Below, piece after piece: positions 1 to 32,750 of a stretch of 32,750 nucleotides of DNA. Source of the DNA: Candidatus Saccharimonadota bacterium (GTDB lineage Bacteria; Patescibacteriota; Saccharimonadia; Saccharimonadales; OFTM59); NCBI GenBank assembly GCA_029260855.1, contig JAJDCK010000015.1:1-32750 (forward strand), given 5' to 3'. Positions within the stretch are counted from its first letter, which is position 1. Every line of letters begins with the position of its first letter. The notes below the pieces were generated by a model. The model saw only the letters and a list, made by a program, of their open reading frames with translations, searched no databases and was not told the origin of the DNA. Made by a program: the position numbers and the translations under genes.

Positions 1-1646
1 AGGTTACCAGACGAGGTACCTCTGATTGAGGGTTGACTAGGGCTATTGATGTTTCCTGAATACAAGTCAAGATAACTCCCCACACTCAATTGTTGCCTTG
101 GCGCGGTCGCCCCAATCCCGACACTACCTGCAGAATCTACTACGGTTATAGCTGTGCCCAGATTATTTTGGAATTGCAGCAAATCACCTGTCTGGGAAGT
201 AGCTCCCCTGATTATTACTCCTGCTAGACCAGCAGCATTTGGTTCGATGAATACACTTGCGGTGCTTCCTCCTTTGATGCTCAATCCATAGAAGCTATTG
301 GGTGTCGCAGCCCCAACAGCTGTCACGCCACTAGGAGTAAGTCTTACATGGGGAGCTCCCAGCTCAAGCCAGAGCGCATTGGTAGAATTATGGGCAACTT
401 GGGTTCCTGAAAAATACAAACCACTTGTTGTTGCTTGGATTGCACCATTGACGTCAAGTTTTTTGCCAGGAATTGTTGTCCCAATCCCGATGTTGCCAGA
501 GGCATTGATATATAGGGAGCCTGTTGGTGCTCCTTTCACGATTTCAAAAGGAACAGTTGAGCCCCCTGTTACATCAGATATAAAGAAATTATCATTAGAT
601 CTGTGACCAAGTTTCCAAGACTGATCACCGGTGCTAAAATTAACGACTGATTCCACTCCGCTTGAAGCTGAGCTAGCAAGGGTAAGGACAGGTGAACCTG
701 TTGAACTTATACGTGCTGTATCAATAACATGGAGTTTCGCGCTCGGACTCGTTGTCCCAACCCCCACATTGCCGTCATCTCGGACATACAACAAAGAAAC
801 GTCGGAACTATTTGCGACATTAAGGGAGGAGGTTGCTGATGTCGCCCCAGCGCCCTTCACGACCAGTCGGGCATTACCCGTGCCGTTAATAGCGCCAGCC
901 CGCGTCGTACCTATACCCAGAGTATTATTCGTGTCATCAAAATAAAAGTTAGCATTGTCCTGAGTCAGTAGGCCGCTACTATCAGCAAATGATATGGATC
1001 CTTGGCTAAAGAGCGTGGTGCCAGATTGCAAGAGTACGTTATTAGTGCCCCCAATGTTGGGTAAGATGATGTTGGGGCTATTGGTGACGCTGCTAAAGCT
1101 AAGGTTGCCTGACTGTGTGCCATTAAAGCTAGTTACACCCCCCGCACTGAGCGCATACGGCACTGCGGTCAGTTTGATCCTAGGAGACATCTCCGCATCC
1201 GTAGGAGCACAAGACCCAAATGCGCACGAACCGGTTCCGCGGACTGTCATACCCAGCCAAAGATCCTGATCCCAGTTCAGCGCCGGGAAGCTGGTTAGTG
1301 CGCCAAGCTGTACGCTCATATACCCATTACGCACCGTCACACCCTGGCCTGCATTGTTCAGATACGTTTCTGTCCAGAGCGTACTTCCGCCCGAAGAAAC
1401 ACTGTAGAGATTAAACTGTATGTTGTACGTACCATCAGCTACTAAGCTACCGCTGGCGTTCAATAGACGTGCCTGAAAATTAAGGTTACTGCTTGTCGCA
1501 GCTTCTACGCGCGTAGATGCACCCCTGCGCGCGTATATGAATATAAAACTACTCAACGTAACCAAAACCACAACCAACAGAAATATGCGACACAGCCGTT
1601 GTGCCATATGGTATATCGGGTTTTGTTTTTGTATTTTTTGATTCAT
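1..1646 (-). CDS. Exported fibre-like repeat protein, partial (C-terminus beyond window)
   Basis: The frame is open from an ATG to the window edge, giving about 548 residues; the track omits it because no stop is present. The N-terminus has a short basic segment and one hydrophobic stretch (IFLLVVVLVTLSSFIFIYA), a signal peptide or anchor. Next comes a domain of the type seen at the start of phage-tail/S74-like surface proteins: FQARLLNASG, GTYNIQFNLYS, WTETY, NGYMSVQLGA, then PRIKLTAVPYALSA. The rest is beta repeats with VGVGTTSPSAKLHV and IGIGTTIPGKKLDV, typical of trimeric fibre shafts. It lies downstream of the giant fibre gene on the same strand, with a RAYT unit between. No strong Shine-Dalgarno is visible; an in-frame ATG at MAQRLC is an alternative start. 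The role as surface fibre or adhesin is inferred. Confidence 0.88.
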   Translation of the reverse strand, partial: MNQKIQKQNPIYHMAQRLCRIFLLVVVLVTLSSFIFIYARRGASTRVEAATSSNLNFQARLLNASGSLVADGTYNIQFNLYSVSSGGSTLWTETYLNNAGQGVTVRNGYMSVQLGALTSFPALNWDQDLWLGMTVRGTGSCAFGSCAPTDAEMSPRIKLTAVPYALSAGGVTSFNGTQSGNLSFSSVTNSPNIILPNIGGTNNVLLQSGTTLFSQGSISFADSSGLLTQDNANFYFDDTNNTLGIGTTRAGAINGTGNARLVVKGAGATSATSSLNVANSSDVSLLYVRDDGNVGVGTTSPSAKLHVIDTARISSTGSPVLTLASSASSGVESVVNFSTGDQSWKLGHRSNDNFFISDVTGGSTVPFEIVKGAPTGSLYINASGNIGIGTTIPGKKLDVNGAIQATTSGLYFSGTQVAHNSTNALWLELGAPHVRLTPSGVTAVGAATPNSFYGLSIKGGSTASVFIEPNAAGLAGVIIRGATSQTGDLLQFQNNLGTAITVVDSAGSVGIGATAPRQQLSVGSYLDLYSGNINSPSQPSIRGTSSGN

Positions 1647-2079
1647 GACAGTTTTCAGGACTTGTGCTTAGTGAAAAGCAAGCAATCGCACACGGCCGAT
1701 CTACCGTGAACAATGCTCCCCTTGCTCAGCTTCTGCGGTTTATGTCTTGTGCTTTTGTTTTGTTTTGACTAAACCTGTTATACAGTTTGCACCTTAAGGT
1801 GTTGTACCTCAATAGATTATTGAACTATTTTTTAACTGCTTTTTCTTTGTTTAAAATCGCAAAAAGGCAACAAAAAAATCATGCAAGCGTAGTATATATG
1901 ATAACAGATTTAAGGCTAACACCTCTTAGGTCTGGTTTTGTGTTATGTCAGGGGCATAAAATGTACAAGTAATCGTAGTATATTTAGCTACAAAACAAGC
2001 TGAACTATATTTTTATAGAATACTTATCCACAAGCCCTTCATCCCCAAAATCAATTAACGGTAAAAACCTCTTGCATAA
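1647..2079. other. Intergenic region without a recognisable gene
   Basis: This A+T-rich stretch lies between the partial fibre gene and the RAYT unit. It contains a small perfect palindrome (CACCTTAAGGTG) and one perfect consensus DnaA box (TTATCCACA at 2024-2032). No cluster of boxes or AT-rich 13-mers supports an origin. The only ORF in the track here starts at TTG and looks like chance. I see no tRNA or known RNA. Confidence 0.6.
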
Positions 2080-2101
2080 TGTCAAGGACGGACCCTGACA
2101 T
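2080..2101 (+). repeat. Left REP-like arm (22-bp perfect inverted repeat)
   Basis: TGTCAAGGACGGACCCTGAC (plus AT) is the exact reverse complement of the right arm. It folds on itself as TGTCA-a-GG, loop ACGGA, CC-c-TGACA: a 7-bp stem with one A·C mismatch, as in REP elements recognised by RAYT proteins. It abuts the transposase stop codon. Confidence 0.85.
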
Positions 2102-2102
2102 T

Positions 2103-2732
2103 TCAATCAAGACCATATTGTTCTTCTGTGGTTTGCATATCTGACAAGTCGTTAACAAAACGATGGTATTCTGCCTTGCTAGAAAATTGATTTTCTAAAA
2201 ATTGTGGAGCCAACCATTTAGGGTATAGTGGTGCAAAGTAATACTGAAGGCTTGAGTAGCGATATGTATAAACATCAAGCCCGAGATCCATAGGGTTACA
2301 GTGAATATAGCGTGACAAATGGGTGCTATATGTATCCGAATCTACCAGTATCGCCTTGAATCGTCCCTGGAATACTGGTCCAACACGATCATACTTGCGG
2401 TTAAAATACATTCCATAACTGGTGCAAAGTGTTCTCATGAATTCGGTAATCGCAGTTTGGTCCGTTTGCCAGAGCATCAGATGAAAATGGTTTGGCATTA
2501 AACAAAACGCCACTAAGCGAACCCTCCCGGAGTAATTACCGATTCGTATCCGTTGCTTATTGTGTTGTGATTGCGCTGCCTCTCGTTCGGCTAACAACAT
2601 TAACTCCAGCCTTCTCATGAAGGCTGTATAGTCCTGTTCATCCAGGAAAATAGGAGCTTTGCCAACCCCACGATTATAAACATGGTACAAGCCCTCTTCC
2701 TGAAACTGTTTAACAGAATTACGGCTAGGCAT
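2103..2732 (-). CDS. REP-associated tyrosine transposase (IS200-like, Y1 family)
   Basis: This is a single-strand DNA transposase/nuclease of the HUH superfamily, here 209 residues from the internal ATG. It has the opening YHVYNRGVGK, the HUH pair in CLMPNHFHLML, and the segment SYGMYFNRKYDRVGPVFQGR, which carries the probable catalytic Tyr, followed by SRYIHCNP. These are the landmarks of the TnpA_REP branch. I chose the ATG at MPSRNSVKQF because the longer track start (2771) lies within the right repeat arm and related proteins begin this way. The gene is intact, so the enzyme may be active. It cuts and joins REP hairpins in known families; the flanking arms are its likely substrate. No accessory TnpB is present. 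Confidence 0.9.
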   Translation of the reverse strand: MPSRNSVKQFQEEGLYHVYNRGVGKAPIFLDEQDYTAFMRRLELMLLAEREAAQSQHNKQRIRIGNYSGRVRLVAFCLMPNHFHLMLWQTDQTAITEFMRTLCTSYGMYFNRKYDRVGPVFQGRFKAILVDSDTYSTHLSRYIHCNPMDLGLDVYTYRYSSLQYYFAPLYPKWLAPQFLENQFSSKAEYHRFVNDLSDMQTTEEQYGLD

Positions 2733-2745
2733 AAGCTCATTATAC

Positions 2746-2767
2746 ATGTCAGGGTCCGTCCTTGACA
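2746..2767 (-). repeat. Right REP-like arm (22-bp perfect inverted repeat)
   Basis: ATGTCAGGGTCCGTCCTTGA (plus CA) mirrors the left arm exactly. It lies inside the upstream in-frame extension of the transposase ORF, so the track residues LSRTDPDM are repeat sequence and probably not translated. Confidence 0.85.
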
Positions 2768-2781
2768 ACATAGTGGGGTAC

Positions 2782-5700
2782 TTATTGGGTGGGCTCTAGA
2801 GCGATCCAGTCTATTGTGGTGTCTGATGGCTGGGCTGTCTGGAGCTGGATCTTGAAACTGGTTTCAGTCTTTTCTACCACTTTTATGAGCACGAAGCCGT
2901 CTGCACTGGCTGTGAGCTTAGGTATGCGCTGGTAAGCATTCTCAAAGCTGTACATGGCCTCTGTCTGCCCTGCAGGAACAACCAAGGTGCCGCTAGTGTC
3001 TTTACCGACCGTCAAGTGCCCACTTATAGTTATTTTGGCCGTCGTAATACCTTCTACAACTTCTAGAACGCCATTTACGGTGGCACTACCAGTAACATTC
3101 AGACTACTCGTGGTTATGGCACCTGTCACATTTAGGTTCGCTAAGTTAGATTGACCGAGGACATCAAGAGACTGAAAACTGCCCTGCAATATGCCGTTCT
3201 CATCAGCAGGCTCATACCAGCCTGGGTTAACCAACATCATGATTTTGTCCTCGCCAGAACCCGGAACCCAACTTTCCAGTGCTCGACCTATAACCATGCC
3301 TGCGCGGTCAGCTTTCATTGCGCGACCGCTTACATAAGATGTCGTAAGCATATCGCCTGGGTATATTGCTGGGGAGTCTGCGGCTATTTTGACGGGTACA
3401 TGCCCTAGCATTCCCACATTTGCAAAATTAGGGTCATTATGACGATCATCGTCTGGATTATTATTACCGGTACCGCGCTCAGTTATGACACCCACAGTCC
3501 TGGAGTCATAGGGCCTACTGCCACGAACCACCTGGCCTGTGTTGTGTGCCGGGCTTGTCCCGTCGGCCACCACCATAACATCGCCGGCCACGCCCTGCCC
3601 AACTTTATAGAAGTATTCCGAATAGTCTGCTGTATCATTATCGGATTCCCAGCGGAAGGTATCTCCTCCAGAACGTAGCCATATCCGGCCGTCCGTACTG
3701 GACAGCCCAACCCTACCAAAGATAAGCTCACCTTCTTGCGTGGCTGTGGGAGCGGATGTTTCTGTGTTAACCACAAGGCGACCGTCCGCCCTAACCAAAA
3801 ACTTTGAGGAAAAAGATCCACCCACATCACTCAACAGTGCAAGTAAGTAGTTGGTGGGCGTGGTTGTTGTATCCCATACCGCCAGCTTTGCATTCGCTAC
3901 GGTAAACCCATTTATGTTATTTGCACCTATAGACACATTGCCGTTTGCCGCTAATCTCATCCTGGTCCTCAAAGTCCCTCCGGCATCTGCGGTCTGCAGG
4001 AACATAGCGGTTGAGTAATCATTGTTCGTGGAATTTTCCTTATAGCTGTTCAGCTGTGCCGTTGTGCCATATGTGCCAGAAGAGTTTATTTTGGCACGTA
4101 AGTTGATGGCAGCACCAACGCCAGTTGCCATAGTTGTAGGATCAGATATGACTAAGCGGCCCGACGATACCGCCCCTGTCGCCTCACCCACAAAAACCCT
4201 GTTATTGGTTGTGTCTACAGAGAACATTGATACGCTGCTTGCGCTCTGAACATCCAAGGCAGCAGTAGACGTAGACTTAAACAACCCGTTACCCGCAACC
4301 TCAAATTTGGCAGTTGTAGGCACTACGCCAAGTCCTAGGTTACCGGCACTATCCAGCACCGCCCTGTCGGTGTTGTTGGTCATAAATATCAGGCTGTGGT
4401 TACTGGCGGTACCTATCCACCCGCCCGTTAGACTCGAGGCTGTTCCATTAAATATATTGGTAGTGACCGTGCCGTCAAAAGTGTTGAGAGCAACGGTGCT
4501 TGCCGTAGTCTCTATTGAAAGTTTCGCAGCAGGAGTAGCTGTACCTATTCCTACGTTGCCGCCCGAAAACACAGCGGCGTAGTTATTGCTGGAACCTGTT
4601 TGAGCATTAACATATAGCCCGTAAGCATTCTCGCTGCCCGCTAAACCTTGGTTATCAATGCGTATACCGTAATTATTTTGCGTACCAGCTCCAGGTGATC
4701 CATTCAATGGGCGAACAAATATGCCGATTGTTTCCTGGGTCCCGCCTGCTCCTGCCGCATTGACCGTTCCCTGCAAATCAAGACCAATTAGCTGTGTTGC
4801 AGTAGCGCCTACGTTATCGCTAATATTCGTATAGTTCAGGTACTGCAATGCTGCGCCCGTGTTATCTGGCACATCTATTGTCGCCATGAATCGCCCCGTA
4901 CCAGCCACATCCAAAGTCGTCAAAGGCGTACTTGTGCCAATTCCAACACGTGCGTTTAAGAAGTTAATTTCGTCAATCGCTTGATCATCAAACTCTATTC
5001 TACCCGCAGTAGTTAACCCAGAACAGTCGTTGGTCAGCCCAAAACACTGATCGTCAGCCGTCAACCCAGCAAAGGCTGCGCCAGACGTAAAAGAACCGAC
5101 GGCAGTAATTGACCCGCCGCTGTTATTATCTGCGCTGCACGCCCAGACATCTGTGGTCTCGTTCCATTTTAAAATGTCATTATTCGCACAACCCTGTAAG
5201 AGTGTGATGCCACTAGACAAAACCTCGAGACCAGAACCAGACGAAGTGGTTGCTGATAACGCATCTGTTGATGCAGCAGCTTGAACCGTCAAAGCGTTAG
5301 TGCTAATAGTCAGGCCGTTGCCGGTCAGGTCGTTGAAGGACTGGCTGGCCACCACCAGGTTGGTTAGCGTAGCGGTAGTAAAGGTCGGTGTACTGGTAGT
5401 GGTCAGGTGCTGGCCGGTATTAAAGGCCAGCTGAGTGTCGCCAATGGAGTCATTAGCGATGGAGACGGCGCCAGCCGTGACCGTGAAGAAGCTGCTACTG
5501 AAGCTAGCAATACCCTTGGCGCCGGTGGAAGCGTCATCTATGGTGATGGTGTCGGCGGCAGTAACTGAGGCGTTGCTAATAGTGATGGCTGGGCCAGCTT
5601 CGCCGTTTATGGACGTAATGCCCGGGCTACTGCCCAGACCGCCCTCACAGTCGTCCCAAAACAGTGTGCCGGTGCCGTTCTGAGCCTTTAGACACTGGTT

Positions 5701-7671
5701 AGTGACGCCAACGGCAGTTGGCAGGGTCAAGGTGTAAGAGCTACTGACGTTAGGCGTGGTAATGGTGACCGTTTCACTGCCCACGCCGTCGTTGTCGTGG
5801 AGGACGAGGGAGCCGGTGTTGGCAGTACTACCTAAGGTGGCTGTGCCACCTTGAACAATAACGTTAGAAGCGAAGGTCTTGTCGCCACCAAAGCTCTGGG
5901 CCCCGTTAGTGACGACGCCAGCTGTGGTGGCGGAAGCGGCGCCAATGGTCAGACCGATGGTGTCCGGGTTAACAGCCGTTAGGCTCCAGGTGACTGACGG
6001 TACGGTGGCGGAAGCGGCGTTGTTAATAAAGTTAGCGTTAGTGGCCGGGCTGCCGTTAACGTAGACATCGTCACCAGTACCGGAAGCGCCGGCATCAGCC
6101 GCACAAGCCCACTGGCTGCCAGTGGTGTTGTACTTCAGTACCTGGCCGTCAGCACAATCAATCAGGGAGAGGCCGTTACCGTCAACTTCCAAGCCTTTGT
6201 TAGCCTGTACGCTAACCGCTACATTATCCGGATTAACCGTAATACCGTCTCCTGCCCCTATATTAAGAGTCGTACTACCCCCTAAAGAAACACTACCGCC
6301 ATCCACCAGCCCTCCACCGGCAGCGACACTTAGAGAGCTGTTGGTGAGGTCAATGTTGGCAATTGAGCCGTCAACGACTTTTGACGAGTTAACACTGTCA
6401 GCTTCCAGTTCGCTGAGACCGATAGTCTGACCGAGAAGCGAGACATTTGTGCTTAGGCGTAGATCACTAAGTGTACCGCTAGAGACGCTGCTTGCATTTA
6501 ATGCTGTTAAATTCACACCACTTCCACTGAAACTGCTGGCTGTGACGCTGCCGCCGACAGTTATAACTGTTCCCGATTCTGTAATTATAGAGCTAACTAT
6601 GTTTTGCGATGCATCGAACTTCGCTATTGATCCGATGGCCCCCGACCCGGTGATAGAGCTCCCCGCAGCGCCGTCATCATCAGCGCACACCACCTGCCCA
6701 GAGCCATTAGTGGTCAATGTCCCTCCGTTAGCCATCCCCGTACAATTTAGTGACGACAAAATCAAACCATTGAAAGTAGGGCTTGAGCCAGTATTGATAT
6801 CCTGCGGTGTTGCAAGAGTAAACGTATTGCCAGAAGCATTGACGGTAATCTGATTAGGCGTGCCTTGTACGCTAAGCGTAACAACACCACTCGCACCATT
6901 GAGTGTTGTGACGCGAGGGCTGCCCGCTGCCGTATCAGTAATAGTTAAATTACCGTCGCCATCGTCAATTATATTTAAATTAGAGCTTCCGGCTGTTAGG
7001 CTTGCTACGGTTTCATCCCCACTTACTGGTATCAACTGTCTTAACTGATTAAGCTGTACTAGGGTTGCAAATTGGGCTAGATCGCTTTGCGAAGCAAAGT
7101 TACAGTTATTGCTATCTAGGCAGAATGCGCCGGAAGCATTGGGTAGCTTATAGTTCTGACTGGCCACCAGTTCACTAGATTCAATCGTAGCCATGAATGC
7201 ATTTTTTGATAGCTTCAAAATCCCCCGAGATATAATGTCGCCGTTGATCAACAGAGAGTGTTTTTGTGCACCGACAAGCTCAGGAGCTTGCGATACGCTG
7301 TCAATTTGACTTAACTCAACCTCTTGAACAGGGACAGAATTATTAACAGCTGGGCTGGGAGCATCTTTTTTCTGCCGATTAAGTACCGTTATGGAAACAC
7401 CGGACAGAAGAACTACAATAAGTGCAATAACCGCTGAAACGAGTATGGCCTTATGCCGGGAGAACTTAAAAGCATGTGGAGGACTTAGAGCCTCGCTGGA
7501 TTTCTGGCTGTTAGTGTCAAACCCCGGCTCATGGACCTCTAGGTTTTCTGCAACATAATTTGATGGAGCTGAGGCATAACTAGCTACAGGTACAGCATTG
7601 GCAGTACTTTCTAGGCTATCAGATTGATAAGTCTGTAGCGAGTCAGTCGATTGATACCGACTATCTTCCAT
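2782..7671 (-). CDS. Giant membrane-anchored fibre/adhesin-like protein
   Basis: This 1629-residue protein is probably a cell-surface fibre. It has a polar N-terminal tail of about 73 residues without a signal peptide, one transmembrane helix (about 74-97, AILVSAVIALIVVLLSGVSI), then about 1500 residues rich in Ser, Thr, Gly, Asn and Val. The shaft carries repeats such as VGIGTSTPLTTLDVAG and VGIGTATPAAKLSI, as in S74-type fibres. Several modules carry paired cysteines (WACAAD, WACSAD, QCLKAQ...WDDC). Near residues 1340-1480 is a domain running GDVMVVADG ... VGVI ... VPVKI ... GDMLTTS ... AMKAD ... VIGRALE, which also occurs in the 277-aa neighbour. Repeated hydrophobic motifs and a short beta domain end the protein; I see no S74 intramolecular chaperone. 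TATAAA lies 5 nt before the ATG. A role in attachment to a host cell is inferred from lineage lifestyle. Confidence 0.9.
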   Translation of the reverse strand: MEDSRYQSTDSLQTYQSDSLESTANAVPVASYASAPSNYVAENLEVHEPGFDTNSQKSSEALSPPHAFKFSRHKAILVSAVIALIVVLLSGVSITVLNRQKKDAPSPAVNNSVPVQEVELSQIDSVSQAPELVGAQKHSLLINGDIISRGILKLSKNAFMATIESSELVASQNYKLPNASGAFCLDSNNCNFASQSDLAQFATLVQLNQLRQLIPVSGDETVASLTAGSSNLNIIDDGDGNLTITDTAAGSPRVTTLNGASGVVTLSVQGTPNQITVNASGNTFTLATPQDINTGSSPTFNGLILSSLNCTGMANGGTLTTNGSGQVVCADDDGAAGSSITGSGAIGSIAKFDASQNIVSSIITESGTVITVGGSVTASSFSGSGVNLTALNASSVSSGTLSDLRLSTNVSLLGQTIGLSELEADSVNSSKVVDGSIANIDLTNSSLSVAAGGGLVDGGSVSLGGSTTLNIGAGDGITVNPDNVAVSVQANKGLEVDGNGLSLIDCADGQVLKYNTTGSQWACAADAGASGTGDDVYVNGSPATNANFINNAASATVPSVTWSLTAVNPDTIGLTIGAASATTAGVVTNGAQSFGGDKTFASNVIVQGGTATLGSTANTGSLVLHDNDGVGSETVTITTPNVSSSYTLTLPTAVGVTNQCLKAQNGTGTLFWDDCEGGLGSSPGITSINGEAGPAITISNASVTAADTITIDDASTGAKGIASFSSSFFTVTAGAVSIANDSIGDTQLAFNTGQHLTTTSTPTFTTATLTNLVVASQSFNDLTGNGLTISTNALTVQAAASTDALSATTSSGSGLEVLSSGITLLQGCANNDILKWNETTDVWACSADNNSGGSITAVGSFTSGAAFAGLTADDQCFGLTNDCSGLTTAGRIEFDDQAIDEINFLNARVGIGTSTPLTTLDVAGTGRFMATIDVPDNTGAALQYLNYTNISDNVGATATQLIGLDLQGTVNAAGAGGTQETIGIFVRPLNGSPGAGTQNNYGIRIDNQGLAGSENAYGLYVNAQTGSSNNYAAVFSGGNVGIGTATPAAKLSIETTASTVALNTFDGTVTTNIFNGTASSLTGGWIGTASNHSLIFMTNNTDRAVLDSAGNLGLGVVPTTAKFEVAGNGLFKSTSTAALDVQSASSVSMFSVDTTNNRVFVGEATGAVSSGRLVISDPTTMATGVGAAINLRAKINSSGTYGTTAQLNSYKENSTNNDYSTAMFLQTADAGGTLRTRMRLAANGNVSIGANNINGFTVANAKLAVWDTTTTPTNYLLALLSDVGGSFSSKFLVRADGRLVVNTETSAPTATQEGELIFGRVGLSSTDGRIWLRSGGDTFRWESDNDTADYSEYFYKVGQGVAGDVMVVADGTSPAHNTGQVVRGSRPYDSRTVGVITERGTGNNNPDDDRHNDPNFANVGMLGHVPVKIAADSPAIYPGDMLTTSYVSGRAMKADRAGMVIGRALESWVPGSGEDKIMMLVNPGWYEPADENGILQGSFQSLDVLGQSNLANLNVTGAITTSSLNVTGSATVNGVLEVVEGITTAKITISGHLTVGKDTSGTLVVPAGQTEAMYSFENAYQRIPKLTASADGFVLIKVVEKTETSFKIQLQTAQPSDTTIDWIALEPTQ

Positions 7672-7813
7672 AAGTTTTTATATTGGTTTGTTTTTTATTT
7701 GGGTGCACTTTTGAATAAAGTGTTTATGCAACTTTGGCTGCATAGTCCAACTGTTGTTTGGCTAGACTATCCCACAACAACTATAAACAGAAGCTATAAG
7801 GTGCGCAAGTATT
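7672..7813. other. Short spacer upstream of the giant fibre gene
   Basis: This 142-bp A/T-rich gap separates the 277-aa membrane protein from the fibre gene. TATAAA sits just before the fibre ATG and may be its -10 box; no good -35 and no terminator hairpin were seen. Confidence 0.4.
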
Positions 7814-8647
7814 TTATACCCAGAGCACTGCATATATCGCCGCCACACCCAAGGCAAGTACTGCCATTGCGATAAATAAAACCCTGATCAGTTCGCGCCT
7901 TATTATGTTTTTAGCTAAGGGGTTGCGCCCCAGTGAGCTGATTGCGCTGGAAATAGCACCGTATAAAATCGTACCCTCGGCAACAAGCACGATGAAGAAA
8001 ATAATTAGCGCAATTATCATTTGTATTTCTCCAACATCTTTACCTATCAGTGCGCGTCCAATATCGGTCAGCATAGACTTTTCCTTCAATGAATCCAGGT
8101 TAGCGTAAGCCTTTCGGTCTAGATTGACGCGTAGCCTTTGAATGAGAACATTTTTAGTACCTGCTCCATCTTGAATTATGTAGGTTTCCGATTTATCAGA
8201 TGCAAAATCTTCAAGAGCAATAGCTACTATAGGTTGCGAAGAAGAAGCTTTTGCCAGTATGCCTTTTATGGGCGATAAGGTTAACAGGTCACCGTACCTG
8301 ATCTCGCCATTAAGGTTAACCACAAATGCACCCACCTCTCCGTCGCTTTCTACATAAGATGCTTGCTCACCAGATGATATCGTAACCAAGCTTTCATCAA
8401 TTGTTGTAGCTACACCTATAACGCGTTCTATTTGATCCACAGAGGCCGCTTCTACTTTAGGGTCCTCTGGAGTACTGCTCTGGCTAAGTGCTACCACCAT
8501 GCCAGGCTTAAGTCGCGTATCGTCTGTACCATAGCCCCGTGTTATTGCAGCTAGTGTAGGTACGCTGCAAAAAATAAATATTATCCCCGCGAGCAAGCCG
8601 GTAACTATGGAGAATTTATCGTCTAGATATTTATATAATTTGAGCAT
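7814..8647 (-). CDS. Membrane protein: fibre-type beta domain plus c-subunit-like transmembrane hairpin
   Basis: The product has 277 residues. An N-terminal hydrophobic segment (IVTGLLAGIIFIFCSVPTLAA) looks like a signal peptide or anchor. The external part (about 45-170) has the order GMVVALS ... RVIGVATT ... VGAFVVNLNGEI ... GDLLTLS ... ILAKA ... IVAIALEDF. This matches, element by element, the C-terminal region of the giant fibre protein encoded next. The C-terminus holds two helices, IIALIIFFIVLVAEGTILYG and LFIAMAVLALGVAAIYAVLW, joined by SSLGRNPLAKNIIRR. That loop resembles the polar loop of F-type ATP synthase subunit c, but the second helix lacks the ion-binding carboxylate. It is therefore not a working AtpE. 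It may be a membrane partner or base for the fibre; the function is unknown. Confidence 0.85.
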   Translation of the reverse strand: MLKLYKYLDDKFSIVTGLLAGIIFIFCSVPTLAAITRGYGTDDTRLKPGMVVALSQSSTPEDPKVEAASVDQIERVIGVATTIDESLVTISSGEQASYVESDGEVGAFVVNLNGEIRYGDLLTLSPIKGILAKASSSQPIVAIALEDFASDKSETYIIQDGAGTKNVLIQRLRVNLDRKAYANLDSLKEKSMLTDIGRALIGKDVGEIQMIIALIIFFIVLVAEGTILYGAISSAISSLGRNPLAKNIIRRELIRVLFIAMAVLALGVAAIYAVLWV

Positions 8648-8739
8648 GACTTGACTTCTAGTCTAGTATGCATTGCTAACAACATATTCACAATAGACAT
8701 GAGTATCGTGTGATAGATGCAGGTTGACAGTTATTGATA

Positions 8740-9048
8740 CTAGGCTATTTTGCTTATCTTCAATACTGCATGTCGCTGGCGATGACCGCGGACAGTATGA
8801 ACACGCTTTTTTGCTTTATAACGTATTGAGGTGACTTTATCGGCCTTTACATCAGCTTCAATAATGTCAGCAGTTACCTTGATACCGCCAACCTCAGGGT
8901 TGCCAACAGTAGTTTTCTCACCATCAATTAGTAAAAGTGGCGCAAAATTAATGTTTTTATCCACACCATCTAATAGTTCAACATTAACTGTTTCGCCTTC
9001 AGCGACCAAATACTGCTTACCACCGGTTGCAATGACTGCTTTTTTCAT
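8740..9048 (-). CDS. rplU: Large ribosomal subunit protein bL21
   Basis: This 102-residue protein of normal family length starts MKKAVIATGGKQYLV and contains the conserved C-terminal stretch KAKKRVHTVRGHRQRHAVLKI that contacts 23S rRNA. L21 is usually followed by rpmA (L27); here the next gene on the strand is a membrane protein and no L27 is seen in the window. A weak AAGG lies about 12 nt before the ATG. Confidence 0.95.
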   Translation of the reverse strand: MKKAVIATGGKQYLVAEGETVNVELLDGVDKNINFAPLLLIDGEKTTVGNPEVGGIKVTADIIEADVKADKVTSIRYKAKKRVHTVRGHRQRHAVLKISKIA

Positions 9049-9117
9049 AAGATTCTTGCCTTTTTTGAAAGAGTTACCGAGAGAGTCTAACAGAGAAAGC
9101 TATGCATGTCAAAAGTG

Positions 9118-12057
9118 TTAATCAGCTTTTTTCAGCTTAACCACCAGCTGCACACCCCCTATGTTGACCACCGCTTCATAGCCCGCCAGCCCCTCGTCAG
9201 TAATTGAATTCGCTAGGGTTTCCTGACCTATGGTCTCGGCGAACTCCTGAATAGCGTGATTTAGCTCTACATCGGCGGTGCTAAGCGAAAGAGATATACG
9301 ATCCTCTACCTGAAGATCTGCGTGCTTGCGAGCGTTTTGTACCTGGCGGACCACCTCTCGCATCAAACCTTCGCGTTTCAGCTCTGGTGTAATGTTTTTG
9401 TCTACCGATACCCTTTGTAAACTCTTACTGTCGGGCTCTTCATTTACAACCTGTTTGACGTTTACTTCTTCGGCGATCGTAAGTTCCAGTTCTTTACGAA
9501 GCGGCAAACCCGTGTAACTCAACATGCTTAGAGGTTGACGAACTTTTATCTGTTGCTGTCCATCTCCTGAAAGCATTCGCTGAGCCAGACCTTGTTCTAC
9601 TATCTGACGCGTACGTGTCATTTCCTCAAGTATTACAGGGTCAACCTGGGCATTTTGAGGCCAGCCACTCAGGTGGACCGAGGATGGTAAATCCGTCTCT
9701 TTAATCAGTTGTCGCCAGAGGTAGTCGGACAAGAAAGGGGCCCAAGGGGCTAGAAGCTGGGTGACGCGCACCAATGTAAACCACAGCGTTTCGTAGGCGA
9801 ATTGCTTGTCGGTATCGTCTTCGCTTTTCCAGAAACGTCGCCTGGATCTGCGAATAAACCAATTAGACATGTCGTCAATAAGCAAGAATATTGGATTAAT
9901 CGCATGTGCCAATTTATAGTTGTCGGCTTGCTTTGTAACTTCGGCGATAGTCTCATTCAGACGCGACAGCATCCACTGATCAAGCACGTTGGTAGTGTTA
10001 GGTTGAATTCCTGGAGCGGCTGGCTTCCAGTTATCCAGTTGAGCATACATATCAAAGAATCGGAATGAATTCATGAGCGTGCCCAACACATTACGGTTCA
10101 GGTCCTTCATCGCGTCGCGGCTAAAACGCATGTAATCCGCATTGACCGCTTGGTTATTACTAAGCAGATAAAGCCTCAATGTGTCAGCTCCCTCTTGTGC
10201 GAACACCTCGTCAACTGGCGGGTAATTCTTCAATCTTTTTGACAACTTCTGGCCATCAGCTGCCATTATCATTCCATTCACTAACACTTGTTTATAGGCT
10301 GGGCTATCAAATAGGATGGTAGAAATTACATGCAGAACATAGAACCATTGGCTGGTCTGATCCAAGCCCTCACCAATATAATCAGCAGGAAAAGTCATTT
10401 CAAATTTTTCTTTGTTCTCAAGAGGATAGTGTTGTTGGGCTACTGGCATACTACCTGACTCAACCCAGCAGTCCAGAACCTCCGCTGTCCTGCGATAAGT
10501 TTTGCCATCCTTGCTGATAACCACGTCATCGATGAATGGACGATGAAGATCATCAAGTTTCACATCTGAACCAGCTAATTCACGTAATTTCGCAGTACTC
10601 TCAACAACGATGTAGTCATTTTCATCTTCAATATTCACCCAAATAGGCATAGGGGCACCCCAGTAACGATTACGGGATATAGCCCAGTCGCGCGCGCCTT
10701 CAAGCCACTTGCCAAATCTTCCGTCCTTGATATGCTCTGGTGTCCAGTTAATCTGTTGTGCTGAACGCAACAAGTCATCTTTTATGGCGGATACTCGTAT
10801 AAACCAGGTTGAAACAGCGTAGTATAAAAGGGGCGTTTCGCAACGGTAGCAGAACGGATATGTATGTTCTATGGTTTCAGCTGCAAATACGGCTCCTTTT
10901 TCCATCAGATCAGCGATAATTATCTTGTCCGCACCTTTAAAGAACTTCCCTTCAGCCTTTTGAAATCCTATATCGCTGATAACCTTACCTGAGTTGTCTA
11001 TAGTCACCAGGGTGGGTATAGCATTCTGGTGCGCCAGCTTAAGATCTTCTTCTCCGAATGCCGGAGCTATATGCAAGACCCCGGTTCCCTCATCTGTGCT
11101 CACGGTTTCTGCGGACCAAACTTTATAGAGATTACCTAGAGCCGGAGCCAAACGGCTTGCGACCCCCGGGAAAAGCGGTTCATAAACTTTGCCGACTAAA
11201 TCCAACCCCTTAACTTCCCTAACTACTTTATAGTTCACTTCGTCTTTGAATACACTTTCTAGCCTTTTTTTTGCGATTATCAGAGTTTCCTCACTTTTGT
11301 GTTCATTTTCCACGGTCACATATACATATAACTCCTTTGGCTTGACACCAATGGCAGCGTTGCCGGGCAAGCTCCACGGAGTAGTAGTCCAAGCCAGCAA
11401 AGAGGCGTCTTCGTCGGTAAGCTTGAACTTCACATACAAGCTAGGATCGGGGACGTTATCACGGTAGCCTTCATTGACCTCAAAATTAGATAAGGGGGTC
11501 TCGCAGCGAGGACAATATGGCATGCTTTTGTAGCCCCTGTATAGAAGCCCCTTATCGTTGACCTGTTTCAGAACCCACCACACACTTTCGGTATATTCAG
11601 AATCAACTGTCGCATAGGCGTTAACGGTATCTGTCCACCTCCCAACACGCTCAAAAAACTGCTCCCACTCAGCTTTGTACATAAAAATGGAGTCGTGGCA
11701 GGCTGCGTTGAATTTCTCTAGACCGAGCTCAAGTATCTGTTTCTTGCCACTTACTCCTAGCTGCTTCTCAATAGCAAACTCAACCGGCAACCCATGACAG
11801 TCCCAGCCGTTACGCCGTTCCACGTAATAACCCTGCATGGTTTTGTAGCGACCCAAACTGTCTTTGATGCTTGTTACAAGAGAATGACCGAAGTGAGGCA
11901 GCCCATTTGCAAACGGAGGCCCGTCGTAGAAGTTAAATACTTTGCCGGTTTGCTTAGTCTTTTCTAGCGATTTCTGAAATGTTTTCTCAGAACGCCATAT
12001 CTCAAGCATGTGTTCTTCTATTTGTGCTAGGTTAGATTTCTGACTTGTGTCAGCCAT
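9118..12057 (-). CDS. ileS: Isoleucyl-tRNA synthetase, type 2 (eukaryote-like)
   Basis: This class I synthetase charges tRNA-Ile in the cytoplasm. It is 979 residues, full length. The HIGH motif appears as GLPHFGHSL (about residue 55) and the KMSKS loop as QKLSKRLKNYP (about 605). Zinc-knuckle-like pairs occur in CPRCETPL and CYRCETPL, and the editing domain (TTPWSLPGNAAIGV) is present. The KxSKRLKNYP form places it with the IleS2 branch, whose members are typically poorly inhibited by mupirocin; that property is from family knowledge, not shown here. Translation starts at an ATG 7 nt after a perfect AAGGAGG. A leader of about 180 nt with a T-box motif and terminator precedes it. Confidence 0.97.
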   Translation of the reverse strand: MADTSQKSNLAQIEEHMLEIWRSEKTFQKSLEKTKQTGKVFNFYDGPPFANGLPHFGHSLVTSIKDSLGRYKTMQGYYVERRNGWDCHGLPVEFAIEKQLGVSGKKQILELGLEKFNAACHDSIFMYKAEWEQFFERVGRWTDTVNAYATVDSEYTESVWWVLKQVNDKGLLYRGYKSMPYCPRCETPLSNFEVNEGYRDNVPDPSLYVKFKLTDEDASLLAWTTTPWSLPGNAAIGVKPKELYVYVTVENEHKSEETLIIAKKRLESVFKDEVNYKVVREVKGLDLVGKVYEPLFPGVASRLAPALGNLYKVWSAETVSTDEGTGVLHIAPAFGEEDLKLAHQNAIPTLVTIDNSGKVISDIGFQKAEGKFFKGADKIIIADLMEKGAVFAAETIEHTYPFCYRCETPLLYYAVSTWFIRVSAIKDDLLRSAQQINWTPEHIKDGRFGKWLEGARDWAISRNRYWGAPMPIWVNIEDENDYIVVESTAKLRELAGSDVKLDDLHRPFIDDVVISKDGKTYRRTAEVLDCWVESGSMPVAQQHYPLENKEKFEMTFPADYIGEGLDQTSQWFYVLHVISTILFDSPAYKQVLVNGMIMAADGQKLSKRLKNYPPVDEVFAQEGADTLRLYLLSNNQAVNADYMRFSRDAMKDLNRNVLGTLMNSFRFFDMYAQLDNWKPAAPGIQPNTTNVLDQWMLSRLNETIAEVTKQADNYKLAHAINPIFLLIDDMSNWFIRRSRRRFWKSEDDTDKQFAYETLWFTLVRVTQLLAPWAPFLSDYLWRQLIKETDLPSSVHLSGWPQNAQVDPVILEEMTRTRQIVEQGLAQRMLSGDGQQQIKVRQPLSMLSYTGLPLRKELELTIAEEVNVKQVVNEEPDSKSLQRVSVDKNITPELKREGLMREVVRQVQNARKHADLQVEDRISLSLSTADVELNHAIQEFAETIGQETLANSITDEGLAGYEAVVNIGGVQLVVKLKKAD

Positions 12058-12076
12058 ATAGACCTCCTTAGAAAAT

Positions 12077-12138
12077 AAAAAAGCCCCTTCGTCTTTCAGG
12101 AGCCGGCTACGCCGACGGTACCATCCTGATTTGGGCTT
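12077..12138 (-). terminator. Attenuator hairpin in the ileS leader
   Basis: AAGCCC pairs with GGGGCTT and an inner CAGGA with TCCTG; the hairpin ends in six T residues. It overlaps the T-box core, so it is the alternative to the antiterminator fold. It also lies only about 20 nt before the ileS ATG. Confidence 0.75.
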
Positions 12139-12230
12139 GATTGTTCGCTATAACGGGCTTGCCCGGTGAGGTCTACGGCTCGCTAAGTCTGCGAGCTTTC
12201 TTCTCACTCCTCGTGGTTGATTGCCACTTG
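12077..12230 (-). promoter_or_regulatory. Probable T-box leader with intrinsic terminator upstream of ileS
   Basis: Read on the minus strand, the leader has, in order: AGTGAGAAGAAAG (12208-12196), like the base of T-box Stem I (B. subtilis glyQS has AGUGAGAGAAAG); a helix GTGAG/CTCAC enclosing GCTCGC-agactta-GCGAGC; a hairpin CGGG-caag-CCCG in the Stem III position; and GGATGGTACCGTCGG. The last contains the T-box core TGGTACC (12123-12117), which pairs with the uncharged tRNA 3' end; TGGT fits a discriminator A. The core lies in a long hairpin closed by AGCCC/GGGGCT and followed by TTTTTT, a terminator. The model is that uncharged tRNA-Ile permits readthrough into ileS. Stem I is very short and holds no Ile codon. 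The ATC in the preceding GTGG-caatcaa-CCAC hairpin is the only candidate specifier, so specificity is unproven. Confidence 0.72.
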
Positions 12231-12262
12231 AACGGATTTCATAAATTGTTAACAGTACTCAT

Positions 12263-12283
12263 TGTAGCGTTATTAACGCTACA
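12263..12283. repeat. 21-bp perfect palindrome between thioredoxin-like gene and ileS leader
   Basis: TGTAGCGTTA-T-TAACGCTACA has perfect 10-bp arms. It begins 3 bp after the stop of the thioredoxin-like gene and precedes the ileS leader. No T-tract follows on the minus strand, so it may be a factor-binding operator or a non-canonical terminator. Confidence 0.6.
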
Positions 12284-12285
12284 CA

Positions 12286-12552
12286 TCAACCACCAGAACT
12301 ATATGCGGCCACCTCATCCATTAGGGGTAGCTCTGCGCCTTCCCAGTGCTTCAGTAATTCACCGTCATCACGCTTAGCTACAACTGCCGGATATCGCACT
12401 ATGTCATAAAGCCTTGCTAAGTCAGCGCCTTCCCTTGTTTCTAGACTTAATAGTTCTATTGCGCCCCCCTTTATGCGCTGAAAATCATTCGCATACATCT
12501 CAACCATGCGAGCATGGTCAGAATTAGGGTGGTACAAGATGCAGACCTTCAT
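12286..12552 (-). CDS. Small thioredoxin-fold-like protein lacking CxxC
   Basis: This 88-residue protein begins MKVCILYHPNSDHARMVEMY and ends DEVAAYSSGG. The pattern of a beta strand, then an active-site-like turn, helix, strand and the segment YDIVRYPAVVAKRDDGELL with a probable cis-proline is that of the glutaredoxin/thioredoxin fold. The usual CxxC turn is replaced by HPNSDH, so ordinary disulfide exchange is not expected; Cys4 lies on the first strand. A TAAACT hexamer 7 nt before the ATG suggests a leaderless transcript. Function unknown; the fold is inferred by eye. Confidence 0.7.
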   Translation of the reverse strand: MKVCILYHPNSDHARMVEMYANDFQRIKGGAIELLSLETREGADLARLYDIVRYPAVVAKRDDGELLKHWEGAELPLMDEVAAYSSGG

Positions 12553-12559
12553 GTTTTTT

Positions 12560-12565
12560 AGTTTA
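12560..12565 (-). promoter_or_regulatory. Candidate -10 box of the thioredoxin-like gene (leaderless)
   Basis: TAAACT lies 7 nt before the ATG, the spacing seen upstream of ftsA, def and the ROK gene. No Shine-Dalgarno is present; no clear -35 is seen. Confidence 0.4.
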
Positions 12566-13008
12566 GCATAAGCATCAGGTCAAATCTTGATATATAAATT
12601 AGACCCACAAACCAAAGCCAGCAGACCCTAACGCACCCGCACCAGTAGCAACTTAAATGTGTTCGGCGAAGGCCGTTACTTTTATAGCCTGCCCCAAATA
12701 AAATCGTTCAAGCTGATGGCACCCAATCCGCAACAGGACCTTTCTTAAAGTCCGTGCACTGATTAAGCCACGACAGTCATAACTTTCAACAATTTTAACA
12801 ATATAGCCGTAAGTGTTGTGGTAATTATACATCACATTTTTAGTTTAGTTAACAGTATTAATACTGCAATTTATTGGTGTCGTTTGATCTAGTTTTCACA
12901 ACTAAATTTATGCGTGCTATACGTTGTATATTTTTCATCGGTACTAGTCTATGCCTGTATTCTCCTACATATCTTAAGGACATATAGTGGTCAGCTTACG
13001 GGTTTTTA
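12566..13008. other. Gap of about 440 bp with no confident gene
   Basis: Apart from the doubtful 60-aa ORF, it contains a perfect 14-bp palindrome (CAGTATTAATACTG at 12853-12866) and A+T-rich sequence. I looked for RNase P RNA, tmRNA, SRP RNA and tRNA hallmarks on both strands and saw none. Confidence 0.5.
12653..12835 (-). CDS. Possible small ORF, unrecognised
   Basis: The frame codes for 60 residues (MMYNYHNTYGYIVKIVESYD ... KVTAFAEHI) with a mixed, protein-like composition and no membrane segment. It has no Shine-Dalgarno; a TAAACT lies a few bases before an upstream ATG/GTG. I recognise no family. It may be a small gene or a chance ORF in an otherwise empty gap. Confidence 0.25.
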   Translation of the reverse strand: MMYNYHNTYGYIVKIVESYDCRGLISARTLRKVLLRIGCHQLERFYLGQAIKVTAFAEHI

Positions 13009-13476
13009 CTAGTTTTTGTTCGTTTTTCGTTCGCGTATTTCATTGAGTTCTCTTTCAAATCCAGCAATATCTTTAAAGCGACGGTACACGCTAGCAAATC
13101 TGACATACGCCACCTCATTAAGACGCGACAACCCCTCCATCACTAAATCCCCTATCTTGGCCGAACTGACTTCTTGCTCTCCTCTTTCATAAATCTGGTG
13201 CTCAATATCTGCTACAAGTTGTTCGAGCTGCAGACTATTAACAGAGGTCTTCTCTGTTGCCCTGTATAGTCCCGCTAGCAATTTGTCACGATTAAAAAGC
13301 TCGCGCGTACCATTATTCTTGATCACTATGAGTTGCGGCCTTTCTATGCGCTCATAGGTAGTAAACCGGTACTGGCAACTCGTACACTCCCTGCGCCGGC
13401 GAATCGCTTCTCCTACAGCAACATCACGTGACTCAATAACCTTTGAATCCTCAAATGCACATTGGCTACATTTCAT
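13009..13476 (-). CDS. nrdR: Transcriptional repressor NrdR
   Basis: NrdR is a zinc-ribbon/ATP-cone repressor of ribonucleotide reductase genes that senses ATP/dATP. The zinc ribbon is MKCSQC ... CTSC, followed by RFTTYERIERPQL, then the ATP-cone (IVIKNNGTRELFNRDKLLAGL) and the tail VAYVRFASVYRRF. I prefer the ATG giving MKCSQC, 12 nt downstream of the track start, because the family begins MKCP/MKCS and this start has a GGAG 12 nt upstream; length is then 155. It follows ftsZ on the same strand. A possible NrdR box precedes it. No reductase gene is present in the window. Confidence 0.95.
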   Translation of the reverse strand: MKCSQCAFEDSKVIESRDVAVGEAIRRRRECTSCQYRFTTYERIERPQLIVIKNNGTRELFNRDKLLAGLYRATEKTSVNSLQLEQLVADIEHQIYERGEQEVSSAKIGDLVMEGLSRLNEVAYVRFASVYRRFKDIAGFERELNEIRERKTNKN

Positions 13477-13499
13477 ATTTGTAAACATCTCCTACATAT

Positions 13500-13515
13500 G
13501 GTGTATATATTGTAT
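13500..13515 (-). promoter_or_regulatory. Candidate NrdR box upstream of nrdR
   Basis: ATACAATATATACACC on the minus strand matches one half of the NrdR consensus (ACACWATATATWGTGT) well, but the right half is poor. It lies about 25 nt before the nrdR start and just beyond a possible promoter (TTGCAA, 16 nt, TACCAT). Only one box is seen, whereas strong sites are usually paired. Confidence 0.3.
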
Positions 13516-13604
13516 ATGGTACCCTATCTGTGGGGTATTGCAACACTACAGACGCGTACCCCGACCCTTTGCGTGTGGCTCATGTAGCGATAATGTATAA
13601 ATTA

Positions 13605-14903
13605 CTAATCGTCTTTATTGTTGTCGTCTTTGTTGCGCCTGCTCTTTAGTCGGCGCAAAAATGAGGGTTTTTCAAGCTCGTCGTCGGATTCACTAGAATC
13701 TCCAAAAAGTGATGTTTTACTAGAGTCATCTAGTTTTTTGTTGGAATTTTCCTTTGCTTCCTCTTTCTCGCTTTCCAGGGTCCAGATGTTGGGCATAGGG
13801 GTTTCTTTGTGAAAATCTTCGGTTTGCTTATCATCGCCAAGATCCATATCTATACCCTGCATAACCTTCTCGTTGTCGGTGGTGGATTTTTTGGTAACCA
13901 CACCATCTGTAGCTGGTGCTACGACGGTTACGTCACGAGCCGAAAAATATGCTGCATCAAAACCAGTAGCTACGACAGTAATGATAATCTCACCTTCAAG
14001 CTCGGGGTTGATTGTTGCCCCAAAGATAATATTGGCATCAGAATCTGCGGCAGCAGTAATAGTCTCAGCAGCTGTGTTGATTTCATGCATAGACATGTCG
14101 CTGCCACCAATGACGTTAAAGAGGATCCCCCGCGCGCCATCAATCGACACCTCAAGCAAAGGTGACTCTACAGCCTGCTGTGCCGCTTGCACGGCACGAT
14201 TTTCGCCACTAGCACGCCCAATACCCATAAGAGCAGAACCAGCATTAGCCATAACAGTCTTTACGTCAGCAAAGTCCAAGTTGATAAGACCGTGTACAGT
14301 AATAAGATCTGAGATTCCCTGGACACCCTGGCGCAATACATCATCAGCTACCTTGAAAGCTTCAAGCAGTGGTGTCTGTCTGTCAATCGTCTGGAGTAAA
14401 CGATCGTTAGGTATCACTATTAAAGTGTCAACAGCTTTTCTAAGGTTTTCTATAGCTGCTTCGGCATTACGGCGACGCTTTTCGCCCTCAAAAGCAAACG
14501 GCTTAGTAGCGAAGCCGACAACTAACGCGCCGGCTTGCTTGGCCGCATTTGCCACTATGTGACCCGCACCACTCCCTGTACCTCCGCCAGCCCCCAGAGT
14601 AACAAACACCATGTCAGCACCCTCAACAGCCTTCTTGATCTCCTCGTGAGACTCTTCGGCTGCTTTCTGCCCAACAGTCGGATCTGCTCCTGCCCCGAGG
14701 CCACGAGTTGCATCACGCCCGATATGTATTTTAACCTGTGCTTTTGAATGATGTAGTGCTTGGGCGTCGGTGTTTACAACAATAAATTCAACATTTTCAA
14801 TACCCGACTCAACCATACGGTTTACCGCCGCGCCACCCGCGCCACCAACACCGATTACTTTAATACGTGCGAAAGTTTCAATAGCTGGAGCAACTTGTGG
14901 CAT
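13605..14903 (-). CDS. ftsZ: Cell division protein FtsZ
   Basis: FtsZ is a tubulin-like GTPase that polymerises into the division ring. The product is 432 residues, with [17 protein letters not shown] near the N-terminus, the tubulin signature [12 protein letters not shown] at about 103-114, [10 protein letters not shown], and the synergy-loop region [20 protein letters not shown]. After a variable acidic linker the C-terminal peptide reads [15 protein letters not shown], the conserved tail that binds FtsA. AAGGTG precedes the ATG by 7 nt. It lies downstream of ftsA on the same strand with a gap of about 120 nt, and upstream of nrdR. Confidence 0.98.
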
Positions 14904-15022
14904 TGTTTCACCTTATCCCATCGTCAAACATTAATAGCTGGAGTATACCAGGAAGCGGTGCGTCTATTCAATCATTAAAAGATCCCTTGCGACTGTTAAT
15001 GGTTCTTGACAGTATCTTTTTT

Positions 15023-16264
15023 CTATCGGGATTTCTTATGGAGGCGTTTGAGGAGCCCCTCGATCATACCAAATGCGCTATCGTTAGGCTGTCCCGTAGA
15101 TCCTCCCCCTCCCGGTAACAATAACATGTCTAGAATCATTAATCCGACCGCAGTGGAGTATGTGACGTCTTGGACTGTGTCTACGAGACCGTTCATCGGC
15201 TGAAGCTCGCCTAATCGAGCTGATAACTGGAGTTTTTCTCTAGTAGTGCCTACAATACCCGGCAATTTTGCCGTGCCCCCCACTAAAACAACCCCCCCGG
15301 GAAGCTTCCTTGACCTTCCTATACGTTTTAGCTCTTTATCGACAAGCTCCAATAGCTCCTCTACCCTGGCCTCAACAATCATGGTGACTTCTTGGCTAGC
15401 AAACATATGGCTACGGCCATCATGTTCAACCTTTACGTTCTTCATTAGTTTTGAGGGAGACTCTAGACTCGCTTGTTCGACTTTTACCTTTTCCGCTATA
15501 TCCAAGTCTGTCTTGAGCCCTATAGCAAGATCATTAGTAATATTAATGCCCCCCACGGGTATTACTGCTACGTGATTAACTTCGCCGTCTTCTATAACTA
15601 CCATGTTAGTGGTGCCGGCTCCTATATCTAGCAACAAGGTTCCGGATTCTTTTTGTTGGCGATTTAAAACCGCTTCGGCTGCACCCAAGCTAGAGATGGT
15701 ATAGTGCCCAGGCTCAATGCGAGCTCGCTCAAGCACCATGTCTAGGCTGCGTATACCAGGCACTAGTGCAGTTACTATATGCGTATCGACCTCCAGCCTG
15801 ACGCCATGCATGCCCACCGGGTCTTTGATGTTGTCTTGACCATCCAGCCGGTAGTTTTTTGCGAAGACCTGTATGATTTGTCGGTTGGGTGGCAATTGGA
15901 CGATCGTAGCCGCTTCTTCAACCCGTAATCGGTCTTCTGAGGATATTTCACGATTGGCAGTGCTGATAGCAATGACACCCTTGGAATTCATGCCCGTTAT
16001 ATGGGACCCGTTAACATTGACAGTGGCATGTTTGATAGCAACACCTGAAAGCCTCTCAGCCTCAGTCACAGCGTGCACTATAGCTTCAATCACATCATCC
16101 ACATGAACAATAACACCTTTACGCATGCCGAGGTTAGTTGCACTACCATGGCCAATGATTGAGGGGTGTGACGGGTCATTTTGATCAAGCATACCTATTA
16201 CACATCGGACAGTTTGGGTGCCAATATCCAAACCAATGAAGTGCATCGGCGATTGTTCGCGCAT
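15023..16264 (-). CDS. ftsA: Cell division protein FtsA
   Basis: FtsA is an actin-like ATPase that tethers FtsZ filaments to the membrane. The 413 residues include the phosphate loops FIGLDIGTQTVRCVIG and LLLDIGAGTTNMVVIEDG, and the adenosine motif VLVGGTAKLPG. The C-terminus (MIEGLLKRLHKKSR) is a short basic amphipathic helix, the expected membrane-targeting sequence. TATACT stands 7 nt before the first ATG with no Shine-Dalgarno, supporting MREQSPMHF as a leaderless start over the internal MHFIGLD. It is the first gene of the ftsA-ftsZ pair. Confidence 0.97.
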   Translation of the reverse strand: MREQSPMHFIGLDIGTQTVRCVIGMLDQNDPSHPSIIGHGSATNLGMRKGVIVHVDDVIEAIVHAVTEAERLSGVAIKHATVNVNGSHITGMNSKGVIAISTANREISSEDRLRVEEAATIVQLPPNRQIIQVFAKNYRLDGQDNIKDPVGMHGVRLEVDTHIVTALVPGIRSLDMVLERARIEPGHYTISSLGAAEAVLNRQQKESGTLLLDIGAGTTNMVVIEDGEVNHVAVIPVGGINITNDLAIGLKTDLDIAEKVKVEQASLESPSKLMKNVKVEHDGRSHMFASQEVTMIVEARVEELLELVDKELKRIGRSRKLPGGVVLVGGTAKLPGIVGTTREKLQLSARLGELQPMNGLVDTVQDVTYSTAVGLMILDMLLLPGGGGSTGQPNDSAFGMIEGLLKRLHKKSR

Positions 16265-16271
16265 AGTAGAC

Positions 16272-16277
16272 AGTATA
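16272..16277 (-). promoter_or_regulatory. -10 box of ftsA (leaderless start)
   Basis: TATACT is followed by GTCTACT and then the ATG, so transcription should begin at or within a base or two of the start codon. No Shine-Dalgarno is present. Confidence 0.6.
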
Positions 16278-16339
16278 GCAAAGAGTTAACGTTTTATGCA
16301 TTTGCCCTGTAGGCGTCCACTAGACGTCTACGTATTGAG

Positions 16340-17104
16340 CTAAATTATAGTCAGGATTTCAGCACCATCAGGAGTGATCAAGATTGTGTGCTCAAAATGT
16401 GCTGAAAGAGACTGGTCGCTCGTCAATACCGTCCAGCCATCATTAGACACATAAACATCATCGCCACCAAGAGTTGCCATAGGCTCAATTGCAATAGTCA
16501 TTCCTGCCCTAAGGTGTAGCCCACCACCTTTGTGGCCATAGTTCGGAATGTTTGGTTCTTCATGAACCTGATGCCCAACACCGTGTCCAACCAAATCTCG
16601 TACGATGCCATACTTGTTCTTAGATAGAACCCCCTCAATGGCTGCCGAAATATCTCCTACCGCCACTCCGTCCTTAATAGTATCGATGCCGGCACTCAGC
16701 GATTGCTCTGTGAACAATAATAGTTGCTCCAGGCGCGGATTAGAGCTCTTCCCCGCGATCATGGAAAAGGCTGAGTCTGTAATCATGCCCTGATAGGTCA
16801 CCCCTAGATCAAGACTTACAATATCGCCTTCCTTAATGAACTTTTGACTGCTCGGTATGCCGTGAACAACCTCGTCGTTAAGCGACACGCACAAGGCGCC
16901 AGGAAAGCCTTGATATCCCAAAAAACTGGCCTCTCCACCCAAGGCCCGAATCTCTTGATTAGCTATGTCCGAAAGCTCTTTCGCGCTTATACCTATTTTT
17001 AGTTTCTTGCGCAGGTGAGCAAACACCATAGCCAGAATCTGACCACTCTTTCTCATGTTTTCTATTTCTTGAGGTGTTTTCACTAAGGTCATCATGGTCG
17101 TCAT
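16340..17104 (-). CDS. map: Methionine aminopeptidase, type I
   Basis: The enzyme removes the initiator methionine from new proteins. It is 254 residues, and the metal ligands are all visible: D99 and D110 in DLGVTYQGMITD, H174 in GHGVGH, E207 in AIEPM, E238 in FEHT; the catalytic H81 is in VHGIPSS. No N-terminal zinc extension is present, as in type Ia. It is the last gene of the rpsU-yqeY-adk-map operon and starts 3 nt past the adk stop. Several ATG codons cluster at the start (MTTMMTLVKTPQEIE), so the exact initiation codon is uncertain by a few residues. Confidence 0.97.
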   Translation of the reverse strand: MTTMMTLVKTPQEIENMRKSGQILAMVFAHLRKKLKIGISAKELSDIANQEIRALGGEASFLGYQGFPGALCVSLNDEVVHGIPSSQKFIKEGDIVSLDLGVTYQGMITDSAFSMIAGKSSNPRLEQLLLFTEQSLSAGIDTIKDGVAVGDISAAIEGVLSKNKYGIVRDLVGHGVGHQVHEEPNIPNYGHKGGGLHLRAGMTIAIEPMATLGGDDVYVSNDGWTVLTSDQSLSAHFEHTILITPDGAEILTII

Positions 17105-17107
17105 CGA

Positions 17108-17638
17108 CTATCTCAGTAGAGCTTTGATAGATTCATGAATATCTGGGATGGGCCGTTCTCCATCGACGCTACATACTGAAATACCCGCCTCTTCAAAATG
17201 CTCTATAATCGGTAGAGCGGTTTCTTCATATTCTTTGAACCGTTCTGCGATCGCCTCTTTAGAGTCATCTTGCCGCCCACGCTCCAGCAACCTGGAGCAC
17301 ACAACCTCTTTCGAGGCGATAAGGTGTACCACTAGACTAATATTGAGTTGGCCGTGCTTGACCTGGTTCAACAGCCAGTCGGCCTGTTTAGAAGTGCGCG
17401 GGAACCCGTCCAGGACAAATTCCTGCCTTGTATCAATCAGGTTAAATATCTTCTGGACTAAGGCTATTATTTCTTGGTCCTTAATCAGCTTTCCGGCCAA
17501 CATTTCTTTGCGCCTTTTACCAGATATCAACATACGCAAAAACTCACCGGTTGACAGCCAGGGCAGCCCAAGCTCATCCGCCAATAGCCTGCCTTGTATA
17601 CTTTTTCCTGAACCAGCAACCCCCATAAATATGATCAT
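17108..17638 (-). CDS. adk: Adenylate kinase (short form)
   Basis: This nucleoside monophosphate kinase interconverts AMP, ADP and ATP. It has 176 residues. The P-loop is GVAGSGKS (residues 6-13), a departure from the common GPPGSGKG; LSTGEFLR replaces the usual ISTGDMLR; the AMP-binding DGFPRT is at 77-82; LLERGRQDD and the LID arginine region follow. The long zinc-type LID is missing, so it is the short variant. The start ATG overlaps the yqeY stop (ATGA), suggesting translational coupling. The adk-map order recalls the ribosomal-protein operon, but here the pair sits behind rpsU-yqeY. Confidence 0.9.
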   Translation of the reverse strand: MIIFMGVAGSGKSIQGRLLADELGLPWLSTGEFLRMLISGKRRKEMLAGKLIKDQEIIALVQKIFNLIDTRQEFVLDGFPRTSKQADWLLNQVKHGQLNISLVVHLIASKEVVCSRLLERGRQDDSKEAIAERFKEYEETALPIIEHFEEAGISVCSVDGERPIPDIHESIKALLR

Positions 17639-18093
17639 GGATTCCCCGAACGAGATTTGACAATACCGGCTATACGTTGACCGTCAGCTTTGCCACCACT
17701 CTGAGATTTTACCCAAGAAATAACCTGGCCCATGTTCTGGGGAGTCACTGGTCCGAGTTCTATTTCAGCGCTGACAACAAGTTGTAGCAGCTCCTCGTCA
17801 CTTAGAGGCTCGGGTAAATATTTTGCAACCAAGTTTTTTTCTGCAATTTCCAGGTCAGCTTTTTCATTGTTTTTACCTTGACGATATAGATCTGCACTCT
17901 CTTGTAGTTTTTTTACCTCTTTAATGAGTACACTGGTAATCTCGGGGTCGGATAGACCTGTCTCGCGCTTGCCTTTCGCCACCTCTTCGTAAAGGATTGC
18001 GCTCTTTAATCCCCTTAAGATTGTTGCTAGGGATTTATCGCCAGCCAACATGGCAGTTTTCAGATCCCGCTCAATATGCTGTTTTAGGCTCAT
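17635..18093 (-). CDS. yqeY: GatB/YqeY domain protein
   Basis: The product is 152 residues. It has MSLKQHIERDLKTAMLAGDK at the start, LRGLKSAILYEEVAKG, the acidic middle VLIKEVKKLQESADLYRQGK, and the C-terminal PVTPQNMGQVISWVKSQSGGKADGQRIAGIVKSR, matching the YqeY family. The C-terminal part resembles the tRNA-binding tail of amidotransferase subunit GatB; the cellular role of YqeY is not firmly established. Its ATG follows the rpsU TAG directly, and its TGA overlaps the adk ATG. A pairing of rpsU with yqeY is common in bacteria. Confidence 0.94.
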   Translation of the reverse strand: MSLKQHIERDLKTAMLAGDKSLATILRGLKSAILYEEVAKGKRETGLSDPEITSVLIKEVKKLQESADLYRQGKNNEKADLEIAEKNLVAKYLPEPLSDEELLQLVVSAEIELGPVTPQNMGQVISWVKSQSGGKADGQRIAGIVKSRSGNP

Positions 18094-18309
18094 CTACTTG
18101 ATGCCGAATTTAGCATTTTTGGCTTTAATCGCCTTACGCTCGCGACGTACAATCGCCTTCTGGCGGCGTTCCGGCTTGCTGATTGGCTTTTCAAAATGCT
18201 GCAATTGCTTAGCACCAATAATAATACCGGACTGTTGAACTTTACGAGTAAAGCGACGCAGCAGGTTCTCTAATGATTCTTTGGAATCTTTTCTTGTAAC
18301 TTGTATCAT
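18094..18309 (-). CDS. rpsU: Small ribosomal subunit protein bS21
   Basis: The product is 71 residues and basic: MIQVTRKDSKESLENLLRRF, then FEKPISKPERRQKAIVRRERKA, matching S21. S21 sits near the anti-Shine-Dalgarno end of 16S rRNA. It is the first gene of the four-gene operon ending in map. TATTAT lies 7 nt before its ATG and there is no Shine-Dalgarno, so its own mRNA is probably leaderless. Confidence 0.95.
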   Translation of the reverse strand: MIQVTRKDSKESLENLLRRFTRKVQQSGIIIGAKQLQHFEKPISKPERRQKAIVRRERKAIKAKNAKFGIK

Positions 18310-18316
18310 CGGTCAC

Positions 18317-18322
18317 ATAATA
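18317..18322 (-). promoter_or_regulatory. -10 box of the rpsU-yqeY-adk-map operon
   Basis: TATTAT is separated from the rpsU ATG by GTGACCG (7 nt), the same spacing as at ftsA and def. Confidence 0.5.
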
Positions 18323-18381
18323 CGTTAACAGATGGATTTTTGCAACCATTCATTTTAGTCAACTAGCGACCGAACGTCGTC

Positions 18382-18675
18382 CTATGTGCTAGCTTGTTGC
18401 TTCTTTTGCGTCATACGTTGTGACTTCAACACTATGCTCTGTAGTTCTTTAAAGATGGCGAAATGCTTGTTGGTGTAGTAGATCTTTGTGTTGCCTTGTT
18501 TTTCAGAAATCAGAAAACCAATTTTTTCTAAGCGCTTCAGTTCTCTCTGAATGTTGCCGGCGTCCTCTTTAATCAGCTTGGCTAAACCACGAACGTGCGT
18601 CTTGAAGTCTGGGTATTTGGCGTATACCACTATAATCTTGCGCCTGACTCGGGAGGTAATAAATACGTCTAGCAT
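18382..18675 (-). CDS. Winged helix-turn-helix regulator (ArsR/MarR-like)
   Basis: This 97-residue basic protein starts MLDVFITSRVRRKIIVVYAKYPDF. Then comes THVRGLAKLIKEDAGNIQRELKRLEKIGFLISEKQGNTKIYYTNKHF, which reads as helix-turn-helix (alanine-rich second helix, recognition helix NIQRELKRLEKIGF) followed by a beta wing. No metal-binding cysteines are present, so it is not a classical ArsR metal sensor. It is a stand-alone gene divergent from priA. TATACT occurs about 35 nt upstream with a weak GAGAG before the ATG. Target genes are unknown; the divergent priA promoter is the nearest candidate. Confidence 0.85.
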   Translation of the reverse strand: MLDVFITSRVRRKIIVVYAKYPDFKTHVRGLAKLIKEDAGNIQRELKRLEKIGFLISEKQGNTKIYYTNKHFAIFKELQSIVLKSQRMTQKKQQAST

Positions 18676-18805
18676 AAGCTCTCATTGTTATTCAAACAAC
18701 GTAAAGTATAAACAGGCTTGCGTGTCTTTTCAATACATTTTCAAAAATTCATACTTCTGATTTAAAGATTCTGCGCCTTGCATCTATAAACTATTCGTCA
18801 AAGAA

Positions 18806-18813
18806 TATAAACT
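18806..18813 (+). promoter_or_regulatory. Candidate -10 region of priA (leaderless)
   Basis: TATAAACT ends 6 nt before the priA ATG and no Shine-Dalgarno is present. The same octamer occurs 22 nt upstream, so which copy is used is uncertain. Confidence 0.45.
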
Positions 18814-18819
18814 AAACCT

Positions 18820-20763
18820 ATGTATTATTACCTTGTTCGGGTGGCCAGCTCATCATATAAACGCGACGAACCCCTTACCTACGGATATAATCACAGGGTT
18901 GAACCCAACAGCCTAGTAACCGTACCGATACAGAATAAAACGGCCCTCGGTTTGATTGTGGGCCCAACAAACAAGCCTAAATTCAGCACCAGAAACATAA
19001 AATTCGTACTAAGCGAACCCTCTCTTCCTAAGATATTCGTAGAGCTGCTGGATTGGCTAAAAACGTATTACCCTGCTAGCACGGGAGACATTCTTTTGTC
19101 CAGTTTGCCATCATCGCTCATAGCAAAACCCAGAATTAGCACATATGACCCTAGAACGCTTCACAATACAAACCAGAATCGCCCACCCCTTACCAGCGAA
19201 CAAAAACAGGCCATGCAGAAGATTGAGGCTTCAAACAGTAAAATATTTTTGCTTCACGGAGAAACCGGCTCAGGCAAGACGCGCCTTTATATAGAGTGTG
19301 CTCAAAAATCACTAGACAACGGCAAATCAGCCTTAATAATGACACCAGAAATAGGTCTCACCCCGCAGCTTGTCAAGATCTTTGAAGAAGCTTTTGGTGC
19401 ATCTAGAGTGGTGACTTTTCACTCTATGAAAACAGCAGCAGAACGCCGAGATATCTGGCTTCAGGTTTTGCGCAGCCCTGTTCCATTAGTAATTATTGGA
19501 CCACGTTCGGCGATGTTTACGCCTGTTGGGCAGCTGGGTTTGGTTGTTATGGACGAGGCCCATGATAACGCCTATAAACAAGAGCAGGCCCCCTATTATC
19601 AAACAAGTCGTGTGGCAGCTAAACTAGCAAGTCTTCATGGAGCACTATTCATTATGGGGACAGCCACTCCTTTGGTTGCCGACTATTACACTTATCAGCA
19701 AAAAAAACTACCGATTATCAGACTGTCTTCGCTGGCTGTAAAAAACGCAAGTTTGCCCAAAATTCAAACTGTCAGGTTAAGTGATCGCAATGAATTTAAG
19801 CGATCAGCCTATATGTCAGAGCCTATACTAAAAGCCGTAGACCGGGCTTTAGCTAGCAACGAACAGTCCTTAATATTCCTGAATCGGCGTGGGTCAGCAA
19901 GGGCTATACTTTGCCAAAATTGCAGCTGGCAGGCCACATGTCCTAAGTGTGACCTACCTCTTGTCTACCATGGCGACGAGCATATTATGCGCTGTCATAT
20001 TTGTGGCTACGCCAAATCTGCCGTTAGCAACTGTCCGGATTGTGGCCACCCTGATATAACCTTCAGAAGTGTTGGGACAAAGATGGTCGCAGACGAGCTA
20101 ACCCGCATGTTCCCCGGCGCCAGAGTGCAAAGGTTTGACAGAGATAACAACAAGAACGAACGCCTAGAAAATGCCTATGAATCGATCAAACAGGGTGCCG
20201 TTGATGTTTTGGTCGGTACACAGGTCTTGGGAAAGGGCTTAGACCTGCCCAGATTAAGCGTTGTAGGTGTTGTTCAAGCCGACACCAGTTTGTTTATCCC
20301 AGACTATACGGCAGACGAAGCTACCTATCAGCAACTCGTTCAGATTATTGGCCGGGTGGGTAGGGGACACCGGAAAGGTGCGGTTATCATTCAAAGCCAC
20401 GAGCCCGAAAGTGCTGCCATACAAGCGGCTATAGTGCGTGATTATGGAATTTTTTATGAGGGACAACTCCGGCAGAGACAGCTTTTTGGGTTCCCCCCTT
20501 TTTATTACCTACTCAAACTTACGTGCCACCGCGCGAATCAAAAAAGCGCAGAGAAATCGGCACAAAAACTTAAAGATCAACTACTCCAGCTAAATCTGCG
20601 CGTTGAGATCATCGGCCCCAGTCCAGCCTTTCACGCAAAGAAGGACAACCAATACTACTGGCAGCTCGTTATAAAATCCAAACAACGCAGTCAGCTTCTG
20701 GAGGCTATTAAACATCTGCCGTCAGGCTGGTCGTACAACATTGACCCGTCTAATCTATTATAA
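18820..20763 (+). CDS. priA: Primosomal protein N' (PriA helicase)
   Basis: PriA is a superfamily 2 DNA helicase that restarts stalled replication forks. It is 647 residues, shorter than E. coli PriA mainly at the N-terminal DNA-binding region. Walker A is HGETGSGKTRLY (about 147), the DEAH box is VVMDEAHDNAYKQ (about 244), and motif III is MGTATP. The zinc-binding insert follows: CQNCSWQATCPKC ... CHICGYAKSAVSNCPDC (about 365-408), with all eight cysteines. Then come VLVGTQVLGKGLDLP and QIIGRVGRG. It heads a plus-strand run with def and fmt; def has its own -10 box. Confidence 0.97.
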   Translation: MYYYLVRVASSSYKRDEPLTYGYNHRVEPNSLVTVPIQNKTALGLIVGPTNKPKFSTRNIKFVLSEPSLPKIFVELLDWLKTYYPASTGDILLSSLPSSLIAKPRISTYDPRTLHNTNQNRPPLTSEQKQAMQKIEASNSKIFLLHGETGSGKTRLYIECAQKSLDNGKSALIMTPEIGLTPQLVKIFEEAFGASRVVTFHSMKTAAERRDIWLQVLRSPVPLVIIGPRSAMFTPVGQLGLVVMDEAHDNAYKQEQAPYYQTSRVAAKLASLHGALFIMGTATPLVADYYTYQQKKLPIIRLSSLAVKNASLPKIQTVRLSDRNEFKRSAYMSEPILKAVDRALASNEQSLIFLNRRGSARAILCQNCSWQATCPKCDLPLVYHGDEHIMRCHICGYAKSAVSNCPDCGHPDITFRSVGTKMVADELTRMFPGARVQRFDRDNNKNERLENAYESIKQGAVDVLVGTQVLGKGLDLPRLSVVGVVQADTSLFIPDYTADEATYQQLVQIIGRVGRGHRKGAVIIQSHEPESAAIQAAIVRDYGIFYEGQLRQRQLFGFPPFYYLLKLTCHRANQKSAEKSAQKLKDQLLQLNLRVEIIGPSPAFHAKKDNQYYWQLVIKSKQRSQLLEAIKHLPSGWSYNIDPSNLL

Positions 20764-20780
20764 ATCTGCCACCGTCAGGT

Positions 20781-20786
20781 TATACT
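20781..20786 (+). promoter_or_regulatory. -10 box of def (leaderless start)
   Basis: TATACT followed by AGCCACA and the def ATG gives 7-nt spacing. It lies in the 30-bp gap after priA, so def-fmt can be transcribed independently. Confidence 0.55.
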
Positions 20787-20793
20787 AGCCACA

Positions 20794-21366
20794 ATGATAA
20801 AAGACGACATTATAGTGCTGCCGCACATACATCTTCGCGAACGCTCCAAGAAAGTTGGTATTATATCTAAAGAAATCAAGCAGCTTGTAGCTGATATGCA
20901 GGCCGCTACCCTTGACTGGGAAGATAGCCGTAAGCATGAGGTGGGCGTAGCTCTCGCCGCCATACAGGTTGATAAACCGTTGCGAATAGTTGTTATCCGT
21001 AATAATTTTGACAACAAAAATGACCGAGACTTTAAGGTTTTCATAAACCCAGAGATCACTAAATACGAAGGAGTAGTAGAAGAAGACTACGAAGGGTGCC
21101 TAAGCGTTAAGAACGTTTACGGCAAAGTACCCCGTAACACTAAGGTCAGGGTCAAGGCGCTGGATATTGATGGCAAGGAGATTAGATTGACCGCCGAGGG
21201 GTTTTTGGCCCGTGTGTTTCAGCACGAGATCGACCACACTAATGGCGCGGTATTCGTTGACCACATAAAAGATAACCCCGAAGCCTTCTTCGTCCTTGAT
21301 GAAGAAGGTCGTTTGATAAAGCTAGACTATGAAAATGATGTCAGAAACAATCCTATTCTTTGGTAA
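20794..21366 (+). CDS. def: Peptide deformylase
   Basis: This metalloenzyme removes the formyl group from new N-termini. It has 190 residues and all three motifs: GVALAAIQ (about 50, usual form GxGxAAxQ), YEGCLSV (about 100, Cys metal ligand) and QHEIDH (about 144, two His ligands and catalytic Glu). The second glycine of motif 1 is alanine, a mild variant. The 3' end overlaps fmt by about 29-38 nt, an unusually long overlap that supports coupling of the formylation and deformylation genes. Confidence 0.96.
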   Translation: MIKDDIIVLPHIHLRERSKKVGIISKEIKQLVADMQAATLDWEDSRKHEVGVALAAIQVDKPLRIVVIRNNFDNKNDRDFKVFINPEITKYEGVVEEDYEGCLSVKNVYGKVPRNTKVRVKALDIDGKEIRLTAEGFLARVFQHEIDHTNGAVFVDHIKDNPEAFFVLDEEGRLIKLDYENDVRNNPILW

Positions 21367-22273
21367 TGAGCGTCTGGCCACAGGTGTCGCCACAAGCGCT
21401 TCTACCCTAGAAGCGCTGGTACAAGCTGGCTATAACATAGCTGCTGTCGTCTCCAATTACGAGACGGCTAGATCACGCAAATCACGTGATCTAGAAATTG
21501 CTTCGGTTGCCTCTAAACATAATATCCCTCTGCTCTTACCCGATAAACCATCTAATATTAGCGAGCAACTAAAGGGTTACGGAGCAAAAATAGGTGTTTT
21601 AGTGGCATACGGAAAAATCGTACCGCAGTCTATTATTGATATCTTTCCGCACGGAATCATTAATATTCACCCTTCCCTCCTACCTCTACACCGCGGGCCC
21701 ACTCCTATAGAAAGCGTAATTCTTGAAGGCGCTGATAAAACAGGTGTTTCAATTATGCAGCTGTCCCAGGCTATGGACGCCGGTCCGGTGTTTGGGCAAT
21801 CTGAAGTAATATTACACGGCGATGAGACCAAACAAGCTATGGCCAATACGTTACTAGATATCGGACAAACTATGCTGCTTGAATTACTGCCAGGCATTAT
21901 TAGTGGTGACGTCGTAGCCATACCCCAAGATGAAGCACACGCAACCTATGGCCAGCTACTAAGCAAAAGTGATGGTATGATTGACTGGACCAAGTCAGCC
22001 GTGCAACTTGAAAGAGAAATTCGCGCCTTCCTAGGATGGCCACAGAGTCGTACTACTATTGCCGGTAAAGATGTTGTTATTACCAAGGCGCGCGTTACTG
22101 ACTATTCAGGCAAGCCGGGCCATATAATTACAGAAGGCAAACAGTTGATGATATGCTGCAGTGAAGATGCTTTATATGTAGAGCGGCTTAAACCGGCCGG
22201 TAAAAATGAAATGACCAGCGAAGCGTTTCTCGCTGGCCATCGCCATTTACTTGAAGACCTAAAAAAAATTTAG
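21338..22273 (+). CDS. fmt: Methionyl-tRNA formyltransferase
   Basis: The enzyme transfers a formyl group from 10-formyl-tetrahydrofolate to Met-tRNAfMet. It is about 311 residues from the ATG giving MSETILFFGNERLATG. The track start three codons earlier (MKM) is possible, but MSETILFFGN fits the family. The formyl-donor and catalytic region reads IINIHPSLLPLHRGPTPIESVILEG (about 110), followed by MDAGPV. The C-terminal tRNA-binding domain (IRAFLGWPQSRTTI) is present. It starts inside def. Confidence 0.95.
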   Translation: MSETILFFGNERLATGVATSASTLEALVQAGYNIAAVVSNYETARSRKSRDLEIASVASKHNIPLLLPDKPSNISEQLKGYGAKIGVLVAYGKIVPQSIIDIFPHGIINIHPSLLPLHRGPTPIESVILEGADKTGVSIMQLSQAMDAGPVFGQSEVILHGDETKQAMANTLLDIGQTMLLELLPGIISGDVVAIPQDEAHATYGQLLSKSDGMIDWTKSAVQLEREIRAFLGWPQSRTTIAGKDVVITKARVTDYSGKPGHIITEGKQLMICCSEDALYVERLKPAGKNEMTSEAFLAGHRHLLEDLKKI

Positions 22274-22306
22274 GTCTTTGGCGCGAGCTTTTTGAACAGT
22301 TAGTTC

Positions 22307-22645
22307 TTAGTTACTACTTGGGTCAGGCTGGTGGTTTGCGCTGGCTTCTAGGATTGCGGGAGCGCTGGCTTTAATTTCGGCCTTGAGCTGTTCAAGCTGG
22401 TCAGCAACCACTTGTTTGTAATCAGGAAAGTTAGTTTCAAGCCATTTTAGGGCACCAGCTTCGTTTTTGCTATCAATAAAACTTTCAAATTCGTCTAATT
22501 GTTCTTTTGTCATCTGTTCGGCAAGCTTCATACCAACCCGCATCTCTAGTGTTTCGTAAATGTGCCCCAGCATCTTGTTTTTTTCGTCTGGAGGCAAACC
22601 ACCAAGCCCTAGTTCTTTGAGTAAGTCGTCATCAAGTTTAAACAT
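22307..22645 (-). CDS. DUF5663-like small protein
   Basis: The product is 112 residues, acidic and mostly helical: MFKLDDDLLKELGLGGLPPDEKNKMLGHIYETLEMRVGMKLAEQM, then a helical middle and a disordered tail (ANHQPDPSSN). The opening and the helix ending in RVG.KLAEQMT match the DUF5663 proteins common in candidate-phyla genomes; no function is established. AAGGA stands 7 nt before the ATG. It has its own likely promoter and is convergent with fmt. Confidence 0.85.
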   Translation of the reverse strand: MFKLDDDLLKELGLGGLPPDEKNKMLGHIYETLEMRVGMKLAEQMTKEQLDEFESFIDSKNEAGALKWLETNFPDYKQVVADQLEQLKAEIKASAPAILEASANHQPDPSSN

Positions 22646-22688
22646 AATTAATCCTTCTGCTTGATATTGTATCTGAAATTACATGCAT

Positions 22689-22694
22689 ATTATA
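22689..22694 (-). promoter_or_regulatory. Candidate -10 box of the DUF5663-like gene
   Basis: A consensus TATAAT lies about 45 nt before the ATG, leaving a normal leader that contains the AAGGA ribosome site. The -35 region is poor. Confidence 0.45.
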
Positions 22695-22737
22695 ACACTA
22701 GGCTTTTTATTTAAGTAGATAGCCCATGACAACTTAG

Positions 22738-24009
22738 CTACCTGGGCCCAAAGATCATGATTACGCCCAAGCAAACCACTAAGACTACCGCTGTCCAAAA
22801 GCCACTTTTTACTGCTTGTTTGTATAGGTCTGGCTGGCTGGGGTTGGGGGCAGTAGTGGTTGTTTTTTGTCGCGCTTCTATAGTTTTCATAGTAGCAGCC
22901 GTAAATACGCTCTGGCCATTTTTATCTGAACGAGAGAGTATGACCCCTACAGGGGCAGCGCCGAGTTGCTGGAGCGGCTGGTCTTTGACCTCATGACTTC
23001 GTTCAAATAATTTTTCAATCGGTGCGTTCTTCTCGGCTGCTTTTGCGACTTTTTCCAACACTCTATCGGGTCTTTCACCCATAGTAGAAGCCTCTGAAAT
23101 TGTGTTACCTGATTGTGTAGCAACATTTTGTTCAAGTTTATTATCTGATTTTAGGGGTTTCTGGACTTCCGCTACAGAAGACCCGGGGGTCTCTAGGGGC
23201 GACAATTTCAACTCTGGAGACGAAGACTGATCGGGTAGCGACCCAGGCACCGTACGGTTGACTTCTATGGCAGGGAACGGTGTTTGTCGGTCGTTGCTAT
23301 TCAATTTTTGATCTATTCGTTTGATTTCTTTCTTCAGTTTACGGTCGGCGCGTCGTCTGGCCAAGAATTCCAAACCAAACAGCCCCGCAGCCACACCCAC
23401 CCCCTGTTGCCCACCTCTCTCAATAACACGTTCACCGGCAATATTATCGCCACTATTAGCCATAACGTCCTTGTATTCTGTCCTTTCATTAGCCGGGGCA
23501 TTCAGTGCAGCAGTAATGTCCGGCGAGACAATGGTCGCGTTCATCGCTTCTGCTATAGCGGGCGCATCTATCATCTGTTCGGTTGAGGTCTCAAGCCGAG
23601 GTTTTGTTTCTGGAATTTCATTTTCACGGACTAAGGGATCGCTTACGTCTACTGGTGCTTCATTAGAGCTTGCGGGTTCGTGAGCTATGGTCAACGTGTC
23701 TTCAGGATTAAGCACAGATTCCGCTGGAGGCACGACGTGCTGAGTAAATAATGTATCGTTTGCCTGTGTCTGTTTTGGCTCTGTTAGTGCAGGCCTTACT
23801 ATACCCCCGAATATTCTTCCGAAAAGACGTTGCCACCGTTTGCTTTTTTTGGTTTCGCTCGGCTCAGCCTCACTGTGCTCTTCTTGGGACTCCTTAATAT
23901 ATTTAGATTCAGGTAGAATTCCTAAGCGTTGCTGCCAGGACTCTAGAAAACTAGGTCTTTTTGACTCAAGAAGTTTCTCGTCATCGCCTTTAGGGCGGGA
24001 GTTTTCCAT
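22738..24009 (-). CDS. Tail-anchored hypothetical protein, low complexity
   Basis: I chose the ATG giving MENSRPKGDDEKLLESKRP (423 residues). The longer track start runs back into infB, whereas TATAAA lies 7 nt before this ATG. The N-terminus has SFLESWQQRLGILPES and a basic patch, then a long acidic, Pro/Glu/Ser-rich region, a short helical coiled segment (LEFLARRRADRKLKKEIKRIDQKL), further disordered sequence and one C-terminal transmembrane helix (FWTAVVLVVCLGVIMIFG). The layout suggests a cytoplasmic protein anchored by its C-terminus. No family is recognised; it follows infB on the same strand. Confidence 0.75.
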   Translation of the reverse strand: MENSRPKGDDEKLLESKRPSFLESWQQRLGILPESKYIKESQEEHSEAEPSETKKSKRWQRLFGRIFGGIVRPALTEPKQTQANDTLFTQHVVPPAESVLNPEDTLTIAHEPASSNEAPVDVSDPLVRENEIPETKPRLETSTEQMIDAPAIAEAMNATIVSPDITAALNAPANERTEYKDVMANSGDNIAGERVIERGGQQGVGVAAGLFGLEFLARRRADRKLKKEIKRIDQKLNSNDRQTPFPAIEVNRTVPGSLPDQSSSPELKLSPLETPGSSVAEVQKPLKSDNKLEQNVATQSGNTISEASTMGERPDRVLEKVAKAAEKNAPIEKLFERSHEVKDQPLQQLGAAPVGVILSRSDKNGQSVFTAATMKTIEARQKTTTTAPNPSQPDLYKQAVKSGFWTAVVLVVCLGVIMIFGPR

Positions 24010-24016
24010 AATAAAT

Positions 24017-24022
24017 TTTATA
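24017..24022 (-). promoter_or_regulatory. -10 box of the tail-anchored protein gene (leaderless)
   Basis: TATAAA, then ATTTATT and the ATG give 7-nt spacing. It lies in the 19-bp gap after the infB stop and decides the start codon of the downstream gene. Confidence 0.5.
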
Positions 24023-24028
24023 CCATTT

Positions 24029-25786
24029 TTATAGTGTGCGGGCAACTGTCTCACGACTAAACAGTTCAACGTGGTCATCTACCTGTACATCAACTCTAGT
24101 GGGAGTTTTTAAGCTCATTCCGCACATCTCGCCTTCAAATACTTCTTTAGCATCCTGGGGACCCTTTTTTAGATTCGTCACATCTACTTCAGATAACTCT
24201 TTACCGCCACGCGTCACTCTAGCCCGCGATGGGTATACCAGCTTACCCTTAGTTACCTCACCGCCGCAGATTAACTCTGTTTTAGTAGACTTAAATATGC
24301 CCTTAACAACTAGACGGCCGATCGGTGTTTCTATGACTTCCGGCGCCAATAATTTGGTTAACTCCTGTTTGGCATCATCAATTAACTCATAAATAACTTT
24401 GTAGAGGCGTAGAGAGATATGATCACGATTTGCGTGCTGCTTAACACCAGAGGGTGTGGTTACGTTGAAGCCATAGATTATGGCATTACTACTGTGTGCA
24501 AGATGCAGGTCGTTTTCGTTTACAGCACCGACACCAGCGGCCACTATCCTTATCGCAACCTCTGTTGTGTCCAGTGATTTTAGACTATCTAAAACAGATG
24601 TTAAGGAGCCTTGTACGTCTGCTTTCAGCACAATATTGAGTTCAGTGAGTTCTTTGCTACGACTAATCAGTCTCATTAATTCATTGCTATTTGACCCCGC
24701 CCTTGCACCACTCTCTTGGCGATTTTGAGCGCCTTGGCTGGCTAGGTTACGGGCTTCCTTTTCAGTTTTAACAACAACGAAGGTGTCACCAAACTCCGGC
24801 AAGGATTTAAAACCAGTGATCAATACGGGAGTGGATGGCAGCGCTTCTTTGAGCTTTGCGCCACTCGTAGTCTCGAGATTACGAACTCGCGCATATGTCG
24901 GGCCTGTCACAACAAAATCACCTGCACGAAGTTTACCCACCTCCACCAGCGCAACTGCAGTAGGGCCCCTGCCTTGCTCCATGTGGGCCTCTATTATTAG
25001 ACCCTCCGCGGGCATGTTTTGTTCTGCTTTTAGATCCTCAACATCAGCCACCAGAAACACCATATCTAGGAGCTCTTTTAAGCCCTCACCGGTTTTTGCG
25101 GAGACATTCAAAACTACAGCATCGCCACCCCACTCCTCTACTAGAACATCTTGTTCTGCTAGCTCTTTTTTTACTCTGTTGGGATCGGCGTCTGGTTTAT
25201 CAATCTTGTTGATTGCAATTATTATTTTTACCCCCGCTTTGCGCGCAAAACGGATAGCCTCTATGGTTTGCGGCTTAACCCCATCGTCGGCGGCTACGAC
25301 CAAGATCACCACATCGGTTAGTCGTGCGCCGTGTTCGCGCAAAGCCGCAAAAGCTTCATGCCCAGGAGTATCTAGTAAAGTAATGTAACGTTCACCGTGT
25401 TGAATCTGATAGGCAGCAATGTGCTGGGTTATGCCACCTGCTTCGCCCTTGGCAACGTCTGCTTTACGAATCGCATCTAGTAGACTAGTTTTACCGTGGT
25501 CAACGTGGCCCATAACAGCCACAACGGGCGGCCTAGAGACCGCGCTTTTACCGTGTTCGCGCTTGGCTCTTGGCTTGGCCTCCTCGGCAACCCTCCTAAC
25601 AAGCTCCGTATCAAGCTCGAGTTCGCCGACAATTATCTGGGCAGTATCAAAATCTATACGTTCATTAACTGTAGCCATTACCCCGTTCTTCATTAATTCC
25701 CCGATCAGCTGGGTTACAGGGATCATTAGCCGATCAGCCAGGGTACCAACGGTAATCATGTCTTCTATTTCAATGGTTGTTGCCAT
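24029..25786 (-). CDS. infB: Translation initiation factor IF-2 (short form)
   Basis: IF-2 is a GTPase that brings fMet-tRNA to the 30S subunit and promotes subunit joining. It is 585 residues, lacking the long disordered N-terminal domain of E. coli IF-2 but keeping a short IF2_N-like module ([24 protein letters not shown]). GTPase motifs: GHVDHGKTS (93-101), [33 protein letters not shown]. The C-terminal IF-2 domains follow, ending [20 protein letters not shown] lies 10 nt before the ATG. It is 49 bp downstream of the S1-like gene and probably cotranscribed. Confidence 0.97.
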
Positions 25787-25835
25787 AACGCCGTCTCCTT
25801 TCTGGCTGATTGCCGATTAATTACATACTTGGAGC

Positions 25836-26900
25836 CTATTTTGTGTCTTTGAGGCTCAAAGCTATCTTTCGCGCCTCGGTGTCTATATCTATGACTTTGA
25901 ATTTTTTCTTTTCGTTAAGCTGGAATATTTTCTCTGGGTCAACACTATCGTCATCACTCATCTCTGAGACATGAACCAAAGCCTCTACTGATGGGCTTAG
26001 TTGTACGAAAGCCCCAAACGGAGTAATGCGCGTGACCTTGCCTTCTACCGATTCACCTTTTTTGAACGCTTTTACTTCGTTCAGCCAAGGATCTTCCATC
26101 ATCTGCTTAAGACTCAACGACAGACGGTCCTTGTCAATTGCTATGATCTTAGCTTTAACGGTATCTCCAGTCTTGACGTAATCACGGGGGTTCTCAACCC
26201 GCTCCCAAGATATCTCCGAGATGTGTATAAGACCTTCAATCCCATCCACGTTCACAAAGGCACCGAAATCAATTACGCCCGTTATTATGCCCTCTACCTC
26301 ATCGCCAGCCTTAAGCTTAGAGAAGCGAGCCTGCATATCATCTCTAACCGCCTCTTTTTCGGAAAAGATCAATTTATTATCCTTACGACTGATGTCCAGA
26401 ATACGTACCCTGATAGATTGATTAATTAACTGATTGAGTTTTTGCAGGATTTCATCTTTGTCTGCCCCTGATACTCTCGGGTAATGTCCAGCGGCTAACT
26501 GTGAGACGGGCAAGAAGCCACGGATACCTTCTAGTTCAACGAGCATACCGCCCCTGTTGGCATCATAAGGTACGATTTCAATTATATCCTGTGCCTCAAA
26601 TATATGTTGTAGCTCGTCCCAACCTCTGTCTTTGGCGGCACGGCGCATACTTAGGAGCGAGTGTCCTTCGTCTAGTTCTGGGTCAACCACACTCGTAACC
26701 ACCTCTTGACCTTCTTCTAGGGTCTGGCCGTGACCGATTTCACGGCGCATAACTACACCAACACCGTTTGCCCCTAGGTCAATCCAGACTTCGTGCTTTC
26801 GCACCGAAGATACAACCCCTTCAACAACGTCACCCTGTTTTAACTGTTTTATATCACTGGACGCTAGCAAGTCGTCCATAGTTACTACTGATTTTGACAT
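25836..26900 (-). CDS. rpsA: Ribosomal protein S1-like protein, four S1 domains
   Basis: This 354-residue RNA-binding protein has four OB-fold S1 repeats: GDVVEGVVSSVRKHEVWIDLG, the degenerate DIIEIVPYDANRGGMLVELEGIRGFLPVSQL, GDEVEGIITGVIDFGAFVNVDGIEGLIHISEIS, and GESVEGKVTRITPFGAFVQLSPSVEALVHVSEMS. The first repeat ends VVMRREIG in place of the usual surface. E. coli S1 has six repeats; four is usual in many Gram-positive and candidate-phyla bacteria. It binds mRNA on the 30S subunit. AAGGAGG precedes the ATG by 12 nt, and a TTTACT/TATAAT promoter lies about 65 nt upstream. infB follows. Confidence 0.92.
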   Translation of the reverse strand: MSKSVVTMDDLLASSDIKQLKQGDVVEGVVSSVRKHEVWIDLGANGVGVVMRREIGHGQTLEEGQEVVTSVVDPELDEGHSLLSMRRAAKDRGWDELQHIFEAQDIIEIVPYDANRGGMLVELEGIRGFLPVSQLAAGHYPRVSGADKDEILQKLNQLINQSIRVRILDISRKDNKLIFSEKEAVRDDMQARFSKLKAGDEVEGIITGVIDFGAFVNVDGIEGLIHISEISWERVENPRDYVKTGDTVKAKIIAIDKDRLSLSLKQMMEDPWLNEVKAFKKGESVEGKVTRITPFGAFVQLSPSVEALVHVSEMSDDDSVDPEKIFQLNEKKKFKVIDIDTEARKIALSLKDTK

Positions 26901-26966
26901 GTTTATGCATGCCTCCTTGTTTCTGCGGCAGCCCGTAGACTGTTTTCTCCGCCAGACTTACCGTAC

Positions 26967-26995
26967 ATTATATCTGTTTCCCATCTTTAAGTAAA
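26967..26995 (-). promoter_or_regulatory. Promoter of the S1-infB transcript
   Basis: TTTACT (-35), a 17-nt spacer and a consensus TATAAT (-10) are present. They leave a leader of about 60 nt that contains AAGGAGG. The promoter is back to back with the ROK gene promoter. Confidence 0.65.
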
Positions 26996-27013
26996 GTGTT
27001 GGGCGCTTGCTGC

Positions 27014-27019
27014 TATACT
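27014..27019 (+). promoter_or_regulatory. -10 box of the ROK gene (leaderless)
   Basis: TATACT plus GGAGCTC precedes the ATG, giving 7-nt spacing. GGAG is too close to the ATG (3 nt) to act as an ordinary ribosome site. Confidence 0.5.
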
Positions 27020-27026
27020 GGAGCTC

Positions 27027-27851
27027 ATGAGCTATTTAGCTGTAGATATCGGGGGTACAAAAACACTAATCGTAGCCTTTTCCGCCGAGGGTAAAATAAA
27101 AGAATCCCGAAAGTTTGAAACCCCTGCTCTTTACGAAACATTTATTGAAGAACTGGCAGCTAACGTTGCTAAATTATCAACAAAGAAATTCATCGGTGGA
27201 GCAGTAGCCGTACCCGGCAGAATCAACCGAGATGAAGGCAAAATCGTTTCACTTGGCAATCTAACCTGGCGCCATGTTTCTATACAAAAAGATATAAGTA
27301 GGATAAGTAGCTGCCCGATAGTTATTGAAAATGACGCTAATTTAGCTGGGCTATCGGAGGCGCGAAACGTACCAAAGTATCGTCGAGTATTATACGTAAC
27401 TATCAGTACAGGAATAGGTGGTGGATACATAATAAATGGGCACATAGATCCCAACACAAAAGATTCTGAAATAGGGCAAGTTCTATTAGAGCACAATGGA
27501 GCACTTAGGAGGTGGGAAGAATTTGCTTCAGGAAGAGCAATAGTTGGGCAATTCGGTAAGCGCGCAAGTGAAATTGACCCAAATGATGGTGGTGCGTGGT
27601 ATACGATCGGGCGTAATATAGCTATCGGCTTAATTGATGCTATCGCGATTTTGGCACCAGAGGTAGTGATTATGGGTGGTGGTGTTGGTGCGCATTTCAA
27701 AAATTTTGAGACCCACTTAATTGAAGCGTTAAAAATATATGAAAATTCACTCATGAAAATACCTCCAATTATCCAGGCTAAGCACCCTGAAGAGGCTGTA
27801 GTATATGGTTGTTTTGAGTTAGCTAAGGAGGAGTATGGAAAAACTACTTAA
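27027..27851 (+). CDS. ROK-family protein (glucokinase-like)
   Basis: The product is 274 residues of the ROK (repressor, ORF, kinase) sugar kinase fold. The phosphate-1 loop is AVDIGGTKT (5-13), the central motif is PIVIENDANLAGLSEA (catalytic Asp), then YVTISTGIGGGYIINGHI, and the adenosine motif EVVIMGGGVG. The family zinc site CGCGxxGC is replaced by LLEHNGALRRWEEFASGRA, so it binds no zinc there; the Glu of GHxxxxxxG is also altered (SEIGQVLLEH). Substrate cannot be told from sequence. No N-terminal helix-turn-helix is present, so it is a kinase-type member. Its 3' end overlaps the next gene by 17 nt. Confidence 0.9.
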   Translation: MSYLAVDIGGTKTLIVAFSAEGKIKESRKFETPALYETFIEELAANVAKLSTKKFIGGAVAVPGRINRDEGKIVSLGNLTWRHVSIQKDISRISSCPIVIENDANLAGLSEARNVPKYRRVLYVTISTGIGGGYIINGHIDPNTKDSEIGQVLLEHNGALRRWEEFASGRAIVGQFGKRASEIDPNDGGAWYTIGRNIAIGLIDAIAILAPEVVIMGGGVGAHFKNFETHLIEALKIYENSLMKIPPIIQAKHPEEAVVYGCFELAKEEYGKTT

Positions 27852-28335
27852 AAAATTATCCGTCGGCTTCCCTGACTTGAAGTTTATTAGAGGTAATCAG
27901 TGCAGGTGGTCTCCTGGCGATCGAACAATCACTTATACCACCGACACCTCGGAAGATTGTGCAAGCTGGGCCCTGTTACACGAGCTTGCACACGCCACCC
28001 TAAACCACACAACTTATAGAATGGATATTGATCTGTTGTTAATGGAGGTTGCGGCCTGGGAGAAAGCCAAACAGCTTGCCAAGAACTATGGTTTCGCTAT
28101 TGACGACGGACACATTCAGGATTGCCTAGACACCTACCGGGATTGGCTGGACCAGCGTAGTACCTGCCCCACCTGCGGAAATAATAGTTTACAGCAAGGC
28201 TCAGAAGAATATCAATGCTTTAACTGCCAGACGCTATGGCGAGTCTCATCATCCCGCTTTTGCCGACCGTACCGTCAAAAAAATCGCAGCAAAAATAAAA
28301 CGTCGCCTGTCTTGCGACAAGCGACGTTTCAGTGA
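27835..28335 (+). CDS. ImmA/IrrE-like zinc metallopeptidase with C-terminal zinc ribbon
   Basis: The product is 166 residues. LLHELAHATLNH gives the HExxH zinc-protease motif, and the downstream Glu in LLMEVAAWEKAKQLA is a likely third ligand, the arrangement of ImmA/IrrE peptidases. A zinc ribbon follows (CPTCG ... CFNCQTLW), then a basic disordered tail. A strong AAGGAGG lies just before the ATG, inside the ROK gene, so the pair is translationally coupled. No helix-turn-helix or phage repressor partner is seen. The last codons form one arm of the terminator hairpin of the convergent gene. Substrate unknown. Confidence 0.8.
   Translation: MEKLLKKLSVGFPDLKFIRGNQCRWSPGDRTITYTTDTSEDCASWALLHELAHATLNHTTYRMDIDLLLMEVAAWEKAKQLAKNYGFAIDDGHIQDCLDTYRDWLDQRSTCPTCGNNSLQQGSEEYQCFNCQTLWRVSSSRFCRPYRQKNRSKNKTSPVLRQATFQ
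28291..28329 (-). terminator. Intrinsic terminator of the KGG gene, embedded in the convergent CDS
   Basis: Minus strand: AAACGTCGC-t-TGTC, loop GCAA, GACA-g-GCGACGTTT, then TTTTATTTTT-like sequence. The stem is 14 pairs including one T·G and has a GNRA loop. The hairpin lies inside the last codons of the metallopeptidase gene. Confidence 0.85.
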
Positions 28336-28348
28336 AGTTAACCGCTAT

Positions 28349-28549
28349 CTAAGCAGATACTTTTTTAGAACGGCGTGAAATACGACCGCCCTTAGCGCCA
28401 GCCAAGCGAGCAAGCTCGCGGTTAGCGAAAAAGCCTCCGGTACGGCCTAATTTGCCGCCCTTAGCACCGATTTTTGCGTAAAAATCGCTACCGTACTTGG
28501 TTTTGTTAGTGTTAGCAGCAGCCTTGCCGCCAGCTTTAGTTCCAGCCAT
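28349..28549 (-). CDS. KGG-motif protein (stress-induced, YciG-like)
   Basis: From the ATG giving MAGTKAGGKAAANTNKTKYG the product is 66 residues, small, basic and Gly/Lys/Ala-rich. It has two KGG units: YAKIGAKGGKLGRTGGF and LARLAGAKGGRISRRSKK, the hallmark of the KGG family (YciG, conidiation protein 10). These are stress-linked, possibly nucleic-acid-binding; the biochemical role is unsettled. The track start upstream begins at TTG and is not used: AAGGAGG stands 9 nt before the chosen ATG. A promoter and terminator-like leader precede it. Confidence 0.9.
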   Translation of the reverse strand: MAGTKAGGKAAANTNKTKYGSDFYAKIGAKGGKLGRTGGFFANRELARLAGAKGGRISRRSKKVSA

Positions 28550-28593
28550 TTTGTGAGGCCTCCTTAATTTACTAGTCTCTCTAGGAAACAAAA

Positions 28594-28680
28594 AGGGTCT
28601 TCCGTCCCAGATACTGGAACAGAAAACCCTCTGCTTCTTTCGAATATGCTTATGATACCACTCTATGCTGCTAATGTCAA
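28594..28680 (-). promoter_or_regulatory. Promoter and terminator-like leader of the KGG gene
   Basis: TTGACA (28680-28675), a 17-nt spacer and TATCAT (28657-28652) form the best promoter in the window. About 15-20 nt after the expected start, the transcript reads AGGGTTTTCTGTTCC, loop, GGGACGGAAGACCCT, TTTTTGTTT (28630-28587): a mismatched hairpin followed by T residues. An intrinsic terminator between promoter and gene suggests attenuation or a small RNA; no known riboswitch consensus is recognised. Confidence 0.65.
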
Positions 28681-28730
28681 TAAAAAATACTCCGGCCTTT
28701 GGGCGAGCTATAGGCCTTTACGACTTTGAG

Positions 28731-28934
28731 CTAAAGACCCAAGGCTTCAAAGGTTCGGTGAACCAGTAGCGCTGGCCATGCAATAGCTTTTAGGATTGCT
28801 AGTATAAAGCCCCAGAGCCCCTCCGACTGCTGGACGAAGTAGACAAGCGCACCCATCCAGGCCATAAAAAGCACAAACCCCATCGACCCATCTTCCTTAA
28901 CAACCTTGATAAAATTCCTCTCACTTTTAGCCAT
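28731..28934 (-). CDS. Small membrane protein, hypothetical
   Basis: The true gene is the last 67 codons of the track ORF, starting at the ATG giving MAKSERNFIKVVKEDGSMGF, 6-7 nt after AAAGGAGG. It has two hydrophobic segments: FVLFMAWMGALVYFVQQ and LWGFILAILKAIAWPALLVHRTF. It is probably a two-helix inner-membrane protein with a short basic N-terminus. The upstream part of the track ORF is antisense to the next gene. No family is recognised. Confidence 0.75.
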   Translation of the reverse strand: MAKSERNFIKVVKEDGSMGFVLFMAWMGALVYFVQQSEGLWGFILAILKAIAWPALLVHRTFEALGL

Positions 28935-29013
28935 ACTTCCTCCTTTTTCTAAATCATACTCTCCGTTCGTAATCCAGCCAACCACTGGAAATATCTTTTT
29001 CTTTCTCAGGGCG

Positions 29014-29019
29014 TATAAT
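29014..29019 (+). promoter_or_regulatory. -10 box of the nucleotidyltransferase-like gene (leaderless)
   Basis: Consensus TATAAT is followed by TTACTT and the ATG (6 nt). It fixes the start at MTREEI, not the longer track start. Confidence 0.6.
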
Positions 29020-29025
29020 TTACTT

Positions 29026-29436
29026 ATGACAAGGGAAGAAATTGTACGCAAAGTTAAAGAGTTGAACTTTTCAAAAGGCTCATATATTGTATTTGGCAGC
29101 TGCCCTCTTGCAGCTGTCGGTATAAGAGAAGCTAACGATATAGACTTACTAGTGTCAGAAGAACTTTTTGAAAAGCTTAAAGAGACTGGTTGGAAAGAAC
29201 GGGTCAAGAGTACACACGACAATCCGTTAGTATTTGATGTCTTTGAAGCACACAGCAACTGGAATTTCAGCCCTTACAGCCCAACACTCACACACTTACT
29301 TTCAAGCGCGATGATAATTGATAGCGTTCCTTTCGCTTCCTTAGAAGAAGTCCGTAAATGGAAAGCCGCCTCCGGCGGCCCTAAACACCTAACTGACGTA
29401 AAGCTCATTGATACCTATCTCCAGAACAACCACTAA
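29026..29436 (+). CDS. Nucleotidyltransferase-fold protein
   Basis: The product is 136 residues from the ATG after a TATAAT. MTREEIVRKVKELNFSKGSYIVFGSCPLAAVGIREANDIDLLVSEELFEKL shows the GS ... DxD motif (FGS, DIDLLV) of the MNT/Pol-beta nucleotidyltransferase fold. The spacing between GS and the aspartates is normal. The C-terminal part includes FASLEEVRKWKAASGGPKHLTDVKLIDTYL, as in AbiEii-type and DUF-type members where the KxxxxRxKDxxDI helix closes the fold. No partner HEPN or toxin gene is adjacent. It may modify RNA or proteins; the substrate is unknown. It is 60 bp ahead of the OLD-family gene. Confidence 0.8.
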   Translation: MTREEIVRKVKELNFSKGSYIVFGSCPLAAVGIREANDIDLLVSEELFEKLKETGWKERVKSTHDNPLVFDVFEAHSNWNFSPYSPTLTHLLSSAMIIDSVPFASLEEVRKWKAASGGPKHLTDVKLIDTYLQNNH

Positions 29437-29462
29437 CAATATCTGTTTTCTCACCCCAAGCG

Positions 29463-29468
29463 TATAAT
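29463..29468 (+). promoter_or_regulatory. -10 box of the OLD-family gene
   Basis: TATAAT lies such that transcription should begin near 29475, at AAAAGGAG. The transcript would open with a Shine-Dalgarno, then a small CCAC-gcaa-GTGG hairpin before the possible starts GTG 29498, ATG 29510 or ATG 29513. Confidence 0.5.
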
Positions 29469-29497
29469 TATGACAAAAGGAGTACCCTGCCACGCAA

Positions 29498-31201
29498 GTG
29501 GTAAACACTATGATGAAAATATCAAAAATAGTTATAGATAATTTTCGTTCTATAGAACACGCCGAAATCAACTTCAGCGAGTTTAACATTTTGGTAGGTC
29601 AAAACAATCACGGAAAGACAAATACTCTAGAGGCTATTGAATGGTTTTATTTAGGGGTTGGCTCCTACGAAAATATAGCGCGCAAAAGCGGATCATCTAG
29701 TGATCAAATATTGGTAGAAGTTACTTTTACTGATGCTCAAGGTGGTATCGAAAAAATGAAGAATGAAAAGAATAAAGCTACAATCAGCAAGAAAATTGGA
29801 GAATCTGAGGAAGTAATTATTAGGCGAATTATTGATCCTCATGAAACGAAAACTAGTAAGAGATTAATTTATAACCACTCAAAGAAAGAGTATGAAGACC
29901 ATGGTACAGGTTTTGATCGAGCGCTTAATGATCTATTGCCTACATTGGAATTTGTAAAAACCGAGACAACTAGTAAGGATGTGATCAAGTATGGACGTAC
30001 TACACAAATAGGAAAAATGCTCGGGCAGGTGGTGAATGAAATACTGGCAGGTGGTGATGTGCGTTACCAAAAATTTCTTGATGATTTTATTGAATTGTTC
30101 CAAACATCCGATTCTGCTGTTTCAATAAAACTGAAAGAAATATCAGAAAAAGTTAAAGGCTACATCATTAAGCAGTTTCCAGATTGTAAGGAAGTAATTT
30201 TTGATGTAAAAAGTCCAGAATTTAGTGATTTATTAAAAAACTTTAATGCCTCAATAGATGATGGAACTTTAACTGAGGCTTCTGAAAAAGGTGACGGCAT
30301 GCAGAGGGCATTAATGCTCGCTATAATTCAAACATATGCTGACTACAGAAGAGAGAATGAAAGTATTAAAAACTTTGTTTTTTTGATTGATGAAGCTGAA
30401 CTTCACCTACATCCTACAGCTCAGAGAAGTCTAAAGAGTGCGCTTGTTGAGCTTGCTGAAGACGGAGACCAAATTTTAATAACAACGCACTCCTCCGTAC
30501 TAATAAGCGATGACTTAGATAACACAAGTATCAAACAAAAAATTTTTAAGATTGAAAAAAATAACCATGTTTCTGAAATTACAGAACAAAAAAAATCAGA
30601 TAAGCAAGATATAGTTTACGATTTATTAGGTGGAAGTCCGGCAGACTTACTTATGCCAAGAAATTTTTTGATTGTTGAAGGTGAGTCAGAGTATCGTTTC
30701 TTAAAATTGATAATAGATAGGTTTTACATATCTAAACCGGAGATTAAAATTATAAAGGCTTTCGGAGATATTGATCAAGCTGGCAAAGCTATAGGCGCGA
30801 TTGAAAAGGTCTTTACGCCCATAAGCGAAAGTTTATATGCCGACAAATGCATAATTATGATGGATGCTCTTGCAAATTCTAGTATGCAAACTTCCTTTAA
30901 TGAATTTAAAGTCAGATTTCAAGATAGTTTAAATCCAAATGAACAAGTATTCTTTTTACCTGTAAATTCTATTGAGCAATACTACCCTATTGCGAAAACA
31001 GAACAGATATTACCCGAAAATAATCATTTACATGTTCCAAAGTGGAAACGTAATGAATCAGAGGTTAAATCTATGGAGGGACATCAAAAGATTAAACTTG
31101 CTAGATCTGTCGGTACTTATATAGAACCAAGCCAATTTGAGCAAGAAATGCAGGAAATTAAGAACGCTTTAGAGGCTTGTTGGGATAAATCTTTTCAATA
31201 G
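29498..31201 (+). CDS. OLD-family ATPase/TOPRIM nuclease
   Basis: The product is 567 residues. The ABC-type ATPase half has MKISKIVIDNFRSIEHAEINFSEFN, Walker A GQNNHGKTN (about 35), the signature-like region EKGDGMQRALMLAIIQ, Walker B FLIDEAELHLHP (about 294) and the H-loop TTHSS. The TOPRIM half starts near residue 390 with NFLIVEGESEYRFLKLI, as in OLD nucleases; the usual DxD is reduced to MMDALAN. OLD proteins include anti-phage nucleases (GajA, P2 Old). No GajB-like helicase follows, so a lone, class 1-like protein is likely. Start: GTG at 29498 has AGGAG 14 nt upstream; MKISK (29513) fits the family best. Visibly more A+T-rich than neighbours, suggesting transfer. Confidence 0.9.
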   Translation: MVNTMMKISKIVIDNFRSIEHAEINFSEFNILVGQNNHGKTNTLEAIEWFYLGVGSYENIARKSGSSSDQILVEVTFTDAQGGIEKMKNEKNKATISKKIGESEEVIIRRIIDPHETKTSKRLIYNHSKKEYEDHGTGFDRALNDLLPTLEFVKTETTSKDVIKYGRTTQIGKMLGQVVNEILAGGDVRYQKFLDDFIELFQTSDSAVSIKLKEISEKVKGYIIKQFPDCKEVIFDVKSPEFSDLLKNFNASIDDGTLTEASEKGDGMQRALMLAIIQTYADYRRENESIKNFVFLIDEAELHLHPTAQRSLKSALVELAEDGDQILITTHSSVLISDDLDNTSIKQKIFKIEKNNHVSEITEQKKSDKQDIVYDLLGGSPADLLMPRNFLIVEGESEYRFLKLIIDRFYISKPEIKIIKAFGDIDQAGKAIGAIEKVFTPISESLYADKCIIMMDALANSSMQTSFNEFKVRFQDSLNPNEQVFFLPVNSIEQYYPIAKTEQILPENNHLHVPKWKRNESEVKSMEGHQKIKLARSVGTYIEPSQFEQEMQEIKNALEACWDKSFQ

Positions 31202-31280
31202 ATTTATATATTTTGAATTAATATAAACGTTAGGGATACGTAAAACTTCGCGGGATTAATCCCCTCTGAAAAACTGATGC

Positions 31281-31394
31281 GCTCTCTCAGTAGCTGACCG
31301 AGTCAGTGCCGAAAGCCCATCCCCGTTCGGTTCCAAAATAAAGAACGGGGGCGCTTGCGTTCTTGAGGCACGGTCAGGTGCTGGTTGAGAGAGC
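31281..31394. ncRNA. Candidate structured RNA or palindromic element, unrecognised
   Basis: Four nested pairings close on one axis: GCTCTCTCA/TGAGAGAGC (9 bp), CTGACC/GGTCAG (6 bp), GTGCC/GGCAC (5 bp) and CCCCGTTC/GAACGGGG (8 bp), separated by internal loops. The result is a long rod with bulges. I do not match it to a known family, and the transcribed strand is unknown. It could instead be a non-autonomous palindromic element. Confidence 0.45.
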
Positions 31395-31428
31395 AATAAT
31401 GTTTTTCAGCCGGGGTGGCACCTTTTTG

Positions 31429-31460
31429 CCTACTTTTTCTTGCTAATGAGAAAAAGTAGG
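31429..31460. repeat. Perfect 12-bp inverted repeat
   Basis: CCTACTTTTTCT-tgctaatg-AGAAAAAGTAGG is a perfect stem with an 8-nt loop. It lies between the rod-like element and the terminator of the 147-aa gene. The T-run is inside the stem and does not follow it, so it is not a standard terminator. Confidence 0.7.
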
Positions 31461-31504
31461 TCGTCCGGCGGCCGAAAAGCCGCATTAATCTGTTTCTTTT
31501 CAAA

Positions 31505-31530
31505 AGAAAAACCAGCCTTTTAGACTGGTT
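31505..31530 (-). terminator. Terminator of the 147-aa hypothetical gene
   Basis: Minus strand: AACCAG-tctaaaagg-CTGGTT followed by TTTCTTTT, starting about 20 nt past the stop codon. Confidence 0.8.
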
Positions 31531-31551
31531 CTCTATAACTCTTATCTTCGA

Positions 31552-31995
31552 TTATTTGCCATCTGGCTGGGCAACATCTATGTGGACACCTGCGGCTTCA
31601 GCGTCTTGACGAGCAGTTTCAATATATTCATTTAAGTGCTCCTCTTTGTGCCGCGCACCGTAAGCAACCACTCCTTCGAGTCTATTTCGGTTGTCCTCCG
31701 CTAATGTAGAATCCGGATCAATTTTCATAACTCGATCTTCACGTTCTTTAAGTTCATCAGCAATTGTTTGCGGCATCATATGCAATACTCGGTCAATCGC
31801 CTCTATGTCAGCCTCGCGAGCGCCTCCCTGCTGTTGATCAGATTTAAGTCTAAGCAGGTATTCATACGCTGGTCTTGCCTCTTCAACCCAAGCCGAAGAT
31901 TCTTTATTCACATCCACAGCCATGCCCAACCTCTTATGGCGCCTGGATATGTCTCTGGCTGTTTCTTTTTCTTCCGGGCTTAATCCTTCTGACAT
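31552..31995 (-). CDS. Charged helical hypothetical protein
   Basis: The product is 147 residues and soluble, with alternating charged helices: MSEGLSPEEKETARDISRRHKRLGMAVDVNKESSAWVEEARPAYEYLLRLK, then ADIEAIDRVLHMMPQTIADELKEREDRVMKIDPDSTLAEDNRNRLEGVVAYGARHKEEHLNEYIETARQDAEAAG. No signal, membrane segment or cysteines are present. AAGGA lies about 10 nt before the ATG and a good terminator follows. Family unknown. It lies downstream of the rRNA operon on the same strand but behind that operon's terminator. Confidence 0.8.
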   Translation of the reverse strand: MSEGLSPEEKETARDISRRHKRLGMAVDVNKESSAWVEEARPAYEYLLRLKSDQQQGGAREADIEAIDRVLHMMPQTIADELKEREDRVMKIDPDSTLAEDNRNRLEGVVAYGARHKEEHLNEYIETARQDAEAAGVHIDVAQPDGK

Positions 31996-32130
31996 TTTTG
32001 TTTTCCTTTTCTGCTTAGCTTTTGTTTTTGAAGCTATGAATTCTATATTAGCAAATTTTTGTCATTTTGTCAATATATTGTCTGTTCTTATCCCTGATAA
32101 TAACCTTTGTATGCATTCAGAAAGATAAGT

Positions 32131-32163
32131 GCAGAAAATTAGAATTTAGTTCTAATTTTCTGC
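32131..32163. repeat. Perfect 14-bp hairpin downstream of rRNA operon
   Basis: GCAGAAAATTAGAA-tttag-TTCTAATTTTCTGC forms a perfect 14-bp stem. It lies between the 5S terminator and the 147-aa gene. No T-run follows on either strand, so it may be a factor-binding site or back-up terminator. Confidence 0.6.
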
Positions 32164-32219
32164 TTCCATTTTCAGGAAAGAGCAGCCGAAGCGGACGGTT
32201 TATCCGGCCGCGCCGCGCG

Positions 32220-32247
32220 ATGAGAGAACCTATCCCGGTTCTCTCAT
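32220..32247. repeat. ATGAGAGAACC hairpin after the rRNA terminator
   Basis: ATGAGAGAACC-tatccc-GGTTCTCTCAT is a perfect 11-bp stem. The same arm sequence recurs right after the 23S end, and the two can pair with each other across the 5S gene. Confidence 0.6.
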
Positions 32248-32251
32248 AAGC

Positions 32252-32278
32252 AAAAAGCCTCCGGTTAAGGAGGCTTTT
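32252..32278 (-). terminator. Terminator of the rRNA operon
   Basis: Minus strand: AAAAGCCTCC-ttaacc-GGAGGCTTTTT, a 10-bp stem ending in T residues, about 8 nt past the 5S 3' end. Confidence 0.88.
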
Positions 32279-32285
32279 GTGCATA

Positions 32286-32401
32286 ATTCGGCACCGTGCT
32301 ATTTTCCCAGGGGTGAACCCCAAGTATTGTAACCGCAGCGAGGCTTAACTTCTGTGTTCGGAATGGTAACAGGTGTTTCCCTCGCGCCATGGGCACCGAC
32401 C
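32286..32401 (-). rRNA. rrf: 5S ribosomal RNA
   Basis: Read on the minus strand the sequence begins GGTCGGTGCCCATGGCGCGA. It contains the conserved CATTCCGAACACAGAAGTTAAG and ends near GCACGGTGCCGAATT. The ends pair as TCGGTGCC/GGTGCCGA, with two wobbles, to form helix I. Length is about 116 nt; the ends are estimated from this helix. Confidence 0.96.
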
Positions 32402-32692
32402 AGAATGAGACAAAACTACGTTTTTTCTCATCGGCCAGTCAGCTAAGCTGAGTCGCTAAAGCGACCAAGCTGGCCTGCTCTTTTTCCTTGCATCACTCAA
32501 GGTCGATGTCCATTAATACAAATATATCATTTGTGGTATGTCGTATAAATACGTTTATACCGCTTATGATATACTTTCGCTCAAGTATAGATTGTTAAGG
32601 CAAACGCCAAGGTGTAATTTTAGTTACACCAATAACTAGTCAATTGCTGCAATGAGAGAGTCACCTTGCGGCGGGTTCTCTCATTACCCGTA
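32402..32692 (-). other. 23S-5S spacer with processing-type hairpins, no tRNA
   Basis: The spacer has AATGAGAGA/TCTCTCATT (32651-32685) directly after the 23S end, a hairpin with GGCCAG/CTGGCC and inner GTCGC-taaa-GCGAC (32433-32475), and ATGAGA/TCTCAT with AAAAC/GTTTT (32405-32431) just ahead of 5S. These may be RNase III-type processing stems. No tRNA fold is seen. Confidence 0.6.
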
Positions 32693-32750
32693 AAAAGTCG
32701 ATTGGACTATTAGTACGCTTCGGCTGAATACGTTGCCGCACTTTCACCTT
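32693..32750 (-). rRNA. rrl: 23S ribosomal RNA, 3' end (partial)
   Basis: On the minus strand the window opens with AAGGTGAAAGTGCGGCAACG ... GAAGCGTACTAATAGTCCAATCGAC, the conserved 3' terminal segment of 23S rRNA (GTACTAATxGxCC). The rest of the gene lies beyond the window. The exact 3' end is estimated. Confidence 0.9.

What the first reader, a model, noticed from the sequence alone, without database searches (positions are those of the whole stretch)
7814..8647. Fibre-type domain fused to a subunit-c-like transmembrane hairpin without its carboxylate
The C-terminal two-helix unit with the loop SSLGRNPLAKNIIRR looks like the polar loop and helices of F-type ATP synthase subunit c. The second helix (LFIAMAVLALGVAAIYAVLW) has no Asp or Glu. 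The same protein carries an external beta domain also found in the giant fibre next door. A dead c-subunit-like hairpin used as a membrane base or oligomeric ring for a surface fibre would be a new architecture.
Basis: partly seen in the sequence, partly recalled or inferred. Interest (0 to 1): 0.68.

Follow-up and report, generated by a model that had tools for sequence, protein, structure and literature searches.

The report
Surface-exposed rotor protein beside fibre gene
This gene of a tiny parasitic-type bacterium encodes a relative of the spinning membrane ring of ATP synthase that has lost its proton-carrying residue and gained a domain outside the cell, and comparison with related genomes suggests it is the rotor of a second, ATP-burning motor linked to surface fibres.

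Summary
The 277-aa protein (7814-8647, minus strand) has an N-terminal export helix, an external beta domain and a C-terminal helix pair. The AlphaFold2 helix pair superposes on ATP synthase subunit c (1.3-1.7 A). Helix 2 has no carboxylate.

The family spans the Candidate Phyla Radiation; GRNP is invariant in 49 Saccharimonadales members. Usually the gene heads an operon: c-like, b-like, OSCP/delta, alpha, gamma, beta, epsilon. This is a second F1-like ATPase, a clade apart from the canonical one, without subunit a.

In 61 related genomes, c-like and F1-like gamma co-occur 41/2/0/18 (Fisher 1e-13). Four genomes keep both while lacking canonical a and c. In five genomes the operon lacks c-like and the only copy sits elsewhere, typically beside a giant-fibre gene, as here. 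In other lineages the external part is Ig-like or an NHL propeller; two such hairpins pass the Pfam ATP-synt_C cut-off.

Best reading: rotor subunit of an ATP-driven motor without an ion path, which turns or cranks surface structures. Homology and gene linkage are shown; ring, rotation and fibre attachment are inferred. Closest precedent: Mycoplasma F1-like-X0 ATPases.

The parts
7814..8647 (-). c-like rotor protein, 277 aa (focus)
   Evidence: ORF; family in 41 of 61 related genomes; AF2 model pLDDT 87
8567..8638 (-). N-terminal export helix (residues 4-27), probable signal peptide or anchor
   Evidence: AF2 helix 4-27; hydropathy peaks
8120..8545 (-). external beta domain (residues 35-176)
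   Evidence: AF2 strands; Foldseek to phage capsid decoration / head-fibre proteins, E about 1e-3 to 3e-2, TMt up to 0.58
7820..8029 (-). subunit-c-like transmembrane hairpin (residues 207-276)
   Evidence: AF2 helices 207-241 and 243-276; Foldseek to c subunits TMt 0.83-0.90, rmsd 1.3-1.7 A; profile evidence
7919..7930 (-). GRNP polar loop (residues 240-243)
   Evidence: invariant in 49 homologues; GRNP 79 and SRNP 5 of the 84 c-like proteins scored across CPR, GRNP 29 and SRNP 2 in 31 canonical c
7976..7978 (-). Glu224 in helix 1, at the E. coli subunit c Ala24 position
   Evidence: present in 8 c-like proteins, all at stand-alone loci, absent from all others scored
2782..7671 (-). giant fibre, 1629 aa: cytoplasmic N-terminus, one TM, long external part
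   Evidence: ORF; adjacent fibre at most stand-alone c-like loci
3271..3540 (-). copy of the external beta domain in the fibre (residues 1378-1467)
   Evidence: HMM E 4.4e-7; hhalign probability 96%
8740..9048 (-). rplU-like gene (ribosomal protein L21, named from its sequence), conserved upstream neighbour, context only
   Evidence: cluster 14, present at 9 loci, all stand-alone c-like loci

Best explanation
The protein is a divergent paralogue of F-type ATP synthase subunit c. It serves as the membrane rotor subunit of a second, CPR-specific F1-like ATPase. Several copies would form a ring whose GRNP loops sit in the cytoplasm on the gamma/epsilon foot of the F1-like head. Because helix 2 has lost the ion-binding carboxylate and the operon has no subunit a, ATP hydrolysis turns the ring without moving ions. 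Each ring subunit carries a domain outside the cell, so the motor turns or cranks a crown of beta domains on the surface. That crown probably engages the fibre encoded next door, which in this genome carries the same beta domain. Shown: homology of the hairpin to subunit c, loss of the helix-2 carboxylate, the operon, co-occurrence, linkage to fibre genes, and conserved ATPase motifs. Inferred: ring formation, rotation, torque transmission, contact with the fibre, and a role in surface movement or host attachment.
For: Subunit c homology. Two proteins in the same family slot with Ig-like external parts pass the Pfam ATP-synt_C cut-off (L156 30.7 and L166 27.7 bits against 24); L166 lies in a full F1-like operon and L156 beside a delta-like gene at its contig end. 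A family member with the focus architecture (L136) hits NCBIfam subunit c at 2.5e-4. Carboxylate: 31/31 canonical c have an acid in helix 2; 0/84 c-like proteins have one at that depth (four have Glu near the cytoplasmic end). Operon: (62 of 74 named loci hold c-like+alpha+gamma+beta). Delta-like model: the top 44 PDB matches are all chains of ATP synthase entries (OSCP/delta type). beta-like: Walker A 65/65, GER 62/65; alpha-like Arg finger 53/62. Separate clade from canonical beta, support 98/86. Co-occurrence 41/2/0/18, Fisher 1.4e-13. G024, G025, G033 and G044 hold the F1-like gamma and c-like but neither canonical a nor c. In G002, G008, G018, G042 and G050 the F1-like operon has no c-like at its usual place and the only copy is at a stand-alone locus. 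Fibre linkage.
Against: No ring or rotation was tested. Only monomer models could be run. The b-like protein has no Pfam support and is called by position, its one TM and its long helical part. The focus copy has no F1 gene nearby; its link to the motor comes from other genomes, and this genome also has an operon copy (L063) that could be the main rotor subunit. Genome G030 has an F1-like operon but no detectable c-like gene. Glu224 leaves room for ion binding in the stand-alone type. Co-occurrence counts are not corrected for phylogeny, although G015/G043 and G023/G047 differ within one genus in both features together.
Confidence: 0.62

Rival explanations
1. Static anchor: the c-like hairpins form a fixed ring or cluster that only tethers the external domain or fibre, and the F1-like head uses ATP for something else, such as assembly or export.
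For: Stand-alone copies sit beside fibre genes and away from F1 genes. The carboxylate is gone.
Against: The most conserved feature of the family is the cytoplasmic loop that docks F1 in true c subunits. c-like is never found without the F1-like gamma in 61 genomes. Stator-type b and delta subunits are kept, which makes most sense against a moving rotor.
Confidence: 0.2
2. Ion-coupled variant: in the stand-alone type, Glu224 in helix 1 replaces the helix-2 carboxylate, as in engineered E. coli subunit c, so the ring works with the canonical subunit a and proton flow turns the fibre or ATP pumps protons.
For: Glu lies exactly at the Ala24 position in 8 stand-alone members. All seven related genomes with this type have a canonical subunit a. 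A Glu in helix 1 contributes to ion binding in the F. nucleatum c-ring, though together with the helix-2 Glu (PMC3692424). That an A24D/D61G double mutant keeps H+ transport is from memory.
Against: Operon-type and non-Saccharimonadales members lack any such acid; four genomes run the system without subunit a; stand-alone L008, L089 and L100 lack the Glu; 52 of 61 genomes have subunit a anyway, so its presence says little.
Confidence: 0.1
3. Convergence: an unrelated membrane hairpin that happens to carry a GRNP loop.
For: The focus itself has no Pfam hit. The first profile-profile match was only 15 columns.
Against: Wider profile match of 54 columns far above shuffles; curated subunit c hits for relatives in the same family slot; the gene lies in an F1 operon where subunit c belongs.
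Confidence: 0.03

Closest known systems
Subunit c of F-type ATP synthase (Pfam PF00137, ATP-synt_C)
   Same: Two-helix hairpin with cytoplasmic (G)RNP loop; monomer model superposes at 1.3-1.7 A; same operon company (b, delta, alpha, gamma, beta, epsilon)
   Different: No helix-2 carboxylate, export helix and large external domain in front, no subunit a partner in the operon, 250-2,589 aa instead of about 80
Mycoplasma F1-like-X0 ATPases, Type 2 (gliding, M. mobile) and Type 3 (MIB-MIP) (PMC3369863, PMC11864180, PMC12994834)
   Same: Second F1-like alpha/beta/gamma/epsilon cluster beside the genuine F1Fo, thought to drive a surface machine; includes a protein with signal peptide, large domain and two C-terminal TM helices (MMCAP2_0577 / MMOB1650)
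   Different: No recognised subunit c homologue reported there; has a 12-TM protein absent here; b and delta not separate; CPR alpha/beta score far below the NCBIfam cut-offs of the Mycoplasma families
N-ATPase (alternate F1F0 ATPase)
   Same: Second F-type gene set beside the canonical one
   Different: N-ATPases pump ions and have a and c with carboxylate; CPR proteins fall well below the alt_F1F0 cut-offs
ProAD 'non-catalytic' F/N-ATPases (PMC11738941)
   Same: 20 candidate F/N-ATPases were noted with c lacking the Glu/Asp
   Different: That survey required subunits a and c; the operons here lack a, and the passages read do not describe an external domain

Membership tests
F-type ATP synthase subunit c (PF00137) | Two TM helices joined by a polar (R)(N/Q)P loop, packed as in c | tested here: met
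   AF2 and Foldseek, TMt 0.83-0.90; GRNP invariant
F-type ATP synthase subunit c (PF00137) | Score above the curated Pfam cut-off | tested here: not met
   Focus: no hit. Relatives L156 and L166 do pass
F-type ATP synthase subunit c (PF00137) | Ion-binding Asp/Glu in helix 2 | tested here: not met
   0/84 c-like against 31/31 canonical
F-type ATP synthase subunit c (PF00137) | Oligomeric ring | not testable with these tools
   Only monomer models available
F1Fo ATP synthase (complex) | alpha, beta, gamma, epsilon, delta | tested here: met
   Pfam/NCBIfam, delta by fold and PF00213 in L155; equivalog cut-offs not reached
F1Fo ATP synthase (complex) | b subunit | tested here: inconclusive
   Gene in the b position with one TM and a long helical part, no Pfam match
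F1Fo ATP synthase (complex) | a subunit (ion channel) | tested here: not met
   Absent from the operons; 4 genomes have none at all
Mycoplasma F1-like-X0 ATPase | Reaches NCBIfam cut-offs MSC_0618/0619 or MMOB1660/1670 | tested here: not met
   360 vs 570, 251 vs 520, 319 vs 600, 346 vs 850 bits
Mycoplasma F1-like-X0 ATPase | 12-TM membrane protein in the cluster | tested here: not met
   No such gene between the operon genes laid out
Mycoplasma F1-like-X0 ATPase | Protein with signal peptide, large domain and two C-terminal TM helices | tested here: met
   c-like proteins have this layout; sequence relation to MMCAP2_0577 could not be tested
N-ATPase | Reaches alt_F1F0 cut-offs | tested here: not met
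   TIGR03305 373.5 vs 752, TIGR03324 324.6 vs 750.5

The most novel reading that the evidence does not exclude
CPR bacteria broadly carry an ATP-powered rotary motor without an ion path, whose c-ring-derived rotor projects domains or fibres from the cell surface, so that cytoplasmic ATP hydrolysis turns surface structures directly. Mycoplasma gliding and MIB-MIP motors may be the same kind of machine with an unrecognised c-like rotor.
Probability: 0.45. Interest if true: 0.96.

Novelty: new variant of a known kind. Interest (0 to 1): 0.88.

Why it matters
Known rotary ATPases turn a membrane ring in order to move ions. Here a c-ring relative appears to have dropped ion transport and taken on a surface load, in one of the largest and least understood bacterial groups, whose members live attached to other cells. 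A dedicated surface motor would give a testable mechanism for how they move on, probe or hold a host. It also bears on why Saccharibacteria keep ATP-synthase-like genes: a Tn-seq study found the predicted F-type ATP synthase dispensable and asked why it is kept (PMC10633639). And it offers a candidate for the missing link between F1 and the outside in Mycoplasma gliding.

Tried and rejected
Pfam and NCBIfam scans of the focus alone found nothing meaningful (peptidase-T 17 bits, noise). The first profile-profile test with Saccharimonadales only gave just a 15-column loop match; the wider CPR set fixed this. Viral contigs: no relative, so a phage origin is unsupported although the beta domain resembles phage decoration proteins in fold. 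The complete Saccharibacteria genome CP025011.1 (L257) has a stand-alone c-like copy beside a 2,292-aa ORF, with no F1 gene in the stretch held. Fibre beta domain: default HMM filters missed it, full sensitivity found it. Promoter and terminator scan of 2600-9300 was at chance level. Literature searches on CPR with F1-like, rotary or F-type ATPase returned no paper recognisable from title, abstract or the passages read as describing this system; papers outside the open-licence library were not searched. Mycoplasma genomes could not be reached.

Full report
What is there. The window is contig C7 of a 790-kb genome, 97.7% complete; its named relatives are Saccharibacteria. The focus gene lies between rplU and a 1629-aa fibre gene, all on the minus strand. 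Its product has an export helix (4-27), a beta domain (35-176) and a helix pair (207-241, 243-276); AlphaFold2 with 49 homologues gave mean pLDDT 87. Export at the N-terminus puts the beta domain outside and the GRNP loop in the cytoplasm, the same topology as subunit c (inference from the layout).

Is the hairpin a subunit c? The focus alone has no Pfam hit. Four lines of evidence say yes for the family. First, a hairpin profile finds ATP synthase subunit c of Chloroflexus as best PDB match, E 0.008. Second, in 287 phylum genomes the same profile picks up family members first and then true c subunits: at least 64 of 80 further hits overlap PF00137 hits. Third, the profile-profile score is 33.7 to 36.3 against at most 14.9 for shuffles. 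Fourth, intermediate sequences: L166 (664 aa, Ig-like external part) sits in an F1-like operon and L156 (668 aa, Ig-like) beside a delta-like gene at a contig end; both pass the PF00137 cut-off, and L136, with the focus layout, hits NCBIfam subunit c at 2.5e-4. The modelled hairpin fits known c subunits at 1.3-1.7 A.

The carboxylate. All 31 canonical c proteins of the same order have an acid in helix 2 and none in helix 1. Of 84 c-like proteins scored across CPR none has an acid at that depth in helix 2; four have Glu near its cytoplasmic end; eight, all stand-alone copies like the focus, have Glu in helix 1 exactly 17 residues before the loop Arg, the Ala24 place of E. coli. Engineered Ala24Asp in E. 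coli c and a helix-1 Glu in F. nucleatum c are known in combination with the helix-2 acid (PMC3692424); transfer of function to position 24 in A24D/D61G is from memory.

The operon. In Saccharimonadales most copies lie in a conserved gene order: NifS-like, c-like, b-like, delta-like, alpha, gamma, beta, epsilon. Pfam/NCBIfam confirm alpha, gamma, beta and epsilon, all below the equivalog cut-offs. The delta-like model matches ATP synthase OSCP/delta first in the PDB, and the L155 version passes the PF00213 cut-off. In other CPR classes nearly every c-like gene examined is in the same kind of operon, and 62 of 74 named loci from GTDB genomes hold c-like, alpha, gamma and beta. beta-like keeps Walker A (65/65) and the catalytic GER motif (62/65); alpha-like keeps the Arg finger in 53/62. 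F1-like beta forms one clade apart from canonical beta, support 98/86. The canonical F1Fo set, with a and c, is separate in this genome.

No ion path. The operons contain no subunit a. Four genomes (G024, G025, G033, G044; 95-99% complete) have c-like and one F1-like gamma but neither canonical a nor canonical c. So the machine does not need an ion channel of the known kind.

Link of the window copy to the motor. Across 61 genomes c-like and F1-like gamma are present together in 41, gamma only in 2 (one of them cut by a contig end), c-like only in 0, neither in 18; Fisher 1.4e-13, not corrected for phylogeny. In G002, G008, G018, G042 and G050 the F1-like operon runs NifS, b, delta, alpha with no c-like at its usual place, and the single c-like gene is at a stand-alone locus instead, next to rplU or a large surface-protein gene. 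The focus is of this stand-alone type. This genome also has an operon copy (L063), so it probably uses two kinds of c-like subunit.

Link to fibres. 15 of 17 stand-alone loci have a fibre gene of the same clusters nearby, 14 of them immediately adjacent, and 21 of 24 operon loci have a fibre-like gene, mostly a smaller one, close by, usually just past epsilon. In other classes giant proteins of 1,000-2,800 aa often sit beside the c-like gene. In G067 a 2,589-aa NHL-propeller protein ends in a c hairpin, and in G078 an NHL protein with a c hairpin is inside the F1-like operon. The external part is thus exchangeable while the hairpin is kept. The fibre in this window carries the beta domain itself.

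Mechanism. The simplest account is an F1 head that hydrolyses ATP, gamma/epsilon that turn a c-like ring, b/delta that hold the head, and a ring whose load is outside the cell. Ring, rotation and contact with the fibre are inferred. The nearest known machines are the Mycoplasma F1-like-X0 ATPases, one driving gliding and one needed for MIB-MIP function (PMC3369863, PMC11864180, PMC12994834). [quoted passage not shown] whether it is c-like could not be tested here.

Verdict. The finding is real and more interesting than proposed: not just a dead hairpin under a fibre, but the rotor-type subunit of a widespread second F1-like ATPase. Membership in subunit c proper fails on the carboxylate and the curated score; membership in the Mycoplasma families fails on cut-offs and composition. 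No description was found in the open-licence papers searched.

Noticed in passing
window 2103-2771 (-): REP-associated / IS200-like tyrosine transposase directly downstream of the giant fibre; a relative of it lies beside the stand-alone locus L073 (cluster 23).
   Followed up: no
L062 (G000:C14:8401-24858): Second collinear copy of the window's ftsA-ftsZ-nrdR-ileS-rplU-c-like-fibre stretch at 79-95% protein identity, probably a co-binned relative, so the genome's three c-like copies may be two.
   Followed up: partly
L132, L133, L134, L146: Genomes of one CPR family carry two different c-like genes flanking one F1-like operon, with several exported proteins between or beside them.
   Followed up: no
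L136, L140, L135, L141, L142, L161, L163: Proteins of about 800-2,800 aa that begin with a MerR-type helix-turn-helix-like stretch lie beside the c-like operon; in L136 and L140 the ends read also look like fibre repeats. A DNA-binding-type start on such a protein is odd.
   Followed up: no
L180 (G030:C9): Complete F1-like operon without any detectable c-like gene in a genome rated 100% complete.
   Followed up: no
L164 (G165:C62:3291-4088): c-like protein with a degenerate loop (GSNP instead of GRNP) in a short contig with no F1 genes.
   Followed up: no

Follow-up and report, generated by a model that had tools for sequence, protein, structure and literature searches.

Two groups of described T-box riboswitches come closest to the leader analysed here. 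In T-boxes of class I, the 5' strand of the terminator is formed by the 3' strands of A1 and A2 (PMC7583486). The class II T-boxes of actinobacterial ileS genes, known from Nocardia farcinica (PDB 6UFM) and Mycobacterium tuberculosis (PDB 6UFG), control translation (PMC7583486, PMC10651847). According to a review, control of transcription by T-boxes generally requires a long Stem I gripping the tRNA elbow, since the choice has to be made before the polymerase passes the terminator, and a short Stem I goes together with translational control (PMC7583486). For T-boxes with a short Stem I, TBDB offers a class II covariance model, which was applied only to reference genomes of Actinobacteria and to class I matches with truncated Stem I (PMC7778990); with this scope, members from candidate phyla that RF00230 misses would not be collected. 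In a literature search that covered few subscription papers and preprints, we found nothing linking T-boxes to Saccharibacteria, Patescibacteria, Parcubacteria or the candidate phyla radiation, and an earlier description is possible.

Comparison with related leaders suggests, with a probability of about 0.85, that a structured leader of 150 nt, located on the minus strand between a promoter-like site and the start codon of ileS in a Saccharibacteria genome, is a T-box riboswitch with an ultrashort Stem I controlling ileS transcription. Judged by described anatomy and not by sequence, it shares with the actinobacterial class II ileS T-boxes a short specifier-bearing Stem I, Stem II with an S-turn, the Stem IIA/B pseudoknot, the T-box bulge and the lack of an elbow-binding IDTM (PMC7583486, PMC10651847). 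In contrast to them, a terminator with U-tract would control transcription here and the ribosome-binding site is left free; moreover, the present leaders occur in Saccharibacteria and other Patescibacteria and also precede valS, aspS, lysS, glyS and hisG. With class I T-boxes (RF00230; Bacillus tyrS, glyQS), the leader has in common UGGNACC between A1 and A2, a terminator before a synthetase gene and, by analogy, presumably uncharged tRNA as a ligand recognised by complementarity. Unlike in class I, Stem I comprises only 15 nt, the long Stem I and IDTM being absent, and in most Saccharibacteria the terminator takes its 5' strand from the linker or Stem III. The leader would thus depart from the textbook in two respects, by coupling an ultrashort Stem I to a terminator and, as far as predictions go, by a terminator that encloses the antiterminator.

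The window, i.e., the whole stretch of 32,750 nucleotides that was analysed, belongs to an assembly of 790 kb in 18 contigs, and the closest relatives of its ileS bear the name Candidatus Saccharibacteria. On its minus strand, nrdR, ftsZ and ftsA are located further upstream, followed by ileS (9118-12057), which encodes an isoleucyl-tRNA synthetase of 979 aa (TIGR00392, 863 bits), and then by rplU. Elements of the leader reach past positions 12230-12077, as there is a possible K-turn strand near 12236-12228 and, at 12289-12261 on the minus strand, the promoter-like site TTGATG-17-TACAAT, which matches at 9 of 12 positions, 0.7 such sites being expected by chance in the region. A transcript from this site would be predicted to begin some 30 nt ahead of Stem I. 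An ORF of 88 aa (12286-12552, minus strand; MKVCILYHPNSDHARMVEM...) directly upstream of the promoter looks thioredoxin-like, gives no match in NCBIfam, and has similar counterparts upstream of ileS in relatives (e.g., L009-L011 and L040). A 5S rRNA gene is situated near the contig end (32286-32400, minus strand). Another contig of the same bin, C14 (L163-L164, G000:C14), carries a second ileS with its own T-box. A true duplication was considered and rejected; synteny with the window, at about 75-86% identity, extends over most of that contig, which therefore more likely stems from a co-binned relative.

Thirty ileS leaders from related Saccharibacteria genomes, that of the window among them, were aligned (alignment A1). 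They share one architecture, which comprises, in order, a 15-nt hairpin, Stem II with its S-turn, a CGG...CCG element with F-box and pseudoknot, a purine linker, an optional Stem III, and A1-TGGNACC-A2-A2'-A1'. The upstream hairpin GTGG-CAATCAA-CCAC (12213-12227, minus strand) therefore takes the place of Stem I and its AUC that of the specifier. This Stem I consists of 4 bp and a loop of 7 nt, is devoid of an IDTM, and exposes AUC (12221-12219), followed by an A, in its terminal loop; its four pairs all covary, and 100% of the cells are paired. The loop consensus in the alignment is YNATCAN, and a scan of Saccharibacteria leaders that accepted ATC, GTC, ATT and ATA encountered ATC in 67 of the 67 leaders counted. 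By this comparison, the specifier is an ordinary Ile codon, AUC, in the loop of Stem I. The sequence CAATCAA recurs in the linker (about 12143-12137) and was rejected as a second specifier, relatives carrying AATTAAG, AAACAAG and similar sequences there. At the base of Stem I, TCC/GGA in the window could form a K-turn; over the leaders, own partners pair at 6.84 and permuted ones at 6.54 (sd 0.20).

An initial annotation had recognised a T-box attenuator with terminator and a reduced Stem I on ileS of a candidate-phylum bacterium, and anatomy, covariation and U-tracts bear this out. The elements that it listed are present on the minus strand between 12230 and 12077, namely AGTGAGAAGAAAG, GGGCAAGCCC, TGGTACC (12123-12117) and six T residues (12082-12077), with ileS beginning at 12057. 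Its hairpins are real, but the alignment of 30 leaders shifts their names by one domain: what had been called Stem I corresponds to Stem II, in which the S-turn (AAGAA / GTAGA) normally bears no codon, the supposed Stem III-like hairpin represents the IIA part of the IIA/B pseudoknot, and the "separate upstream hairpin" (12227-12213) is Stem I itself. Rightly, it had pointed out that the internal loops AAGAAA / CGTAGAC contain no Ile codon and that ATC occurs in the CAATCAA loop of the upstream hairpin, and the comparison of related leaders that it had proposed indeed reveals covariation in the stems (alignment) and ATC kept in that loop (67/67 in the scan). The atypical specifier that it deduced, i.e., that GTGAG...CTCAC is a Stem I without Ile codon and tRNA-Ile is read in a non-standard way, agrees with the codon-free internal loops. 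However, GTGAG...CTCAC corresponds to Stem II with S-turn in all relatives, ATC is found in all 67 leaders, and in other phyla the upstream hairpin carries a codon that varies according to the gene. This correspondence of codon and gene already refutes non-standard reading and leaves it a negligible likelihood.

Downstream of Stem I, Stem II (12166-12207, minus strand) is made up of the base GTGAG/CTCAC, in which five of five pairs covary, the S-turn or loop E (AAGAAA / CGTAGAC), and a distal GCTCGC hairpin. Throughout the alignment, the S-turn consensus is GAAGAA / AGTAGAA, and TAxA is invariant. The Stem IIA/B pseudoknot with the F-box CCGTTA follows at 12147-12165 (minus strand). In relatives, the IIA element is a short CGG...CCG stem, and a permutation test over 49 of them gives 8.8 for own IIB partners against 6.4 for swapped ones, with a maximum of 7.5 in 10,000 permutations; in the window leader, IIB pairing amounts to only about 2 bp. 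The linker GAACAATCAAGCCCAAA (12130-12146, minus strand) has RRRxG-like purines and, according to sequence and pairing analysis, contains with AAGCCC (12138-12133) the 5' strand of a nested terminator. Between RRRxG and AA, the window leader has merely CCC in place of Stem III, which is absent. The antiterminator or discriminator hairpin (12096-12129, minus strand) is composed of A1 (TCAGGA/TCCTGA), the T-box bulge TGGTACC and A2 (GTCGGC-GTA-GCCGGC); A1 and A2 together are paired in 98% of cells, and 8 of their 10 pairs covary. Neither tRNA-Ile nor tRNA-Ala(TGC), which are adjacent to each other in the relatives L159 and L160, was found in this assembly, as the 16S-23S spacer seems not to be assembled, and the features of tRNA-Ile were taken from relatives instead. 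There, the tRNA has the anticodon GAT and an encoded A73-CCA, and is thus complementary to the specifier AUC as well as, with its ACCA end, to the UGGU of the bulge (12123-12120).

In alignment A1, 95.4% of the cells of five helices are paired and 17 of 21 pairs have changed on both sides. The covariation score of 0.673 compares with 0.269 ± 0.017 in shuffled alignments (0/500) and with 0.07-0.13 if partners are slid. Pairing percentages are somewhat flattered, since the structure was drawn from the same sequences, yet the margin over the controls is still large, and on comparative grounds the leader structure is far beyond chance. The folding energy of the window leader alone is only weakly unusual (z = -1.9). 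With a covariance model built from the alignment (R1), the window obtains 108.6 bits (E 6.3e-27), a match that is inevitable because the window sequence is part of the building set; E-values of R1 are rough, and independent support comes from R1 matches falling upstream of synthetase genes. A search of the window against all Rfam families at E<=10 gave nothing relevant and no match to RF00230, a model built on a long Stem I, and none of 61 genomes of relatives exceeded its cut-off (best 40 bits, cut-off 93). The initial annotation had named a missing Infernal match together with a lack of conservation in close relatives as grounds against its reading: the RF00230 match is indeed missing, whereas TGGNACC and all stems are retained.

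In the window, GGGCTT (12086-12081) forms the 3' strand of the terminator and leads into the U-tract of six T (12082-12077), the whole element occupying 12077-12086 on the minus strand; it can pair with AAGCCC or, as AGGGGC, with GCTCCT. Shortly after A1', at least four T are present in 65 of 67 Saccharibacteria leaders and at least five in 59 of 67, which argues for a transcriptional design. Alternatively, the switch might act on translation by masking the ribosome-binding site, like the T-boxes of Actinobacteria. This would fit an aptamer architecture equal to that of the actinobacterial translational ileS T-boxes (PMC7583486) and the one relative (L068) without U-tract. Given the U-tracts in 65 of 67 leaders and a ribosome-binding site, AAGGAGG (12069-12063; with spacer 12058-12069, minus strand, read directly from the sequence), that is unsequestered, beyond the terminator and outside the predicted folds, such a design is highly improbable.

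Transcriptional control being the preferred reading, two layouts of the terminator have to be considered. In 58 of 75 Saccharibacteria leaders the layout is nested, i.e., the strand at the U-tract pairs upstream of A1 and the terminator encloses the A1/A2 hairpin, as in L002 (AATCACTTCTTTT...AAAAGAAGTGATT). Nested stems with their own partners have a mean of -14.0 kcal, compared with -8.3 for permuted partners (sd 0.36, 0/10,000). The comparison of the leaders shows the anatomy and the specifier as well as conservation of the nested pairing. Stem III is present in 49 of 54 relatives with nested terminator; in 46 of these 49, half or more of its 3' arm also serves as the 5' strand of the terminator, and Stem III and terminator are therefore mutually exclusive. 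About ten Saccharibacteria leaders (e.g., L022, L052, L062, L067, and L072) have the textbook layout with the A1/A2 3' strands in the terminator, and both layouts thus exist among homologous leaders. In some other Patescibacteria (L193, L194, L202, L203, L207, and L209), the terminator hairpin seems to lie wholly downstream of the antiterminator, overlapping neither it nor Stem III.

The window leader can form either structure. Its nested pairing joins AAGCCC (12138-12133) with GGGCTT (12086-12081) at -11.9 kcal. It is possible, if rather unlikely, that the same T-box works here with a canonical terminator, in which GCTCCT (12103-12098) pairs with AGGGGC (12088-12083) and the terminator takes up the A2/A1 3' strands as in textbook T-boxes. 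Nine to ten Saccharibacteria leaders clearly use such a terminator, and the window can form the required hairpin of 6 bp directly before the U-tract (-8.7 kcal). However, the nested state of the whole leader has a predicted energy of -50.4 kcal, against -45.9 for the canonical terminator and -43.2 if only the antiterminator forms, and in the leader on C14 (L053), a near relative, the nested stem persists (-11.1) while the canonical one is lost (-3.2). Because of these predictions and the retention of only the nested stem in the C14 leader, it is fairly probable that the nested terminator is the functional one in the window.

From what is known of the family, we infer the direction of switching, the dependence on tRNA and the activity in cells as follows. 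In the tRNA-bound state, the discriminator would be held together, comprising the linker purines, Stem III where present, and the A1/A2 hairpin; the linker or Stem III strand would thereby be kept from the terminator, and RNA polymerase would read through into ileS. If tRNA-Ile is charged or absent, AAGCCC of the linker would pair with GGGGCUU at the U-tract and close the terminator around the A1/A2 hairpin, and transcription would stop. As the window leader is devoid of Stem III, a strand exchange is not visible in it, and tRNA would therefore have to block the nested stem in another way: the AAG purines may dock on the tRNA-bulge duplex, or the tether may become too short when the tRNA spans both domains. 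Since the T-box bulge stays formed in the nested state, one might also think of an inverted logic, in which uncharged tRNA stabilises the nested terminator with its intact A1/A2 and switches ileS off. This would lower IleRS just when tRNA-Ile is uncharged. Moreover, the T-boxes studied require Stem III to bind the tRNA 3' end (PMC7583486), and in relatives (46/49) Stem III is disrupted by the nested stem. Such an inversion is therefore very unlikely.

Of 343 genomes of the class, 228 contain an R1 match; across the phylum, the figure is 146 of 380. In a number of gut Saccharibacteria (most of L036-L051), no such leader directly precedes ileS. Forty matches outside the order, nearly all of them outside the class, were examined, and all 39 with an identifiable downstream ORF precede aminoacyl-tRNA synthetase genes (ileS, valS, aspS, glyS, and lysS). 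Their specifiers were read from the covariance-model alignment, a naive hairpin search having picked wrong hairpins. Before ileS, the Stem I loop holds ATC, with one doubtful case of ATT. Ten of 12 valS leaders carry GTC in this loop, and the other two hold it in a hairpin that the model places differently; considering clear cases, 23 ileS leaders with ATC and 10 valS leaders with GTC, the association is significant (Fisher p = 1e-8). GAC is found before aspS of the non-discriminating type and GGT before glyS. The T-box bulge varies with the gene as well, being UGGU for Ile and most Val, UGGC for Asp/Asn (aspS), UGGA for glyS and UGGG for hisG, and N of the bulge fits the discriminator bases that bacterial tRNAs other than tRNA-Ile generally have.

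In other Patescibacteria, leaders of this ultrashort-Stem-I type for other amino acids, with codon and bulge fitting the gene, precede valS (L190, L195, L201-L203, L205, L209, L212, L215, L216, and L218), aspS (L196, L206, and L223), glyS (L213) and lysS (L219). Several valS leaders have an enlarged loop, e.g., ATTAATGTCA. Another valS leader (L207:60-200) displays two consecutive short hairpins, the first with the loop CTGTCA (Val GTC) and the second with ATC (Ile), and possibly possesses a double specifier. At L196 (512-1678, minus strand), an AAC (Asn) specifier and a UGGC bulge precede a gene of the aspartate--tRNA(Asn) ligase type, so that a non-discriminating AspRS is apparently under tRNA-Asn control. 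In Saccharibacteria, a T-box-like leader with a UGGG bulge and CAC near Stem I is located directly upstream of hisG (TIGR00070; L114:264-1150, minus strand, G051:C5). A UGGG bulge is of the C73 type, as in tRNA-His, and here a T-box possibly controls a biosynthesis gene instead of a synthetase gene. At L115:490-1998 (G039:C48), an Ile T-box is separated from ileS by an FMN-reductase-like gene and two small ORFs, and may therefore control an operon.

On balance, it seems more likely than not that T-boxes that terminate transcription and have an ultrashort Stem I form a large and uncatalogued class in Patescibacteria, covering Ile, Val, Asp/Asn, Lys, Gly, and His. In many of its Saccharibacteria members, the Stem III 3' arm, or the linker where Stem III is missing, would be exchanged with a terminator that encloses an intact antiterminator hairpin. 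Hundreds of candidate-phyla leaders would break the rule of the long Stem I, which makes the kinetic argument behind it directly testable, and in their terminator layout Stem III would compete instead of the antiterminator. The Rfam T-box model largely misses the regulation of aminoacyl-tRNA synthetases in Patescibacteria, which a dedicated model would allow one to annotate.
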